64,000 bases of DNA from Pseudomonas akapageensis (lineage in GTDB: Bacteria; Pseudomonadota; Gammaproteobacteria; Pseudomonadales; Pseudomonadaceae): contig NZ_VXCP01000001.1 of assembly GCF_011355085.1 (NCBI RefSeq), positions 324,285 to 388,284 on the forward strand, given 5' to 3'. A program made the position numbers and the translations under genes. Under the pieces are notes generated by a model that worked only from the letters and a program-made list of their open reading frames with translations, was not told the origin of the DNA and searched no databases. The first letter of the stretch is position 1; each line of letters opens with the position of its first letter. Shown piece after piece: positions 1 through 64,000 of the stretch.

Positions 1-432
1 GAGTTCTACGTCGACGGCGCCGACGAAAGCAACGAACACCTGGCATTGATCAAAGGCGGCGGCGCAGCCCTGACCCGCGAAAAGATCGTTGCAGCAGTGG
101 CCAAGACTTTCATCTGCATCGCCGATGGCAGCAAGCTGGTGCCTGTGCTCGGCGCATTCCCGCTGCCCGTGGAAGTGATCCCGATGGCTCGCAGTCACGT
201 AGCTCGGCAGTTGGTGAAACTGGGCGGCGACCCGGTTTACCGTGAAGGCGTGATTACCGATAACGGCAATATCATCCTTGATGTGTATAACCTGCAGATC
301 ACCAACCCGGTGGAGCTGGAAAGCCAGATCAATGCGATCGTTGGGGTGGTGACGAACGGTTTGTTTGCGGCGCGTCCGGCGGATTTGCTGTTGCTGGGGA
401 CGGCTGAGGGTGTGAAGACGTTGCGTAACTGA
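1..432 (+). CDS. rpiA: Ribose-5-phosphate isomerase A, C-terminal part
   Basis: The open frame enters from the left edge and ends at a TGA, so only the last 143 codons are present. RpiA interconverts ribose 5-phosphate and ribulose 5-phosphate in the non-oxidative pentose phosphate pathway in the cytosol. The visible part starts in the active-site stretch VDGADE (catalytic aspartates of the family), followed by [12 protein letters not shown], which carries the conserved lysine and glutamate, and ends with the usual [10 protein letters not shown] region. The end looks intact. The stop is followed directly by a REP pair. Family assignment is secure; the start lies outside the window. Confidence 0.96.
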
Positions 433-433
433 G

Positions 434-567
434 CTTGCCAGGGCGGCGACCGCTTTGCGGTCGATCGCTGGCAAGCCAGCTCCCACAGGGGCACTGCAAT
501 CCACAGATATCTGGTTTGACATAAAATACTGTGGGAGCGGGCTTGCCCGCGATGAGGCCCTAAGGCC
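434..567. repeat. Pair of inverted REP-type palindromes
   Basis: Two Pseudomonas-type repetitive extragenic palindromes face each other. The first contains GCTGGCAAGCCAGCTCCCAC and the second GTGGGAGCGGGCTTGCCCGC followed by GATGAGG, the usual REP words. About 40 bases of unrelated sequence separate them. The pair fills the gap between the convergent rpiA and SdiA-regulated-like genes. A sister pair with the same arrangement is at 38566-38687. Such pairs commonly protect 3' mRNA ends or terminate transcription; that role is inferred here. Confidence 0.85.
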
Positions 568-575
568 CGTATATC

Positions 576-1511
576 TCACTCAGGCTTACGAAACCGATAA
601 AACAGGTTCGGCTCACTGACCATATACAGATTCCCCTTCTCATCCATCGCCACCCCTTCAGCCCGCGGAATGGTCTTCTTCAAACCATTGAATCCGCCCA
701 GCAGGCTGATAAAGCTGACGTACTCCCCCTCCTCATCAATCTCCAGCAGCATGTGCGAATCGGCCGAAAGCGCCAGCGTGTGCCCCGTGCGCTGATCGAT
801 GGTCAACGCCGACAAGTTGCGCATATCGAGCTCTTCATTCGCCACACGCTGCTTGTCGCCCGTCAGCTTCCCGTTACCGTCGCTTTTCCAGGTGAACAAT
901 GCCGGCGGACGCTCCTCACCCAGCAGCAGACGCTGGTTGTGCGGATCCCAGGCGACACCTTCGAAGGCTTTGTTCTGGTTCTTCGAGGGGCCGAGATCAA
1001 ATTGAGGGAAATCGGCCACATTCAGTGTCGTGGTATCGGCAGCCACTGTGACGATGGTGATCTTGTGATCACGCTCATCGACGATCGCCAGCTTGCCGTT
1101 ATCCAGCACCGCGACGCCTTCGGGATTGCTCCAGCCGACCAGCGGTATCTTGCGTAGCACGTTACCCTCGAGGGTCAGCTCGACCAGGAAAGGATTCTTG
1201 CCCATTACCGAGAACAAGGTCTTGCTTTGGGGGTTGTATGAAAGGTCGGAGGCTTCGTCCTGCTCCATCCCCGGCAGCAGCTTGGCATCGATATCGGCCC
1301 GATAATCGGGCAGCCAGATACTCGCCTCTCGCTCGGGCATGCTCGCGAAGCGCTCCTGCACCCAGAGCAGGCCACGGTCATCCCAGTGCATGGCCGCAGC
1401 AACGCCATACCCAACCGCGCCAACCAGCAACAACCATGAATACCAACGCATTGCGAAGCGGCGCTTTCGAGGGCTCGAAGCGCTTTGGACCGGACGGGAG
1501 GGGGTGGCCAT
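576..1511 (-). CDS. SdiA-regulated (YjiK-like) beta-propeller protein, membrane anchored
   Basis: 311 codons from an ATG at 1511 that has AGGAAAA about 8 bases upstream; a longer frame to 1562 lacks this. A basic N-terminus is followed by one membrane segment at about residues 22-40 (WYSWLLLVGAVGYGVAAAM), so the rest is probably periplasmic. The remainder has repeated blades such as EGVAVLDNGKLAIVDE, FEGVAWDPHNQRLLLGEE and AEGVAMDEKGNLYMVSE, typical of the SdiA-regulated family and of NHL/SMP-30-like propellers. Its biochemical function is unknown. It is monocistronic, convergent with rpiA and in the same orientation as the FAH gene 75 bases upstream. Confidence 0.8.
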   Translation of the reverse strand: MATPSRPVQSASSPRKRRFAMRWYSWLLLVGAVGYGVAAAMHWDDRGLLWVQERFASMPEREASIWLPDYRADIDAKLLPGMEQDEASDLSYNPQSKTLFSVMGKNPFLVELTLEGNVLRKIPLVGWSNPEGVAVLDNGKLAIVDERDHKITIVTVAADTTTLNVADFPQFDLGPSKNQNKAFEGVAWDPHNQRLLLGEERPPALFTWKSDGNGKLTGDKQRVANEELDMRNLSALTIDQRTGHTLALSADSHMLLEIDEEGEYVSFISLLGGFNGLKKTIPRAEGVAMDEKGNLYMVSEPNLFYRFRKPE

Positions 1512-1586
1512 CGATGATTTTCCTGAATTTTTATACTTCTGGAGTGTAAGCACCGCCGGCACCGATCGCTGCCGGCGGCAGGTACA

Positions 1587-2252
1587 TCAGAGCACGCGAC
1601 TCTCGAAACGACTGGCGCCTGGCAGCTCCAGGACCATCTCATCGCCCGGATTGAGCGGGCCGACGCCGGCAGGGGTGCCGGTCAGGATCACATCGCCGGC
1701 CTGCAGGGAGAACTGCGCCGCCATGTGCTGGATCATCGGCACGATCGGGTTGAGCATCAACTCGCTGTTGCCGTCCTGGCGGACCTCACCATTAATGGTC
1801 AGGCGAATACCGATGTTGGTCGTGTCAGGGAAAGTGCTCGAGGCGACGAAGGGTGCGAGCACGCAAGCGCCATCGAACGACTTGGCCAACTCCCACGGCA
1901 GGCCCTTTTCCTTGAGCTTTGCCTGAAGATCGCGCAGTGTCAGGTCCAGGGCCGGGGCATAACCGGAAATGGCGTCGAGGACCTCTTCCTTGCTCGGGCG
2001 GGTCGACAGCGACTTGCCCAGCAGCACTGCGATTTCCGCTTCGTAGTGCACCGAGCCACGCTCGGTCGGAATCTTGAAGCCACCTTCCAACGGCACCACG
2101 CAGCTACCCGGCTTGATGAACAGCAGGGGCTCGGTCGGCACCGGGTTATTCAGCTCTTTTGCGTGTTCAGCGTAGTTGCGCCCAATACACACCACTTTTC
2201 CCAGAGGATAGTGAATACGCGTTCCATCGACATACTGGTGCTGATAGCTCAT
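1587..2252 (-). CDS. Fumarylacetoacetate hydrolase family protein (acylpyruvase-like)
   Basis: 221 residues, the size of the short single-domain FAH family (YcgM/FAHD1-like) that hydrolyses or decarboxylates acylpyruvates such as oxaloacetate or fumarylpyruvate. CIGRNYAEH near the N-terminus is the family entry motif. The metal ligands are visible as E71 and E73 in YEAEIAVLLGK and D103 in ALDLTLRD, with the conserved lysine K124 in AKSFDGAC. GDVILTGTPAGVGP is the conserved C-terminal loop. It lies 47 bases downstream of the FAD dehydrogenase on the same strand and may be co-transcribed. The exact substrate cannot be read from sequence. Confidence 0.88.
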   Translation of the reverse strand: MSYQHQYVDGTRIHYPLGKVVCIGRNYAEHAKELNNPVPTEPLLFIKPGSCVVPLEGGFKIPTERGSVHYEAEIAVLLGKSLSTRPSKEEVLDAISGYAPALDLTLRDLQAKLKEKGLPWELAKSFDGACVLAPFVASSTFPDTTNIGIRLTINGEVRQDGNSELMLNPIVPMIQHMAAQFSLQAGDVILTGTPAGVGPLNPGDEMVLELPGASRFESRVL

Positions 2253-2299
2253 TCCCGACTCCTGGATCTATTGAGTGCTGATGCTTGGGGCGAAGCGAT

Positions 2300-3697
2300 T
2301 CACTCGACGGCGAAGATTTTGCCCGGGTTCATGATCCCGTTCGGGTCGAACACGGCCTTCACTGCCTTCATGTACTCGATTTCAACCGGCGAACGGCTGT
2401 AAGTCAGGTAATCGCGCTTGGTCATACCGACGCCGTGTTCCGCCGAAATTGAGCCGTTGTATTTCTGGACGGTTTCGAACACCCATTTGTTGACCGTGGC
2501 GCACTTGGCAAAGAACTCGTCCTTGCTCAGGTTTTCCGGCTTGAGGATGTTCAGGTGCAGGTTGCCGTCACCGATATGGCCGAACCAGACGATTTCGAAG
2601 TCCGGGTAGTGTTTGCCGACGATCGCATCGATATCCTTCAAGAACGCCGGCACTTTCGACACGGTCACCGAAATGTCGTTCTTGTATGGGGTCCAGTGGG
2701 AGATGGTTTCGGAGATGTACTCGCGCAACTTCCACAGGTTCTGCAACTGCTGCTCGCTCTGGCTCATCACGCCATCGACCACCCAGCCCTGCTCCACGCA
2801 GTGCTCGAAGGTCGCCAGGGCATCGTTGGCCACCTCTTCGGTGGTCGCTTCGAATTCCAGCAGGGCGTAGAACGGGCAATCGGTTTCGAAAGGCGCCGGC
2901 ACGTCGCCGCGTGCCAATACCTTGGCCAGGGCCTTGTCGGAGAAAAACTCGAAGGCAGTCAGGTCGAGCTTGTTCTGGAAGGCGTGCAGTACCGGCATGA
3001 TCGAGTCGAAATCGCTGGTGCCCAGCACCATGGCGGTCAGGTTCTTCGGTGCACGATCCAGGCGCATGGTGGCTTCGACAACAAAGCCCAGGGTGCCTTC
3101 GGCGCCAATGAACAACTGACGCAGATCGTAGCCGGTGGCGTTCTTGATCAGGTCCTTGTTCAATTCGAGCAGATCGCCCTTGCCGGTCACGACCTTCATG
3201 CCGGCCACCCAGTTACGAGTCATGCCGTAGCGAATAACCTTGATCCCGCCGGCATTTGTACCGATGTTGCCGCCAATCTGGCTGGAACCAGCAGAAGCGA
3301 AGTCAACCGGGTAGTACAGGCCCTTTTCTTCGGCCAGGTTCTGCAATTGCTCGGTGACCACGCCTGGCTGGCAAACCGCAGTGCGATCCACGGCGTTGAA
3401 TTCCAGCACCTGGTTCATGTAGTCGAAGGCCACCACGACTTCACCGTTGGCCGCGACCGCTGCCGCAGACAGGCCGGTGCGACCGCCCGATGGCACCAGT
3501 GCGACCTTGTGCTGGTTGGCCCAGCGCACGATGGCCTGGACCTGCTCGGTGGTTTTCGGAAATACGATCGCCAGCGGTGCCGGCGCGAAATGCTTGGTCC
3601 AATCCTTACCGTAAGCATCGAGGGAGGCGGCGTCGGTCAGCACCTTGCCAGGCTCAACCAGGGTCTTCAGCTCATCAATCAGGGCAGGATTGGTCAT
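2300..3697 (-). CDS. FAD-linked oxidase, probable D-2-hydroxyglutarate dehydrogenase
   Basis: 465 residues from the ATG at 3697 (MTNPALIDELK); a longer frame to 3736 adds 13 unlikely residues. It has a PCMH-type FAD domain (about 38-217, with PSGGRTGLS at 69-77 and GGNIGTNAGG) and a C-terminal FAD oxidase domain with the HIGDGNLHLN metal/FAD motif and SAEHGVGMTKR. The family oxidises D-2-hydroxy acids and includes GlcD, D-lactate dehydrogenases and D2HGDH. Divergence from serA is informative. Phosphoglycerate dehydrogenase makes D-2-hydroxyglutarate as a by-product, and the Pseudomonas D2HGDH coupled to serine synthesis is encoded beside serA. The substrate call therefore rests on context. 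Confidence 0.82.
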   Translation of the reverse strand: MTNPALIDELKTLVEPGKVLTDAASLDAYGKDWTKHFAPAPLAIVFPKTTEQVQAIVRWANQHKVALVPSGGRTGLSAAAVAANGEVVVAFDYMNQVLEFNAVDRTAVCQPGVVTEQLQNLAEEKGLYYPVDFASAGSSQIGGNIGTNAGGIKVIRYGMTRNWVAGMKVVTGKGDLLELNKDLIKNATGYDLRQLFIGAEGTLGFVVEATMRLDRAPKNLTAMVLGTSDFDSIMPVLHAFQNKLDLTAFEFFSDKALAKVLARGDVPAPFETDCPFYALLEFEATTEEVANDALATFEHCVEQGWVVDGVMSQSEQQLQNLWKLREYISETISHWTPYKNDISVTVSKVPAFLKDIDAIVGKHYPDFEIVWFGHIGDGNLHLNILKPENLSKDEFFAKCATVNKWVFETVQKYNGSISAEHGVGMTKRDYLTYSRSPVEIEYMKAVKAVFDPNGIMNPGKIFAVE

Positions 3698-3765
3698 CAG
3701 GAGAACTCTCGAACAATTCATAGTCACCCTGAGCACTCTTCACGTGCCAGGGATGGGCGTATCAA

Positions 3766-3793
3766 GGGGTGCATATGCTAGCATACGCACCCC
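3766..3793. promoter_or_regulatory. 28-bp near-perfect palindrome between the D2HGDH-type gene and serA
   Basis: The arms GGGGTGC at 3766-3772 and GCACCCC at 3787-3793 flank ATATGCTAGCATAC, so the whole 28 bp is self-complementary except for one symmetric mismatched pair. It sits in the 171-base divergent region, 68 bases upstream of the dehydrogenase ATG and 75 bases upstream of the serA ATG. That position suits an operator controlling both genes. The cognate regulator is not encoded nearby. Confidence 0.6.
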
Positions 3794-3868
3794 GCTAATC
3801 GAGCTTCAGGCCGATCCGCGAAAGCTCCACTTCCTGCCATTTTTTCTCCGGGACACAGGTTTACGCAG

Positions 3869-5098
3869 ATGAGCAAGACTTCCCTCGATAAGAGCAAGAT
3901 CAAGTTCCTTCTTCTCGAAGGCGTCCACCAATCCGCCGTGGACGTCCTCAAGGCCGCCGGGTACACCAGCATCGAGTACCTCACCGGTTCTCTGCCGGAA
4001 GCCGAGCTGAAGGAAAAGATCGCCGACGCCCACTTCATCGGCATCCGTTCGCGCACCCAGCTGACCGAAGAAATTTTCGACTGTGCCAAGAAACTGGTCG
4101 CTGTCGGCTGTTTCTGCATCGGCACCAACCAGGTCGACCTCTCCGCTGCCCGCGAACGCGGCATCGCAGTGTTCAACGCGCCTTACTCCAACACCCGTTC
4201 GGTTGCCGAGCTGGTGCTGGCAGAAGCCATCCTGTTGCTGCGCGGCATCCCCGAGAAGAACGCTTCCTGCCACCGTGGCGGCTGGATCAAGAGCGCAGCC
4301 AACTCCTTCGAAATCCGCGGTAAAAAGCTGGGTATCGTCGGTTATGGCTCGATCGGTACGCAATTGTCGGTACTGGCTGAAGGCTTGGGCATGCAGGTGT
4401 TCTTCTATGACACCATCACCAAGCTGCCACTGGGCAACGCCACCCAGGTGGGCAGCCTGACCGAACTGCTGGGCATGTCCGACATCGTATCCCTGCACGT
4501 ACCGGAAACCGCTGCGACCCAGTGGATGATCGGCGAGAAGGAAATTCGCGCCATCAAGAAGGGCGGCATCCTGATCAACGCCGCACGTGGCACCGTGGTC
4601 GAACTGGACGCCCTGGCCGACGCCATCAAGGACAAGCACCTGATCGGCGCGGCCATCGACGTGTTCCCGGTCGAGCCGCGCTCGAACGACGAAGAGTTCG
4701 AAAGCCCGCTGCGTGGCCTGGACAACGTGATCCTGACCCCGCACATCGGTGGCTCGACCGCAGAAGCACAGGCCAACATCGGCCTGGAAGTTGCCGAAAA
4801 ACTGGTCAAGTACAGCGACAACGGTACTTCGGTGTCTTCGGTCAACTTCCCGGAAGTGGCCCTGCCAGCTCACCCTGGCAAGCACCGCCTGCTGCACATC
4901 CACGAGAACATCCCGGGCGTGTTGAGCGAGATCAACAAGGTCTTCGCCGAAAACAGCATCAACATCTCCGGTCAGTTCCTGCAGACCAACGAGAAAGTCG
5001 GCTACGTGGTTATCGACGTCGATGCCGAGTACTCGGACCTGGCGCAAGAAAAGCTGCAGCACATCAAGGGCACTATCCGTTCCCGTGTACTGTTCTAA
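3869..5098 (+). CDS. serA: D-3-phosphoglycerate dehydrogenase
   Basis: 409 residues, essentially the length of E. coli SerA. It catalyses the first committed step of serine synthesis (3-phosphoglycerate to 3-phosphohydroxypyruvate, NAD-dependent). The Rossmann motif is GIVGYGSIG; catalytic Arg, Glu and His lie in INAARGTVVE, DVFPVEP and LTPHIGGST. The C-terminus carries an ACT domain starting near LLHIHENIPGVLSEINK, which implies feedback inhibition by serine as in the E. coli enzyme. It is monocistronic, ends at a strong hairpin, and is divergent from the D-2-hydroxyglutarate dehydrogenase that would remove its side product. Confidence 0.97.
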   Translation: MSKTSLDKSKIKFLLLEGVHQSAVDVLKAAGYTSIEYLTGSLPEAELKEKIADAHFIGIRSRTQLTEEIFDCAKKLVAVGCFCIGTNQVDLSAARERGIAVFNAPYSNTRSVAELVLAEAILLLRGIPEKNASCHRGGWIKSAANSFEIRGKKLGIVGYGSIGTQLSVLAEGLGMQVFFYDTITKLPLGNATQVGSLTELLGMSDIVSLHVPETAATQWMIGEKEIRAIKKGGILINAARGTVVELDALADAIKDKHLIGAAIDVFPVEPRSNDEEFESPLRGLDNVILTPHIGGSTAEAQANIGLEVAEKLVKYSDNGTSVSSVNFPEVALPAHPGKHRLLHIHENIPGVLSEINKVFAENSINISGQFLQTNEKVGYVVIDVDAEYSDLAQEKLQHIKGTIRSRVLF

Positions 5099-5113
5099 GT
5101 ATTGATGCTCCAT

Positions 5114-5145
5114 GAAAAAGGGAGGCCCGCGGGCCTCCCTTTTTT
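5114..5145. terminator. Bidirectional intrinsic terminator after serA
   Basis: The stem-loop GGGAGGCCCGCGGGCCTCCC occupies 5120-5139, with an A-run before it and a T-run after it. It can therefore stop serA on the plus strand and the convergent DUF4399 gene on the minus strand. Confidence 0.9.
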
Positions 5146-5157
5146 GTGCGCCAATAT

Positions 5158-5595
5158 TTACTGAACGTTGACAGTGATCTTCTGCGATTCCACCGCAGGC
5201 TTGAACGGTACATGATTCTGGTCACCTAACAGCAGCTGCAAGGTGTGCTTGCCCGGGGCCAAGGTCAGGGTCGTCTCGGTCTGCGCCTTGCCGAAGTGCA
5301 GGATATGATCGGTTACCGGTAGCGGCTTGTCGCTCTCGGGCTGATCGGCCAGATCTACCAGCAGATGGTGGTGACCTGTGCCAGGAATGGCGTCGGCAGC
5401 GGGCGCGAGCTTCATTCCCTCGATGCCGAATTTGACGGTAAAGGTTTTGTCTACGGTGGCACCATCGGCCGGGGACTCAATAAACACCTTGGCACCCGCT
5501 GGTGCTACCTGGCTTTGCAGGCCCTCGGCCACCGCCAACACGGACATTCCCATCAATAGGCCAGCAAGGGCAACACGCGATACTAGACGCTTCAT
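5158..5595 (-). CDS. DUF4399 periplasmic protein
   Basis: 145 residues from the ATG at 5595, preceded by the strong ribosome site AAGGAGAAGCGA. A Sec signal peptide (MKRLVSRVALAGLLMGMSVL, cleaved after AVA) predicts export. The mature part has IESPADGATVDKTF and GTGHHHLLVDL, then LAPGKHTLQLLLGDQNHVPF, which match the DUF4399 family of small Ig-like secreted proteins. The histidine cluster could bind metal, but no function is established. It is monocistronic and convergent with serA across a shared terminator. Confidence 0.85.
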   Translation of the reverse strand: MKRLVSRVALAGLLMGMSVLAVAEGLQSQVAPAGAKVFIESPADGATVDKTFTVKFGIEGMKLAPAADAIPGTGHHHLLVDLADQPESDKPLPVTDHILHFGKAQTETTLTLAPGKHTLQLLLGDQNHVPFKPAVESQKITVNVQ

Positions 5596-5824
5596 TCGCT
5601 TCTCCTTCGATCCATTTAAGAAATATCCTACGAAACTGATCTCGAACAAACCGTTACCATAGTTGAACTGATCCAAAACATGTGCGGTATCTGCCAGCCT
5701 GACAAATTATTTAAAAAGGTCGGCTAACAACTATCCTGCAATGTGGTCCTAGCAACGTTCGACCCCGACAAACGAAAAAGCCGGGGCGGAGTCGTTTTTA
5801 CTTTAATGAAAAAAAGGGGCGCAG

Positions 5825-6496
5825 ATGCGTTTTACCACAGGGATTCTGCTTGCAGCCCTCTTGAGCCCATTGGCTCACGCCGAATTGTCCGATGATGTGT
5901 ATGAGCGGCGCGAGCTTCGTATTGCCGTACAAGCCGACTCTCCTCCGTTCACGTTCAAGGAAGACGACAGATGGACGGGTTTCGAGATCGAGCTGGGACG
6001 CATGTTGGCGCGCGAACTGGACGTCGAAGCCTCGTTTATCGAGACCGACTCCGCCGAATTACTGGCTGGGGTTGAAAGCGGCAAGTACGACATCGCCCTG
6101 AACCATATCTCGGCGACGCCCGAACTCAAGAGCCTCGTGGATTTCAGCGAGCCTTACAGTGATTTCAATGCCCAGGCGATAGTCCACAAGGAAGCAAAAC
6201 GCTCTCCCGACACCGCCGAACACCTGAAGGGTCTGTCCTTGAGCGCAGCCCAGCCCAGTCAGTTCGCGGAGAAATTGCAGGTAGTCCCGGCCGAAACGAC
6301 TGTCAGCAAATTGCCTGCCGAGGAAGACATCGTGGCAGGCCCGAAACCGAGCCTGGTCATTCCCTTCCAGAAAGGTAATCCGGCCTTTGCCGGTGCCGTG
6401 GATAGAGCCCTGCAGCGCATGAAAGCCGATGGTCGCCTGGCTGCCTTGTCGGAAAAATGGTTCGGCTCGGCTGCAAGCAAACCGCAGAAGCCCTAA
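5825..6496 (+). CDS. Periplasmic solute-binding protein, amino-acid type (SBP family 3)
   Basis: 223 residues with a signal peptide (MRFTTGILLAALLSPLAHA). The mature protein begins with the family-3 pattern ELRIAVQADSPPFTFKEDD and WTGFEIELGRMLARELDV, then the second-lobe strand YDIALNHISATPELK. It resembles binding components of polar amino-acid ABC importers, but no permease or ATPase is adjacent, so it may serve a transporter elsewhere or be a sensor-type stand-alone protein. Its last four bases overlap the end of the convergent DUF523 gene. Confidence 0.8.
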   Translation: MRFTTGILLAALLSPLAHAELSDDVYERRELRIAVQADSPPFTFKEDDRWTGFEIELGRMLARELDVEASFIETDSAELLAGVESGKYDIALNHISATPELKSLVDFSEPYSDFNAQAIVHKEAKRSPDTAEHLKGLSLSAAQPSQFAEKLQVVPAETTVSKLPAEEDIVAGPKPSLVIPFQKGNPAFAGAVDRALQRMKADGRLAALSEKWFGSAASKPQKP

Positions 6497-6981
6497 GCCT
6501 CCAGCTTTTCCAACGCCAATGCCGCCGCGGGAAGCTCCAGCTCACTGAAAACCTGGAGCCCTTCGCGGCGCAGCAACGCCGTGGTGACACCCTCGCCACT
6601 GACCTTGGTCCCGCTGAAGGTGCCATCATAGGTCAGCCGATTACCGCAGGAAGGGCTGCCAGACTTGAGTATTGCAATGCCGATGCCGTGCTTGCGTACC
6701 AGCTGCAAGGCCAGTTCGGCGCCGGCGAGAAATGCCGCGCTGACGTCTTCCCCGCCAACGGTCAGCACCTGCACCTGCCCATCGAGCACATCACCACCCT
6801 GCCCACCGGGAATCTCCGCCGGTGGCCGTGGCGTCGGCAAACCGCCCGCCACTTCCGGGCACACCACGACCAGTCGACCCTCCTGTTGCCAGAGCGCCAA
6901 CTGATCGAAAGGCCCGCCGCCCTTGCCGTCATAACGTACGGGATGGCCCAGCAGGCAAGCACTCACCAATATCTTCTGCAT
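6493..6981 (-). CDS. DUF523 family protein
   Basis: 162 residues. The hallmarks of the family are visible: ILVSACLLG at the N-terminus, VVCPEVAGGLPTPRPPAEI and LKSGSPSCG, giving three conserved cysteines that suggest metal or Fe-S binding, although the function is unknown. It begins 1 base after the end of the 2OG oxygenase gene on the same strand, so the two are probably co-transcribed. Its stop overlaps the convergent binding-protein gene by 4 bases. Confidence 0.88.
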   Translation of the reverse strand: MQKILVSACLLGHPVRYDGKGGGPFDQLALWQQEGRLVVVCPEVAGGLPTPRPPAEIPGGQGGDVLDGQVQVLTVGGEDVSAAFLAGAELALQLVRKHGIGIAILKSGSPSCGNRLTYDGTFSGTKVSGEGVTTALLRREGLQVFSELELPAAALALEKLEA

Positions 6982-6982
6982 T

Positions 6983-7606
6983 TCAAAATGGCTCGTTGCC
7001 TCGACGGCGAAACCAGCCCGTCAACGACAGGCGCTCGCGGCTGGCGGGCAGTACCTCGTGCGGGACCTCTCCGGAAAGAAACACCACCAGGCATCCACCG
7101 GTTGGCGTCACGTCATGGTGCACGCCTTCTTCAAGGTGCATGCGCAGCTCACCGCCATGCTCGGGCAACCAGGCCTGGTTGAGGTAGACGACCGCCGAGA
7201 CCACGCGCCGGTTGTCGTCACGAAAGCGGTCGACATGCTTGCGATAGAATGCACCCGGCGGATACAGGGCGAAATGACTTTCGTAGTCTTCCAACCCCAG
7301 GAACAAACCGCGATTGAGGGCCTCGCGCAAGCTGTCCATCAGGTCCAGATAACGATCGCACGCGTCGGTCTGGCCAGGTTCCAGCCACTGGATATGGTCA
7401 CCGCGGATGCCTTCGCGAATTTCCTGGGCAGGGCCGCGGCCGACGGCCGCCGGCGCCAGTTCACCTTCGGCAGCACGTTTACGGCACTCGGCCGCAAGCT
7501 CCCGGGTCAAGGATTCGGGAAGAAAGATATTCTGTTGCGACCAGCCGCGAGTGGCCAGGTCGTCGACAATACGTAACAGCAGTGGATGATCGGGAGATAT
7601 TTGCAT
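6983..7606 (-). CDS. 2-oxoglutarate/Fe(II)-dependent oxygenase
   Basis: 207 residues from the ATG at 7606 (MQISPDH); an in-frame ATG at 7624 is possible. The non-haem iron facial triad reads H124 and D126 in YRKHVDRF and H183 in VPHEVLP, with R192 in SRERLSLTGWF as the likely 2-oxoglutarate ligand. This matches small prolyl-4-hydroxylase-type (P4Hc) oxygenases. The substrate is not predictable. Immediately upstream of DUF523 on the same strand, and divergent from the DUF2059 gene. Confidence 0.87.
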   Translation of the reverse strand: MQISPDHPLLLRIVDDLATRGWSQQNIFLPESLTRELAAECRKRAAEGELAPAAVGRGPAQEIREGIRGDHIQWLEPGQTDACDRYLDLMDSLREALNRGLFLGLEDYESHFALYPPGAFYRKHVDRFRDDNRRVVSAVVYLNQAWLPEHGGELRMHLEEGVHHDVTPTGGCLVVFLSGEVPHEVLPASRERLSLTGWFRRRGNEPF

Positions 7607-7711
7607 GCCGCGCATAGTATCCATACGCCCGTCAAACCGACAGAGCCACTTGGCTGCTCGACAAAGCCCCGCCCTGCCACGGACAATAGCGGTCTGCTGA
7701 CAGGAGTCCCT

Positions 7712-8473
7712 ATGCGCCGCTTGCTATTCGTACTGATGATGTTCTGCACCCTGCCGGCCTGGGCAGACAGCCATGACCAGTTGTACAAGGTCGCCGGCTG
7801 GCCAGAACAACGCGCGCATTTCACCGATGCTCTCGACGCAGCTCAGCAACGCTACCGCAATAGCCTGCCTCCGGCCGTCTTCCAGGCGCTGGTCGACAAC
7901 AGCAGCCAACGCTTCGCCCCCCAGGCAATGGATCAGCGTGCCGAAGCGCATTTACGCAAAAACCTCGCGAACCCGGCACCGGCCTTGCAGTTTTTCCAGT
8001 CACCGCTCGGGCGCAAGATCGTTGCCGCCGAGCTGCTGGCAACCCGGCGTGATCAACTGGCAAAAAATGCCCAGGGCTTGCCACATATAGAAGCCAGTGC
8101 CACCCGCGCGTTGCTGATCGGGCATCTGGCAAAGGCGTTGCCTGCTCGCGAGGCCGGTGCCGAGGTCAGCCTGGCGATTGCCGGCGTGGCCGCCGACAGC
8201 CTCAGCCAGATGCTCCCGGGCCTGCTGGGCGGCGGCCAGGCCCAAGGCATGCTCGATGGCCAGCGCCAGCGCCTGATGGAGCAAATCGGCAACGATCTGG
8301 ACAATACCTTGCTGTATGTCTACCGCGACCTGTCCGATGCGGAACTGGAAGAGTTCGCCAATTTCGCCGAGTCTCCCGACGGCAAGGCCTACTATCAGGC
8401 GGCGCTGGCGGCCATTCGCGCCGGCCTCGCGGTCGGCCAAAGCACCTCCAGCCTGAAACAGACCGGCAACTGA
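7712..8473 (+). CDS. DUF2059 domain secreted protein
   Basis: 253 residues from the ATG at 7712, 4 bases after CAGGAG. The signal peptide is MRRLLFVLMMFCTLPAWA. The C-terminal part contains the DUF2059 pattern LSDAELEEFANFAESPDGK followed by YYQAALAAI. An upstream internal repeat of the same idea, ALQFFQSPLGRKI, suggests two related helical units. The function is unknown. It ends 3 bases before the convergent hydrolase gene. Confidence 0.82.
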   Translation: MRRLLFVLMMFCTLPAWADSHDQLYKVAGWPEQRAHFTDALDAAQQRYRNSLPPAVFQALVDNSSQRFAPQAMDQRAEAHLRKNLANPAPALQFFQSPLGRKIVAAELLATRRDQLAKNAQGLPHIEASATRALLIGHLAKALPAREAGAEVSLAIAGVAADSLSQMLPGLLGGGQAQGMLDGQRQRLMEQIGNDLDNTLLYVYRDLSDAELEEFANFAESPDGKAYYQAALAAIRAGLAVGQSTSSLKQTGN

Positions 8474-8476
8474 CGC

Positions 8477-9418
8477 TCAGTCGAAGTGCTGATCGAGGAA
8501 ATCGAAATAACGCGTACGGATCGCCGGCAGCTCATTGGCCAGGTGATGCCGCGCTTCGGGTAACAGCAAGACCTTCGGGCCTGCGAACTTGTGCTTGAGC
8601 ACGCTCAGGTTGTGCGGCCAATCCACGGTCATGTCCGCTTGCCCTTGCACGATCAACGGTGCCCGCAGACTGGCCGGCGCTGCTTCGATGTAACTGACCC
8701 AGCGGATCAAGGCCCCGACCCAGGCGGTCGGCAGGCGTAGCGGCTGCAGCGGATCGGCCTGCAGAAACGGCAGGAAGGTCGGGTCGTTGGTGTTCTCGCT
8801 GAAACGGCGCTCGATACCTTTGACGAACGGCTTGAGCAGCCGGTAGCTGAATTTGGACCAGGACCAGGCGCGCGGCCGGACCAGCGGCGCCAGCAGGACG
8901 ACCTGCCCCTGCGCCGGGCTGCCCGCGCCCTTGTGCAGCAGATGGTCGATCACAATGGCGCCGCCCGTACTCTGCCCGAACAAGTGCCAGGGTTGTGGCA
9001 GATCCAGCGCTTTGGCTTCATTGAACAGGGCCTCCAGCGTGTGCTGGTAGTGCGCAAAATCGTCGATGCTGGCGCGCTCGCCGCTCGACAGGCCATGGCC
9101 TGGCAAATCGCAGGAAATCACCGCGAAACCACGTGCCAACGCCCAATCGACCACGTGCCGATACAGCCCCATGTGATCATAGAAACCGTGCAGCAAAAAC
9201 AGCGTCGCCACAGGAGCCGGCGGGCGCCAGACCTGGCCAACCAGGGTAAACCCCGGCACCTCGAAGCGTCCCAGCCAGCTGTGCGCCCTGTCCTGGCGCT
9301 CAGCCAAGTCCAACCCGTAAAAGCGCTGATAGGCCAGCCCCTGCTGCGACAGCGGCTGCATGGCAGCCAACGGCGGCAGGCTGGCACGCAAGGCGTCGGG
9401 TTGAAACATCGCAGACAT
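8477..9418 (-). CDS. Alpha/beta hydrolase (serine aminopeptidase S33 / lysophospholipase-like)
   Basis: 313 residues from the ATG at 9418, with GGAAG 6 bases upstream; the open frame continues to 9541 without a better site. The core motifs are LFLLHGFYDHMG (oxyanion region), CDLPGHGLSSG, and the nucleophile S150 in FGQSTGG. The likely acid is in QGQADMTVDW and the histidine in EARHHLAN. This matches the S33/Hydrolase_4 family of cytosolic lipases and esterases. It is divergent from the thioredoxin-fold gene. The substrate is unknown. Confidence 0.86.
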   Translation of the reverse strand: MSAMFQPDALRASLPPLAAMQPLSQQGLAYQRFYGLDLAERQDRAHSWLGRFEVPGFTLVGQVWRPPAPVATLFLLHGFYDHMGLYRHVVDWALARGFAVISCDLPGHGLSSGERASIDDFAHYQHTLEALFNEAKALDLPQPWHLFGQSTGGAIVIDHLLHKGAGSPAQGQVVLLAPLVRPRAWSWSKFSYRLLKPFVKGIERRFSENTNDPTFLPFLQADPLQPLRLPTAWVGALIRWVSYIEAAPASLRAPLIVQGQADMTVDWPHNLSVLKHKFAGPKVLLLPEARHHLANELPAIRTRYFDFLDQHFD

Positions 9419-9529
9419 AGAGGCTTCCGAACCAGGGCGCAACGCGCCGAATTCAAGGGACAGGCCTCTGATATTCATCTGTCCGCGCAAGCATGGCAAG
9501 CTAGGCGCCCCGTTTCGGATGGATCCAGC

Positions 9530-10102
9530 ATGCCCCCGCACCGCCGCAAGACCATTATTGCCAGCCTCTGCGCCCTGCTTTGCGCTGCCGGGCTATGGGC
9601 GGCCTACGACTGGTTCCAGGGCCGCTACATCCGCCCCTTCGACAACCAGACGGCGCTGTTTTCCGGCGACATGCTCAATCTGCCCGCCGAACTGGCAGGA
9701 CCAGGCCCCATCCGGCTAGTGCATTTCTGGGACCCCGCCTGCCCATGCAACGTCGGCAACCAGCAGCACCTGGGGGAATTGATCGAGCATTTCGCCCCGC
9801 AAGGCGCGGTGTTCTATGCCGTGCAAAAGCCCGGCACGCGCGGCCAACTGCCCGCCAACCTCAGCGCGCTCAAGCCCTTGCCCGGCCTGCCCGGCTCGGA
9901 ACACCTGCCCGCCAGCCCTGCCGTGGCGATCTGGGATCGCAATGGAAAACTGGCTTACTTCGGGCCATACAGCGAAGGGGCGACCTGCAACTCCAAGAAC
10001 AGTTTTATCGAACCGATCCTCCAGGCGTTGAGCGAAGGCCGCCCGGTAAACGCAACCCACACCCTGGCTGTGGGTTGCTATTGTCCGTGGCAGGCACACT
10101 AA
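9530..10102 (+). CDS. Membrane-anchored thioredoxin-fold protein (DUF6436-like)
   Basis: 190 residues from the ATG at 9530. One N-terminal hydrophobic segment (TIIASLCALLCAAGLWAA) anchors or exports it. VHFWDPACPCNVGNQQHL has the layout of a thioredoxin active site but with CPC in place of CxxC. Further cysteines sit in GATCNSKN and in the C-terminal GCYCPW, which could form a second redox pair. I place it in DUF6436 by recollection of the CPC pattern, so family membership is moderate. It is 12 bases upstream of the Ntn-hydrolase gene and probably in its operon; it could assist export or disulfide state, but that is speculation. Confidence 0.72.
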   Translation: MPPHRRKTIIASLCALLCAAGLWAAYDWFQGRYIRPFDNQTALFSGDMLNLPAELAGPGPIRLVHFWDPACPCNVGNQQHLGELIEHFAPQGAVFYAVQKPGTRGQLPANLSALKPLPGLPGSEHLPASPAVAIWDRNGKLAYFGPYSEGATCNSKNSFIEPILQALSEGRPVNATHTLAVGCYCPWQAH

Positions 10103-10114
10103 TAAGGAATTGCG

Positions 10115-12505
10115 ATGAAACGCCGGCTGTCCCTTCTCGCCATCGTCGTAGCCGCCATGGCCGTTGGCGGTGGCACCTGGTATGTGCAAAGCAAACAGCC
10201 CGTGCGTGACGGCGAAGTCGCCGTGGCGCATTTGCAGTCACCGGTCAGCGTGCGCTATGACGCCCGCGGCGTGCCGCATATCCAGGCGCAGAACGAGGCC
10301 GATCTATACCGCGCGCTGGGCTACGTACACGCCCAGGACCGGCTGTTCCAGATGGAGGTCATGCGCCGCCTGGCCCGGGGCGAGCTGGCCGAAGTGCTGG
10401 GCGCCAAGATGGTCGACACCGACCGGCTGTTCCGCAGCCTGCGCATCCGCGAACAAGCGAAAGTCGTGGTTGATCGCCAGGACAAGCAGTCCCCGGCCTG
10501 GAAGGCGCTGCAAGCGTATCTGGAAGGCGTAAACGCCTGGCAGGACTCGCATCCCCGGCCGCTGGAGTTCGACGTCCTGGGCATCCCCAGCCGACCGTTC
10601 AGCGCCGAAGACACCATCAGCGTCGCCGGTTACATGGCCTACAGCTTTGCCGCCGCCTTTCGCACCGAGCCGCTGCTGACCTACATTCGCGACCAACTGG
10701 GTCCTGAATACCTGAAAGTGTTCGATCTCGACTGGCACCCTGAAGGTGTCCTGCAAAAGGCACCGCCATTGAGTGCAAATGACTGGAAGAGCCTCAACAG
10801 CCTCGCACGCCTGAGCGACCAGGCCATGGTCGAGGCTGGCCTGCCACAGTTCGAAGGCAGCAATGCCTGGGCCGTGGCCGGCAGCCGCACGCACAGTGGC
10901 AAGCCGCTGCTGGCCGGCGATCCACATATACGCTTCGCCGTTCCCGCAGTCTGGTACGAAGCACAGTTATCGGCACCAGGCTTCGAGCTGTATGGCTATC
11001 ACCAGGCGCTCAACCCCTTCGCGTCGCTGGGGCATAACCTGGACTTCGGCTGGAGCCTGACCATGTTCCAGAACGACGACATCGACCTGATCGCCGAAAA
11101 GGTCAACCCCGACAACCCCGAACAAGTCTGGTACCACGGTCAGTGGGTTGACATGACCCGCAGCGAAACGCAGATTGCCGTGAAGAATGCCGAGCCGGTC
11201 ACGGTCACGCTGCGCAGGACACCGCACGGCCCGGTCGTTAATGACGTGCTCGGCCCTAACGCCGGGACCACGCCGATCGCGATGTGGTGGTCGTTCCTGG
11301 AAACCGAGAACCCGATTCTCGATGGCTTCTACCAGATCAACCGCGCCGACAGCCTCGAAAAAATGCGCAGCGCCGCCGCCAAGGTCCAGGCCCCCGGCCT
11401 GAATCTGGTCTGGGCCAACGCCCCGGGCGATATCGGCTGGTGGGCCGCTGCGCAATTGCCGATCCGCCCGGCCGGGGTCAACCCGGCGTTCATTCTCGAC
11501 GGCACCACCGCTGATGCCGACAAGCTCGGGTTCTACCCGTTCAGCGCCAACCCTCAGGAAGAAAACCCCGCGCGCGGCTACGTTGTCTCGGCCAACTTCC
11601 AGCCAGTGTCCCCAACGGCCATGGAAATCCCGGGTTACTACAACCTGGCCGATCGTGGCCAGCAGCTCAACAAACAGTTGGGTGATGACAGCGTGAAGTG
11701 GGACCTGCAGAACAGTCGGCAGCTGCAACTGGGAACTACAACCGCTTATGGCCCAAGAACCCTCGCACCGCTGCTGCCTGTGTTGCGTGAGGTGGTGGTC
11801 GAGCCCGGCGAGAAAGCGCTACTGGAACAGTTGGCCGCCTGGCAAGGCGACTACCCGCTGGACTCGGTAAGCGCCACCCTGTTCAACCAGTTGCTCTATG
11901 CACTCAGCCGCTCGGCCATGCAGGATGAACTCGGCGATGCGCTATTCGACACCCTGCTTTCGACCCGCGTGATCGATGCCGCCCTGCCACGCCTGGCAGC
12001 GGATGCCGACTCCCCCTGGTGGGATGATCACGGCTCACCGAGCCACGGCAGCCGCACCGATGCGGTCAAGCACGCCTGGGACAGCAGCATCGCGCACTTG
12101 CGCACAACCCTGGGCAACAACCCTGCCGACTGGCAATGGGGCAAGGCGCACACCCTCACCCACAACCACCCGCTGGGCACGCAGAAGCCCCTGGACCGAC
12201 TGTTCAACGTCGGCCCCTTCGCCGCACCGGGCAGCCACGAAGTGCCGAACAACCTGTCAGCCAAAATCGGCCCGGCGCCCTGGCCTGTGACCTATGGGCC
12301 GTCCACACGCCGGCTGATCGACTTCGCCGACCCGGCGCATGCCTTGACCGTCAACCCGGTGGGGCAGAGTGGCGTGCGCTTTGACCGGCATTATGCGGAT
12401 CAGGCACAGGAGTATATCGAGGGGGGGTATCAGCAGGTGCTGATGGAGGAGAAGGATGTGGCGGGAGGGACTGTGAGCACGTTGAGGTTGGTGCCAGGCT
12501 CATAA
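10115..12505 (+). CDS. hacB: Penicillin-acylase-family Ntn hydrolase, HacB-like AHL acylase
   Basis: 796 residues. The N-terminus is a signal sequence (LSLLAIVVAAMAVGGGTW). RDARGVPHIQA-like text (YDARGVPHIQAQNEADLYRA) starts the alpha chain, and the autoprocessing nucleophile is S249 in EGSNAWAVAGSR, giving a beta chain that begins at SNAWAV. GDPHIRFAVPAVWYE and FASLGHNLDFGWSLT are conserved beta-chain motifs. The family cleaves amides, including beta-lactams and N-acyl-homoserine lactones. In P. aeruginosa the AHL acylase HacB lies next to spuH, exactly the position here, so quorum-signal degradation is the best guess, not proven. It is convergent with spuH across a palindromic repeat. Confidence 0.85.
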   Translation: MKRRLSLLAIVVAAMAVGGGTWYVQSKQPVRDGEVAVAHLQSPVSVRYDARGVPHIQAQNEADLYRALGYVHAQDRLFQMEVMRRLARGELAEVLGAKMVDTDRLFRSLRIREQAKVVVDRQDKQSPAWKALQAYLEGVNAWQDSHPRPLEFDVLGIPSRPFSAEDTISVAGYMAYSFAAAFRTEPLLTYIRDQLGPEYLKVFDLDWHPEGVLQKAPPLSANDWKSLNSLARLSDQAMVEAGLPQFEGSNAWAVAGSRTHSGKPLLAGDPHIRFAVPAVWYEAQLSAPGFELYGYHQALNPFASLGHNLDFGWSLTMFQNDDIDLIAEKVNPDNPEQVWYHGQWVDMTRSETQIAVKNAEPVTVTLRRTPHGPVVNDVLGPNAGTTPIAMWWSFLETENPILDGFYQINRADSLEKMRSAAAKVQAPGLNLVWANAPGDIGWWAAAQLPIRPAGVNPAFILDGTTADADKLGFYPFSANPQEENPARGYVVSANFQPVSPTAMEIPGYYNLADRGQQLNKQLGDDSVKWDLQNSRQLQLGTTTAYGPRTLAPLLPVLREVVVEPGEKALLEQLAAWQGDYPLDSVSATLFNQLLYALSRSAMQDELGDALFDTLLSTRVIDAALPRLAADADSPWWDDHGSPSHGSRTDAVKHAWDSSIAHLRTTLGNNPADWQWGKAHTLTHNHPLGTQKPLDRLFNVGPFAAPGSHEVPNNLSAKIGPAPWPVTYGPSTRRLIDFADPAHALTVNPVGQSGVRFDRHYADQAQEYIEGGYQQVLMEEKDVAGGTVSTLRLVPGS

Positions 12506-12514
12506 CCTCGTCAA

Positions 12515-12620
12515 CCTCGTTCCCACGCTCCGCGTGGGAATGCAGTGCCCGACGCTCCAGCGTCATCCCGGGACGCGGAGCGTCCCAAGAGGCATTCCCA
12601 CGCGGAGCGTGGGGACGAGG
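12515..12620. repeat. Long palindromic intergenic element, copy 1
   Basis: Outer arms of 29 bases begin CCTCGTTCCCACGCTCCGCG and return at the other end with a single mismatch. Each arm is itself a hairpin (CCCACG to CGTGGG). Between them lie short palindromes such as GACGCTCCAGCGTC. The same about 105-base design recurs at 23033, 30026 and 36274. It fills the convergent gap between the Ntn-hydrolase gene and spuH. Confidence 0.9.
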
Positions 12621-12638
12621 GTACGAGGGGCTGAAGCC

Positions 12639-13529
12639 TTACACCGAAACCGGTGCCGCAGCCCGACGCGCATCCGGCTGCTTCCACGAATCGGCAGCGC
12701 CTTCTTCGATGGCCTGCTGGATCGCACGGCGACGACGCTCTTCGGCCTGACGGCTGAAGAACCAGACCAGGAAAGTCACCAGCGAGACCGCCAACAGGAT
12801 CAGGCTGGCCACGGCGTTGATTTCCGGCTTCACGCCCAGGCGCACGGCAGAGAAGACTTCCATCGGCAAGGTGGTCGAGCCGGGACCGGAAACGAAGCTG
12901 GCCAACACCAGGTCGTCCAGCGACAGGGCGAAGGACATCATGCCACCCGCTGCCAGTGACGGCGCGATCATCGGGATGGTGATCAGGAAGAACACCTTCC
13001 ACGGCCGCGCACCGAGATCCATGGCGGCCTCTTCGATGGACAGGTCCAGCTCACGCAGGCGCGCCGACACCACGACCGCCACATAGGCGGCGCAGAACGT
13101 GGTGTGAGCGATCCAGATGGTCACGATGCCCCGCTCCTGCGGCCAGCCGATCATCTGCGCCATGGCCACGAACAACAGCAACAGCGACAGACCGGTGATC
13201 ACCTCGGGCATTACCAGCGGCGCGGTCACCAGGCCACCGAACAGCGTGCGCCCCTTGAAGCGGGTCACACGGGTCAGGACGAAGGCGGCCAGCGTGCCCA
13301 GCGCCACAGCCGCAATGGCCGTGTAGCAGGCGATTTCCAGGGAGCGCACCACCGAGCTCATCAGTTGAGTGTTATCGGCAAGGCCGATGTACCACTTCAC
13401 CGACCAGCCACCCCAGACCGTCACCAGTTTGGAGGCGTTGAACGAATAGATGACCAGGATCAGCATGGGCAGGTAGATGAACAACAGGCCCAACACCAGC
13501 ATCAGGCTGGAGAATTTAAAACGCTTCAT
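12639..13529 (-). CDS. spuH: Polyamine ABC transporter permease SpuH (PotI-like)
   Basis: 296 residues with six hydrophobic segments, from LMLVLGLLFIYLPMLILVIY to ASLILLAVSLVTFLVWFF. The cytoplasmic EAA loop reads EEAAMDLGARPWKVFFLITI. This is the second of two inner-membrane permeases for putrescine/spermidine uptake (PotI class). The start overlaps the end of spuG by 4 bases, indicating translational coupling. It is the last gene of the spu operon and ends just before a palindromic repeat. The C-terminal tail is alanine- and arginine-rich and longer than in E. coli PotI. Confidence 0.94.
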   Translation of the reverse strand: MKRFKFSSLMLVLGLLFIYLPMLILVIYSFNASKLVTVWGGWSVKWYIGLADNTQLMSSVVRSLEIACYTAIAAVALGTLAAFVLTRVTRFKGRTLFGGLVTAPLVMPEVITGLSLLLLFVAMAQMIGWPQERGIVTIWIAHTTFCAAYVAVVVSARLRELDLSIEEAAMDLGARPWKVFFLITIPMIAPSLAAGGMMSFALSLDDLVLASFVSGPGSTTLPMEVFSAVRLGVKPEINAVASLILLAVSLVTFLVWFFSRQAEERRRRAIQQAIEEGAADSWKQPDARRAAAPVSV

Positions 13530-14446
13530 GCCCGGCCCTCCATCTCTTTGGCCTGACTACGGTTGAAGAGCAGAATCGGCACGATCAGGATCGCCAGCAT
13601 CACCACCGCCAGGGCAGAGGCTACCGGCCAGTCGCGGTTGTTGAAGAACTCTTGCCACAACACCTTACCGATCATCAAGGTTTCCGGGCCACCCAGCAGT
13701 TCCGGGATAACGAACTCACCCACCACCGGGATGAACACCAGCATGCAACCGGCGACGATGCCGTTCTTGGCCAGCGGCACGGTGATTTTCCAGAAGTTGT
13801 TGAAGTTGCTCGAGCCCAGGTCCGACGCGGCTTCGAGCAGGCTCTGGTCGTGTTTGACCAGGTTGGCGTACAACGGCAGGATCATGAACGGCAGGTAGGA
13901 ATACACCACGCCGATATAGACCGCCAGGTTCGTGTTGAGAATCTGCAAGGGTTGATCGATCAGCCCCAGCCACAACAGGAAGGCATTGAGCAGGCCGTTG
14001 TTGCTGAGGATGCCCATCCAGGCGTACACACGAATCAGGATCGCCGTCCAGGTCGGCATCATGATCAGCAGCAGCAGGACCGTCTGGCGCTCCGGACGGG
14101 CCTTGGAGATGGCATAGGCCATCGGGAAACCGACCAGAAGGCACAGGATCGTGCTGAAGAGGGCAATTCTCAGGGAACCGAGATACGCCGAAATATACAG
14201 TTCGTCATCGCCCAGCATCGCGTAGTTGCCCAGGTTGAGCACCAACTCGATTTTCTGTTCAACGAAGTTGTAGATCTCGGTGTATGGCGGAATGGCCACG
14301 TCGGCTTCGGCGAAGCTGATCTTCAGGACGATGAAGAACGGCAGCATGAAGAACAGGAACAGCCAGAGAAACGGCACGCCGATGACAAACTGGCGACCGC
14401 CGGGCGTTATTCGTTCCAGGGCACGTTTGAGCTTTCGAATTTTCAT
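13526..14446 (-). CDS. spuG: Polyamine ABC transporter permease SpuG (PotH-like)
   Basis: 306 residues with about six membrane segments (FLWLFLFFMLPFFIVLKI, FSTILCLLVGFPMAYAI, VLLLLIMMPTWTAILIRVY and others). The EAA loop is EAASDLGSSNFNNFWKITVP, matching the PotH class. It partners SpuH in the membrane channel driven by SpuF. The ATG overlaps the stop of spuF by 4 bases, and its own end overlaps spuH. Confidence 0.94.
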   Translation of the reverse strand: MKIRKLKRALERITPGGRQFVIGVPFLWLFLFFMLPFFIVLKISFAEADVAIPPYTEIYNFVEQKIELVLNLGNYAMLGDDELYISAYLGSLRIALFSTILCLLVGFPMAYAISKARPERQTVLLLLIMMPTWTAILIRVYAWMGILSNNGLLNAFLLWLGLIDQPLQILNTNLAVYIGVVYSYLPFMILPLYANLVKHDQSLLEAASDLGSSNFNNFWKITVPLAKNGIVAGCMLVFIPVVGEFVIPELLGGPETLMIGKVLWQEFFNNRDWPVASALAVVMLAILIVPILLFNRSQAKEMEGRA

Positions 14447-15585
14447 GAGCGAAGTACCACGCCGCTGTCATCTTCCCACCACACATAGACCTGATCGTCC
14501 CAGGTAGGACGCGTACCACGGCGCTCGGCGTTGGCCACGAAGGATTGCACCAGCTTGCCGCAGGGCAATTCGACATAGAAGACCGAGTGGCCACCCAGGT
14601 AAGCGATATCGTGAACCTTGCCGCGCGACCAGTTGTACTGGCCCTCAGGCTGCTCGGTGGTGACCAGCAGTTTTTCCGGACGGATCGCATAGGTGATCTT
14701 CTTGTCCTGCACCGACGTGCTGACGCCGTGGCCGACATAGATATTGCGCTCAAGCTCGGGGCTTGCGATCAGCGCATGGCCCTCGGCATCCTCGACCACT
14801 TCACCATCGAACAGGTTGACGTTACCGATGAACTCGCACACCAGGCGGCTGGTCGGGGTTTCATAGATATCGATCGGGCTGCCGATCTGGGCGATCCAGC
14901 CCAGGTGCATGATGGCGATGCGCTGGGCCATGGTCATGGCCTCTTCCTGGTCGTGGGTCACCATGACGCAGGTCACGCCGACGCGCTCGATGATTTCCAC
15001 CAACTCGAGCTGCATCTGCGAGCGCAGTTTCTTGTCCAGTGCACCCATGGGCTCGTCGAGCAGCAGCAGCTTCGGACGCTTGGCCAGGGAACGGGCCAGG
15101 GCAACACGCTGACGCTGACCACCGGACAATTGATGCGGCTTGCGCTTGGCATATTGGCTCATCTGCACCAGCTTGAGCATCTCGGCCACGCGGGCATCGA
15201 TTTCAGCCGCAGGGATCTTGTCCTGCTTGAGGCCGAAGGCAATGTTCTGCGCCACGGTCATGTGCGGGAACAGTGCATAGGACTGGAACATCATGTTGAT
15301 CGGCCGCTCGTAGGGCGGCATTTCGGTGATGTCCACGCCATCGAGGAAGATACGCCCCTCGGTCGGCCGCTCGAAACCGGCCAACATGCGCAGCAAGGTG
15401 GATTTACCCGAACCAGAACCGCCGAGCAGGGCGAAAATCTCGCCCTTGTTGATTTGCAGGGACACATCGTCCACGGCAATCGTCTCGTCGAACTTCTTCG
15501 TGACCCGGTCGATTTTGACCAGCACCTGCTTGGGTTGCTGGTCGCCCTCGAGGGCTTTCTTATAGGCACCGGAGGCAACTGCCAT
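14443..15585 (-). CDS. spuF: Polyamine ABC transporter ATPase SpuF (PotG/PotA-like)
   Basis: 380 residues from the ATG at 15585, with GGGAG about 9 bases upstream; the frame continues to 15603. Walker A is GGSGSGKST, the signature LSGGQRQRVALARSLAKR, Walker B LLLLDEPMGALD, and the switch histidine lies in VMVTHDQEEA. A C-terminal TOBE region (YAIRPEKLLV onwards) is normal for the PotA/PotG branch. It powers import of putrescine or spermidine through SpuG/SpuH. It is 55 bases downstream of spuE. Confidence 0.95.
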   Translation of the reverse strand: MAVASGAYKKALEGDQQPKQVLVKIDRVTKKFDETIAVDDVSLQINKGEIFALLGGSGSGKSTLLRMLAGFERPTEGRIFLDGVDITEMPPYERPINMMFQSYALFPHMTVAQNIAFGLKQDKIPAAEIDARVAEMLKLVQMSQYAKRKPHQLSGGQRQRVALARSLAKRPKLLLLDEPMGALDKKLRSQMQLELVEIIERVGVTCVMVTHDQEEAMTMAQRIAIMHLGWIAQIGSPIDIYETPTSRLVCEFIGNVNLFDGEVVEDAEGHALIASPELERNIYVGHGVSTSVQDKKITYAIRPEKLLVTTEQPEGQYNWSRGKVHDIAYLGGHSVFYVELPCGKLVQSFVANAERRGTRPTWDDQVYVWWEDDSGVVLRS

Positions 15586-15640
15586 TAACGAAACTCCCAA
15601 CAAATTTGCAGCCCGCCCGCCAGGGTCGGACCGTGGATAT

Positions 15641-16840
<1,200 letters not shown>

Positions 16841-16851
16841 TCATTTAATGT

Positions 16852-16883
16852 CTGTTGCCGCGGCTATCAGGCCGCGACAACAG
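16852..16883 (-). other. Intercistronic stem-loop between spuD and spuE
   Basis: Thirteen-base arms (CTGTTGCCGCGGC and GCCGCGACAACAG) pair with one wobble or mismatch around a six-base loop. It starts 10 bases after the spuD stop. No T-run follows on the transcribed strand, so it looks like a stability or attenuation hairpin that lets the binding protein be made in excess, as is usual in ABC operons. Confidence 0.65.
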
Positions 16884-16892
16884 GTATTTCAA

Positions 16893-17990
16893 TTACTTAC
16901 CCGATTTGATCTTGGTCCAGCTGCGGGTCATGATCCGCTGTGTAGCGGCCGGCAAGTCGGCGATCGCATACAGCTTGGCCAGCACGTCCGCTGGCGGGTA
17001 AACGCCCGGGTCGCTGGTGATGTCCTTGTCCACCAACGGCGTTGCCGCCGCGTTGCCGTTCGGGAAACGCACGGTGTTGGTGATCTCGGCCATGATTTCC
17101 GGCTTCATCAGGAAGTTCATCCACTTGTAGGCGCCTTCGACGTTCTCGGCATCCTTGGGGATGGCGACCATGTCGTAGAAGCTGCCTGCACCTTCCTTGG
17201 GAATGTTGTAGCTGACTTTTACCTTGTCGCCGGCTTCCGAGGCACGGGACTTGGCCTGGTAGACGTCACCCGAGTAACCGACGGCGACGCAGATGTTGCC
17301 GTTGGCCAGGTCGGAAATGTACTTGGACGAGTGGAAGTATGCGATCGAAGGACGGACCTTCATGATCAGCGCTTCAGCCTTGTCGATGTCTTCTTTCTTC
17401 TGGCTGTCGGTTGGCAAGCCCAGGTAGTGCAACGCCGCCGGAATCATCTCGGTTGGCGAGTCGAGGAGGCTGATGCCGCAAGCTTTCAGCTTTTCAGCAT
17501 TTTCCGGCTTGAAGATCAGATCCCAGGAATCGGTTGGTGCGTCGGCACCCAGCGCCGCCTTGACCTTCTCGGCGTTGTAGCCAATACCGATCGAACCCCA
17601 CATGTACGGGAAGGCATGCTCGTTGCCCGGGTCGCTCACCGATACGGCCTTGAGCAGGTCAGGGTTCAGGTTTTTCCAGTTAGGCAGCTTGGACTTGTCC
17701 AGCTTCTGGTAAACGCCGGCCTTGATCTGCTTGGCCAGGAAGTTGTTGGACGGCACGACCACGTCGTAGCCGGACTTGCCTGCCAGCAACTTGGCTTCCA
17801 GGGTTTCGTTACTGTCAAAGACGTCATAGACGACCTTGATGCCCGACTCTTCCTCGAACTTCTTCACAGTGTCCGGCGCAATGTAGTCCGACCAGTTGTA
17901 AACGTGCAGGACTTTATCGTCAGCCTGAACAGCACCGGCCATTGCCCCCAACAGCGACATTGCGAGGAGAGTCTTGCCCAATTTCTTCAT
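16893..17990 (-). CDS. spuD: Polyamine-binding periplasmic protein SpuD-like (putrescine)
   Basis: 365 residues with a clean signal peptide ([20 protein letters not shown], cleaved after VQA). The mature start [20 protein letters not shown] and [18 protein letters not shown] define the PotF/SpuD family. Closely similar to the neighbouring SpuE-like protein throughout, ending with the same RIMTRxWTKxKSGK tail. By position it corresponds to the putrescine-binding protein of the P. aeruginosa spu operon; specificity is inferred. About 160 bases separate it from spuC, so an internal promoter is possible. Confidence 0.93.
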
Positions 17991-18150
17991 GCGAAATGCT
18001 CCAGTTATTTTTTTACCTGTTCAGAAGCCGCTTCTCTGTCATCCAAGAGCCGGGCGACCGGAACAGTCCACAGTCTGGCAAGTTACAGGGCGCCCTTTCA
18101 AGTGAAGGTCGCCCTTATTACATGACGCTTTTCTGCGCTGAGACTAGCAC

Positions 18151-19515
18151 TTAGCCGTTCAATGCTTCCAAGGTCAGGTCCAGGCATTTGCGAGCTTTGG
18201 TAACAAGCTCGTCGATCTCTTCATGAGTGATCACCAGCGAAGGTGCAATGATCATGGTGTCGCCCACGGCGCGCATGATCAGTCCATTGTCGAAACAGAA
18301 GGTCCGGCAGATCATGCCAACACCCTTGTCTGTATAACGTTCGCGAGTCGCCTTGTTCTTGACCAGCTCGATTGCCCCCAGCAACCCCAGCCCGCGAACC
18401 TCACCCACCAATGGATGGTCGTTCAGTTCACGCAGGCGTTTCTGCAAATAAGGTGCCGTGTCGGCTTTGACGCGTTCGATAATTTTCTCATCACGCAGGA
18501 TGCGGATGTTTTCCAGGCCGACCGCAGCCGCCACCGGGTGGCCGGAATAGGTGAAACCGTGGTTGAAGTCGCCACCTTCGTTGAGCACCTTGACCACTTC
18601 GTCACGCACGATCACACCTCCCATCGGGATGTAGCCTGACGTCAGGCCCTTGGCGATGGTCATCAAGTCCGGCTTCAAATCATAGTAGTCGCTACCGAAC
18701 CACTCACCGGTGCGACCGAAGCCACAGATGACCTCGTCGGCCACGAACAGGATGTCGTACCTGGCGAGGATTTCCTTGATCTTCGGCCAGTAGGTATCCG
18801 GAGGAATGATCACGCCGCCGGCGCCCTGGATCGGCTCGGCAATGAAGGCTGCGACGTTGTCGACGCCGACCTCGAGAATCTTCTTCTCCAGTTGCTCGGC
18901 CGCCCACACGCCAAACGCGTCCGGGGTCATGTCGCCGCCTTCGCCGTACCAGTAAGGCTGCGGGATATGCACGATGCCGGGAATCGGCAGGTCGCCCTGT
19001 TCATGCATCCCGGACATGCCGCCCAGGCTTGCGCCAGCCACGGTGGAGCCATGGTAGCCATTGATACGGCCGATGATGACTTTCTTCTCTGGTTTGCCCT
19101 TGAGCTTCCAGTAGTGACGAACCATGCGCAGCACGGTGTCGTTGCCTTCGGAGCCGGAGCCGGTGAAGAACACGTGGGTCATGCCGGCAGGCGCCACATC
19201 GGCAACCACCTTGGACAGTTCCAGCACCGGTGGGTGCGCGGTCATGAAGAAGGTGTTGTAGAACGGCAGCTCTTTCATCTGCTTGCTGGCAGCCTGCACC
19301 AGTTCGTCACGGCCATAACCGACGGCTACGCACCACAGGCCGGCCATGCCGTCCAGGATCTTGTTGCCTTCACTGTCCCACAGGTGAACACCCGCGGCCT
19401 TGGTGATGATCCGCGGGCCTTTTTCCTTCAGCTGTTTATAGTCGCTGAACGGGGCCAGGTGATGCTCACTGCTCAGGGCTTGCCACTCGAGAGTTTGCGG
19501 GTTCTTGACGCTCAT
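18151..19515 (-). CDS. spuC: Polyamine:pyruvate aminotransferase
   Basis: 454 residues from the ATG at 19515, with CGGAGAAGCG just upstream. Class III PLP-dependent transaminase: GSGSEGND near 119-126 binds the phosphate, D260 is in FVADEVICGFGRTG, and the Schiff-base lysine is K289 in MTIAKGLTSGYIPMGG. LDGMAGLWCVAVGYGR is the omega-transaminase entry motif. SpuC deaminates putrescine, cadaverine and related amines to aminoaldehydes with pyruvate as acceptor. It is flanked by spuB and spuD in the canonical operon order. Confidence 0.93.
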   Translation of the reverse strand: MSVKNPQTLEWQALSSEHHLAPFSDYKQLKEKGPRIITKAAGVHLWDSEGNKILDGMAGLWCVAVGYGRDELVQAASKQMKELPFYNTFFMTAHPPVLELSKVVADVAPAGMTHVFFTGSGSEGNDTVLRMVRHYWKLKGKPEKKVIIGRINGYHGSTVAGASLGGMSGMHEQGDLPIPGIVHIPQPYWYGEGGDMTPDAFGVWAAEQLEKKILEVGVDNVAAFIAEPIQGAGGVIIPPDTYWPKIKEILARYDILFVADEVICGFGRTGEWFGSDYYDLKPDLMTIAKGLTSGYIPMGGVIVRDEVVKVLNEGGDFNHGFTYSGHPVAAAVGLENIRILRDEKIIERVKADTAPYLQKRLRELNDHPLVGEVRGLGLLGAIELVKNKATRERYTDKGVGMICRTFCFDNGLIMRAVGDTMIIAPSLVITHEEIDELVTKARKCLDLTLEALNG

Positions 19516-19566
19516 ACGCTTCTCCGGATTCCAGGGGCCGTGCAACCGCTGCGGCCCCTGTGTTGA

Positions 19567-20925
19567 TCAGACCGCGAACAGCAGGAATTCACGTTCCCAG
19601 GAGCTGATTACGCGCTTGAAGTTCTCATGCTCGGCGCGCTTGACCGCGACGTAGCCGATGATGAATTTTTTACCCAGGTACTTTTCCAGGGCATGGCATC
19701 GTTCCATGCGTTCCAGGGCATCTTCGATGGTCAACGGCAGACGAAGATTGCGTCGCTCATAACCGCGACCCTTGACCGGCGCGCTCGGGTTGATGCCTTC
19801 AACCATGCCGATGTATCCGCACAGCAGGCTCGCAGCGATTGCCAGGTAAGGGTTGGCGTCAGCGCCTGGCAGACGGTTCTCGACCCGGCGGTTTTGCGGC
19901 CCGGCATCCGGTACTCGCAAGCCCACGGTACGGTTCTCTTCGCCCCATTCCACGTTGACCGGTGCCGACGTATCGGGCAGGAAGCGGCGGAACGAGTTGA
20001 CGTTCGGCGCGAACAGCGGCAGCAACTCGGGGATGAACTTCTGCAGGCCACCGACGTGGTGCAGGAACAGTTCGCTCATGGTGCCGTCTTCGTTGGAGAA
20101 GATGTTCTTGCCGGTATGAATGTCGACGATGCTCTGGTGCAAGTGCATGGCACTGCCCGGCTCGCCGGTCATGGGCTTGGCCATGAAGGTGGCGGCGACG
20201 TTGTGCTTGAGCGCCGCTTCGCGCATGGTCCGCTTGAACACCAGGATCTGGTCGGCCAGCGACAGCGCATCGCCGTGACGGAAGTTGATCTCCATCTGCG
20301 CCGTGCCGTCTTCGTGAATCAGGGTGTCCAGGTCCAGGTTCTGCAGTTCGCACCAGTCATAGACATCTTCGAACAGCGGATCGAATTCGTTGGCCGCTTC
20401 GATAGAGAAGGACTGACGCCCGGTTTCCGGGCGCCCGGAGCGGCCAATCGGCGGCTGCAGCGGGAAGTCCGGGTCTTCGCAGCGTTTGGTCAGGTAAAAC
20501 TCCATCTCCGGCGCCACGATCGGCTGCCAGCCCTTGTCGGCATAGAGTTTCAAGACTTTCTTGAGCACGTTGCGCGGCGACAACTCGATCGGGTTGCCCT
20601 GCTTGTCATACGTGTCGTGGATCACCTGCGCGGTCGGCTCGATGGCCCAAGGTACGAGAAACACCGCTTTCTCGTCGGGACGACAGAACATGTCGATGTC
20701 GGCCGGGTCCAGCAATTCGTAATAAATGTCGTCTTCGACGTAATCGCCGGTGACCGTCTGCAGCAAGACACTTTCAGGCAAGCGCATGCCCTTTTCGGCG
20801 ATGAACTTGTTGGTCGGGGAAATCTTGCCGCGAGTGATCCCGGTGAGGTCGCCGATCATGCATTCGACTTCGGTGATCTTGTGCGCTTTCAACCAATCGG
20901 TGAGCTGGTCGAGGTTGGTACTCAT
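19567..20925 (-). CDS. spuB: Gamma-glutamylpolyamine synthetase (glutamine synthetase fold)
   Basis: 452 residues, type I glutamine-synthetase fold with EMEFYL for the first metal-binding glutamate, MAKPMTGEPGSAMHLHQSI for the ATP/metal region, and NRRVENRLPGADANPYLAI near the C-terminus. The adenylylation-loop tyrosine motif of true GlnA is absent, as in PuuA-type enzymes. It ligates glutamate to putrescine or other polyamines in the first step of the gamma-glutamylation route. The product would normally be finished by the SpuA hydrolase, which here is only a remnant 39 bases upstream. Confidence 0.92.
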   Translation of the reverse strand: MSTNLDQLTDWLKAHKITEVECMIGDLTGITRGKISPTNKFIAEKGMRLPESVLLQTVTGDYVEDDIYYELLDPADIDMFCRPDEKAVFLVPWAIEPTAQVIHDTYDKQGNPIELSPRNVLKKVLKLYADKGWQPIVAPEMEFYLTKRCEDPDFPLQPPIGRSGRPETGRQSFSIEAANEFDPLFEDVYDWCELQNLDLDTLIHEDGTAQMEINFRHGDALSLADQILVFKRTMREAALKHNVAATFMAKPMTGEPGSAMHLHQSIVDIHTGKNIFSNEDGTMSELFLHHVGGLQKFIPELLPLFAPNVNSFRRFLPDTSAPVNVEWGEENRTVGLRVPDAGPQNRRVENRLPGADANPYLAIAASLLCGYIGMVEGINPSAPVKGRGYERRNLRLPLTIEDALERMERCHALEKYLGKKFIIGYVAVKRAEHENFKRVISSWEREFLLFAV

Positions 20926-20964
20926 AAATACCTCAGGAGGTAATTACCTGAATCTCTGGAAGAT

Positions 20965-21324
20965 TCAGGCGCTTTTTGACGCATCCGCGTCGTGTTGTGT
21001 TGCCCGTTCTCGGCAGGCATCGCCGAATGCCTGAAAAATAGCAAGATATGGGGCTTGCTGGTGCAAAGTACCGCCGAAGGCGCCATTCATTTCCTCAAAT
21101 CCCCGGCAACTGCGGAGCACAGGCACGCCAGCCGCCACAGCCGCACGAATCAGCGGTAAAGTAGTACGGTCGCGTTCAGGATCATGAACTGTATCCGCTT
21201 CGCTTGAAGGGCCACTATAGTGAAGAGGTTGGGCGCGCAGAGACTTGTCGCCACTGATGTGGAACACATGCAAACCGATCTGCCTGGTGCAGACGGTCAT
21301 GCCGATAATCGGCAGGCGAGACAT
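20965..21324 (-). pseudogene. spuA: Remnant of gamma-glutamyl hydrolase SpuA/PuuD, two in-frame deletions
   Basis: A 119-codon open frame in the position of spuA. It starts MSRLPIIGMTVCTRQIGLHVFHISGDK, as intact PuuD-type enzymes do, then jumps to HYSGPSSEADTVHDPERDRT and TLPLIRAAVAAGVPVL. The nucleophile region reads RSCRGFEEMNGAFGGTLHQ, where the family has GICRGFQEMN. It then jumps to PYLAIFQAFGDACRERA, the normal C-terminus. Intact homologues are about 250 residues. Missing are a central N-terminal block and the stretch with the catalytic His-Glu (family FHPEW-like). The enzyme cannot be active, yet the frame is still open, suggesting recent loss or a retained small protein. Confidence 0.85.
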
Positions 21325-21461
21325 GGAACCCCCGGCTTTATTGCTGTTATGGGTTGCAATCGAGCTTAGCCTTGTTCATTTTTTTACACAACACCCCTGT
21401 AAAAAATAGAACACGGTCCGCTCAAGCCTGTATCTGCCGAGACGGCAAACGTGTTTTGAGC

Positions 21462-21506
21462 GCCCTAAAGTGCGACAAAAATAGCTTTTTAGCGCTTTTT
21501 TAGGGC
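21462..21506. promoter_or_regulatory. Inverted repeat in the spuA/spuI divergent region
   Basis: Perfect 8-base arms GCCCTAAA (21462-21469) and TTTAGGGC (21499-21506) flank an A/T-rich core containing AGCGCTTTTT. It lies about 95 bases upstream of the spuI ATG in the 277-base divergent gap. It could be an operator for a polyamine-responsive regulator; no regulator gene is adjacent. Confidence 0.4.
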
Positions 21507-21601
21507 AAAACAGGGCTTCCTTGACTTCAGTCCGGCTTTCGGATTGACTGAATCAGTAAGAGCTCATTGATTGAAATTTTTAACAACAAAGGTGTTGCAT
21601 C

Positions 21602-22978
21602 ATGTCGGTACCCCCGCGTGCCGTTCAGCTTAACGAAGCGAACGCATTCCTTAAGGAACATCCTGAGGTTCTGTACGTTGACCTTCTGATTGCAGATATG
21701 AATGGTGTGGTGCGTGGCAAGCGCATTGAACGCACCAGCCTCCATAAGGTTTACGAGAAAGGCATCAACCTGCCGGCCTCCCTTTTTGCCCTGGATATCA
21801 ACGGCTCGACGGTGGAAAGCACCGGTCTTGGCCTGGACATCGGTGATGCTGACCGAATCTGCTATCCAATCCCCGATACCCTGTGCAACGAGCCATGGCA
21901 GAAGCGTCCTACCGCGCAACTGTTGATGACCATGCACGAACTGGAAGGCGATCCGTTCTTCGCCGACCCGCGCGAAGTGCTGCGCCAGGTTGTAACCAAA
22001 TTCGACGAACTGGGCCTGACCATCTGCGCCGCGTTCGAACTGGAGTTCTACCTGATCGACCAGGAGAACGTGAACGGCCGGCCTCAACCACCTCGCTCGC
22101 CAATCTCCGGCAAACGCCCACATTCGACCCAGGTTTACCTGATCGACGACCTGGACGAGTACGTCGATTGCCTGCAAGACATCCTCGAAGGTGCGAAAGA
22201 ACAAGGCATCCCGGCCGACGCCATCGTCAAGGAAAGTGCCCCGGCGCAATTCGAGGTGAACCTGCATCACGTTGCCGACCCGATCAAGGCCTGCGACTAC
22301 GCGGTACTGCTCAAGCGTCTGATCAAGAACATCGCCTACGACCATGAGATGGACACCACCTTCATGGCCAAGCCTTACCCGGGCCAGGCAGGCAATGGTC
22401 TGCACGTCCATATTTCGGTACTCGACAAAGAAGGCAAAAACATTTTTGCCAGCGAGGATCCCGAGCAGAACGCCGCGCTGCGTCACGCGATCGGCGGTGT
22501 GCTCGAGACCCTACCGGCGCAGATGGCCTTCCTCTGCCCGAACGTCAACTCGTACCGTCGCTTCGGCGCCCAGTTCTACGTGCCTAACTCACCAAGTTGG
22601 GGCCTGGACAACCGTACCGTGGCGATTCGCGTGCCCACGGGTTCCGCGGACTCGGTGCGCATCGAGCATCGCGTCGCCGGCGCCGACGCCAACCCGTACC
22701 TGCTGATGGCTTCGGTCCTGGCAGGCGTGCACCACGGCCTGGTCAACAAGGTCGAGCCAGGTGCGCCAGTCGAAGGCAACAGCTACGAGCAGAACGAGCA
22801 AAGCCTGCCGAACAACCTGCGCGATGCCCTGCGCGAGCTGGACGACAGCGAAGTCATGGCCAAGTACATCGATCCGAAATACATCGATATCTTCGTGGCC
22901 TGTAAAGAGAGTGAGTTGGAGGAGTTCGAGCACTCCATCTCGGACCTCGAGTACAACTGGTACCTGCATACCGTTTAA
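21602..22978 (+). CDS. spuI: Glutamine-synthetase-family ligase SpuI (gamma-glutamylpolyamine synthetase-like)
   Basis: 458 residues, divergent from the spu operon, as spuI is in P. aeruginosa. Glutamine-synthetase fold: YVDLLIADMNGVVRGKRI at the beta-grasp end, ELEFYLID for the metal glutamate, MAKPYPGQAGNGLHVHIS for the nucleotide/metal site, and RIEHRVAGADANPYLLMAS. It is a paralogue of SpuB 676 bases away and probably glutamylates another polyamine or monoamine. A good terminator follows the stop. Confidence 0.9.
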   Translation: MSVPPRAVQLNEANAFLKEHPEVLYVDLLIADMNGVVRGKRIERTSLHKVYEKGINLPASLFALDINGSTVESTGLGLDIGDADRICYPIPDTLCNEPWQKRPTAQLLMTMHELEGDPFFADPREVLRQVVTKFDELGLTICAAFELEFYLIDQENVNGRPQPPRSPISGKRPHSTQVYLIDDLDEYVDCLQDILEGAKEQGIPADAIVKESAPAQFEVNLHHVADPIKACDYAVLLKRLIKNIAYDHEMDTTFMAKPYPGQAGNGLHVHISVLDKEGKNIFASEDPEQNAALRHAIGGVLETLPAQMAFLCPNVNSYRRFGAQFYVPNSPSWGLDNRTVAIRVPTGSADSVRIEHRVAGADANPYLLMASVLAGVHHGLVNKVEPGAPVEGNSYEQNEQSLPNNLRDALRELDDSEVMAKYIDPKYIDIFVACKESELEEFEHSISDLEYNWYLHTV

Positions 22979-22999
22979 GCGGGTGCAGTAAAGAAAACA

Positions 23000-23029
23000 G
23001 CCGTCGGCCACAAAGCCGGCGGCTTTTTT
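23000..23029 (+). terminator. Intrinsic terminator after spuI
   Basis: Arms GCCGTCGGC (23000-23008) and GCCGGCGGC (23015-23023) form a nine-pair stem with one G-T pair, followed by six T. It begins 21 bases after the spuI stop. Confidence 0.9.
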
Positions 23030-23032
23030 ATT

Positions 23033-23143
23033 CTCGTTCCCACGCTCCGCGTGGGAATGCATCCTACGACGCTCTGCGTCGCGCACGTACAAGCCGACGC
23101 GAAGCGTCTGGCACCGCATCCCCACGCAGAGCGTGGGAACGAG
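23033..23143. repeat. Long palindromic intergenic element, copy 2
   Basis: Same design as copy 1: outer arms CTCGTTCCCACGCTCCGCG and the near-complement CGCAGAGCGTGGGAACGAG. The core is different and holds GACGCTCTGCGTC and GACGCGAAGCGTC. It starts three bases after the spuI terminator and ends about 47 bases before the TetR gene. Confidence 0.9.
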
Positions 23144-23190
23144 GAACCGGGCTCGGATACAATGCCCCCAACCCCGCACCGGAGATCACC

Positions 23191-23847
23191 ATGACGCGCC
23201 TAGCCACGCCCCGCAAACCACGTGCCCGCAGCCAGGCCCGGATCGACTCGATACTCGATGCCGCGCGCTTTCTGCTGGCCAGCGAAGGGGTGGCCAGCCT
23301 GTCGATCTACAGCGTGGCCGAACGCGCGCAGATTCCACCGTCTTCGGTGTATCACTTCTTCGCCAACGTACCGGCACTGCTCGAAGCGCTGACCGCCGAT
23401 GTCCACAGCGCGTTTCGTGCTTGCCTGCTGGCGCCGATCGATCACGCCGGCCTGACCCAGTGGCGCGACCTGTCGCGGCTGGTCGAGCAGCGCATGCTGC
23501 TGATCTACAACCAGGATGCCGCCGCCCGCCAGTTGATCCTTGCCCAGCACGGCCTGAGCGAAGTCACCCAGGCCGACCGCCAGCACGACATCGAGCTGGG
23601 CGACCTGATGCACAAGCTGTTCGATCACCATTTCCAGTTGCCGGCCCTGCCCACGGATGTCGACGTCTTCGCCCTGGCCATGGAGTTGGGCGACCGGGTC
23701 TACGCACGCTCGGTGCAACTGCACGACCAGATCACCCCGCGCATGGCCGAGGAAGGCATGAGAGTGTTCGATGCCTACCTGGGCCTGTACCTGCCGCCCT
23801 TCCTGCCCAAACGCGATGCCCCCACCATTCAGGTAATCCGCCCATGA
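23191..23847 (+). CDS. TetR-family transcriptional regulator
   Basis: 218 residues from the ATG at 23191, with GGAGATCACC directly upstream. The N-terminal helix-turn-helix spans about residues 15-60 (RIDSILDAARFLLASEGVAS, then SVAERAQIPPSSVYHFFANV). The C-terminal ligand domain is unassigned. The last codon region overlaps the ATG of the amidotransferase gene (ATGA), so both are co-translated and the regulator may respond to a substrate or product of that enzyme. The effector is unknown. Confidence 0.9.
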   Translation: MTRLATPRKPRARSQARIDSILDAARFLLASEGVASLSIYSVAERAQIPPSSVYHFFANVPALLEALTADVHSAFRACLLAPIDHAGLTQWRDLSRLVEQRMLLIYNQDAAARQLILAQHGLSEVTQADRQHDIELGDLMHKLFDHHFQLPALPTDVDVFALAMELGDRVYARSVQLHDQITPRMAEEGMRVFDAYLGLYLPPFLPKRDAPTIQVIRP

Positions 23848-24488
23848 CAGCGCAACCCATCGTCACCGTGGTGCAGCATCACCCCGCCGAAGGCCCCGGC
23901 GTCATCGCCCAATGGGCCCAGGCGCGCGGTCTGCCCTTGCAGGTTTTCCGTGCCGATCTGGGGCAACTGCCACCCACAGACAATGCACCCGTCATTCTTT
24001 TGGGCGGGCCCTATGAGTCAAAAGCCGGGCCCGAGTGGCTGGAAAGCGAGCGGCAATGGCTGCAGGCCTGTGTGAACGAGGGCGCAGGGGTCTTCGCTAT
24101 CTGCCTGGGCTCCCAACTGTTGTCACTGAGCCTGGGTGGCAATGTCAGCAGAATGGAGCGTCCGGAAACCGGCTGGACACCCGTGACGTTCAGCGACGGC
24201 AAAACGCTAAAGGTCCTGCAATGGCATGAAGACACGTTCGACCTGCCGCCTGGAGCCCAACTGCTTGCCAGCAGCGCGCAGTGCCAGCACCAAATGTATT
24301 CGGCAGGCCCCAGGCGCTTCGGGCTGCAATTTCATCCGGAATGGAACCAGGCCTCGGTCACAGAACTCAACGCCCATTTCGCCGACGAGTCGCCGTTACC
24401 GCGCGGCGAGCCTGACGAGCAGGCGTTTGCGCAAGTAGCCCAATGGTTTTACGTCACCCTGGATCAATGGTGGGTGGCCTGCCGCTGA
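23844..24488 (+). CDS. Class I glutamine amidotransferase-like protein
   Basis: 214 residues from the ATG at 23844, overlapping the TetR stop. It is a stand-alone GATase1 domain with C87 in FAICLGSQLL, and H164 and E166 in LQFHPEWN, so the full Cys-His-Glu triad is present. Members of this group are often annotated as GMP-synthase-like, but the ATP-pyrophosphatase half is absent. It could be a gamma-glutamyl hydrolase, and given the inactive spuA remnant 2.5 kb away a substitute role is conceivable but unproven. Confidence 0.85.
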   Translation: MTAQPIVTVVQHHPAEGPGVIAQWAQARGLPLQVFRADLGQLPPTDNAPVILLGGPYESKAGPEWLESERQWLQACVNEGAGVFAICLGSQLLSLSLGGNVSRMERPETGWTPVTFSDGKTLKVLQWHEDTFDLPPGAQLLASSAQCQHQMYSAGPRRFGLQFHPEWNQASVTELNAHFADESPLPRGEPDEQAFAQVAQWFYVTLDQWWVACR

Positions 24489-24505
24489 CGGTTTTCCAAA
24501 AGACT

Positions 24506-24538
24506 TAACCCCGGAAAAGCAGGGCTAGTCCGGGGTTA
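24506..24538. terminator. Hairpin between the convergent amidotransferase and ssuF genes
   Basis: Ten-base perfect arms TAACCCCGGA (24506-24515) and TCCGGGGTTA (24529-24538) sit between two convergent stops. No clear T-run follows on either strand, so termination is plausible but imperfect. Confidence 0.55.
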
Positions 24539-24555
24539 TGCACATCTCATCGGCC

Positions 24556-24771
24556 TTACAGTTTGGCGATCGACACCTCCGTCGATTTCACGAAGGCAAT
24601 CACTTCACTGCCGACGGCCAGTTCCAGCTCCTTGACCGAGCGCGTGGTGATGACCGACGTGACGATGCCCGAGGCCGTCTGCACGTCGATTTCCGAAAGG
24701 ACCGGACCTTCGAGGATTTCCTTCACGGTGCCTTTGAACTGGTTACGTACGTTGATCGCTTTGATAGTCAT
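24556..24771 (-). CDS. ssuF: SsuF, small TOBE/Mop-domain molybdopterin-binding-like protein
   Basis: 71 residues from the ATG at 24771, preceded by GGAAGGAAG. The sequence MTIKAINVRNQFKGTVKEIL through KSTEVSIAKL is one complete Mop/TOBE unit (GPVLSEIDVQTASGIVTSVI). In P. putida the ssuEADCBF operon ends with ssuF, encoding such a protein needed for growth with sulfonates; its biochemical role is unresolved. It starts 43 bases after the ssuB stop and is the last gene of the operon. Confidence 0.92.
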   Translation of the reverse strand: MTIKAINVRNQFKGTVKEILEGPVLSEIDVQTASGIVTSVITTRSVKELELAVGSEVIAFVKSTEVSIAKL

Positions 24772-24814
24772 GTTTTTGCTTCCTTCCTGTGGGTAGAGAT
24801 AAATCACGTAGAGA

Positions 24815-25627
24815 TCAAAGAGCCCAGCGCAATTGCGTAGGCAGGGGTGCAACGGGTTCTGGTTCGGGCGTAGTGCCCGGGACCGACAACACTCGGTTGA
24901 GTACTTGGGTTTCCAGCGCCGCCAGGCGGTGTGAACCGCGTGCCCGCGGCCGTGGCAAGTCGACCTGCAGATCGAGGCCGACCTGACCTTCTTCGATCAG
25001 GATCACCCGATCGGCGACGGCCACCGCTTCACTGACATCGTGGGTAACCAGCAACACCGTGAAACCGTGTTGCTGCCAGAGCCGTTCGATCAGTTGCTGC
25101 ATTTCGATGCGGGTCAACGCATCCAGAGCGCCCAGCGGCTCGTCGAGCAACAACAGGCGCGGCTTGTGGATCAAGGCACGGGCCAGGGCCACACGCTGCT
25201 TCTGCCCGCCCGACAATGCCGCCGGCCACTCATTGGCACGTTCGGCCAGGCCGACCGCTTCCAACGCCTCAAGCGCCTGCGGCCGCCAGTTGCCCGTCAG
25301 GCCGAGGCCGACGTTATCGATGACCTTTTTCCAGGGCAGCAAACGGGCTTCCTGGAACATCAGCCGGGTGTCTTCGCGCGCTTCACTCAAGGGCGCGGAG
25401 CCAGCCAGCAATTGCCCGTCCGTGGGCTGGTCGAGACCGGCGAGCAGGCGCAGCAAGGTGCTCTTGCCGCAGCCGCTGCGCCCGACGATGGCAACGAACT
25501 GACCGGCCGGAATATGCAGATCGACATCGCGCAACACCTGGCGCTCGCCGAAGGCCTTGCGCAGCTTGTGCACAGCCAGCGGAATCCCGCGTAGCAGCCG
25601 TGGCGGTTGTTCATGAAGGATGGTCAT
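24815..25627 (-). CDS. ssuB: Aliphatic sulfonate ABC transporter ATPase
   Basis: 270 residues from the ATG at 25627, overlapping the ssuC stop by 4 bases. Walker A is GRSGCGKST, the signature [19 protein letters not shown], Walker [13 protein letters not shown], and the switch histidine is in [10 protein letters not shown]. It belongs to the nitrate/sulfonate/taurine ATPase class. It energises alkanesulfonate import with SsuC and SsuA. The C-terminal proline-rich tail is unremarkable. Confidence 0.94.
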
Positions 25628-26418
25628 GCGGCACCTCCCTTGGCCACTTGATAGGCCGGATGCCAGCACAACCAGACACGTTCAAGACCGCGTGCAGCGA
25701 GGTCAGCCAGCTTGCCGAGCACCGCGTACATCAGGATCGCCAACACCACCACATCGGTCTGCAGGAACTCCCGGGCATTCATCGCCAGGTAGCCAATGCC
25801 GGAGCTGGCGGAAATGGTCTCGGCGACGATCAGGGTCAACCACATGAAGCCCAGGGCGAAACGCACGCCGACCAGGATCGAAGGCAAGGCGCCGGGCAGA
25901 ATCACCTGACGGAACAGGCTGAAACCGGACAAGCCGTAGCTGCGTGCCATCTCCACCAAAGCCGGATCGACGTTGCGAATACCGTGGTAGGTGTTCAAAT
26001 AGATCGGGAACAAGGTGCCAAGTGCCACCAGGAAAATCTTCGCCGACTCATCGATACCGAACCACAGAATCACCAAGGGGATCAGCGCCAGGTGCGGCAC
26101 GTTGCGGATCATCTGCACCGAGCTGTCTAGCAGGCGCTCGCCCCACTTCGACAGACCGGTGATAAAGCCCAGACTCAGGCCAAGACCGCCGCCGATCAAG
26201 AAGCCGATACCCGCACGCCAGCCGCTGATCGCCAGGTGCGTCCAGATCTCGCCACTGCGCACCAGGGCGACACCGGCTTCGACCACCGCACTGGGCGCCG
26301 GCAGAATCCGCGTCGACAGCCAGCCAGTGCTGACTGCCAGTTGCCAGACCGCCAGCAACAGCGCCGGCAGCAACCAGGGCGACAGCTTGAAGATGAATGT
26401 GTCCGATGTGCGGCTCAT
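25624..26418 (-). CDS. ssuC: Aliphatic sulfonate ABC transporter permease
   Basis: 264 residues from the ATG at 26418 ([14 protein letters not shown]); the open frame upstream overlaps ssuD and is not coding. About six membrane segments ([19 protein letters not shown] and others) and the EAA loop [20 protein letters not shown] identify an SsuC-type permease. The ATG is 10 bases after the ssuD stop, and the end overlaps ssuB. Confidence 0.94.
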
Positions 26419-26428
26419 GCTCGTGCCC

Positions 26429-27577
26429 TCAGCGCTGCTTGTTGGCTTTGGGCAGGATGTCGTTGGCGACCATCTCGCCGAACGGGCTGACGTAGTTGGC
26501 GCCTTGAGGCTGTTCCGGGCGCTGGACATCCAGGTGCGGGAACAGCAACTCGGCGACGCGATACGATTCTTCCAGGTGCGGATAGCCGGAGAAGATGAAG
26601 GTATCGATGCCCAGGTCCGCATATTCCTTGACCCGCGCCGCCACTGTCGGGCCGTCGCCGACCAGTGCAGTACCGGCACCGCCACGCACCAGGCCGACGC
26701 CCGCCCACAGGTTCGGGCTGACTTCCAGGTTGTCGCGGTTGCCGCCATGCAGGGCCGCCATGCGCTGCTGGCCGACCGAATCGAAGCGCGCCAGCGAGGC
26801 CTGGGCCCGGGCAATGGTGTCATCGTCCAGGTGCGAGATCAGTCGTTCGGCGGCCTGCCAGGCTTCAGCGTTGGTTTCGCGCACGATCACATGCAGGCGA
26901 ATGCCGAAGCGTACGGTACGTCCCTGTTTGGCCGCCTTGGCGCGAACCTCTTCGATCTTCTGCGCCACAGCCTCCGGTGGTTCGCCCCAGGTCAGGTACA
27001 ACTCGACCTGCTCAGCCGCCAGGTCCTGGGCTGCCTCGGAAGAACCGCCGAAATACAGCGGCGGGCGTGGTTGCTGTACAGGTGGGTAAAGCAGCTTGGC
27101 GCCCTTCACAGTGATGTGCTGGCCGTCGTAATCCACCGTCTCGCCTTCCAGTACACGGCGCCAGATGCGCGTGAACTCAACGGAGGCCTGATAGCGTTCT
27201 TCGTGGCTGAGGAACAAGCCATCGCCCGACAGCTCTTCCGGGTCACCACCGGTGACCAGGTTGAACAACGCACGGCCACCGGACAGACGATCAAGGGTCG
27301 CCGCCTGACGCGCCGCCACCGTTGGCGAAATGATCCCCGGGCGCAGGGCCACGAGAAACTTCAGGCGCTGGGTGACCGGGATCAGCGAGGCTGCCACCAG
27401 CCAGGAGTCTTCGCAGGAGCGACCCGTGGGGATCAGCACCCCGCCAAAGCCGAGGCGATCGGCAGCCTGGGCGATTTGTTGCAAGTAACCATGGTCGACC
27501 GCGCGAGCACCTTCGGCGGTGCCAAGGTAGTGGCCGTCACCGTGGGTTGGCAGGAACCAGAAAATATTGAGGCTCAT
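26429..27577 (-). CDS. ssuD: FMNH2-dependent alkanesulfonate monooxygenase
   Basis: 382 residues, matching E. coli SsuD (381). The luciferase-like fold starts [20 protein letters not shown]. The family motifs [20 protein letters not shown] and [13 protein letters not shown], and [18 protein letters not shown] near the C-terminus, are all present. It oxygenates C1-C14 alkanesulfonates with FMNH2 from SsuE, releasing sulfite and an aldehyde in the cytosol. It is followed by ssuC and preceded by ssuA in the operon. Confidence 0.97.
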
Positions 27578-27633
27578 GGAGTTGTCTCCTAAGTGTGTCA
27601 GGGCCGGAGCGGTGCCCCGGCCCGGAAAAATCG

Positions 27634-28599
27634 TTACGGGGCGGTGGCGACTTTGGCCGGCGGCGTCCAGATCACATCCTTGATGCTCAAGGGCTTGGGA
27701 ATCAGCTTGAGCTGGTAGAAGGTGTCGGCGATTTTCTGCTGCGCGCTGACGATTTCAGGCGAGAGGAAGGCGGCACCGAAACTCTGGCGTTTGACGGCGG
27801 TGAGCGTGATGTCGGCCGGCAGGCCCAGCAGCGGTGATACCTGGTCGGTCACTTCCTGCGGATTGGCCTTGGACCACTCGCCAACGGCGCGCACTTGCTC
27901 GACCAGTGTCGCAATCACTTGCGGGTGCTGTTGGGCATAGGGCTTGGTGGCCAGGTAGAACTGATGGTTGTCGACGATGCCCTTGCCGTCGCGCAGGGTG
28001 CGCGCCTGCAATTGCTGTTCAGCGGCGGCCTGGTACGGATCCCAGATGACCCAGGCATCCACGCTACCCCGCTCGAATGCGGCGCGGGCATCGGCCGGCG
28101 GCAGGAACACGGTCTGGATGTCGCTGTATTTCAGGCCGGCGTCTTCCAGGGCGCGCACCAGCAGGTAGTGCACGTTGGAGCCTTTGTTGAGCGCGACTTT
28201 CTTGCCCTTGAGGTCTTTCACCGATTTGATCGGCGAGTCCTTGGGCACCAGGATCGCTTCGCTGTTTGGCGCTGGCGGTTCGTAGGCGACGTAAAGCAGA
28301 TCGGCACCGGCGGCCTGGGCAAACACCGGTGGCGTTTCGCCGGTCACGCCAAAGTCGATTGAGCCGACGTTCAACCCTTCTAGCAGCTGCGGACCACCGG
28401 GGAACTCGGTCCATTGCACTTGAATGCCCTGGTCAGCCAGGCGCTTTTCCAGCGAGCCCTTGGCCTTGAGCAGCACCAGGGTGCCGTATTTCTGATAACC
28501 GATACGCAGGGTTTCGGCTTGAGCTTGAGTAATGGCGCCGAAGGACACAGCCGCAGCAAACAGAGCGACCAGACCACGACGCAAAATGACAGTGCGCAT
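27634..28599 (-). CDS. ssuA: Aliphatic sulfonate-binding periplasmic protein
   Basis: 321 residues with the signal peptide [18 protein letters not shown], cleaved after AQA. The mature start [20 protein letters not shown] and [20 protein letters not shown] are the SsuA signature; [11 protein letters not shown] and the domain-crossing [20 protein letters not shown] are also typical. It captures alkanesulfonates for SsuBC. It is separated from ssuE by 93 bases containing a small GCCCG to CGGGC hairpin, and 56 bases from ssuD. Confidence 0.95.
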
Positions 28600-28692
28600 A
28601 GCGCTCTCCTTTTGCGGTTGGGTTCAGGCTGCACCTGCTTGCCCGTTGGCGGGCGAGTAAGGCGAGTAGATCTACATGGGGGTTACAGCGGC

Positions 28693-29286
28693 TCAGATGC
28701 TCCAGCGGGAACTGAGCAGGCGTTCATTCAACAGTCGCGGGTCCAACGGTTTCGGCCTCCTGGCCAAGGCGCTGTGAAACAGCTCCAGCGCCTCATTCAA
28801 ACGTTCCTGCAATGCCGGCGACAACTGCGCCTTGGCAGAGCCCTCGCCGTAGGCGATCTGGCTGTCGTCAGCAAAGATCCCCTGCAGCGTTTCCTGCGCC
28901 TTGAGCGCTGCCAGTACAGGCTTGAGCGCGTAGTCGATAGACAACATATGGGCGATGCTGCCGCCCGTGGCGATCGGCAATACAACCTTGTGGCTCAGTG
29001 CCCGTTCGGGCAGCAGATCCAGCAAGGTCTTCAGCGCGCCGGAGAACGACGCCTTGTACACCGGCGTCGCCACCACCAGGCCGTCGGCCTGCTCAACCAG
29101 TTCCAGAAAATTCAAAACCTGTGGGCTGTCGAAGCGTGCATGCAGCAAATCTTCGGCGACAAAATCACGCACCTGAAAATTCACGACTTCTACGCCCTGC
29201 CCTTGCAGCCAGTGCTTGCAACGCTCCAGCAACACACCGGAGCGCGAGCGAAGACTGGGGCTGCCACCGATAGATACGACCAGCAT
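28693..29286 (-). CDS. ssuE: NADPH-dependent FMN reductase
   Basis: 197 residues. It begins [20 protein letters not shown] (flavodoxin-like FMN phosphate loop), followed by [20 protein letters not shown], which is diagnostic for SsuE/MsuE-type reductases. It supplies FMNH2 to SsuD and could also feed the other flavin monooxygenase systems in this window, which have no reductase of their own. First gene of ssuEADCBF; its 440-base upstream region is described separately. Confidence 0.95.
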
Positions 29287-29430
29287 TCAAACGTTTCCTT
29301 GTCAGGGTCAACGGGTGGTGCGAGGTGGGTATCTCGCTGGGAATGGGGAGACATTAACAGCTGTTGTATATGTCTTAAAATCATATTTATTCATTTGATT
29401 ATGCCTTTAATGAATATAAAAATATGCCGT
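29287..29430 (-). promoter_or_regulatory. ssu operon promoter region with sulfur-type AT-rich motif
   Basis: The sequence upstream of ssuE turns strongly A/T-rich. The 15-mer AATATAAAAATATGC at 29413-29427 (plus-strand reading) recurs exactly at 30923-30937 upstream of lsfA, at comparable distances (127 and 97 bases) from the two ATGs. Sulfonate operons of this type are activated by the LysR regulator CysB, so a CysB-family site is the likely meaning; the exact -35/-10 cannot be fixed by eye. Confidence 0.6.
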
Positions 29431-29499
29431 TACCAGTGCTGATCTTTTAGTGAAAGGTCCTAGGAACTATCCTGCGTGCGCTGTCGCTTCTGGCTGATT

Positions 29500-29726
29500 G
29501 TTCGGTCCAGGTCGGGGGAATAACTTTGCTCTGTCGCTGGAAACCAGCGACGGGTGTGAGAACCCGATTAGGATATCGATACCAGTTTTATGGCAGCCAT
29601 ACGTGGGCAGATTTCGGTCTGGCCGGGTTTCGTATCCCTCGGTTTCTCACCCCACGTACGGCTGCCACCCTGAGCTGTGAGAAGTTCAGACGGCCGTCTC
29701 CTTAGTCGGATACGAGAGCACCACAA
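29500..29726 (+). ncRNA. Candidate structured 5' leader RNA of the DUF3077-like gene
   Basis: A 227-base stretch ahead of the small gene shows extensive self-pairing. One hairpin has perfect 8-base arms, GTCGCTGG (29533-29540) and CCAGCGAC (29544-29551). A long helix pairs 29592-29607 (GGCAGCCATACGTGGG) with 29651-29666, 15 of 16 positions. Another, GTGAGAA (29556-29562) with TTCTCAC (29644-29650), crosses it, so the two form a pseudoknot or alternate. The start codon region has only a weak ribosome site, with CTC/GAG pairing near it. I cannot name a known family. A cis-regulatory element or processed sRNA fits better than protein. Confidence 0.55.
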
Positions 29727-30017
29727 ATGAAAAAAATCACCCCCGACCCACCTTTCACCCTCGGCAAAACCACCACCACCCCATTCGGCACCTGCGATGC
29801 CGGCCACGCCCCTTTGTTCGCTGTACGCAATGGCATTGCCGCTGAAGATGCGCTGGTGCATGCCTCGTTGTTGTTGCGCGGGGTTTGCGATAGCACCAGT
29901 GCTTGTTTTCAGCCGGGCAGTAGCCTGGAGCACGATGGTTTGCTTTGGTCGAGCCTGCATAGTGCCGAGATGGCGAAGGCGTGGGTGGATGCGGTGCTGG
30001 ATGGAATGCAGGTCTAA
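29727..30017 (+). CDS. Small hypothetical protein, DUF3077-like
   Basis: 96 residues from the ATG at 29727 (MKKITPDPPFTLGK). The middle reads FAVRNGIAAEDALVHASLLL, followed by a predicted helix SAEMAKAWVDAVLDGM at the end. This layout matches my recollection of DUF3077, a Pseudomonas-restricted family of small cytosolic proteins of unknown function; the assignment is tentative. It contains two cysteines and no signal or membrane segment. Its long structured leader is the unusual part. It is convergent with lsfA across a palindromic repeat. Confidence 0.65.
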   Translation: MKKITPDPPFTLGKTTTTPFGTCDAGHAPLFAVRNGIAAEDALVHASLLLRGVCDSTSACFQPGSSLEHDGLLWSSLHSAEMAKAWVDAVLDGMQV

Positions 30018-30025
30018 GCCGACTC

Positions 30026-30130
30026 CTCGTTCCCACGCTCCGCGTGGGAATGCAGTGCCTGACGCTCCAGCGTCACAGCCGCGACGCGGAGCGTCGCTGG
30101 ATGCATTCCCACGCAGAGCGTGGGAACGAG
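30026..30130. repeat. Long palindromic intergenic element, copy 3
   Basis: Same outer arms as the other copies (CTCGTTCCCACGCTCCGCG and CGCAGAGCGTGGGAACGAG), with GACGCTCCAGCGTC and GACGCGGAGCGTC inside. It begins 9 bases after the small gene's stop and abuts the lsfA terminator. Confidence 0.9.
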
Positions 30131-30158
30131 AAAAAAAAGGGGCCGTAAAAACGGCCCC
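30131..30158 (-). terminator. Intrinsic terminator of lsfA
   Basis: Perfect eight-base arms GGGGCCGT (30139-30146) and ACGGCCCC (30151-30158) with a four-base loop. Reading the minus strand the stem is followed by eight T (30138-30131). Confidence 0.93.
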
Positions 30159-30187
30159 AAACCCTGCTATGTCTAAATCTGGAAACA

Positions 30188-30826
30188 TCAACGATTCGGC
30201 TGCGGCGTCAATCGCAAATAAGGCTTCACCGCCCGATACCCCTTGGGAAACCGCTGCGCAATCTCCGCCTCGTCCTTGAGCGAAGGCACGATCACGACAT
30301 CATCCCCATCCTGCCAGTTGGCCGGCGTCGCCACCTTGTGGCTGTCGGTCAGTTGCAGCGAGTCGATGACCCGCAAAATTTCGTGGAAGTTGCGCCCGGT
30401 GCTCGCCGGGTAGGTGATGGTCAGGCGGATCTTCTTGTTCGGGTCGATCACGAACAGGGAGCGCACCGTCAGGGTGTCGTTGGCGTTGGGGTGGATCAGG
30501 TCGTAGAGGTCGGAGACCTTGCGATCGGCATCGGCCAGAATCGGAAAGTTGACCAGCGTGCTCTGGGTTTCGTTGATGTCTTCGATCCATTTGTGGTGCG
30601 AGTCCACCGGGTCGACCGACAGGGCAATGGCCTTGACCCCGCGCCTGGCGAATTCGTCCGCAAGCTTTGCCGTGAAGCCCAGTTCCGTGGTGCACACCGG
30701 CGTGAAGTCGGCAGGGTGCGAGAACAGGACACCCCAGCTGCCGCCGAGCCATTCGTGCAAGCGGATCGTGCCGGCGCTGGATTCCTGTTCGAAGTCGGGG
30801 GCGATGTCGCCGAGTCTGAGGCTCAT
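30188..30826 (-). CDS. lsfA: 1-Cys peroxiredoxin LsfA (Prx6 type)
   Basis: 212 residues from the ATG at 30826; the frame extends 12 codons further without support. The peroxidatic cysteine is in SHPADFTPVCTTELG, preceded by LHEWLGGSWGVLF; there is no resolving cysteine. The long Prx6 C-terminal domain is present (RVIDSLQLTDSHKVATPANW and YLRLTPQPNR). It reduces peroxides in the cytosol. In Pseudomonas LsfA was found as a sulfate-starvation-induced protein and its gene sits beside ssu, as here. It has its own terminator and a promoter motif shared with ssuE. Confidence 0.94.
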   Translation of the reverse strand: MSLRLGDIAPDFEQESSAGTIRLHEWLGGSWGVLFSHPADFTPVCTTELGFTAKLADEFARRGVKAIALSVDPVDSHHKWIEDINETQSTLVNFPILADADRKVSDLYDLIHPNANDTLTVRSLFVIDPNKKIRLTITYPASTGRNFHEILRVIDSLQLTDSHKVATPANWQDGDDVVIVPSLKDEAEIAQRFPKGYRAVKPYLRLTPQPNR

Positions 30827-30871
30827 GGTGCGGCTCCTTTTCAATGGTCTGTTGGGGACCACTGTGCCGGG

Positions 30872-30940
30872 ATCTTTATTGAATTAAAAAGAATAAATAT
30901 TGATTTATTTAGACCAAAAAGAAATATAAAAATATGCACG
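30872..30940 (-). promoter_or_regulatory. lsfA promoter region with shared sulfur-type motifs
   Basis: It contains AATATAAAAATATGC (30923-30937), identical to the ssuE upstream element, and ATCTTTATTGAAT (30872-30884), identical to 61332-61344 upstream of the RBBP9-type hydrolase. The whole stretch is A/T-rich against high-GC flanks. It abuts the terminator of the upstream porin gene. Confidence 0.55.
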
Positions 30941-30968
30941 AAAAAAGGCCCCGCACCTATGCGAGGCC
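30941..30968 (-). terminator. Intrinsic terminator of the OprD-type porin gene
   Basis: Arms GGCCCCGC (30947-30954) and GCGAGGCC (30961-30968) pair with one mismatch around a six-base loop. Six T follow on the minus strand (30946-30941). Confidence 0.88.
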
Positions 30969-30976
30969 CTTCTGAC

Positions 30977-32302
30977 TTACAGGAAGCTGTAGGTGTAGTT
31001 GAAGATCACGCGGGTCTGGTCCTGGTTGGCAATGCTTTCGCCACCGCCACGGTAGGTACCTTGACGCACAGTGGCGCCAAAGCCCTTGAGCACGCCTTCC
31101 TGGAAGACGTAGTCGACACGCAGGTCACGCTCCCACTCGGAGTAATCGCCGCTGCCACTCTTGTTCCTGATGTCCTGACCGTTCAGGTAAGCGACCGAGG
31201 CCTTCAAGCCGGGTACTCCGAGACGGGCGAAGTCATAGGAGTACTGACCGAAGTTGGTGTTCTCGCCGGCACGGGCGAACTGGTTGACCATAGAGTCGGT
31301 GAACAGGTAGAAGCTCGAGCCGCCGTTGCCTTCGAGGTTGCCATTGCTGTCCCGCACACTGCCCTGGTTCAACCAGACGAAACCGCCGTCGTCGCTGACT
31401 TGCTGGCGACCCAACATGAACGCATGGCCACCCAGGGTGTAGGTGAACATGGCGCTCCAGGTCTTGTTGTCGACCTCGCCGGGGGTCTGGGCAAAACCTC
31501 CGTTGTTGTCGAAGGCAAAACCGGTCTGGCCGTTCTTGCCGTCGGAGCGGCTGTCGAAGTAGCGCAAGTCAGTCTTGAACGACTGGTCGTTGCCAATCGG
31601 GTAGACATGCACCAGGCCCAGGTAGTTTTGCGTGTAGAAGTTTTCCAGGTTCGAGTAGTAGTACTGCAGCATCAGGTCCTTGGTGACTTTCCAGTCGGCA
31701 CCGCCAAAACGGAACTGGTTGCTGTCACGGAAGGCACCCGAGACCGACAGCCCGGTACCGTTGCTCGATGCACGGCCGTAGGCGTGCTCCAGCTGACCGG
31801 CGGTGAAGGTCACGTTGTCGATTTCCTTGGAGGTGACGATGCCACCCTCGAAGGTCTGCGGCAGCAGGCGACTGTCGTTCGAGACCAGGATGGGCAGGTT
31901 CGGCGCCAGGGCGCGGCCCAGGTGGCCTTCGGTCTTGGAGATGCGCGCCTTGACGTTGGCGCCGACGCGGCTCCATTCATCCACTGCCGAGCCATCGCTG
32001 TCGCTTGGGAAGAAGGTGTTGTTGGCTGGATGGTGGCCTTTGCCGCCATCGAGGTGAATACCCCAGAGCGCCTGGGCGTCGACACCGATACCGATGGTGC
32101 CCGGGGTGAAACCGGAGGCGTAATCGAGCTTGAAGCCTTGGGCCGATTCGCGCTGGTCCGCCCCGCCTTCACGATTGTCGTTGTTGAAGTACATGGTGCG
32201 GGAACTGATCGCGGCCTTGCTGTCCTCGATGAAACCGGCAGCACCGGCTTGCTGGGCCAACACCCCCACGGCCACGGCAAGCGCCAAGCTGGATTTGTAC
32301 AT
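30977..32302 (-). CDS. OprD-family outer membrane porin
   Basis: 441 residues from the ATG at 32302, with AGAGGAG about 7 bases upstream. The signal peptide MYKSSLALAVAVGVLAQQAG ends before AGFIEDSKAAISSRTMYFN, the standard OprD N-terminus. The rest is rich in aromatic and small residues in beta-strand alternation and ends with an aromatic-rich strand ending FNYTYSFL, the outer-membrane assembly signal. OprD porins are substrate-specific channels. Placement between lsfA and tauABCD suggests uptake of sulfonates or another organosulfur compound, which is inference. Confidence 0.9.
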   Translation of the reverse strand: MYKSSLALAVAVGVLAQQAGAAGFIEDSKAAISSRTMYFNNDNREGGADQRESAQGFKLDYASGFTPGTIGIGVDAQALWGIHLDGGKGHHPANNTFFPSDSDGSAVDEWSRVGANVKARISKTEGHLGRALAPNLPILVSNDSRLLPQTFEGGIVTSKEIDNVTFTAGQLEHAYGRASSNGTGLSVSGAFRDSNQFRFGGADWKVTKDLMLQYYYSNLENFYTQNYLGLVHVYPIGNDQSFKTDLRYFDSRSDGKNGQTGFAFDNNGGFAQTPGEVDNKTWSAMFTYTLGGHAFMLGRQQVSDDGGFVWLNQGSVRDSNGNLEGNGGSSFYLFTDSMVNQFARAGENTNFGQYSYDFARLGVPGLKASVAYLNGQDIRNKSGSGDYSEWERDLRVDYVFQEGVLKGFGATVRQGTYRGGGESIANQDQTRVIFNYTYSFL

Positions 32303-32757
32303 GTTCTGCTCCTCTGGTTTTCTAATTCTTGTGTTCATAGGCCGGGGATCTGCTGCCCCCTGACCGCTGATGAGCGATTAGCACCAAAGCGCGACTGACC
32401 AGTCAATCGTAACTGGTCATTTCGAGACTATGGTCTAACACGCTCGTTGACTGGACACAGGTTATTAAGATTTGGTTAATCCCAAAAAGAATTATTTGTT
32501 AGTTTTTAATTCTTTTTTAGAATATGTAACTACTTGTGTGCAGCACTACATCACAGATTCATGACGGTTTTATGAATAATAGACTGGCTTCGACGCACCG
32601 GTTTTTAGACCGTTTAGACAGGTTTCATTCGCTGAGGGCCAATCCCTCAAAAGTCGTTAGCTCCTAAGCTAATGCAAAAAAGTTATTTATTTTATGTTTT
32701 TTAGATCATCTAGGCTTCTAGTCAGTCCATTCCAAACGCCTGACCAGGAGCTATCCC
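32303..32757. promoter_or_regulatory. Divergent control region between the porin gene and tauA
   Basis: 455 bases without a gene. At 32484-32494 and 32507-32517 lie perfect 11-base arms AAAAAGAATTA and TAATTCTTTTT with a 12-base spacer. At 32657-32672 the dyad TTAGCT-CCTA-AGCTAA is followed by an A/T tract resembling other sulfur promoters in the window. The tauA ATG has AGGAG upstream. These are candidate CysB or TauR sites; neither regulator gene is present here. Confidence 0.55.
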
Positions 32758-33735
32758 ATGACCCTGCATACCCCTCTCCGCCTGTTGGCAGCATTGTCCC
32801 TGGCGGGTGCGAGTTTCTTTACCCATGCAGCCGACCTGACGGTCGCCTACCAGACCACCGTGGACCCGGCGAAAGTCGCCCAGGCCGATGGCGCCTATGA
32901 AAAAGCCAGCAAGGCCAGCATCGACTGGCGCAAGTTCGATGGCGGCGCGGAAGTCATCACGGCCGTCGCCTCGGGCGATGTGCAGATCGGCTACGTGGGC
33001 TCCAGTCCTCTTACCGCAGCTGCGACCCGCCAGTTGCCAGTGGAAACCTTCCTGATCGCCACCCAGATCGGCGCCGCCGAAGCGCTGGTGGCGCGCAACG
33101 GTTCGGGGATCAATTCGCCCCTGGACCTGATCGGCAAGAAAATCGCCGTGCCGTTCGTCTCCACCGGCCACTACAGCCTGCTGGCCGCGCTCAAGCAGTG
33201 GAACATCGACCCTGCGAAAGTCACCATCGTCAACCTGGCACCACCGGCGATCACCGCCGCCTGGAAACGCGGTGACATCGATGCCACCTACGTTTGGGAC
33301 CCTGCCCTGGGCGTTGCCAAGGAAAACGGCAAGGTGCTGATCACCTCCGGCGATCTGGCCAAGACCGGCTCACCGACCTTCGACGCCTGGATCGTGCGCA
33401 AGGACTTCGCCGCCAAGCACCCGGAAATCGTCAAGGCCTTCGCCAAGGTCACCCTCGATGCCTACGCCGACTACCGCAAGGACCCGCAGGCCTGGCTCGC
33501 CGACAAGAGCAACGTCGACAAGCTGGTGAAACTCTCCGGCGCCAAGGCCGGCGACATTCCCGTGCTGCTGCAAGGCAACGTCTACCCGTTGGCCAAGGAC
33601 CAGGTGACGGAACTGGGTAACCCGACGACCCAGGCGATCACCAAGACCGCCGCCTTCCTCAAGGAACAAGGCAAGGTCGACAGCGTGCTGGCGGACTACT
33701 CGCCTTACGTCAACGCCACCTTCATCACCAACTGA
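32758..33735 (+). CDS. tauA: Taurine-binding periplasmic protein
   Basis: 325 residues with a signal peptide (TPLRLLAALSLAGASFFTHA). The mature protein starts ADLTVAYQTTVDPAKVAQAD, the TauA hallmark, and has FVSTGHYSLLAALKQWNID and TYVWDPALGVAKENGKVLI. It delivers taurine to TauBC. First gene of tauABCD, with 18 bases to tauB. Confidence 0.95.
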   Translation: MTLHTPLRLLAALSLAGASFFTHAADLTVAYQTTVDPAKVAQADGAYEKASKASIDWRKFDGGAEVITAVASGDVQIGYVGSSPLTAAATRQLPVETFLIATQIGAAEALVARNGSGINSPLDLIGKKIAVPFVSTGHYSLLAALKQWNIDPAKVTIVNLAPPAITAAWKRGDIDATYVWDPALGVAKENGKVLITSGDLAKTGSPTFDAWIVRKDFAAKHPEIVKAFAKVTLDAYADYRKDPQAWLADKSNVDKLVKLSGAKAGDIPVLLQGNVYPLAKDQVTELGNPTTQAITKTAAFLKEQGKVDSVLADYSPYVNATFITN

Positions 33736-33753
33736 TCATCGAGAGTCGCGGCC

Positions 33754-34548
33754 ATGGCCCTGTTACAGCTGGAGCGCATCAGCGCACAGTACCCCGGCGC
33801 AACCACGCCTGTGCTTGCGGATATTTCTCTGACCCTGGGGCCCCGGCAATTGCTGGTGGCCCTCGGCCCTTCGGGCAGCGGCAAGACTTCTTTGCTGAAC
33901 CTGATCGCCGGGTTCGTTTCACCCAGCGCCGGACGCATCACCCTGGATGGCGTCCCCATCAGCGGGCCGGGCGCCGAGCGTGGGGTGGTGTTCCAGGATG
34001 ACGCCCTGCTGCCTTGGCAGGATGTGCTGGCCAACGTTGCCTTTGGCCTGGAGTTGGCCGGTGTACCGCGCCAGCAACGGGAACAACGAGCGCAGGAGAT
34101 GCTCGCGCTGGTCGACCTGGCGGGCTTCGGCAACCGGCGGATCTGGCAGTTGTCCGGCGGGCAGAAGCAGCGTGTTGGCCTGGCCCGTGCCCTGGCGGCA
34201 GACCCACGTCTGTTGCTGATGGACGAGCCCTTCGGTGCCCTCGACGCCTTCACTCGCGAGCAGATGCAGGAACTGTTGCTGCAGGTCTGGCGGCGTACTG
34301 AAAAGCCTGTGTTTCTGATCACCCATGACATTGAGGAGGCGGTGTTCCTGGCTACCGATCTGGTGCTGCTGGCGCCCAACCCCGGGCAGATCGTCGAACG
34401 CCTGCAACTGGATTTCGGACAGCGCTATGCCACGGGCGAGTCGGCGCGGTCGATCAAGTCCGATCCCCTTTTCATCGAAACCCGCGAGTACATCCTGGCG
34501 CAGGTTTTCTCGCAACGCAGCGCCGCGCCGCGGCAGGAGCCCGCATGA
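33754..34548 (+). CDS. tauB: Taurine ABC transporter ATPase
   Basis: 264 residues. Walker A is GPSGSGKTS, the signature [19 protein letters not shown], Walker [13 protein letters not shown], and the switch histidine is in [14 protein letters not shown]. It belongs to the taurine/nitrate class. It overlaps tauC by 4 bases (ATGA), so subunit stoichiometry is set by coupling. Confidence 0.94.
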
Positions 34549-35384
34549 GCAGCCTCCAGATTCCGGCAGCATTGAAAGACCCTGCCGCATCCATTCCTGC
34601 ACCTGTCCCGGGACGCCGCTTGAGCACCCGCTGGATCAGCACGCTGACACTGGTCACCCTGCTGTCGATCTGGTGGGCAGTTACCGCTGGCGGCTGGATC
34701 GAGCCTCTGTTTTTGCCGGCCCCTGCTGCTGTTCTGGAAAAAGGCTGGTTGCTGGCAACCCAGGGCTACATGGAATCGACCCTCTGGCAGCACCTGAGTG
34801 CGAGCCTTGGGCGCATCGGCCTGGCCCTGGGCGCTGCGATTCTCACGGCCATTCCGGTGGGCATCGCCATTGGCCACAACCGCATCGCCCGCGGCATTCT
34901 CGACCCGCTGATCGAGTTCTACCGGCCGATTCCGCCGCTGGCTTACCTGCCCTTGATCGTGATCTGGTGCGGTATCGGTGAGCTGTCGAAAGTGCTGCTG
35001 ATTTACCTGGCGATCTTCGCCCCCATTGCCATCGCCACGGCAACCGGCGTGCGCACGGTCGACCCGGCCAAGCTGCGTGCCGCGCAATCCCTGGGGGCCA
35101 CGCGCGCCCAGTTGATTCGCCACGTGATCCTGCCCAGCGCGCTGCCCGAGATCCTCACCGGGGTGCGTATCGGCCTGGGTGTCGGCTGGTCGACCCTGGT
35201 GGCTGCAGAACTGATTGCCGCCACCAGCGGCCTGGGTTTCATGGTGCAGTCGGCCGCCCAGTTTCTGGTCACCGACGTGGTGGTACTCGGCATCCTGGTG
35301 ATCGCCCTGATCGCCTTTGCCCTGGAAATGAGCCTGCGCGCCCTGCAAAGAAAGCTGGTGCCCTGGCACGGCCAAAGCCACTGA
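34545..35384 (+). CDS. tauC: Taurine ABC transporter permease
   Basis: 279 residues with about six membrane segments ([20 protein letters not shown] onward). The EAA loop is [20 protein letters not shown]. TauC forms the taurine channel with TauB. Followed after 39 bases by tauD. Confidence 0.94.
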
Positions 35385-35423
35385 GCCCCTGAACTAAAAA
35401 GCCTGAATTTAGCGAGACCGATC

Positions 35424-36257
35424 ATGAGCCTGACCATTACCCCCCTCAGCCCGGCCCTTGGCGCCCAGATCCAGGGTGTCGACCTGAGCGCCGAATTAAG
35501 TGCCGAACACCGCAACGCCATCGAACAGGCGTTGCTCGATCACCAGGTACTGTTCTTTCGTGAGCAGCCACTGAATCCTCAGCAACAGGCACGTTTTGCT
35601 GCGCACTTCGGTGATCTGCATATCCACCCGATCTACCCGAACGTGCCGGAAACGCCACAAGTCCTGATCCTCGACACCGCCGTGACCGACGTGCGCGACA
35701 ACGCGGTCTGGCACACCGACGTGACCTTCCTGCCAACCCCGGCACTCGGTGCCGTGCTCAGCGCCAAGCAGCTTCCGGCCTATGGTGGCGATACCCTGTG
35801 GGCCAGCGGGATTGCCGCCTATGAGGCGCTTTCAAAACCGCTGAAAAAACTGCTCGACGGCCTGACCGCGACCCACGACTTCACCAAGTCATTCCCACTC
35901 GAGCGCTTTGGCAGCACTGCCGAAGACCTGGCCCGATGGGAGCAGACCCGCCGCAATAACCCACCACTGTCGCACCCGGTCATCCGCACCCACCCGGTCA
36001 GCGGGCGCAAGTCACTGTTCGTCAACGAGGGCTTCACGACGCGGATCAATGAGCTGACGGACATCGAAAGCGAGGCCATCCTCAAGTTGCTGTTCGCTCA
36101 TGCAACCCGCCCGGAGTTGACCATTCGCTGGCGCTGGCAAGAGAACGACGTGGCCTTCTGGGATAACCGCGTCACCCAGCACTACGCCGTGGATGACTAC
36201 CGGCCGCAGCGGCGGGTGATGCATCGGGCGACGATTCTGGGGGACAGGCCGTTCTGA
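35424..36257 (+). CDS. tauD: Taurine dioxygenase (2OG-Fe(II))
   Basis: 277 residues. The iron triad is H97 and D99 in VWHTDVTF, and H253 in [11 protein letters not shown]264 and R268 in [12 protein letters not shown] are positioned for 2-oxoglutarate and taurine sulfonate binding. It hydroxylates taurine next to sulfur, releasing sulfite and aminoacetaldehyde. With tauABC it completes a taurine-sulfur system; no xsc or taurine transaminase for use of taurine as a carbon source is present, so sulfur scavenging is the likely role. Confidence 0.96.
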
Positions 36258-36273
36258 ATTTGACCGGACACCA

Positions 36274-36372
36274 CCTCGTTCCCACGCTCTGCGTGGGAAT
36301 GCATCCCCTGACGCTCCGCGTCGACGCTGGAGCGTCTATCACGGCATTCCCACGCGGAGCGTGGGAACGAGG
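36274..36372. repeat. Long palindromic intergenic element, copy 4
   Basis: Outer arms CCTCGTTCCCACGCTCTGCG and CGCGGAGCGTGGGAACGAGG, with GACGCTCCGCGTC and GACGCTGGAGCGTC inside. It lies in the convergent gap after tauD and before the betT stop. A degenerate extra half-copy (GAGCGTGGAAACGAGG) follows it at about 36378-36393. Confidence 0.9.
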
Positions 36373-36409
36373 GTCAGGAGCGTGGAAACGAGGGGCAGGC
36401 CGGCGATGA

Positions 36410-38410
36410 TCAGCGCACCAGATGCAGGAACTGCAAATGCCGCTCGTACTGATCGAGGATGTCGTTGATGATCTGCTCCTTGCTGTAGCCGACCAGATCG
36501 TAGTCCTGACTCCCCTCGCTCAGGTGCACTTCGGCACGGTAGTAACGACGGTTCTTCAACTCGTGAGCACCGATGCCCGCAAGCGCGAAGGACGGTGTGA
36601 AGTAGCCGCGCATCTGCACTTGGTAGATAAACGGGCGCTCCTCGCCATGACCGATTTCCAGGCTCACGTTGTCGTGGCTCGGGTCTTCCTGGGTGGCCAC
36701 GTTCAGCCCCTTCTCGGCGAACACGGCGGTCACCTCGGCGATGGCCGGGCGCACCGAGCTTTCCATGAAGCGATAGACCTCGTCACGGGATGGGAAATGT
36801 AACGCATGGCTCAGGCGTTGCCGCCATCCGCCCATGCCTCGGCCAGACGCCGCAACCGGCGCCAGCGAATAAAGCTGGGCAATCTGCCGCTGCGATTCGA
36901 GGTAGAACGCCTTGTGCAACCCCCACATCATCGCCAGCAGAATCAGCGAGAACGGCAGCGAAGTCAGTACCACTGCCGACTTCAATGAGTCGATGCTGCC
37001 TGCGAACAAAAGCCCGCTGGTGACCAACCCGGTCATCACGCCCCAGAACACACGCAGCCAGTTCGGCCCATCTTCATCCGGTCCGCCGCCACGCGCCGAC
37101 AAGGTCGAAAGCACCACGGTGCCGGAGTCGGCCGAGGTCACGAAGAAGACGAAGCTGATGAACACCGTGACGGCGATCACCGCCTTGCTCCAGGGGTAGG
37201 TTTCCAACAACAGGTAGAGGGTCATCGAGGGATTGTCGATGGCCGATTGGCCCAGCGCGGTCATGCCGTGGTTGAGCACTTGGTCGATGGCGCTGTTGCC
37301 GAAGATCGACATCCACGCCAGGGTGAAGCCCAGCGGAATCAGCAGCACGCCGAAGACGAACTCACGAATGGTCCGGCCGCGTGAAATACGCGCGATGAAC
37401 AATCCCACAAAGGGCGACCAGGCAATCCACCAGGCCCAGTAGAACACCGTCCAATTGCCCAGCCAGTCGCTCGGTTGCTTGTAGGCATAGACGTCGAAAC
37501 TTTTGTTCGGCAACGCCCCGAGGTAGTCGCCGAGGTTCTGGATCAGGGTATTGAGCAGGTGCTGGGTGGGCCCGGCGAACAGCACGAACAGCAGCAGCCC
37601 ACAGGCCAGTAGCATGTTGATGTCGGACATCACCCGCACACCCTTGTCGACGCCGGCGATGGCAACGATGATCGCCGCGCCCATCATCAGTGTGATCAAC
37701 ATGACTTGCACCCATTGGGTATGGGCAATGCCGAACAGATAGTCCAGGCCCGAGTTGAGGTGCAGCACGCCGAAGCCCATGTCGGCCCCCAAACCGAAGA
37801 CCGTAGCGATGATGCCGAATCCGTCGACCGCATAACCGATGGGCCCGTTGATGCGCTTGCCAATCAATGGGTACAAGGCCGAGCGCAAGGCCAGCGGCAG
37901 GTTGTGGCGGTAGGCGAAATACGCCAGCGCCATGCCGACGAAAGCGAACACGCCCCAACCATGCAAGCCCCAGTGCAGGAACAGCAACTGCATCGCCTGG
38001 CGCCCAGCCTCCACTGTGCCGGCCTCGCCTTGCGGCGGCTGCAGCATATGGGTCAGTGGTTCGGATACACAGAAGAAGAACAGGGTGATGCTGATGCCGG
38101 CGGCGAACAGCATGCCGGCCCACGACAAGTAGCTGAATTCGGGCTCGTCGTGGTCGGCACCGAGCTTGATCTTGCCGTAGCCAGACAAGGCGGTGACCAC
38201 CACGAAGACCAGATACAGCGTCATCGCCAGCATGTAATACCAGCCAACGGTGTTGGCCGCCCAGTTTTGCGCCGCCAGCAGCCATTGTCCGGCACGTTGC
38301 GGCGCGGCGATGACCACCAGGCCGAAGACAAGAATGAAGCTCGCCGCGAAGTAGAACACCGGCGGGTTCATGCGGATGTTGCCGTTTTTGGAAGTGATCG
38401 AGGTACTCAT
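36410..38410 (-). CDS. betT: BCCT-family choline transporter, BetT type
   Basis: 666 residues, with twelve hydrophobic segments followed by a long cytoplasmic C-terminal domain of about 150 residues (after KAFYLESQRQIAQLY), the size of BetT rather than of shorter BCCT carriers. The conserved BCCT aromatic motif is visible as FYWAWWIAWSPFVGLFIARI, with SRGRTIREFVFGV after it. High-affinity proton-driven choline uptake for glycine betaine synthesis is the expected role. The BetI-like operator 92 bases upstream supports choline control. The gene is not itself a sulfur gene. Confidence 0.93.
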   Translation of the reverse strand: MSTSITSKNGNIRMNPPVFYFAASFILVFGLVVIAAPQRAGQWLLAAQNWAANTVGWYYMLAMTLYLVFVVVTALSGYGKIKLGADHDEPEFSYLSWAGMLFAAGISITLFFFCVSEPLTHMLQPPQGEAGTVEAGRQAMQLLFLHWGLHGWGVFAFVGMALAYFAYRHNLPLALRSALYPLIGKRINGPIGYAVDGFGIIATVFGLGADMGFGVLHLNSGLDYLFGIAHTQWVQVMLITLMMGAAIIVAIAGVDKGVRVMSDINMLLACGLLLFVLFAGPTQHLLNTLIQNLGDYLGALPNKSFDVYAYKQPSDWLGNWTVFYWAWWIAWSPFVGLFIARISRGRTIREFVFGVLLIPLGFTLAWMSIFGNSAIDQVLNHGMTALGQSAIDNPSMTLYLLLETYPWSKAVIAVTVFISFVFFVTSADSGTVVLSTLSARGGGPDEDGPNWLRVFWGVMTGLVTSGLLFAGSIDSLKSAVVLTSLPFSLILLAMMWGLHKAFYLESQRQIAQLYSLAPVAASGRGMGGWRQRLSHALHFPSRDEVYRFMESSVRPAIAEVTAVFAEKGLNVATQEDPSHDNVSLEIGHGEERPFIYQVQMRGYFTPSFALAGIGAHELKNRRYYRAEVHLSEGSQDYDLVGYSKEQIINDILDQYERHLQFLHLVR

Positions 38411-38501
38411 GGGCGGAGCACCTCGGAGGGTTGGAAAGGCTTTAAATAGAGCGGGTTCAGCAAGGGAATCCTCCTGTTGAACACCGGTAGCGAACCACCG
38501 A

Positions 38502-38529
38502 TTTAACTTGAACGGACGTTCAAGTTAAA
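38502..38529. promoter_or_regulatory. BetI-type operator upstream of betT
   Basis: Perfect 13-base arms TTTAACTTGAACG and CGTTCAAGTTAAA around GA, i.e. a 28-base palindrome. It resembles the BetI box (TTGAACG/CGTTCAA half-sites) that mediates choline-relieved repression of bet genes. Located 92 bases upstream of the betT start; betI itself is not in the window. Confidence 0.75.
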
Positions 38530-38565
38530 CATGGATGGGGGTGACAAGACCAATCGGGGCAGACT

Positions 38566-38687
38566 TGAGGCCGCTTTGCGGCCTAATCGCTGGCAAGCCA
38601 GCTCCCACAGAGGTAACAGGTGACCACCAAATGATTGGCCGGTCACTAAACCCTGTGGGAGCGGGCTTGCCCGCGATGAGGCCCGCC
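38566..38687. repeat. Second pair of inverted REP-type palindromes
   Basis: Like 434-567: GCTGGCAAGCCAGCTCCCAC at the left and GTGGGAGCGGGCTTGCCCGC with GATGAGG at the right, about 45 bases apart. A further small palindrome GGCCGCTTTGCGGCC precedes the left unit. It lies between betT and the downstream end of epsC. Confidence 0.85.
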
Positions 38688-38698
38688 ATCTGAAATAC

Positions 38699-39649
38699 TT
38701 ACTTCTGCGACCCATCATCATGCTGCAGATTAGCCTGGGTCAGATTGCTCCCCGGCGCTACGCTGCGCGTCAACCAGACATTGCCACCGATGGTCGACCC
38801 CTTGCCGATCGTGATGCGCCCAAGGATAGTCGCCCCGGCATAGATCACCACATCGTCCTCGACGATCGGGTGGCGCGGTTGGCCTTTCTGCAACTGCCCG
38901 TCTTCGTCGGCCGGGAAGCGCTTGGCGCCCAGGGTCACGGCCTGATAGATGCGCACGCGCTCGCCAATGATCGCCGTCTCACCGATCACAACGCCGGTAC
39001 CGTGGTCGATGAAGAAGCTCGGGCCGATCTGTGCGCCGGGGTGAATGTCGATGCCGGTCGCCGAATGGGCGAGCTCCGAACTGATCCGCGCCAGCAAGGG
39101 CAAGCCGGCACGGTACAGATGATGGGCCAGGCGATGATGGATCACCGCCAGAATTCCCGGGTAGCACAACAACACTTCATCGACGCTGCGAGCCGCCGGA
39201 TCACCGTGGTAAGCCGCCAACACATCGGTATCGAGCACGCCGCGCAAGCCCGGCAAGGCCGCTGCGAAGTCCTGGACCAGGCGCACCGCATGGGCATCGA
39301 TCTCGGTGTCATCGGCCTTGCCTCGGCGCGCCACATACCGCAGTTCAAGACGCGCCTGAGCCAGTAGCGAATTGAGGGCGACATCGAGGGTATGCCCGAC
39401 GTAAAAGTCCTCGCTCTCTTCACGCAGGTCCACCGGCCCCAGCCGCATGGGGAACAAGGCACCGCACAGCTGCTCGAGGATTGTGCGCATGGCCTCGCGG
39501 GACGGCAACTCACGACCGCCATGTTCACCGCTGCTGCGCCCGTTCTGGCTGCGCCATTGATCACGGGCAGCACGCAGTTGACCCACAATCGTCTGCAACT
39601 GCCAATGCCCCGAACTGCTTTCGGCCTGTGCTTGCGCAATCTCGCTCAC
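38699..39649 (-). CDS. epsC: Serine O-acetyltransferase EpsC
   Basis: 316 residues from the GTG at 39649, which has GGCAGGAG about 10 bases upstream; the open frame to 39961 is GC-rich noise. The C-terminal left-handed beta-helix carries the hexapeptide repeats IDIHPGAQIGPSFFIDHGTG, VVIGETAIIGERV and ILGRITIGKGSTIGGNVWL. The catalytic His-Asp pair is in FIDHGTG and the preceding helical domain. It makes O-acetylserine, the carbon acceptor for sulfide. It is divergent from dcyD, in keeping with the cysteine genes that follow. Confidence 0.92.
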   Translation of the reverse strand: MSEIAQAQAESSSGHWQLQTIVGQLRAARDQWRSQNGRSSGEHGGRELPSREAMRTILEQLCGALFPMRLGPVDLREESEDFYVGHTLDVALNSLLAQARLELRYVARRGKADDTEIDAHAVRLVQDFAAALPGLRGVLDTDVLAAYHGDPAARSVDEVLLCYPGILAVIHHRLAHHLYRAGLPLLARISSELAHSATGIDIHPGAQIGPSFFIDHGTGVVIGETAIIGERVRIYQAVTLGAKRFPADEDGQLQKGQPRHPIVEDDVVIYAGATILGRITIGKGSTIGGNVWLTRSVAPGSNLTQANLQHDDGSQK

Positions 39650-39857
39650 GGTTCCCACTCCTGCCACGCTCGTTGGTCGACGGCACCGTAAAAATGGCCG
39701 CCCTTTCGGCGCCCACTCTACGGCAAAACCGTCATGTTCAAAAAATAACGGATTCTGTCGGGACCGCTTCATCCGGACATAAGCCGGCTCGTGAAGGCAG
39801 TTGCCCAGTGCTCGATGGCTGCCTATAGTCGAGGCTTTACCCCACAGCTGAAATCCC

Positions 39858-40856
39858 ATGATCAAACAACAGCTCGCTCGCTTCAATCGCCTGGATCTGC
39901 TTGGTGCCCCGACCGCACTGGAAAAGCTCGAGCGCCTGTCCGAGTGGGCTGGTCGCGACATCTACGTCAAGCGCGATGACACCACGCCACTGGCCCTTGG
40001 CGGCAACAAACTGCGCAAGCTCGAATACCTGGGCGCCGATGCCCTGGCCCAGGGTGCCGACACGCTGATCACCGCCGGCGCGATTCAGTCGAATCACGTA
40101 CGGCAGACGGCTGCCCTGGCCGCCAAACTCGGCCTGGGTTGCGTCGCCCTGCTGGAAAACCCCATCGGCACCACCCAGAGCAATTACCTGCAAAACGGCA
40201 ATCGCCTGCTGCTGGACCTGTTCGACGCCAAGGTCGAGCTGGTGGAAAACCTCGACAATGCCGACGAGCAACTGCGCGCCCTGGCCGTACGCCTGCAAGC
40301 CGGCGGCAAGAAACCGTACCTGGTGCCCATCGGCGGTTCCAATGCCCTGGGAGCCCTGGGTTATGTGCGCGCAGGTTTTGAACTGGCCGCACAAATCGAG
40401 CAGACCGGCCTGAACTTCGCCGCTGTGGTGCTGGCTTCAGGCAGTGCCGGCACGCATAGCGGCCTGGCCCTGGCGCTAGGCGAAGCATTGCCGCAACTGC
40501 CGGTGATCGGTGTGACCGTATCGCGTACCGACCAGGACCAACGTCCGAAAGTCCAGGGCCTGGCCGAACGTACCGCCGAATTGCTTGGCGTGCCGATGCC
40601 GGACAGTTTCAAGGTCGAGCTGTGGGACGAGTACTTCGCCCCACGCTATGGCGAGCCGAATGCCGGGACCCTGGCGGCGATCAAACTGCTGGCCAGCCAT
40701 GAAGGCCTGCTGCTCGACCCGGTCTACACCGGCAAGGCCATGGCCGGCATGCTGGACGGCATTGGCCGTCAGCGCTTCAACGATGGCCCGCTGATTTTTC
40801 TGCACACCGGTGGGGCTCCTGCATTATTCGCCTACCCTGATGTCTGGGCGAGTTGA
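39858..40856 (+). CDS. dcyD: D-cysteine desulfhydrase
   Basis: 332 residues, PLP fold type II (ACC deaminase-like). The Schiff-base lysine is K51 in [34 protein letters not shown] and GAIQSN contact PLP phosphate. It converts D-cysteine to pyruvate, sulfide and ammonia, and releases sulfide under cysteine-limiting conditions. In Pseudomonas and E. coli it sits beside the cystine importer, as here. Confidence 0.92.
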
Positions 40857-40973
40857 TACGGGTAAATTCAAAGACACAAAAAGGTATATGAAAATTATTT
40901 TTTATTATTTTCCACTATATCTGGTCACCTATAATCTTGCCGCCTGACCTTAACAACAACATTGGGGCTTTCC

Positions 40974-41768
40974 ATGAGAATTTCTGCATTCGGTAAACAC
41001 CTTCTCTCTGCCAGCCTGGGCCTGGTGCTCGGCGCCAGCCTGCTCGGTCAGGCCGTTGCCGGTGACCAGCTCAAGGAGATCAAGGAAAAAGGCGTGATCA
41101 ACGTCGGCCTGGAAGGGACCTACCCGCCGTTCAGTTACGTCGATGAAGCCGGCAAACTCGCGGGCTTCGAAGTCGAGTTCTCTGAAGCACTGGCCAAGGA
41201 GCTGGGGGTCAAGGCCAAGCTGCAACCGACCAAGTGGGACGGCATCCTGGCCGCACTGGAATCCAAGCGCCTGGACGTGGTGATCAACCAGGTGACCATC
41301 TCCGATGAGCGCAAGAAGAAGTACGACTTCTCCACGCCCTACACCATATCCGGCATTCAGGCCCTGGTTCTGAAAAAGAACGAAGGGACCATCAAGACGG
41401 CCGATGACCTGGCCGGCAAGAAAGTTGGTGTAGGCCTGGGCACCAACTACGAGCAGTGGCTCAAGGACAACCAGCCAAAAGCGATCATCAAGACCTACGA
41501 CGATGACCCGACCAAGTACCAGGACCTGCGCGTTGGCCGTATCGATGCCATTCTGGTCGACCGCCTGGCCGCTCTGGAGCTGACCTCCAAGGCCAAGGAC
41601 ACCGCGGTCGCCGGCGAACCCTTCTCCCGCCAGGAAGCCGGTATCGCCATGCGCAAGGGCGAACCCGAACTGCTGGACGCGATCAACAAGGCCATCGCGA
41701 AGTTGAGTGCCGACGGTACCCTTGCCAAGCTGTCGCAGAAGTACTTCAACGCTGACGTCACCAAATGA
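40974..41768 (+). CDS. tcyJ: L-cystine-binding periplasmic protein
   Basis: 264 residues from the ATG at 40974 (MRISAFGKHLL). The signal peptide LSASLGLVLGASLLGQAVAG is followed by the family-3 binding domain VINVGLEGTYPPFSYVDEAG and the TcyJ/FliY-type core LQPTKWDGILAALESKRLDV. The upstream gap holds a TATAAT box in CACCTATAATCTTGCC. It overlaps tcyL by 4 bases and delivers cystine to TcyLN. Confidence 0.92.
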   Translation: MRISAFGKHLLSASLGLVLGASLLGQAVAGDQLKEIKEKGVINVGLEGTYPPFSYVDEAGKLAGFEVEFSEALAKELGVKAKLQPTKWDGILAALESKRLDVVINQVTISDERKKKYDFSTPYTISGIQALVLKKNEGTIKTADDLAGKKVGVGLGTNYEQWLKDNQPKAIIKTYDDDPTKYQDLRVGRIDAILVDRLAALELTSKAKDTAVAGEPFSRQEAGIAMRKGEPELLDAINKAIAKLSADGTLAKLSQKYFNADVTK

Positions 41769-42433
41769 TCGAAGACAGTCTGCAGCTTGCCCTGGACTCC
41801 GCGCCCTTTCTGCTCAAGGGCGCGTACTTCACGGTCATCCTGAGTCTGGGGGGCATGTTTTTCGGTCTGTTGATGGGCTTCGGGCTGGCGCTGATGCGCC
41901 TGTCCCGTTTCATGCTGCTGCGCTGGATCGCGCGGGTGTATGTGTCGTTCTTTCGCGGCACACCGTTGCTGGTCCAGCTGTTCGTGATCTATTACGGGTT
42001 GCCGCAGCTCGGTCTGGAACTCGACCCGCTGCCGGCGGCCCTGATCGGCTTTTCATTGAACATGGCAGCCTATGCCTGCGAAATCCTGCGTGCGGCGATC
42101 AGCTCGATCGATCGTGGCCAATGGGAAGCCGCCGCCAGTATCGGCATGACCCGGGCCCAGACCCTGCGCCGGGCGATCCTGCCCCAGGCGGCGCGCACTG
42201 CGTTGCCGCCGTTGGGCAACAGCTTCATATCACTGGTCAAGGACACGGCGCTGGCCGCAACGATCCAGGTGCCTGAGCTGTTCCGCCAGGCGCAATTGAT
42301 CACTGCCCGCACCTTCGAAATTTTCACCATGTATCTTGCCGCCGCCTTGATCTACTGGGTTCTGGCCACTGTCCTGGCGCACTTGCAGCACCGCCTGGAA
42401 GCGCGGGTCAACCGGCACGACCTGGAGTTCTGA
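41765..42433 (+). CDS. tcyL: Cystine ABC transporter permease
   Basis: 222 residues with five or so membrane segments, typical of HisQ/M-type amino-acid permeases. The EAA loop is EAAASIGMTRAQTLRRAILP. Overlaps the end of tcyJ (ATGA) and precedes tcyN by 4 bases. Confidence 0.92.
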   Translation: MIEDSLQLALDSAPFLLKGAYFTVILSLGGMFFGLLMGFGLALMRLSRFMLLRWIARVYVSFFRGTPLLVQLFVIYYGLPQLGLELDPLPAALIGFSLNMAAYACEILRAAISSIDRGQWEAAASIGMTRAQTLRRAILPQAARTALPPLGNSFISLVKDTALAATIQVPELFRQAQLITARTFEIFTMYLAAALIYWVLATVLAHLQHRLEARVNRHDLEF

Positions 42434-42437
42434 CAGC

Positions 42438-43190
42438 ATGATTGTGGTAGAAAAACTGACGAAACAATTCAACGGCCAGACCGTCCTCGACGGCATCGAC
42501 CTGCGGGTCGAGGCCGGCGAAGTGATTGCGATCATCGGCCCCAGCGGCTCAGGCAAGACCACCTTCCTGCGTTGCCTGAACTTCCTTGAAGTCCCCACCA
42601 GCGGCCGGATCCGCATGGGCGACATCGAGATCGATGGCAGCCGTCCGCTGAACCAGCAACAGGGCCTGATTCGCCGCTTGCGCCAGCAGGTCGGCTTCGT
42701 CTTCCAGAACTTCAATCTGTTCCCCCATCGCACCGCGCTGGAAAACGTGATCGAAGGCCCGCTGGTGGTGAAGAAGACCCCGCGCGTCGCTGCCGTCGAA
42801 CTGGGACGCAAACTGTTGGCCAAGGTGGGGCTGGCTGGCAAGGAAAACGCTTACCCACGCAGGCTCTCCGGTGGCCAGCAGCAACGCGTGGCGATCGCCA
42901 GGGCCCTGGCCATGGAACCTGAGGTGATTCTCTTCGACGAACCGACCTCGGCGCTCGACCCTGAGCTGGTTGGCGAGGTGCTGGCGACCATTCGTGCCCT
43001 GGCCGAAGAAAAGCGCACCATGGTCATCGTGACCCACGAAATGGGCTTTGCCCGAGACGTGGCCAACCGGGTGATCTTTTTCGACAAGGGCGTCATCGTC
43101 GAGCAGGGAGAGGCCAAGGCACTGTTCGCCAATCCCCAGCAAGAGCGCACCCGCCAGTTTCTCAGCAAGTTCCTCACTTCGGGGAACTGA
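42438..43190 (+). CDS. tcyN: Cystine ABC transporter ATPase
   Basis: 250 residues. Walker A is GPSGSGKTT, the signature LSGGQQQRVAIARALAMEP, Walker B ILFDEPTSALDPE, and the switch histidine is in VIVTHEMGFARDVA. It is of the polar amino-acid (GlnQ/HisP) class. Last gene of dcyD-tcyJLN; no convincing terminator follows, only a weak CGCGAC to GTCGCG hairpin at about 43222-43249. Confidence 0.92.
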   Translation: MIVVEKLTKQFNGQTVLDGIDLRVEAGEVIAIIGPSGSGKTTFLRCLNFLEVPTSGRIRMGDIEIDGSRPLNQQQGLIRRLRQQVGFVFQNFNLFPHRTALENVIEGPLVVKKTPRVAAVELGRKLLAKVGLAGKENAYPRRLSGGQQQRVAIARALAMEPEVILFDEPTSALDPELVGEVLATIRALAEEKRTMVIVTHEMGFARDVANRVIFFDKGVIVEQGEAKALFANPQQERTRQFLSKFLTSGN

Positions 43191-43753
43191 CGCTGTCGTA
43201 CTTTATAAGCAATTTTTCGATCGCGACTTTCACTACTTGAAGGTCGCGTATTGTCCTGCCCGCACAAACCCAATGAGCCCGAGATATTTACTTACCACCA
43301 AAACAGCCGCACTTATTACCACAACCATAAATTAAACATGACACTTTCAATTGCGCGAACGTTATCTCAGTGGAAGCACCCTCCCGGATAGCCAATAGCA
43401 ATCTTCCTCGCTTCCTGAACTTCCGCTGAACGACAGCCACCAAATAAATCAAGGCTTTCAGCGCATTCAGCGTTCACACCCTCGCTAACGATTTATAGCT
43501 TGCGCGGAAGTTCAAGATCATACAAATGAAGTTCCTACGTAGGACCGTTCCGAACAAAGCCTGATCACAACAACCTGCTCCTTGCCCACTTGACACCCTC
43601 TCCCGTAAAACTTATCTAATCGAACAGCAACAACTTAACCCTCTTAACAGACTATATATTTGCCACCCGCCTGCCGTTATCCAACAGTCACAGCAAATGA
43701 CTGTAACGAGTGGCTTCAGGGATTACATCATCGATTAGCCAAGGGAGAAGAAA
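43191..43753. other. 563-base A/T-richer gap without a convincing gene
   Basis: No open frame here has supported coding features. The base composition is lower in GC than the flanks. Seen: a weak hairpin near 43222-43249, the 12-base palindrome TCCTACGTAGGA at 43533-43544, and the promoter described separately. It reads as a long regulatory or acquired spacer ahead of the tandem-domain protein. Confidence 0.6.
43590..43618 (+). promoter_or_regulatory. Sigma70-type promoter of the tandem-domain gene
   Basis: TTGACA at 43590-43595 and TATCTA at 43613-43618 are 17 bases apart, a near-consensus pair. Transcription from here would give a leader of roughly 125-130 bases before the ATG at 43754. 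Confidence 0.6.
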
Positions 43754-44473
43754 ATGACCCATGCATACAAGGATTCCGTACTGCCGCCGCCCTCACTCGC
43801 GCATAACGCGCACAAGGGCATCGGCTTGCATGCTGCAGCCAACCTGCTGATCCGCATCGACCCCAGCCCGGACATGGACGAAGGGGATCTGCTGGAACTG
43901 TTCTGGGACGATTGCTATGTCACTTCACACCCACTGACTGCAGCAGAGGTCGGCAAACCCGTGTTTCTCAGCATTCCGGAAAGCTTCCCCGACAGCACCA
44001 CCGCCCGCATTCACTACCGGCTGATGAAAACGGGTCGTTGTCCGCGCATCTCTTGCGCGCTGCCGGTGCTGATCAAACTGGACTGCCCGGGCGGTCCCCC
44101 GATTCACCCCGATGATGAGGAAAACCAGGCGCTGGCCCCCGTCGTTCTGCCTACGGCGCTGCGCCGACAAGGGGTCAGCGCGCCACAACTCAGAAGCGGC
44201 GTGCCCTTTGCCATCGAGCCCTACCTGAACATGGCCCCTGACGATGAGATCACGTTGCGCTGGGGTGACGTGCGCCTGGACCTTCCCGTGCTCAAGGCCG
44301 GCAACGTCGGCAAGATGGTTCGCGGCAGGGTGCCTGCGGCCAGCATTCTGGAAGCCGGAGAGGACGACCATCTGGAAATCAGCTACTGCATCATCGACCG
44401 GGTCGGCAACAGCTCGCGCTGGTCGCCACCGCTCAGGCTCAAGGTTTTCGGGCTCGATCGGCGCCACGCCTGA
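43754..44473 (+). CDS. Tandem two-domain protein of unknown function
   Basis: 239 residues from the ATG at 43754, with AAGGGAGAAG upstream. Two units of about 85-95 residues resemble each other: LLIRIDPSPDMDEGDLLELF with LTAAEVGKPVFLSIPESF in the first, and FAIEPYLNMAPDDEITLRWG with LKAGNVGKMVRGRVPAASI in the second. The units are beta-rich, Ig-like in pattern, with no signal peptide. I do not recognise a named family; related repeats occur in large Pseudomonas surface-type proteins by recollection. It is isolated between tcyN and the sfnB operon and may be an acquired single gene. Confidence 0.7.
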   Translation: MTHAYKDSVLPPPSLAHNAHKGIGLHAAANLLIRIDPSPDMDEGDLLELFWDDCYVTSHPLTAAEVGKPVFLSIPESFPDSTTARIHYRLMKTGRCPRISCALPVLIKLDCPGGPPIHPDDEENQALAPVVLPTALRRQGVSAPQLRSGVPFAIEPYLNMAPDDEITLRWGDVRLDLPVLKAGNVGKMVRGRVPAASILEAGEDDHLEISYCIIDRVGNSSRWSPPLRLKVFGLDRRHA

Positions 44474-44677
44474 GCGCTTCTATTCATATTCCTAAAAGTT
44501 AGTATATTTAAAATTTAAGGATGATTAGGGTATATAGACCGGACCACCGGACCACCGCATTTTTGTTATCGCTGCGATTACGCAGCGCTCCATATGACGT
44601 GAGGAAGGTATGGTCGGGAACACAATCACCCCAGTGGGTAACGCCAGGGCATTGAGCGCAGCCAAGGAGCGGCACTG

Positions 44678-45919
44678 ATGTCCAGTCTGGCAGATTCCAA
44701 CGTCCAGAGCGATCTGGACCACGCCCCGCTATTGCTGCCTGCCAAGGTCCTGCGCAACGATGCCCAGGTCCTGCAGGCAGCTCATGAACTGGCCGAGGCC
44801 GCACGGCCGCAAGCCGCTCGCCGTGATCAACAACGCAAACTGCCCTGGGCTGAAATAGAGCTGTTTACCCGTAGTGGGCTGGGCAGTATCACCATCCCGA
44901 GGCAATACGGCGGCCCGCAGGTTTCCTTCGTGACCCTGGCCGAGGTATTCCGGATTATTTCCGCAGCAGATCCTGCATTGGGACAAATTCCGCAAAACCA
45001 GTTCGGCATCCTTCAGGTGATACAAGCCACCGCGAGCGAGCGGCAGAAGCAACAGCTGTTCGCCTCGGTGCTCGATGGCTGGCGCATCGGCAATGCCGGG
45101 CCCGAGCGGGGTAGTAAAAACACCCTGGAGCTCAAGGCTCGCATCACCCGCAGCACCGATGGCTTTGTCATCAACGGACAGAAGTTTTACTCCACCGGCG
45201 CCCTGTTTGCGCACTGGGTGGCGGTCAAGGCCATCAATGACGAGGGTCGGCAAGTCATGGCCTTTGTGCGTCGGGGCAGCCCTGGGCTGCGCATCGTTGA
45301 CGACTGGTCGGGCTTTGGCCAGCGCACCACGGCCAGCGGCACCGTACTGTTGGACAACGTGCCTGTCGATGCCGACCTGGTGGTGGAAAACTGGCGCCTG
45401 GCCGAATCGCCGAACATCCAGGGCGCAGTCTCGCAACTGATCCAGGCGGCCATCGACGCCGGCATTGCCGAGGCAGCCATCGACGACAGCGTCCGCTTCG
45501 TTCGCGAGCGCTCGCGACCGTGGATCGACGCCAAGGTCGAGCGGGCCAGCGATGACCCCTATGTGATCGCCGACATCGGTCGGCTCAAGCTGGACCTGCA
45601 CGCCGCCCAGGCGCTATTGCGCAGGGCCGGGAAGGTCCTGGACGAAGTCCGTGCCGCCCCCATCGATGAAAGCGCTGCAGCTCGCGCCTCCATCGCCGTG
45701 GCCGAAGCCAAGGTGCTCACCACCGAGATCTCGTTGCTGGCCAGCGAGAAACTATTCGAGCTGTCCGGCAGCCGCGCCAGCCTCGCCGAATTCAACCTGG
45801 ATCGGCATTGGCGCAATGCGCGCGTCCATACCCTGCATGACCCGGTGCGCTGGAAATACCACGCCGTGGGTGCCTGGCACTTGAACGGTAAGTTGCCTGC
45901 CCGGCATTCCTGGATTTGA
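44678..45919 (+). CDS. SfnB-family sulfur-acquisition flavoprotein (acyl-CoA dehydrogenase fold), copy 1
   Basis: 413 residues. The acyl-CoA dehydrogenase fold is seen in IPRQYGGPQVSFVTLAEVFR, then LGQIPQNQFG, NGQKFYSTGALFAHW and VDDWSGFGQRTTASGTVLLD. HTLHDPVRWKYHAVGAWHLN at the end is shared with copy 2. The SfnB group is sulfur-starvation induced in Pseudomonas, related to DszC-type flavin monooxygenases that oxidise thioether or sulfone sulfur with reduced flavin. First gene of a probable seven-gene operon reaching to 51808. Confidence 0.87.
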   Translation: MSSLADSNVQSDLDHAPLLLPAKVLRNDAQVLQAAHELAEAARPQAARRDQQRKLPWAEIELFTRSGLGSITIPRQYGGPQVSFVTLAEVFRIISAADPALGQIPQNQFGILQVIQATASERQKQQLFASVLDGWRIGNAGPERGSKNTLELKARITRSTDGFVINGQKFYSTGALFAHWVAVKAINDEGRQVMAFVRRGSPGLRIVDDWSGFGQRTTASGTVLLDNVPVDADLVVENWRLAESPNIQGAVSQLIQAAIDAGIAEAAIDDSVRFVRERSRPWIDAKVERASDDPYVIADIGRLKLDLHAAQALLRRAGKVLDEVRAAPIDESAAARASIAVAEAKVLTTEISLLASEKLFELSGSRASLAEFNLDRHWRNARVHTLHDPVRWKYHAVGAWHLNGKLPARHSWI

Positions 45920-45939
45920 CCAGACCTCTGGAGCCCCCT

Positions 45940-47145
45940 ATGAGCTTTTTGCCGCAACCGCACGACCCCGTGACGGTCATCGAAAGTGATGCCCACGCCC
46001 TGACCATTGCCAGCGAACTGGCGCAAGTCCTGCGCCAGGACAGTGCCCTGCGCGACCGTGAACGGCGCCTGCCCCATGCCGAACTTGCGCTGTTTTCGCG
46101 CTCTGGCCTGTGGGGTATCAGCGTACCGAAAGCCTTCGGTGGCGCCGGTGTATCCAATGTCACCCTGGCCCGGGTCATCAGCCTGATTGCCCAGGCCGAT
46201 GCCTCCCTGGGGCAGATTCCACAAAACCATTTCTATGCCCTCGAAGTGCTGCGGGTCAACGGCAGCCCCGAGCAGCAGCGGCGTCTTTACGCCGAAGTAC
46301 TGGCCGGTCGCCGTTTCGGCAATGCCCTGGCAGAGCTGGGAACCAAGACCGCTCACGATCGCAGCACTTCATTGACCCGAGAAGGCGATGGTTTTCGCAT
46401 CAATGGCCGCAAGTTCTACGCCACCGGCGCGCTCTACGCCCAGCGCATCCCCACCTCGGTGATCGACGAACAGGGCGTACAACAACTGGCTTTCGTCGCC
46501 GCAGACAGCCAGGGCCTGAACGTGATCGACGACTGGAGCGGCTTTGGCCAGCGCACGACAGGCAGCGGTTCGGTGGTATTCGACAACGTGCCTGTCGCGG
46601 CGGCCGATGTGGTGCCGTTCCAGACGGCATTCGAGCGCCCTACGCCCGTCGGCCCGCTCGCGCAGATCCTGCATGCCGCCATCGACACAGGTATCGCTCG
46701 CGCAGCCTATGAAGATGCCTTGCACTTCGTCCGTACCCGCACTCGCCCCTGGATCGACTCAGGTTTCGATAAAGCAGTCGATGACCCGCTGACACTCAAA
46801 AGCTTTGGCCAGATTGCCATTCGCCTGCACGCAGCCGAGGCTCTGCTGGAGCGCGCCGGGGAGTACCTCGACCGGGCCCAGACGCAACCCACCGCAGAAA
46901 CCGTGGCGGCCGCGTCCATCGCCGTGGCTGAGGCACGCGCCATCAGCACCGAGATCTCCCTGACCGCCGGCAGCACCCTGTTCGAGCTGGCCGGCAGCCA
47001 GGCCACCCTGGCCGAGCACGGCCTTGACCGGCATTGGCGCAATGCACGTACCCACACCCTGCACGATCCCGTGCGCTGGAAGTACCACGCCATCGGCAAT
47101 TACTACCTCAATGATGAAAAGCCTCCGCTGCGGGGGACCATCTGA
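45940..47145 (+). CDS. SfnB-family sulfur-acquisition flavoprotein, copy 2
   Basis: 401 residues from the ATG at 45940, with TGGAG 8 bases upstream. It parallels copy 1 throughout: LGQIPQNHFYALEVL, INGRKFYATGALYA, IDDWSGFGQRTTGSGSVVF and HTLHDPVRWKYHAIGNYYLN. The two are ancient tandem duplicates, not recent copies. The stop overlaps the ATG of the next monooxygenase by one base, so coupling is tight. They may oxidise successive intermediates or form a hetero-oligomer; neither is shown. Confidence 0.87.
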   Translation: MSFLPQPHDPVTVIESDAHALTIASELAQVLRQDSALRDRERRLPHAELALFSRSGLWGISVPKAFGGAGVSNVTLARVISLIAQADASLGQIPQNHFYALEVLRVNGSPEQQRRLYAEVLAGRRFGNALAELGTKTAHDRSTSLTREGDGFRINGRKFYATGALYAQRIPTSVIDEQGVQQLAFVAADSQGLNVIDDWSGFGQRTTGSGSVVFDNVPVAAADVVPFQTAFERPTPVGPLAQILHAAIDTGIARAAYEDALHFVRTRTRPWIDSGFDKAVDDPLTLKSFGQIAIRLHAAEALLERAGEYLDRAQTQPTAETVAAASIAVAEARAISTEISLTAGSTLFELAGSQATLAEHGLDRHWRNARTHTLHDPVRWKYHAIGNYYLNDEKPPLRGTI

Positions 47146-48503
47146 TGGCGAAGAAAAAAATTCTGCTCAATGCCTTCAACATGAACTGCATCGGGCACAT
47201 CAACCATGGCCTGTGGACGCATCCACGGGACACCTCGACCCAGTACAAGACGCTCGAATACTGGACCGAGCTGGCCCGGTTGCTGGAGCGGGGCCTGTTC
47301 GACGGCTTGTTCATTGCCGATATCGTCGGGGTCTACGACGTCTACCAGAACTCGGTCGACGTACCGCTCAAGGAATCCATCCAGCTACCGGTCAACGACC
47401 CGTTATTGCTGGTTTCGGCCATGGCCGCGGTCACCCGGCACCTGGGCTTCGGCCTGACCGCCAACCTGACCTATGAGCCGCCCTATCTGTTCGCCCGCCG
47501 CATGTCGACCCTTGACCACCTGAGCCGTGGCCGGGTTGGCTGGAACATCGTCACCGGCTACCTGGACAGCGCGGCCAAGGCCATGGGCCTGCACGAACAG
47601 CCCGAGCACGACCGGCGCTACGACCAGGCCGACGAATACCTGCAAGTGCTCTACAAACTCTGGGAAGGCAGCTGGGAAAACGATGCGGTGCTCAACGACC
47701 CGCAACAGCGGATCTATGCCCAACCGGACAAAGTCCACAAGGTGAAGCACCAGGGCGAGTTCTATCAGGTCGAGGGCTATCACCTTTGCGAGCCATCGCC
47801 ACAGCGCACGCCCGTGCTGTTCCAGGCCGGCAGCTCCGAGCGCGGCCTGGCGTTCGCCGGGGAGCATGCCGAATGCGTGTTCATCAGCGGCCAGAACAAG
47901 GCCTCGACTCGCGCCCAGGTGGACAAGGTCCGCGCCAGTGCCCTGGCCGCAGGGCGTGATGCCGATGCCATCAAGGTGTTCATGGGCGTGAGCGTGATCG
48001 TCGCTGAAACCGAGCAACTGGCCCGCGCGAAATACGAGGAATACCTGCGTTACGCCAGTGCCGAAGCCGGAGTTGCCCATTTCTCCAGCTCCACCGGCAT
48101 CGACTTTGCCGAATACGGGCTGGACGAGCCGATCCAGTACGTGAAGAGCAATGCCATCCAGTCGGCTACCAAGAGCTTGCAGAACAACGACTGGACGCGG
48201 CGCAAATTGCTCGACCAGCACGCCTTGGGCGGCCGCTACATCACTCTGGTCGGCTCAGCCGAACAGGTCGCCGACGAACTGGAGTCCTGGATCGCCGAGA
48301 CCGGCTTGGACGGCTTCAACCTGACCCGCACTGTTACGCCGGAAAGCTATGTCGACTTTATCGATCTGGTGATTCCGGAACTGCAGCGACGCGGTTCGTA
48401 CAAGACCGAATACGAGAGTGGGAGTCTGCGCGAGAAGCTGTTTCGTGGTGGGCAGGCGCATTTGCCTGCGCAGCATATCGGCGCTCGTTTTCGAGAATTT
48501 TGA
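47145..48503 (+). CDS. Luciferase-like flavin monooxygenase (DszA/DmoA/NtaA type)
   Basis: 452 residues. The NtaA/SnaA/DszA branch is recognised by NAFNMNCIGHINHGLWTHPR at the start, TYEPPYLFARRMSTLDHLS and GRVGWNIVTGYLDSAAKAMG, then PVLFQAGSSERGLAFAGEHA. Relatives oxygenate dibenzothiophene sulfone or dimethyl sulfide with FMNH2. Together with two SfnB proteins and a MetQNI-like importer it forms an organosulfur breakdown unit. No flavin reductase is in the operon; SsuE could supply FMNH2. Confidence 0.88.
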   Translation: MAKKKILLNAFNMNCIGHINHGLWTHPRDTSTQYKTLEYWTELARLLERGLFDGLFIADIVGVYDVYQNSVDVPLKESIQLPVNDPLLLVSAMAAVTRHLGFGLTANLTYEPPYLFARRMSTLDHLSRGRVGWNIVTGYLDSAAKAMGLHEQPEHDRRYDQADEYLQVLYKLWEGSWENDAVLNDPQQRIYAQPDKVHKVKHQGEFYQVEGYHLCEPSPQRTPVLFQAGSSERGLAFAGEHAECVFISGQNKASTRAQVDKVRASALAAGRDADAIKVFMGVSVIVAETEQLARAKYEEYLRYASAEAGVAHFSSSTGIDFAEYGLDEPIQYVKSNAIQSATKSLQNNDWTRRKLLDQHALGGRYITLVGSAEQVADELESWIAETGLDGFNLTRTVTPESYVDFIDLVIPELQRRGSYKTEYESGSLREKLFRGGQAHLPAQHIGARFREF

Positions 48504-48594
48504 AGGTACTGCGGACCTTGGCGCTGCCGCAGGCTGCGCCCGGCCGCAGAGCGGTCGTAACCCAAACAATCCTATACCGATTGGAGTACACCCA

Positions 48595-49383
48595 ATGCTC
48601 AAACAAACCCTTCTCACACTGGCCATCGGCCTGTTCACCCTCGGCGCACACGCCGCCGATGCCCTGAAAATCGGCACCACCGCCGCCTTCGCCATCCCGC
48701 TGGAAGCCGCCGTCGCCGAAGCGGACAAGCAAGGCCTGAAAGTCGAACTGGTGGAGTTCAGCGACTGGATCGCGCCAAATGTCAGCCTCGCCAGTGGCGA
48801 TATCGACGTGAACTACTTCCAGCACATCCCCTTCCTGGAAAATGCCAAGGCCGCTGCCGGTTTCGACCTTGTGCCCTATGCGCCCGGAATCATCAACAAC
48901 GTCGGTCTCTACTCGAAAAAATACAAAAGCTTCGACGAGCTGCCCACCGGCGCCAGCGTCGCCATTGCCAACGACCCGATCAACAGCGGACGCGGCCTGC
49001 AATTGCTGGCCAAGGCGGGGCTGATCACGCTCAAGCCTGGCGTCGGCTACAAGGCTACCGAAGACGACATCATCGCCAACCCAAAGCAGCTCAAGATCCT
49101 GCAAGTCGAAGCCGTGCAACTGGTGCGCGCCTATGACGATGCCGACCTGGTCCAGGGCTACCCGGCCTATATCCGCCTGGCCAAGACCTTCGATGCCGGC
49201 TCCGCACTGCTGTTCGACGGCCTCGACCACAAGGAGTACGTGATCCAGTTCGTGATCAAGCCCGAGAGCAAGAACGATCCGCGCCTGGCCAAATTCGTCG
49301 ATATCTACCAGCACTCGTCCAAGGTGCGTGCCGCACTGGAGCAGGCCCACGGCAAGCTCTACCAACCAGGCTGGGAGAGCTGA
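48595..49383 (+). CDS. MetQ/NlpA-type substrate-binding protein, soluble form
   Basis: 262 residues from the ATG at 48595 with TTGGAG upstream. The signal peptide [18 protein letters not shown] ends in AHA with no lipobox cysteine, unlike E. coli MetQ, so it is a free periplasmic protein. [20 protein letters not shown] followed by [20 protein letters not shown] is the NlpA family core. The likely ligand is a methionine derivative or other thioether metabolised by the preceding enzymes. Upstream (48521-48540) lies a short piece of the repeat found intact at 51820. Confidence 0.88.
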
Positions 49384-49384
49384 A

Positions 49385-50509
49385 ATGACAACCGCCAATG
49401 CCCAACGAATTCAGGATGAAGTGGCACACGCGACGGTGCCGCCGACGGCACTGCACCCGGATCTGAACACCGCCCACGTGCGCTTTGTCGGCGTTGGCAA
49501 AACCTACAACGGCCAGCAAGGCCCGGTGGCAGCCCTGGAAGGCATCGACCTGGCGATCCAGCGCGGCGAAATCTTCGGCATCATCGGTCGCAGCGGTGCC
49601 GGCAAATCGTCGCTGATCCGCACGATCAATCGCCTGGAGCAGCCCAGTGTCGGGCGAGTATTGATCGACCAAATCGACATCGGCCCGTTCAATCAAGACC
49701 GTCTGGTGGAACTGCGCCGGCGCATCGGCATGATCTTTCAGCACTTCAACCTGATGTCGGCCAAGACCGTCTGGCAGAACGTCGAACTGCCCTTGAAGGT
49801 GGCGGGCGTAGGCAAGGCGCTGCGCCAGCGCAAGGTCACCGAACTGCTGGAACTGGTCGGCCTGCAGGACAAGCACGACGCCTACCCGGCCCAGCTGTCC
49901 GGTGGCCAGAAACAGCGCGTGGGCATCGCCCGAGCTCTGGTCCATGATCCGGAAATATTGCTGTGCGACGAGGCCACCTCGGCACTGGACCCGGAGACCA
50001 CCGAATCGATTCTCGTCCTGCTCAAGGACATCAACCAACGCCTGGGCCTGACCGTCATTCTGATCACCCACGAGATGTCGGTGATCCGCGATATCTGCGA
50101 CCGGGTTGTGGTGCTCGAGCGCGGTCGGATCATCGAGCAGGGGCCGGTATGGCAAGTGTTCGGCGATCCACGCCACGAGGTCAGCAAGACCTTGCTTGCC
50201 CCCTTGCAGCATGACTTGCCGCAAGAACTGCAAGCGCGCCTGCACAAGCACCCCATCAGCCCGAACGCCGCCCTGGCACTGCGCTTGCGGCTCACCGGCA
50301 ACGACGATCGGGCGCCAGAACTCTCGACGCTGTTCAGCACCCTGGGTGGGCAAGTCAGCCTGCTCCAGGGCGGCATCGAGCAGATTCAAGGACGCACGCT
50401 GGGGCAATTGGTGGTGACGGTGGCCAACTCGCCCCACGACCGCGACACCTTGGTCAATCGTGCCCGACAGTGGGCGCATCAGGTGGAGGTACTCGGCTAT
50501 GTGGTTTGA
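49385..50509 (+). CDS. MetN-type ABC transporter ATPase
   Basis: 374 residues from the ATG at 49385, directly after the binding-protein stop. Walker A is GRSGAGKSS, the signature [20 protein letters not shown], Walker [15 protein letters not shown], with [14 protein letters not shown]-terminal NIL/ACT-like domain ([19 protein letters not shown] onward) is present as in MetN, where it senses methionine. It has a 30-residue extra N-terminus. It overlaps metI by 11 bases. Confidence 0.9.
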
Positions 50510-51143
50510 GCGCTTGCTGCAGGGCGTAGTCGATACCTTCCTGATGGTCGGAGTGTCGTCATTGATAGCGTTGGTGCTGGGCATTCCGCTGGCGGTGATC
50601 CTGGTCACCAGCAGCAAGGGCGGCATCTTCGAGGCGCCAGCGTTGAATCGGGCGCTGGGGGCCTTCGTCAATCTGTTCCGGTCGGTGCCCTTCCTGATCC
50701 TGATGGTGGCGCTGATCCCGTTCACCCGCCTGATCGTCGGTACCACCTACGGCGTCTGGGCTGCTGTGGTGCCATTGACCATCGCCGCAACGCCATTCTT
50801 CGCTCGCGTCGCCGAAGTCAGCCTGCGCGAGGTCGATCATGGCCTGATTGAAGCGGCGCAAGCCATGGGCTGCCGGCGTTGGCATATCGTTTGGCATGTG
50901 TTGTTGCCTGAAGCCCTGCCAGGAATTGTTGGTGGCTTCACCATCACCCTGGTCACCATGATCAATTCTTCGGCCATGGCCGGCGCCATCGGAGCCGGGG
51001 GGTTGGGTGACATTGCCTACCGCTATGGCTATCAGCGTTTCGACAGCCAGATCATGTTCACGGTGATTGTGTTGCTGGTGGTGCTGGTTGCATTCATCCA
51101 GTTGAGCGGTGATCGCTTGGCAAGGGTGCTGAACAAACGTTGA
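50499..51143 (+). CDS. MetI-type ABC transporter permease
   Basis: 214 residues from the ATG at 50499. Five or so membrane segments ([20 protein letters not shown] and others); the EAA loop is [20 protein letters not shown], and [20 protein letters not shown] with [17 protein letters not shown] matches MetI. With the MetQ- and MetN-like proteins it makes a complete importer inside the organosulfur operon. Confidence 0.9.
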
Positions 51144-51181
51144 GGTATAGTCGTGGGACTCCCTTTTCCGGCAGCCCCGCG

Positions 51182-51808
51182 ATGACCCTGGAACCTGACG
51201 AACTCAAGCAGATCAGCGCGACCACGGTCGCTCATTACAACTACAGTGCCGAAGATTTTCGCGCAGGCACCCGCGATCACGATGTCAGTCAAAACATCGA
51301 GGCACTGCTACGGCATATCCAGGGTCAGCCCCCCTTTCAGATTCTCGACTTCGGCTGCGGGCCGGGCCGCGACCTGAAAACCTTCACGGCCCTTGGCCAC
51401 GTCGCCACCGGCCTCGATGGCGCCGAGCGTTTTGCCGAAATGGCCCGCGCCGACAGCGGTTGCGAGGTCTGGCAGCAGGACTTCCTCAATCTCGATTTAC
51501 CCGATGGCCGCTTTGACGGGATCTTCGCCAACGCAGTGTTGTTTCATGTACCAGGCCAGGAACTGCCGCGGGTACTAAGGCAGCTGCACGCCACGCTCAA
51601 GCCCGGTGGCGTGTTGTTTAGTTCCAATCCACGCGGGGAGAATCAGGAGGGTTGGAATGGCAATCGGTATGGGGCGTACCACGACCTTGAGCATTGGCGG
51701 CAGTTGCTGACGCAAGCGGGGTTTGTGGAGTTGGAGCATTACTATCGGCCAGCAGGGCTGCCGCGGGAGCAGCAGCCTTGGTTGGCCAGCGTTTGGCGCA
51801 AAGATTGA
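51182..51808 (+). CDS. Class I SAM-dependent methyltransferase
   Basis: 208 residues from the ATG at 51182. Motif I is FQILDFGCGPGRDLKTF (about 52-68), motif II VATGLDGAERFAEMA, and motif IV DGIFANAVLFHVP, typical of UbiE/Methyltransf_11-like enzymes acting on small molecules. It begins 39 bases after metI and could be co-transcribed with the sulfur operon; a TATAGT box just upstream allows an independent promoter. The substrate is unknown. Confidence 0.85.
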   Translation: MTLEPDELKQISATTVAHYNYSAEDFRAGTRDHDVSQNIEALLRHIQGQPPFQILDFGCGPGRDLKTFTALGHVATGLDGAERFAEMARADSGCEVWQQDFLNLDLPDGRFDGIFANAVLFHVPGQELPRVLRQLHATLKPGGVLFSSNPRGENQEGWNGNRYGAYHDLEHWRQLLTQAGFVELEHYYRPAGLPREQQPWLASVWRKD

Positions 51809-51819
51809 TGACACCGCCC

Positions 51820-51926
51820 ATGTAGCCGCTGCCGCAGGCTGCGCTCGCGCGCGTAGCGGGCGCAGGGTCTCAAGACCACCAGGGGAGCCCCTGCGGGGCT
51901 CCAGCGCAGCCTGCGGCAGCGGCTAC
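51820..51926. repeat. Long palindromic element with perfect 25-base arms
   Basis: The left arm 51820-51844 begins TGTAGCCGCTGCCGCAGGCT and the right arm 51902-51926 is its perfect complement. The 57-base centre holds a second palindrome (GGAGCCCCTGCGGGGCTCC). It is unrelated in sequence to the CTCGTTCCC family. It occupies the convergent gap between the methyltransferase and RND genes. A short fragment of the arm lies at 48521-48540. Confidence 0.9.
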
Positions 51927-51930
51927 AGGG

Positions 51931-54900
51931 TTAGTGCGTCGCCGTATTGGCAGGCTCCTTGACCTTGTACCAGGCCACATAAAGCGCCGGCAAAAACAGC
52001 AACGTCAGCAAGGTCGCAATGATGATCCCGCCGATCATGGCATAAGCCATCGGCCCCCAGAACACTTCCCGGGCGATGGGGATCATGCCCATGCTGGCCG
52101 CCGCCGCCGTCAGCAGAATCGGCCTGCGCCGGTGCTCGGTAGCCTGTACCACGGCATCCCAGGGCGTATAACCACTGCGCTCGTAGGCATCGATCTGGGT
52201 CACCAGGATGACCGAGTTGCGGATGATGATGCCGATCAACGCCAGAATCCCCAGGATCGCCACAAAGCCCATCGGCGTGCCCGTCGGAATCAATGCCAGC
52301 ACGACGCCGATAAGTCCAAGCGGCGCCACGCTGGCCACCAGGAACAGCTTCTGCACGCTGTGCAACTGGATCATCAGAAAGGTCGCCATCAAGAACAGCA
52401 TCAACGGAATGACCTTGGCAATCGGCCCCTGGGCCTTGCCGCTCGACTCAACGGTACCCCCCGTGGCCACCGAATAGCCCTGCGGCAAGTTGGCGGCGAA
52501 CTCATCGATACCCGGTTTCAGCAGCTTGACCAGATCGGTGGGCTGGATCGCGTCGCGCACACCGGCCTTGATGGTGATGGTCGGCTTGCGATCACGTCGC
52601 CATACCAGCGGCTGCTCCAGTTCATAGCGCACAGTCGCGAAGGACAACAGCGGAATCGATGTCCCGCTGGGCGTGACGATCTGCAGGTTCTGCAGGGTCT
52701 CGGGGGTGCCCCGTTCGCTGTCCACCGCACGCCCGACCACATTGATGAGGTAGATGCTGTCGTGCACCTGGGTGACGGTCGAGCCGCTGACAATACCGTT
52801 CATCAGGTTAGCCACATCCTCGGAGGACAGGCCCAACTGCCGCGCCTTGTCCTGGGCGATGTCGATACGCAGGACTTTGCCGGGCTCATTCCAGTCGTAG
52901 ATCATCTCGCCGACGTGTTCGTTCTTGTCGAGCAACGTGGCCAGGTCAATCGCATGCTTGCGCACCTGGTTGATATCCGGGCCACTGACCCGATACTGGA
53001 TAGGCCGACCGACCGGCGGCCCCATCTCCAGCGCCCCGACAAAGCTGCCGATGCCGACGAAGTCATCGCGCAGGCGTTGGCGCAAGCGTTCGCTCAAGGC
53101 GGTGCGCGCCTCGAAATCCTTGGCGACGATGACCAACTGGGCGTAGTAGGGGTTCTGCAGTTGCACATCCAGCGGCAGGTAGAAACGGATCGCGCCCTGG
53201 CCGATGTAGGAACTCCAGCGAACGATTTCCGGGTCATCCTTGAGCGTCGCTTCAAGGCGGTCGACAGCCTTGCGGGTTTCGTCGAGCGAAGCGTTCTGCG
53301 GCAGGTTCAGGTCCACCAGGATTTCCGGGCGGTCGGACGCCGGGAAAAACTGGTTTTGCACGAAGCGCATGGAAAACACGGCCAGCACAAACAGGAGCAC
53401 AGTGAGGATGATCGCAGTCCAGTGATTGCGCATGCACCACATCAGCCCACCGTTGAAGGCCTTGCCGATTCGGCCGGGCTCTTCGGAATGGGGTTTTACG
53501 TCCTTGCTCAAGATATGTACGCCAAGCACCGGAGCGAACAGCACCGCGACTATCCAGGACACGATCATGGCCACGGCAATCACTGCGAACAGGGTGAAGG
53601 TGTATTCCCCGGCAGAGCTCGCGTTAAGGCCAATGGGCACGAAGCCGGCGACCGTCACCAGGGTGCCGGTAAGCATCGGAAACGCCGTCGAGGTATAGGC
53701 GAAGGTTGCCGCCTGCTCCTTGGTCTCACCCAGCTCCAGCCGCGTGACCATCATCTCCACGGTGATCATGGCATCGTCCACCAACAGACCGAGGGCAATG
53801 ATCAGGGCGCCCAGGGAGATCCGCTGCATGGTAATGCCGCTGTACTCCATGAACACGAAGACCATCGCCAGCACCAACGGAATCGAGCAGGCCACCACCA
53901 GGCCAGCACGCACGCCGAGGCTGACGAAACTCACCACCAGCACGATCACGACGGCTTCGAACAAGGCGCTGGTAAAGCCGCCGACCGCCTCTTCAACCAC
54001 CACGGCCTGGTCGGAAACGATATGCACGCCGACACCCACGGGCAGGTCGGCGATCAGGCTGTCCATCTTCGCGTGCAGCGCGCTGCCGAAGGCCTGGATA
54101 TTGCCACCGGACTTCATGGCGATGCCCAGGCCGATGGCGGGCTGGCCGTTGTAGCGGAACATGGGTGAGGCCGGGTCGACATAGCCGCGGCTGATGTCGG
54201 CAATATCGGCCAGCCGATAGAACCGATCATTGACCCGCAGGTTGACCGCTTCCAGGTCTTTCTCCGAAGCGAACTGCCCCGAGGTGCGCACCGAAATCCG
54301 CTCGGGGCCGGCTTCGATCACCCCGGCTGGCGTCACCGCGTTCTGGGTCTGCAGGCTTTGCAGCACCTGGCGCTGATCAAGCCCGAGGCCGGCCAGCTTG
54401 CGCGTGGAAAAATTCAGGTAGATCACTTCGTTCTGCTGGCCGATCATCTCGAGCTTGCCCAGGTTGGGCACCTCACGAATCTCGGCGCGGACCTGTTCGA
54501 CGTAGTCGCGCAGCTGGCGCATGGTCAGGCCATCGGCCGTGAACGCATAGATCGAACCGAACACATCGCCGAATTCGTCGTTGAACGCCGGCCCCTGGAT
54601 ACCCGCCGGAAATTGCCCGCGAATGTCCTGGATCTTCTTGCGCACCTGGTACCAGATCTGCGGAATGTCCTTGGCGCTGGTGGTATCGAGCAGGTTCACA
54701 TACACCGTCGATTCACCGGGACGGGTATAGCTTTTCACGTAGTCGAGCGAATCCAGCTCTTCGAGCTTTTTCTCGATGCGGTCGGTGATCTGGTCCAGGG
54801 TTTCTTCCTGGGTCGCCCCCGGCCAGCTGGTCTGGATCACCATAGTCTTGATGGCGAAGGAAGGGTCTTCCTCACGTCCCAGATTGAAGTAGGAAAATAC

Positions 54901-54987
54901 CCCCATCAACAACGCGACAAACATCAGGTACCAGACAAAGGATTGGTGCTTGAGCGCCCATTCGGACAGGTTAAAGCTTCCGTTCAT
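51931..54987 (-). CDS. RND efflux pump inner-membrane protein (TriC-like)
   Basis: 1018 residues, the normal RND length. It has twelve membrane segments in two halves and two large periplasmic loops. The TM4 proton-relay aspartates are in GLLVDDAMITVE and the N-terminal helix begins LSEWALKHQSFVWYLMFVAL. TQEETLDQITDRIEKKLEEL and the C-terminal GFVAILGILALIGIIIRNSV are typical of the TriC/AcrB-like group. Pairing with two adaptors matches TriABC of P. aeruginosa, which exports triclosan and detergents. No outer-membrane factor is encoded, as in triABC. Confidence 0.88.
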   Translation of the reverse strand: MNGSFNLSEWALKHQSFVWYLMFVALLMGVFSYFNLGREEDPSFAIKTMVIQTSWPGATQEETLDQITDRIEKKLEELDSLDYVKSYTRPGESTVYVNLLDTTSAKDIPQIWYQVRKKIQDIRGQFPAGIQGPAFNDEFGDVFGSIYAFTADGLTMRQLRDYVEQVRAEIREVPNLGKLEMIGQQNEVIYLNFSTRKLAGLGLDQRQVLQSLQTQNAVTPAGVIEAGPERISVRTSGQFASEKDLEAVNLRVNDRFYRLADIADISRGYVDPASPMFRYNGQPAIGLGIAMKSGGNIQAFGSALHAKMDSLIADLPVGVGVHIVSDQAVVVEEAVGGFTSALFEAVVIVLVVSFVSLGVRAGLVVACSIPLVLAMVFVFMEYSGITMQRISLGALIIALGLLVDDAMITVEMMVTRLELGETKEQAATFAYTSTAFPMLTGTLVTVAGFVPIGLNASSAGEYTFTLFAVIAVAMIVSWIVAVLFAPVLGVHILSKDVKPHSEEPGRIGKAFNGGLMWCMRNHWTAIILTVLLFVLAVFSMRFVQNQFFPASDRPEILVDLNLPQNASLDETRKAVDRLEATLKDDPEIVRWSSYIGQGAIRFYLPLDVQLQNPYYAQLVIVAKDFEARTALSERLRQRLRDDFVGIGSFVGALEMGPPVGRPIQYRVSGPDINQVRKHAIDLATLLDKNEHVGEMIYDWNEPGKVLRIDIAQDKARQLGLSSEDVANLMNGIVSGSTVTQVHDSIYLINVVGRAVDSERGTPETLQNLQIVTPSGTSIPLLSFATVRYELEQPLVWRRDRKPTITIKAGVRDAIQPTDLVKLLKPGIDEFAANLPQGYSVATGGTVESSGKAQGPIAKVIPLMLFLMATFLMIQLHSVQKLFLVASVAPLGLIGVVLALIPTGTPMGFVAILGILALIGIIIRNSVILVTQIDAYERSGYTPWDAVVQATEHRRRPILLTAAAASMGMIPIAREVFWGPMAYAMIGGIIIATLLTLLFLPALYVAWYKVKEPANTATH

Positions 54988-56054
54988 CGCACTGCTTCCT
55001 CGTCGACCTTAACCTTCTGCCCCTCTTTGAGGCTGTTCACACCGGCGGTAACCACGTGCTCTCCGGGCTTGATACCCGATGTCAGCAATGCGGTGCCAGG
55101 ACCCCGGCTGGCGACCTTGACCACACGCGTCGAAACCGTCTTCGCCTGCATATCGATCACCCACACCCGTACTTCGCCATCGCGCTCCAGCAGTGCGGTG
55201 AGCGGTACCTCGGTGTGCGGTTCGATCGACGAGCTGAGCGTGACGCTGATGGCCGAACCCAGCCGGAACCCCTCAGGCGTAGTGGCCAGCGTCAAGCGGG
55301 CACGGCGCGTGCGGGTGGTACTTTCGGCCTGGGGCTCGATCTCGCGCAGGGTCGCGGTGGTATTGATGCTCGGATCGAGCTGGGCCGCGACGATGAACTC
55401 GAGGCCGACCGGCAATTGTTCGGCCAGTGTCGCGGGCAGGTCGATCACCGCCTCCTTGACGTCCGGTCGTGCCAGGGTCACCACGCCCTGGCCGGCACTG
55501 ACCACTTCACCCGCCTCGGCATGCCACTGGGTGACGACAGCGGCGTGGTCGTTGCGCAATTCAATGTAAGCCAATTGATCCTTGGCCTGGTCGACTGCCG
55601 CCTGGGCCTGGTCGACCGAGGCTTTGGTGGTGCTCAGGTCGGTTCGTGCGGCATCCAGTTGTGCCTGGGCACCCACGCCCCGGTCGAACAACTGCTGCTG
55701 GCGCCGCGCATTGGCCTGGGCATTGATCAACTGCGCCTGGACCTTGGCCAGGTCGCCCTGGGCCGCGCGCAACTGGTTCTGCTGATCGATCGGGTCAAGG
55801 GACGCCAGCAACGTGCCCTTCTCGACCTCGCTGCCGACGTCGACATAACGCTGGGCAATGCGCCCGGAGACACGAAAGCCCAGGACGCTTTCATAGCGCG
55901 CCTGGATGCTTCCGGCAAAACGCCCCAACTGCTCCTGGCTCTGTTCCTTGGCCGTAGTGAACAGCACCGGCCGCACAGGTTCGGCAGGTGCCTCCTTTTT
56001 TGAACAGGCTGCGAGCATCAGGCCGCACAACACAAGCACCGGTAAATGCCTCAT
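54984..56054 (-). CDS. RND periplasmic adaptor lipoprotein, second of two
   Basis: 356 residues. The signal MRHLPVLVLCGLMLAACSKK ends in a LAAC lipobox, so it is lipid-anchored in the inner membrane. GRIAQRYVDVGSEVEKGTLL starts the lipoyl/hairpin domain, with a coiled-coil stretch (GDLAKVQAQLINAQANARRQ onward). The C-terminus (GEHVVTAGVNSLKEGQKV) is the membrane-proximal domain. Overlaps the RND gene by 4 bases, and its own start overlaps the other adaptor. Confidence 0.9.
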   Translation of the reverse strand: MRHLPVLVLCGLMLAACSKKEAPAEPVRPVLFTTAKEQSQEQLGRFAGSIQARYESVLGFRVSGRIAQRYVDVGSEVEKGTLLASLDPIDQQNQLRAAQGDLAKVQAQLINAQANARRQQQLFDRGVGAQAQLDAARTDLSTTKASVDQAQAAVDQAKDQLAYIELRNDHAAVVTQWHAEAGEVVSAGQGVVTLARPDVKEAVIDLPATLAEQLPVGLEFIVAAQLDPSINTTATLREIEPQAESTTRTRRARLTLATTPEGFRLGSAISVTLSSSIEPHTEVPLTALLERDGEVRVWVIDMQAKTVSTRVVKVASRGPGTALLTSGIKPGEHVVTAGVNSLKEGQKVKVDEEAVR

Positions 56055-57145
56055 GGCGCGAATCCATCCTTGCTCGAGTTGGCGATCTCCACTTGCATGC
56101 CCGGATGCAACAATTGTCCACCTGCAACCACCACTTTTTCCCCGTCCTTGAGGCCATCATTGAGAATGACTCTGCCGGTCAGGTACCGAACGACCTTGAC
56201 CGAGCGCAAGCTCACCTTGTTGTCGCCATCGACCACCCACACGGCAGGCTCGTCCAACCCCTTGGTCAGTGCCGACCAGGGCAACTCGATGCTTACCTCG
56301 CCTTTTTGCACTTCCCCGGTCGCGCTGACGACGGCGCCGAGCTCCATCCCCGCAGGCACTTCCAGCAAAGCGATCTTGACCTGCACCGTGCTGGTTTCGG
56401 CGGAGACCACCGGCGTCACCTCACGGATTTTGCCGGGTGCCTTGATATCCGGGTTTTCAATCAGGCTGACCGTGACCGGTTGATCCCTGCGGGCACCGAT
56501 CAGGACCGATTCGTAGACGTTGAACACCGCATCGCGCTCACCGTCCCGAGCCAGGGTGTAGATCGGCATTGTGGCTTGCACGACCTGGCCAACCTCGGCT
56601 TGCCGCGCGGTGATCACACCGGGTGCATCGGCGACCAGCGCGGTATAGCCCAATTGGTCGCGGGCATTGGCCAACTGCGCCTGGGCGGCTCGCAGCGCGC
56701 TCTGGGTGCTGCGCAGGGCCGCCTGGGCGGAATCGAATTCACTCTGGCTGGTGTAGCCCTTGGGCAACAGTTTGACCTGGCGGTCGTACGCCGCACTGGC
56801 CTGCTTGACCCGCGCCTGCTCGGCGGACACAGCGGCCACGGCCGAGTCGACATTGGTCTGCAAGTCCTTGGGATCAAGCCGTGCCAGTACTTGCTGGGCA
56901 GTGACCCGGTCGCCGACATCGACCGATCGGGAGATGATCTTGCCACCGACCCGGAATGACAGGTCGGACATCACCCGCGCCTGTATATCGCCCGTCAATG
57001 TCACGGACGCGGCAAAATCCCCTGCCTTGACCTGCTGGACACTGACTCGAGGACGTTGCGGTTCAGCAGGGTTTTGCTCGCCACACCCGGCGAGTACGGC
57101 CAGAACCCCCAGGCCGACGATAAACTTCCATCGTAAAACAGCCAT
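56051..57145 (-). CDS. RND periplasmic adaptor lipoprotein, first of two
   Basis: 364 residues. The signal MAVLRWKFIVGLGVLAVLAG precedes a LAGC lipobox. The lipoyl domain (GGKIISRSVDVGDRVTAQQV), hairpin (SALRAAQAQLANARDQLGYT) and C-terminal domain (LNDGLKDGEKVVVAGGQLL) are all present. It starts the three-gene operon. The two adaptors share only family-level similarity, so they likely play distinct roles as TriA and TriB do. Divergent from the AAA ATPase gene. Confidence 0.9.
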   Translation of the reverse strand: MAVLRWKFIVGLGVLAVLAGCGEQNPAEPQRPRVSVQQVKAGDFAASVTLTGDIQARVMSDLSFRVGGKIISRSVDVGDRVTAQQVLARLDPKDLQTNVDSAVAAVSAEQARVKQASAAYDRQVKLLPKGYTSQSEFDSAQAALRSTQSALRAAQAQLANARDQLGYTALVADAPGVITARQAEVGQVVQATMPIYTLARDGERDAVFNVYESVLIGARRDQPVTVSLIENPDIKAPGKIREVTPVVSAETSTVQVKIALLEVPAGMELGAVVSATGEVQKGEVSIELPWSALTKGLDEPAVWVVDGDNKVSLRSVKVVRYLTGRVILNDGLKDGEKVVVAGGQLLHPGMQVEIANSSKDGFAP

Positions 57146-57284
57146 GCAGGCTCCTTGCTCATGCTGTACTGCTCGGTTTTCTTGCGATTGTTAGCGTAGT
57201 TCACGGTTACAACTGTGCCCACCCCATTACAGACGCTTGCCTTTTATACTTCGTTGATTTGCCTCAACGAAGCAAGGACGCCAC

Positions 57285-58445
57285 ATGCTCACCAGCCTGG
57301 CAGTTGCCAATTACCGCTCCATCAACCACCTGGTCATGCCCCTGCAACGCCTGAACGTCATCACCGGCGCCAACGGCAGTGGCAAGTCCAACCTGTACAA
57401 GGCGCTGCGCCTGCTGGCCGAAACGGCCCAGGGCGGGGTGATCAATGCGCTGGCGCGTGAAGGCGGGCTGGAGTCGACCTTCTGGGCGGGGCCCGAGGCC
57501 ATCAGCCGACGCATGAGCAAGGGTGAGGTGGAGATTCAGGGCGGGCCACGGCAAGGCGTCAAGCGTTTGCGCCTGGGTTTCAGTGGCGAGGATTTCAGTT
57601 ACGCGATTGGACTCGGCTTGCCGGAACCGAGCCGCTCGATGTTTGCCCTGGACCCGGAGATCAAGAAGGAAAACATCTGGGCCGGCCCCGTGTACCGACC
57701 GGCCAGCCAACTGGTGGACCGGCAGGGGCCGATGATCCGTGCTCGCGAGGGACGCAACTGGGACGTGCTGGCGCAACACGTGCCCAGCTACGACAGTCTG
57801 TTCGATCAGGTCGGCAACCTGCGCTCTTCCCCTGAAGTCCTGCACCTGCGTGAACAAATTCGCGGCTGGCGCTTCTACGACCATTTCCGCACCGACAGCG
57901 ACGCCCCGGCACGGCGCGCGCAACTCGGCACACGCACCCCCGTGTTGCACCATGACGGCCGCGACCTGGCGGCGGCGCTGCAGACCATTTTCGAGATCGG
58001 CGACCCGCAAGCCCTGCACGAGACCATCAGCGATGCTTTCCCAGGTGCGACGCTTGCAATCGACGCGGTACCGGGCGGGCAGTTTCGCGTGGAGTTTGCG
58101 CAGCAAGGGCTGTTAAGGCCGTTATCGGCCGCCGAGCTGTCGGACGGTACGTTGCGTTACCTGCTATTGGTCGCAGCCCTGCTGACGCCCCGGCCCCCGA
58201 CCATGATGGTCCTGAACGAACCGGAAACCAGCCTGCACCCGGACCTGTTGCCGGCACTGGCCCGCCTGATCATTCGTGCATCGCAACATTCCCAGGTGTG
58301 GGTTGTGTCACATGCGCGCCGCTTGATTGCCGCGTTGGAAGCGGCGCCGGGCTGTAATTCGATTATGCTTGAGAAGCAACTGGGCCAGACGAGGATTGTC
58401 GGCCAGGGAATGCTGGATGAACCGGCCTGGCATTGGCCGGACTGA
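57285..58445 (+). CDS. Solitary AAA (RecF/OLD-like, AAA_21) ATPase
   Basis: 386 residues. Walker A is TGANGSGKSN at about 27-36, preceded by the RecF-type start ANYRSINHLVMPLQRLNVI. The ABC-like signature is ELSDGTLRYLLLVAAL and Walker B MMVLNEPETSLHPDL; the switch histidine is in VWVVSHARRL. It is an SMC/RecF-type ATPase without a coiled coil or a TOPRIM nuclease domain. No recognisable nuclease or toxin partner is adjacent, only a 30-codon ORF. Function unknown; relatives are common single genes in Pseudomonas. Confidence 0.85.
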   Translation: MLTSLAVANYRSINHLVMPLQRLNVITGANGSGKSNLYKALRLLAETAQGGVINALAREGGLESTFWAGPEAISRRMSKGEVEIQGGPRQGVKRLRLGFSGEDFSYAIGLGLPEPSRSMFALDPEIKKENIWAGPVYRPASQLVDRQGPMIRAREGRNWDVLAQHVPSYDSLFDQVGNLRSSPEVLHLREQIRGWRFYDHFRTDSDAPARRAQLGTRTPVLHHDGRDLAAALQTIFEIGDPQALHETISDAFPGATLAIDAVPGGQFRVEFAQQGLLRPLSAAELSDGTLRYLLLVAALLTPRPPTMMVLNEPETSLHPDLLPALARLIIRASQHSQVWVVSHARRLIAALEAAPGCNSIMLEKQLGQTRIVGQGMLDEPAWHWPD

Positions 58446-58548
58446 TTCAACAGAGGAAATTGTTGCGCGAATCGGGATCTTTTCCGCGCAAACGCTATCG
58501 AAGCGTCGATAGCTCAACGCGTGACAATCACTTTCAAGGACGAAAACC

Positions 58549-58641
58549 ATGAATGGCCAACAGTGCCCACCCACGCTCGACCCCCAGGATGCGCTCAAAC
58601 TGCTCGAGGCATTGCGCCGCGCCTTGCAGTCGCATTCATGA
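58549..58641 (+). CDS. Candidate 30-codon small protein
   Basis: The ATG at 58549 has AAGGA 7 bases upstream and opens a 30-codon frame ending TGA at 58641. It would encode a short helix-rich peptide (MNGQQCPPTLDPQDALKLLE onward) that ends in a basic amphipathic segment EALRRALQSHS. It sits alone between the AAA ATPase and the metQ2 terminator. The ribosome site and codon pattern are good, but no homologue can be named, so it remains a candidate. Confidence 0.5.
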   Translation: MNGQQCPPTLDPQDALKLLEALRRALQSHS

Positions 58642-58653
58642 ACCTGCAGATGT

Positions 58654-58682
58654 AAAAACACCGACGCTGTAAAAGCCGTCGG
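58654..58682 (-). terminator. Probable terminator of metQ2
   Basis: Six-base arms CCGACG (58661-58666) and CGTCGG (58677-58682) with a ten-base loop. On the minus strand the stem is followed by TG and five T. It lies 33 bases after the metQ2 stop. Confidence 0.65.
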
Positions 58683-58714
58683 CGTGGGAAACCTCATGAC
58701 CGGTTGCAGTCGAA

Positions 58715-59500
58715 TTAGAACGCCGGCAGTACCGCGCCATTGTATTTCTTCTCGATGAACGCCTTCACTTCCGGGCTGGTCAGTGCCTTGGCCAGCTTCT
58801 GGATCGCGGCACTGTCCTTGTTGTCAGGACGGGCGACCAGGAAGTTAACGTAAGGCGAGTCGCTGCCTTCGATGACCAGGGCATCCTTGGCCGGGTTCAG
58901 GCCTGCTTCAAGCGCGTAGTTGGTGTTGATCATGTCCAGGTCGACCTGATCCAGCACACGCGGCAGCATGGCCGATTCGAGTTCCTTGAACTTGAAGTTG
59001 TGCGGGTTCTTGGCGATGTCCTTTGGCGTGGCCAGCGCATTCTTCGGATCTTTCAGTTCGATCAGGCCGGCCTTCTGCAACAGGATCAACGCACGGCCGC
59101 TGTTGCTGCCTTCGTTAGGGATGGCAATGGTGGCGCCGTCCTTGAGTTCAGCCAGCGTCTTGACCTTCTTCGAGTAGCCGCCGAACGGTTCGACGTGAAC
59201 GCCGATCACGGTTTCCAGGTGCGTGCCCTTACCTTCGTTGAAGCTCTTGAGGTACGGCAGGGTCTGGAAGTAGTTGGCATCCAGGCGCTTCTGATCGACC
59301 TGCACGTTTGGCTGTACGTAGTCGGTGAAGACCTTGATTTCCAGGTCCACGCCTTCCTTGGCCAGGGTTGGCTTGATCAGCTCGAGGATTTCCGCATGAG
59401 GGATCGGAGTGGCAGCGACCACCAGTTTTTCCCCGGCCTGGGTGAAACCGGCAACCGACAGGGCGGCCGCCAATGCAGTGAACAACAAAGCCTTTTTCAT
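58715..59500 (-). CDS. Orphan MetQ/NlpA-type substrate-binding protein
   Basis: 261 residues. The signal peptide KKALLFTALAAALSVAGFTQ ends in TQA with no lipobox. VFTDYVQPNVQVDQKRLDAN followed by YFQTLPYLKSFNEGKG is the NlpA core; IPNEGSNSGRALILLQKAG and LVARPDNKDSAAIQKLAKAL follow. It is clearly different from the operon MetQ at 48595. No permease or ATPase is next to it, so it must borrow one. Its upstream region shares a 16-base word with the promoter of the hydrolase at 60661, supporting sulfur control. Confidence 0.87.
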   Translation of the reverse strand: MKKALLFTALAAALSVAGFTQAGEKLVVAATPIPHAEILELIKPTLAKEGVDLEIKVFTDYVQPNVQVDQKRLDANYFQTLPYLKSFNEGKGTHLETVIGVHVEPFGGYSKKVKTLAELKDGATIAIPNEGSNSGRALILLQKAGLIELKDPKNALATPKDIAKNPHNFKFKELESAMLPRVLDQVDLDMINTNYALEAGLNPAKDALVIEGSDSPYVNFLVARPDNKDSAAIQKLAKALTSPEVKAFIEKKYNGAVLPAF

Positions 59501-59626
59501 GCGCAGTCCTTATTCGAATATCACAGCCGTACAGCGACGGCTTGAAAGGGGGTGCCGAGCGTCGATTAGCGCTGGCGTGGAGCGGACGATACCGAGATTT
59601 TTTATACCGGAACAATATCTTTTAAT

Positions 59627-59642
59627 TAGCTTCTTATTCCTT
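59627..59642 (-). promoter_or_regulatory. 16-base sulfur-promoter word upstream of metQ2
   Basis: The minus strand reads AAGGAATAAGAAGCTA here, and the plus strand carries exactly the same 16 bases at 61307-61322. A TATAAA-like box follows about 40 bases closer to metQ2. Its centre is about 135 bases upstream of the metQ2 ATG, so it probably is a transcription-factor site. Confidence 0.55.
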
Positions 59643-59644
59643 TT

Positions 59645-60592
59645 TTACAAATCCTGTTCCAGACGCTGCAGGCTTTGTTCCAGCAGCGACTTCAATACCG
59701 ACAGCTCAGCCCGGTTCCCCTGCACCAACACCTGCTCCAACTGCTGCCCGATGTCGGTTACCGACGCTGCCGCGCGTGGCAGATTCAGGTGTTCGGGCAA
59801 GATCTCGTCACCGCTGCTGACCAGCAGGGCAAAATGAATAACGTTTTCCAGCTCACGGGTATTGCCCGGCCAACTGTGTTGTTCCAGCAACGCTTGTGCA
59901 CTTTCGCTGATCAGCGGCACTGCCAGGTTGAGGCGTTGGCTGTAGATACCGACGAAGTACTCGGCCAACGGCAGGATGTCGCCGACCCGTTCACGCAAGG
60001 CCGGCAACAGCAGGTGGCCCTCGCGTAGATAGTGATATAGACGCTCATGGAACTTGCCGACCGCCACCGCCTGGGCCAGATCGATGCTCGAAGCCGCGAC
60101 CAGGCGTACATCCACCGGGCTCGGCTGTTGCGCGCCCACGCGAGTGACTTCGTGGTTCTCCAGGGCGGCCAGCAACTTGATCTGAATCGGCAAGGGCAGG
60201 TCGCCGATTTCATCCAGGTACAGCGTCCCGCCATTGGCCGATCCGAACCAGCCGGCGCGGCTGCTGGCCGAGCCGCTGTAGGCGCCGGCGCTGTAGCCGA
60301 ACAGCTCAGCGTCGGCATAGGTGGGGCTGATTGCACCGCAATTGACCGATACGAATAGCCCTGCGCGATCGCTGGCACGATGGATCTGCCTGGCCAGCAA
60401 CTCCTTGCCGGTTCCGGTTTCCCCGCGGATAAGCACTGGCAGAGCGCTTGGCGCGAGCTGTTCGAGCTCTTCGCGCAACTGCCGCGAGCGCGGGTCGACG
60501 AAAACCAGAGCCTTGGCACGTATGCTCAAGGGGCTCTTGTCGGCTTCAGGGAAGGTCAGCAATGGCTGACCGGAGGTGTCTTGAAAACTCAT
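59645..60592 (-). CDS. Degenerate sigma54-activator-like AAA protein without DNA-binding domain
   Basis: 315 residues covering a bacterial enhancer-binding AAA domain. Walker A is GETGTGKE (57-64), Walker B GTLYLDE (122-128), sensor II WPGNTREL (241-248). The sigma54-contacting GAFTGA loop reads GAYSGS (103-108). The arginine-finger segment, FRxDLxxRL in the family, reads FHERLYHYL (181-189), so both usual arginines (PspF R162 and R168) are His and Tyr. After LEHLNLPR the chain ends at LQRLEQDL with no helix-turn-helix, and no sensory domain precedes the AAA core. It resembles SfnR-type sulfur regulators in context, but activity as a normal activator is doubtful. Confidence 0.8.
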   Translation of the reverse strand: MSFQDTSGQPLLTFPEADKSPLSIRAKALVFVDPRSRQLREELEQLAPSALPVLIRGETGTGKELLARQIHRASDRAGLFVSVNCGAISPTYADAELFGYSAGAYSGSASSRAGWFGSANGGTLYLDEIGDLPLPIQIKLLAALENHEVTRVGAQQPSPVDVRLVAASSIDLAQAVAVGKFHERLYHYLREGHLLLPALRERVGDILPLAEYFVGIYSQRLNLAVPLISESAQALLEQHSWPGNTRELENVIHFALLVSSGDEILPEHLNLPRAAASVTDIGQQLEQVLVQGNRAELSVLKSLLEQSLQRLEQDL

Positions 60593-60660
60593 GGCGAACT
60601 CCCGCCCAGGCGCTTATGGGCCTGGGCGTTTTCAGCAGAATCAATGGATGCGCGAGAAAA

Positions 60661-61242
60661 TCAGGCGCGGCGTAAAGCGTGCTGTTCCAGCCGGTTCTGC
60701 AGGCGATACAGGTAGGCGAACCCCTGCTCCCAGCGCTGATGCCCGGACTTGACGTTGATGTGACCGGCGCCTGCAAGAATCCCTGCCTCGGCGCCCCATG
60801 CACGTGCCAGCTGCATCGCTCGAGGAGCGCTGACGGCAGCATCGTTGTCGGAGCTGACCACCTGGCACGGGAACGGCAACAGGTGTTGCGGGATCGGCGC
60901 AAAGTTGCGCAAGGCCGGAGCGCAGGTCGGGCGTTCGACATCGGCTGGCGCCACCAGCAAGGCACCACGCACCCGTCGCAACAAACTCACCGACGCCTGG
61001 CTGGCCCAATGCGCGACCGTGATGCAGCCCAGGCTGTGAGCGATCAGAATCACCGGCGTACTGTCGGCGGCAATCGCCTGTTCCAGTGCGCCAACCCAGT
61101 CCTGGCGCTTGGGTGTCAGCCAGTCGGCCTGCTCCACGCGGGCGCTGTTGGGCAGGCTGTTTTGCCAGTGAGTTTGCCAATGATCGTCTGGCGAACCTTG
61201 CCAGCCCGGCACAATCAGGTAACGGATCGACTCGTTGCGCAT
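60661..61242 (-). CDS. RBBP9/YdeN-type alpha/beta hydrolase
   Basis: 193 residues from the ATG at 61242, which has GGAGG 8 bases upstream; an ATG at 61260 lacks a site. It is a compact serine hydrolase with S70 in LIAHSLGCI, D in VVSSDNDAAV and H in GAGHINVKSG. The start RYLIVPGWQGSPDDHWQTHW is diagnostic for the RBBP9/YdeN group. Same strand as, and 68 bases upstream of, the sigma54-activator-like gene, so probably one operon. Substrate unknown; sulfur-promoter words upstream suggest induction in sulfur limitation. Confidence 0.88.
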   Translation of the reverse strand: MRNESIRYLIVPGWQGSPDDHWQTHWQNSLPNSARVEQADWLTPKRQDWVGALEQAIAADSTPVILIAHSLGCITVAHWASQASVSLLRRVRGALLVAPADVERPTCAPALRNFAPIPQHLLPFPCQVVSSDNDAAVSAPRAMQLARAWGAEAGILAGAGHINVKSGHQRWEQGFAYLYRLQNRLEQHALRRA

Positions 61243-61306
61243 GGGGTGCGCCTCCTGCATCGTTTGCGTTCTTGGGCAAAGTATAGGGGTGGGTTATATA
61301 TTCGTT

Positions 61307-61344
61307 AAGGAATAAGAAGCTATTTATTAATATCTTTATTGAAT
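61307..61344. promoter_or_regulatory. Sulfur-promoter words upstream of the RBBP9-type hydrolase
   Basis: It contains AAGGAATAAGAAGCTA (61307-61322), identical in opposite orientation to the metQ2 site, and ATCTTTATTGAAT (61332-61344), identical to the lsfA upstream word. The block is 65-100 bases upstream of the hydrolase ATG. Confidence 0.55.
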
Positions 61345-61517
61345 ATTGATGCCGATTTGCGGCCGCATAACGGACAAAAAAAGACCGCCCCCCTGCCAGA
61401 GAGACGGCCCCCAAATAGCTGCTAATTCATTCAGCGTGCCGCGAATCATCAACGACAAACGCTTATCTCTCAAAGTAATTTTTAACGCTGAAATCAGATC
61501 AAAATAGAATATTAAAA

Positions 61518-62606
61518 TCACACCTGCATGGCTTTCGCCGTGCCAGGAACCGTCCGCGAACGACGCGTGAAACGGTTGGCACGGGTGAAGGTGCCGAAAT
61601 CGTTGAAACGCACTTCCATCTCGGCCATCACCTTGTGCGCCACCGGCGCGGTCATCTGGCGGATATAGAAGGGTTCCTTGACCACGAAATGATGGATGCC
61701 GTGGGTGCTGCCGAAGTTGAAGCAGAATGCCTGCAGCGGCCACAGCCACCAGGCGTTGAGCACCTGAGTCTGCTGGATGACGTTGCCCGGCTCGTTATCG
61801 CCGTAGTAGTGCATGTTCGAACTGATGAAGTGCAGGCAGAACGTACGCAGCACATTCGGCCCGATGATCACGACCGCGGCGATGTCGAGCACCTGCATCG
61901 TTGCCAGGGTATTGGCCGACCAATCGATGGACGCGCCCATCAGGCTGGCGATGCCGTTGGCTGCGTGAAAGCCAAGGAACACATACCAGGCAGCCCAGTG
62001 CATCAGACCCAGTGGGGCATAGCCCTTCACGGTGCGCTTGAGGATGCTGACTTTCATTTCCCAGGTTTTGGCCCGCAGCAGCCTGACCAGCGACGACATC
62101 ATGTTGTCGCCAACCATCAACAACCGCGCGAAACCCCAGGGCTCGCCATTGGTGATGGCGCGCTCTTCGATATCGGTCTCGCTGCCGGAAACCTTGTGGT
62201 GGTTGAGGTGCAGATTGCGGCGAATCCACGGGCTGATGGTACTCGGCCGCGCCAGCCACACCAGTCCCATCATCAGGTTGTGCGGCACCCGCTGCTTGCG
62301 GAAATACATGCTGTGGATAAGGTCGTGTTCCAGCTCATGGGTCAACGAGGCGAAGAACGCATTGAGCAGCAAGCACGCCCACCAGGCCATGTGCCCGCCG
62401 ACATACAACGCCGCCGAGCCGATCATCCCGGCCAGGGCGAACGCCAGAATGCCGGCCCCCAACGCATCCTGATGCTTGAGCAGCGGGTAGCGCTGACGCA
62501 GTTCATCGCCACGGGCCATCACCACTTCGCGAATATGTGCCGATCGCTGTTGTGAATTCATGTTTTCGCCGCTTGTCGATCGATGTTTTGCAGAAGAATG
62601 TTGCAT
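61518..62606 (-). CDS. Membrane fatty acid desaturase
   Basis: 362 residues from the ATG at 62606, preceded by GAGGATGGAAGC; an ATG at 62561 (MNSQQRS) is an alternative. The three histidine boxes are HELEHDLIH, HLNHHK and HGIHH, the di-iron ligands of membrane desaturases. Four membrane segments are evident (AGILAFALAGMIGSAALYVG and others). It may correspond to the Pseudomonas DesA group that desaturates phospholipid acyl chains, but the regiochemistry is unknown. Divergent from the AraC gene, which may control it. Confidence 0.87.
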   Translation of the reverse strand: MQHSSAKHRSTSGENMNSQQRSAHIREVVMARGDELRQRYPLLKHQDALGAGILAFALAGMIGSAALYVGGHMAWWACLLLNAFFASLTHELEHDLIHSMYFRKQRVPHNLMMGLVWLARPSTISPWIRRNLHLNHHKVSGSETDIEERAITNGEPWGFARLLMVGDNMMSSLVRLLRAKTWEMKVSILKRTVKGYAPLGLMHWAAWYVFLGFHAANGIASLMGASIDWSANTLATMQVLDIAAVVIIGPNVLRTFCLHFISSNMHYYGDNEPGNVIQQTQVLNAWWLWPLQAFCFNFGSTHGIHHFVVKEPFYIRQMTAPVAHKVMAEMEVRFNDFGTFTRANRFTRRSRTVPGTAKAMQV

Positions 62607-62705
62607 GCTTCCATCCTCTTGTTGTGAGGATCAAACTGTGTGCTAGAACGAAAAGACAGGCTTTAGCCTTGAACGCCAACCTGTTGACCGGAAACGCCAA
62701 TCAGC

Positions 62706-63710
62706 ATGCCTGAACCGACTTCCCTCGCCAGCTGGACCCGCGCCCTGCGCAAGCAGCTCGATGCACTCGGGCTGGACAGCGCTGAACTCTGCCGTCAGGC
62801 CGGGCTCGACCCCCAGTGGATGGACGATCCCAACGCCCGTTATCCGCTGAAGGCCACCACGCGCCTGTGGGAACTGGCGGTCGAAGCCAGCGGCGATCCC
62901 GCCATTGGCCTGCGGGTGTCGCGCTTCGTCAGCCCAACCACCTTCCATGCCCTGGGCTATGCGTTGGTTGCCAGCGGCAGCCTGCGCGAAGTGTTCGAGC
63001 GGATTGTGCGTTATCACCAGGTGGTCAGCGATGCCCTGACCCTGCAATTGAGCCGCGAGCACGGTCGTTATCTGTTTCGTCTGCAATTGCCCGAAGGCAG
63101 CGTCCCACCCGCCCCTGAAGCCATCGATGCGTTCATCGCCATCTATGTGCGTACCTGTCGCAACCGACTGGGTCGCGACTACGCGCCGCTGGCCGTCGCT
63201 TTGACACGCCCGGAACCGCCAGACCCGACACCTTGGCACTCGGTGCTGCGTGCACCGATCCAATTCGGCGCCGAGGAGAATCGCCTGGAGTTTTCCTGCG
63301 CGGATTTCGATTGCCACCTGGATGACGCCAACCCGGAACTGGCCGAACACAACGAGAAGGTGCTCAACCGCACCCTTGAGGTCCTGCAGCCGCTGACCTG
63401 GGAGCGGCGGGTGCGTCAGACCATCGAGGTACAGTTGCCTGAAGGCGTGCCCTCGGCCGACAAAATCGCTCAAGCCCTGCACTTGAGCCTGCGCAGCCTG
63501 CAGCGCCATCTGGCCGATGAAGGCTGTCGCTATGACAGCCTGCTCGACGAATGCCGGCAAAACCTGGCATTGCAGCATCTGCGCGACGCCAGCAGCTCAT
63601 TGAGCGAGATCAGTTACCTGCTCGGATTTGCCGATACCAGCAGCTTCAATCGGGCTTTCAAGCGCTGGACCGGCCTGTCGCCGGGACAGTACCGCGACAG
63701 CCTGGTCTGA
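62706..63710 (+). CDS. AraC-family transcriptional regulator (OruR/ArgR-like layout)
   Basis: 334 residues. The N-terminal Arabinose_bd-type domain (about 20-210) contains LCRQAGLDPQWMDDPNARYP and HALGYALVASGSLREVFERI. The C-terminal double helix-turn-helix reads IAQALHLSLRSLQRHLADEG and SEISYLLGFADTSSFNRAFK, then WTGLSPGQYR. It is divergent from the desaturase gene and upstream of the DUF962 gene by 28 bases, so it may regulate lipid-related genes on both sides. The ligand is unknown. Confidence 0.9.
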   Translation: MPEPTSLASWTRALRKQLDALGLDSAELCRQAGLDPQWMDDPNARYPLKATTRLWELAVEASGDPAIGLRVSRFVSPTTFHALGYALVASGSLREVFERIVRYHQVVSDALTLQLSREHGRYLFRLQLPEGSVPPAPEAIDAFIAIYVRTCRNRLGRDYAPLAVALTRPEPPDPTPWHSVLRAPIQFGAEENRLEFSCADFDCHLDDANPELAEHNEKVLNRTLEVLQPLTWERRVRQTIEVQLPEGVPSADKIAQALHLSLRSLQRHLADEGCRYDSLLDECRQNLALQHLRDASSSLSEISYLLGFADTSSFNRAFKRWTGLSPGQYRDSLV

Positions 63711-63738
63711 CCTTTGCCAATGACCGTGAGGAACAACA

Positions 63739-64000
63739 ATGAAAAGCCTGGTCGAGCACCTGAGCCGATACGCGGCCTACCACCGCGACCCACGCAATAT
63801 CGCCACCCACTTCATCGGCGTGCCGATGATCGTGGTCGCCGTCACGGTATTGCTGTCGCGTCCAGGCCTGTCTGTATTGGGTGGCGCCTGGGTGTCGCCT
63901 GCGGCGTTTGCGGCAATGGCGGCGGCCTGGTTCTACCTGCGGCTGGATGAACGCTACGGTGTGTTGATGTCGATTTTTCTGGGCCTGTGCCTGTGGGTCG
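63739..64000 (+). CDS. DUF962 (Mpo1-like) membrane protein, 5' part
   Basis: The ATG at 63739, with GAGGAAC upstream, opens a frame that runs off the right edge after 87 codons. It starts MKSLVEHLSRYAAYHRDPRN then IATHFIGVPMIVVAVTVLLS, the DUF962/YGL010w opening with its conserved H-N-THFIG motif, followed by hydrophobic segments. The yeast member Mpo1 is an Fe-dependent dioxygenase of 2-hydroxy fatty acids. Proximity to the desaturase and AraC genes fits a lipid theme. Confidence 0.85.
   Translation, partial: MKSLVEHLSRYAAYHRDPRNIATHFIGVPMIVVAVTVLLSRPGLSVLGGAWVSPAAFAAMAAAWFYLRLDERYGVLMSIFLGLCLWV

Follow-up and report, generated by a model that had tools for sequence, protein, structure and literature searches.

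A C4 antisense RNA unit predicted to control a DUF3077 gene on the chromosome of Pseudomonas akapageensis

The leader of a small DUF3077 gene in Pseudomonas akapageensis, situated in a stretch of 64,000 nucleotides that was analysed as a whole (the window; the parts of the unit described here all lie on its plus strand), has as its core a C4 antisense RNA, by sequence a member of the family known from the immunity of phage P1. The stretch very probably constitutes a chromosomal C4 unit, composed of a promoter, the sites a1 and b1, the C4 RNA, the sites a2 and b2, and the DUF3077 gene, in which C4 would repress translation of the gene; we infer transcription, processing and repression from the sequence. 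Membership in the RNA family, covariation of the stems, complementarity at four sites, a preference of the C4 RNAs for their own sites, and a gain at the junction of ssuE and a peroxiredoxin gene can be read from the DNA itself; in the best reading of these data, the window unit represents one gained copy of a multiplied, mostly self-specific antisense module of phage type.

Structure of the leader RNA

The Rfam model of C4 (RF01695) matched positions 29586–29672 with 73.1 bits, against a gathering score of 45, over model positions 1–87 (E 2.4e-12 for the 64-kb window). The earlier note, written from the sequence alone, had described three helices in this leader, and all three are found where it placed them: an 8-bp hairpin (29533–29540 with 29544–29551, 8/8 paired), a long helix (29592–29607 with 29651–29666, 15/16 paired), and a helix that crosses the long one (29556–29562 with 29644–29650, 7/7 paired). 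They exceed chance expectation, since the long helix is the closing stem of the C4 match and the C4 stems covary in 49 copies. The structured, conserved and covarying regulatory RNA that the note had envisaged 5' of a small gene therefore agrees with the Rfam match and the stem covariation, and the covariance-model search that it had proposed was run on the leader and placed RF01695 above the gathering score. Unconserved helices and missing compensatory changes, which it had named as counter-evidence, were looked for; the stems covary, and loops and targets change together. The leader is a member of a known Rfam family, and neither a riboswitch-like pseudoknot nor a new RNA fold: the crossing helix exists as a pairing of segment a' with site a1, one of the two partners (a1 and a2) of a', and does not by itself demonstrate a pseudoknot or a two-state switch; the a1–a' helix is absent from the free fold of the whole leader.

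The names of loops and sites used here follow the P1 record AF234172 and were assigned to the C4 structure by position. The first leader hairpin (8 bp, 29533–29551) is part of a stretch resembling c4-a1b1 (RF03163; 29520–29570, 30.5 bits, below the gathering score of 46.7). It is followed by site a1 (GTGAGAA, 29556–29562), the complement of a' and one half of the crossing helix, and by site b1 (GGATATCGA, 29571–29579), an imperfect complement of loop b' with one extra base. In C4 (29586–29672), a closing stem surrounds two hairpins, a feature of the family that is backed by covariation. The apical loop of the third C4 hairpin forms b' (TCGTATCC, 29630–29637), which complements b2 and, imperfectly, b1; segment a' (TTCTCAC, 29644–29650) lies between the third hairpin and the closing stem and complements both a1 and a2. 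By analogy with the P1 annotation and with the account of C4 processing in Weiss et al. (2016; PMC5320573), the mature C4 would extend from about 29592 to 29668, and the first GG of the closing stem would form its 5' end.

As in other C4 RNAs, a' and b' complement sites that precede the start codon of the downstream gene. These further sites, which the earlier note had not listed, are a2 (GTGAGAA, 29677–29683), the second partner of a', and b2 (GGATACGA, 29708–29715), the partner of b', 11 nt 5' of the start codon of the 96-codon DUF3077 gene (29727–30017; PF11275), the presumed direct target. Because the ribosome-binding site of the window gene is poor, b2 merely abuts the GAG of the ribosome-binding region. 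Neither sequence recurs elsewhere on the plus strand of the 64 kb, where GTGAGAA is present solely at a1 and a2, and GGATACGA solely at b2. The translational gating that had been suspected for the small gene is probable, with b2 placed against the ribosome-binding region and a' and b' matched to a2 and b2.

A search of 29400–29800 for riboswitches and other cis-regulatory classes, up to E 1, returned C4, c4-a1b1, isrK (RF01394; 24.1 bits, cut-off 50) and a neisseria frameshift element (18.9 bits, cut-off 50); all except C4 remained below their cut-offs. A 60-codon frame with a TTG start (29498–29680, plus strand) overlaps the leader and C4 and is probably due to chance. Elsewhere in the window, Rfam matched the Pseudomonas sRNA P1 (RF00623) at 21328–21508 with 158.3 bits.

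C4 copies and stem covariation

The genome (6.37 Mb in 89 contigs) contains 49 C4 copies, all above the gathering score; C4 was found in none of 14 control genomes. In the Rfam structure, the 49 copies have 27 base pairs with 99.0% of the cells paired, and 16 of these 27 pairs have changed on both sides; the covariation score was 0.421, and not one of 500 shuffles attained the observed pairing, two-sided changes or score. When the partner strand was slid by 1–3 bases, pairing fell to 27–47%; kinship among the copies can by itself beat such shuffles without any structure, but not slides to this degree. The expectation that the loops are the fastest-changing part of C4 held in part: among the copies with a length of exactly 87 nt (21 of 49), the mean entropies of the b' loop (1.01 bits) and of a' (1.06) were above those of the closing stem (0.42) and the third stem (0.20) and below that of the second hairpin stem (1.33). 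At their ends, 47 of the 49 copies start with ATGG, and 42 end with CCACC.

The genome has 43 DUF3077 matches, 42 of which are found directly behind a C4 on the same strand (the exception is C8:153898), and a frame of the protein family follows within 700 nt of 48 of the 49 C4 copies, as identified by a family HMM; ten of the 15 proteins used to build this HMM came from the tested set, the window protein among them. For the weakest C4 (C8:142970), the frame may in fact belong to the neighboring unit 242 nt further on. In the C4 units L100, L101, L107, L114, L115 and C36:70355, the small gene falls outside the DUF3077 HMM and shows by eye a similar LF/LLIDT-plus-helix pattern, perhaps that of a further family branch. 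The C4 of L053 (C52:97581–97679) has a b' loop of 26 nt, compared to the usual length of about 14, with 9-base runs that match in both b1 and b2.

The earlier note had mentioned a similar block ahead of other small Pseudomonas genes, and was right in kind: a like hairpin was anchored 5' of 44 of the 49 units by an automatic procedure that missed the other five, among them the window unit, whose hairpin was seen directly. The first hairpin lies mostly 90–104 nt 5' of C4 in the units of this genome, and 53 nt in the window unit.

In 13 genomes of the same genus, this one included, the number of C4 copies was 49, 2, 21, 10, 10, 42, 41, 11, 1, 38, 36, 27 and 3. DUF3077 and DUF6124, which are related families, each occur in 10 of these 13 genomes, and the remaining three carry just 1–3 C4. 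Among the six genomes of other genera in the same survey, one had a single C4; across the class, at least 10 of 228 other genomes matched C4 at E 1e-8, with 1–4 copies each (18 candidates scored per genome).

Promoter region

A promoter-like site, TTGTTC and TAACTT separated by 17 nt (29498–29526), was read from the sequence at the place where the family has the pattern TTG-N16-22-CTANNCT. This pattern, the consensus of which was drawn from the 44 anchored units and thus not from the window unit, occurs 5' of the first hairpin in 30 of 49 units (200 base shuffles: mean 0.87, maximum 5). The window copy departs from CTANNCT and reads AATAACTT; a sigma-70 scan of the window promoter region gave no site. 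For RpoS promoters of pseudomonads, the −10 element is described as (T/G)CTATACT (PMC2375449); the family motif CTANNCT agrees with its fixed positions, and the window copy fits poorly. Stationary-phase control is a lead for the family, not for the window copy. On the 5' side of the promoter, a block at 29457–29509 (CCTAGGAACTATCCTGCG...) is 85% shared with C8:187601–187653, which precedes the sister unit C8:187734; it may be a regulator site.

Matching of loops and targets

For each loop, the longest exact complement in the unit's own region was compared with those in the regions of all other units (48 units, the weakest C4 omitted). Own matches surpassed permuted ones at all four sites, with Z values of 16.0 for b'–b1, 18.2 for b'–b2, 16.8 for a'–a1 and 18.8 for a'–a2, beyond all 20,000 permutations; with wider search regions, Z was 17.6 for a1 and 16.3 for b1, and 25 units that share no a' or b' gave Z values of 9.4–13.6. 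Control comparisons, three with regions elsewhere and one with the same strand in place of the complement, resulted in P values of 0.41–0.89; as a positive control, the same procedure recovers the known P1 sites, a2 with a run of 6 and b2 with a run of 8. RNAduplex with free positions was too loose, ranking own sites first in 6–19 of 49 cases, and position-limited exact runs were used instead. The test was repeated in two other genomes with the best 17 of 36 C4 (G010) and the best 14 of 42 C4 (G005), a selected and not a random sample; 16 of the 17 fetched units were usable in the former (Z 8.5–8.9) and 13 of the 14 in the latter (Z 5.3–8.1). A frame of the DUF3077 family follows C4 in 12 of these 16 and 9 of these 13 units, and other small genes follow in the rest, except in L106, where the gene behind C4 resembles a phage antirepressor by eye.

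The combinations of a' and b' are all different in the 48 units, which have 26 distinct a' and 43 distinct b'. At a strict cut-off, which requires an a2 run of at least 6 and a b2 run of at least 7, own pairs pass in 28 of 48 cases and foreign pairs in 0 of 2256. At a looser cut-off, which accepts b2 runs down to 5, the numbers rise to 43 for own pairs and 45 for foreign pairs. Because these 45 foreign pairs pass, insulation by the run measure is strong yet incomplete. The own target was the single best by summed runs for 34 of the 48 units; units 2, 19, 24, 39 and 46 fail the own-site test even at the looser cut-off.

The own runs of the window unit are 7 for a2 and 8 for b2, and its C4 matches the a2 of its two sister units over 7 bases and their b2 over just 4. 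The sister proteins are 91 and 86% identical to the window protein, and b', b1 and b2 differ; as judged by dN/dS values of 0.06–0.11 among the three sister copies, the sister DUF3077 proteins are under purifying selection. In 12 relatives of the window leader elsewhere (L058–L069), a' is kept (TTCTCACC or CTCTCACC), and b' and the sites differ by genome, together as far as can be judged by eye.

Proposed mechanism and the DUF3077 protein

In the proposed mechanism, the region from the promoter to the DUF3077 gene would be read as one transcript, from which C4 would be excised. The cut would probably be made by RNase P at the first GG of the closing stem, a site where 47 of the 49 copies carry ATGG. 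The segments a' and b' of C4 would then bind the mRNA at a2 and b2 and mask its ribosome-binding region, which would confine synthesis of the DUF3077 protein to times when C4 is in short supply or sequestered; a1 and b1 would offer C4 the same complements as a2 and b2.

The small gene had been called DUF3077-like, and its product matched PF11275 with 29.8 bits (cut-off 21). All of the 15 family members that were scanned match DUF3077, and 13 match DUF6124, at E 0.01; the window protein has 12 named relatives, each of them from Pseudomonas. An AlphaFold model built from 13 sequences (mean pLDDT 66.2, pTM 0.47, residues 1–29 under 50) places helices at residues 39–60 and 67–95, and predicts with modest confidence a two-helix hairpin. 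Foldseek searches against PDB and BFVD returned nothing at E 0.001; the first row, a likeness to the histidine-kinase dimerisation domain (RetS/GacS), had an E of 0.73 and was not significant, and the best Z of VIA-align (8.8) was within the chance level for helical bundles. The protein had no match in NCBIfam up to E 1, and its PHROGs matches belong to phage families of unknown function. No matches were obtained for the window protein and one paralogue in phages, for the window protein in plasmids, and for two paralogues in viral contigs; because the phage record DVM-2008 carries a DUF6124 gene, such phage and plasmid searches miss distant members. In the open-licence literature, DUF3077 is mentioned in one paper, for a resequencing mutation in P. 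putida; no mention of DUF6124 was found there.

The proposed repression by C4 could be extended, without being replaced, by a toxin–antitoxin function, in which DUF3077 slows or stops growth like Icd of P1 and C4 serves as a type I-like antitoxin. This extension is unlikely at present: the position of the DUF3077 gene in the place of icd, the tight linkage of C4 and DUF3077, and the own-site preference of the units would accommodate it, but a Pfam comparison of Icd, taken up to E 10, returned no match to DUF3077 and thus showed no kinship of the two, the absence of PADLOC matches up to E 1 gives no indication of a known defence protein, and the modest two-helix hairpin of the DUF3077 model has no significant fold match.

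Phage counterparts, trans-acting immunity and cis-acting leaders

DNA with approximately 80% identity over C4 occurs in 10 phage records, with two phages listed twice; five of the 10 records were inspected, and the C4 stretches in them were identified by DNA identity, not by the Rfam model. The C4-like stretch is followed by an annotated antirepressor in PAShipCat1, by a BRO-N protein in PAJU2, and by small unknown genes in vB_Pae_U10 and phiAH14b; in DVM-2008 (L087), C4 and the DUF6124 gene are located beside the prophage repressor gene prtR, as a chromosomal-type unit within a phage region. Chromosomal and phage C4 units thus look like one kind of device.

It is very improbable that the chromosomal C4 RNAs act mainly in trans on incoming phages or satellites, as an immunity store with the DUF3077 genes as passengers or sensors. 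The C4 of P1 does act in trans in immunity, as stated in Weiss et al. (2016; PMC5320573), the phage records with C4-like DNA are consistent with such a role, and units 11, 15 and 22 match the b2 of phiAH14b over 9 bases, though its a2 over just 3–4. When run matching was applied to six phage targets (P1 and five Pseudomonas phage records, two of them nearly identical), however, five of the six were matched by 0 of 48 chromosomal C4 with runs of at least 6 for a and at least 7 for b, the sole match came from the unit with the 26-nt loop, and trans-immunity against these targets was not supported; the fit of the units to their own genes is not needed by this idea.

Slightly less probable again is a purely cis-acting leader, in which the 7-bp crossing helix forms a pseudoknot or an alternative state and no separate antisense RNA is made. 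Intramolecular pairing of a' with a1 is possible, and a1 and b1 follow a' and b' across the units (Z 16–18), but a cis-acting leader leaves unexplained the second matched pair, a2 and b2 at the ribosome-binding region, and also the full C4 fold with its P1-like ends; furthermore, the same parts belong in P1 to an antisense RNA that represses icd-ant translation (AF234172).

Probable gain at the ssuE–peroxiredoxin junction

A chromosomal C4 unit acting on its own gene remains the preferred reading, and related genomes were compared at the junction between ssuE and the peroxiredoxin gene. Of 148 other genomes of the genus, 126 had a match to ssuE, and the best 29 loci were examined; in 28 of these, ssuE and the peroxiredoxin gene adjoin with a gap of 186–361 bases, compared to 904 here, and in the remaining locus the peroxiredoxin gene was not found. 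The Rfam model detected no C4 in the 20 of these 28 loci that were scanned; a loose C4 pattern matched in 9 of the 29 loci, by coordinates never in the gap. Conserved bases of both gap ends are recognizable by eye in the window (11 gaps compared), and therefore roughly 0.55–0.7 kb, extending from the promoter to the gene and a REP-like palindrome, was probably gained at this junction; that every relative has lost it is less likely. Relatives of the window leader occur in at least 12 of 148 other genomes (E 1e-20, five candidates scored each), and neither ssuE nor the peroxiredoxin gene was found in the 1.7–3.2 kb around them. The REP-like palindrome (about 30022–30131, GTTCCCACGCTCCGCGTGGGAA type, by eye) is located directly behind the DUF3077 gene, inside the stretch that is absent from the relatives; a similar repeat occurs in the same gap of locus L125.

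A decayed remnant of a phage immunity region, devoid of present function, is hardly credible: it would suit the like-arranged C4 stretches before the antirepressor and BRO-N genes of PAShipCat1 and PAJU2, and the absence of the unit from the same junction in related genomes, but the concerted change of loops and sites in 48 paralogues, a dN/dS of 0.06–0.11 for the gene, and an upstream promoter pattern common to the units are all unlike decay.

Significance

Among the matches listed, no paper on C4–DUF3077 pairs was found in the open-licence literature; the supplement of Weinberg et al. (2010) may mention such pairs. As far as seen, three findings are new: the linkage of C4 with DUF3077, the preference of dozens of paralogous units for their own four sites, and the gain of the unit at the junction. 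As a tentative generalization, the chromosomes of the genus might host a large, cassette-borne family of phage-type antisense RNAs and small proteins (49 RNAs here), whose loops and targets have co-diverged under selection for insulation; a cell would then contain dozens of near-orthogonal RNA switches, each acting on a different member of a single family of helical proteins. These switches might respond to stationary phase and take part in prophage or growth control. The second hairpin stem, which is more variable than the loops, makes this generalization somewhat less likely.

The pseudoknot leader of the earlier note becomes a specific, testable mechanism, and the DUF3077 and DUF6124 proteins gain a candidate regulatory partner. 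The genome offers dozens of natural antisense–target pairs with a common scaffold, in which recognition depends on two short segments and cross-talk is predicted to be low; they provide a data set on RNA specificity after duplication; the C4 units are also possible parts for orthogonal translational switches. A phage immunity device is tied in this way to a chromosomal gene family that has spread through the genus.

Comparison with known systems

In P1, repression of icd also halts transcription into ant. The P1 record AF234172 annotates a2 and b2 with 'repression of icd ant translation', and icd as inhibitor of cell division. The immI c4-icd-ant region of P1 and P7 resembles the window unit in the order of promoter, a1, b1, C4, a2, b2 and small gene, and in the fold of C4; the distances from a1 to b1 (15 nt here vs. 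14), from the start of a2 to b2 (31 vs. 29), and from the start of b2 to the start codon (19 vs. 18) are also similar. Given this P1-like downstream spacing, the DUF3077 gene occupies the place of icd, and C4 would be aimed at the ribosome-binding region. In contrast to P1, the distance from b1 to the C4 start is 21 nt here (vs. 74), the place of icd is taken by a DUF3077 gene without Pfam likeness to Icd, ant is absent and the next gene encodes a peroxiredoxin on the other strand, and one genome contains many copies.

The C4 stretches of Pseudomonas phages have a flanking layout that is similar by eye, and b2 runs of 7–9 with their own C4; PAJU2 and PAShipCat1 differ by an own a2 run of just 4. 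IsrK of the Salmonella prophage Gifsy-1 is unlike the window leader, on which the isrK model remained below its cut-off. The CI RNA of phage P4, a processed antisense RNA with the complementary sites seqA and seqC on both sides in its own transcript, as described in Hershko-Shalev et al. (2016; PMC4825925), shares with the window unit the complementary sites up- and downstream of an antisense RNA.

The motifs C4 and c4-a1b1 were recorded for Proteobacteria and phages (Weinberg et al., 2010; PMC2864571), and C4 is cited for Pseudomonadales in Weiss et al. (2016; PMC5320573). The C4 of Weinberg et al. (RF01695, RF03163) is the same RNA family; its passages on C4 considered here are silent on DUF3077, on how many copies a genome carries, and on the specificity of the pairs. 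The Group 1 sRNAs of Acinetobacter baumannii AB5075 are described as many C4-like RNAs in one genome with variable a' loops, and with a pattern of RNA-seq reads that points to processing as in P1 (Weiss et al., 2016; PMC5320573). They resemble the present family in the number of C4-like RNAs per genome and in their variable loops; whereas their targets, phage or host transcripts, are left open in that account, nearly every copy in the genome analysed here has matching sites and is followed directly by its own gene.
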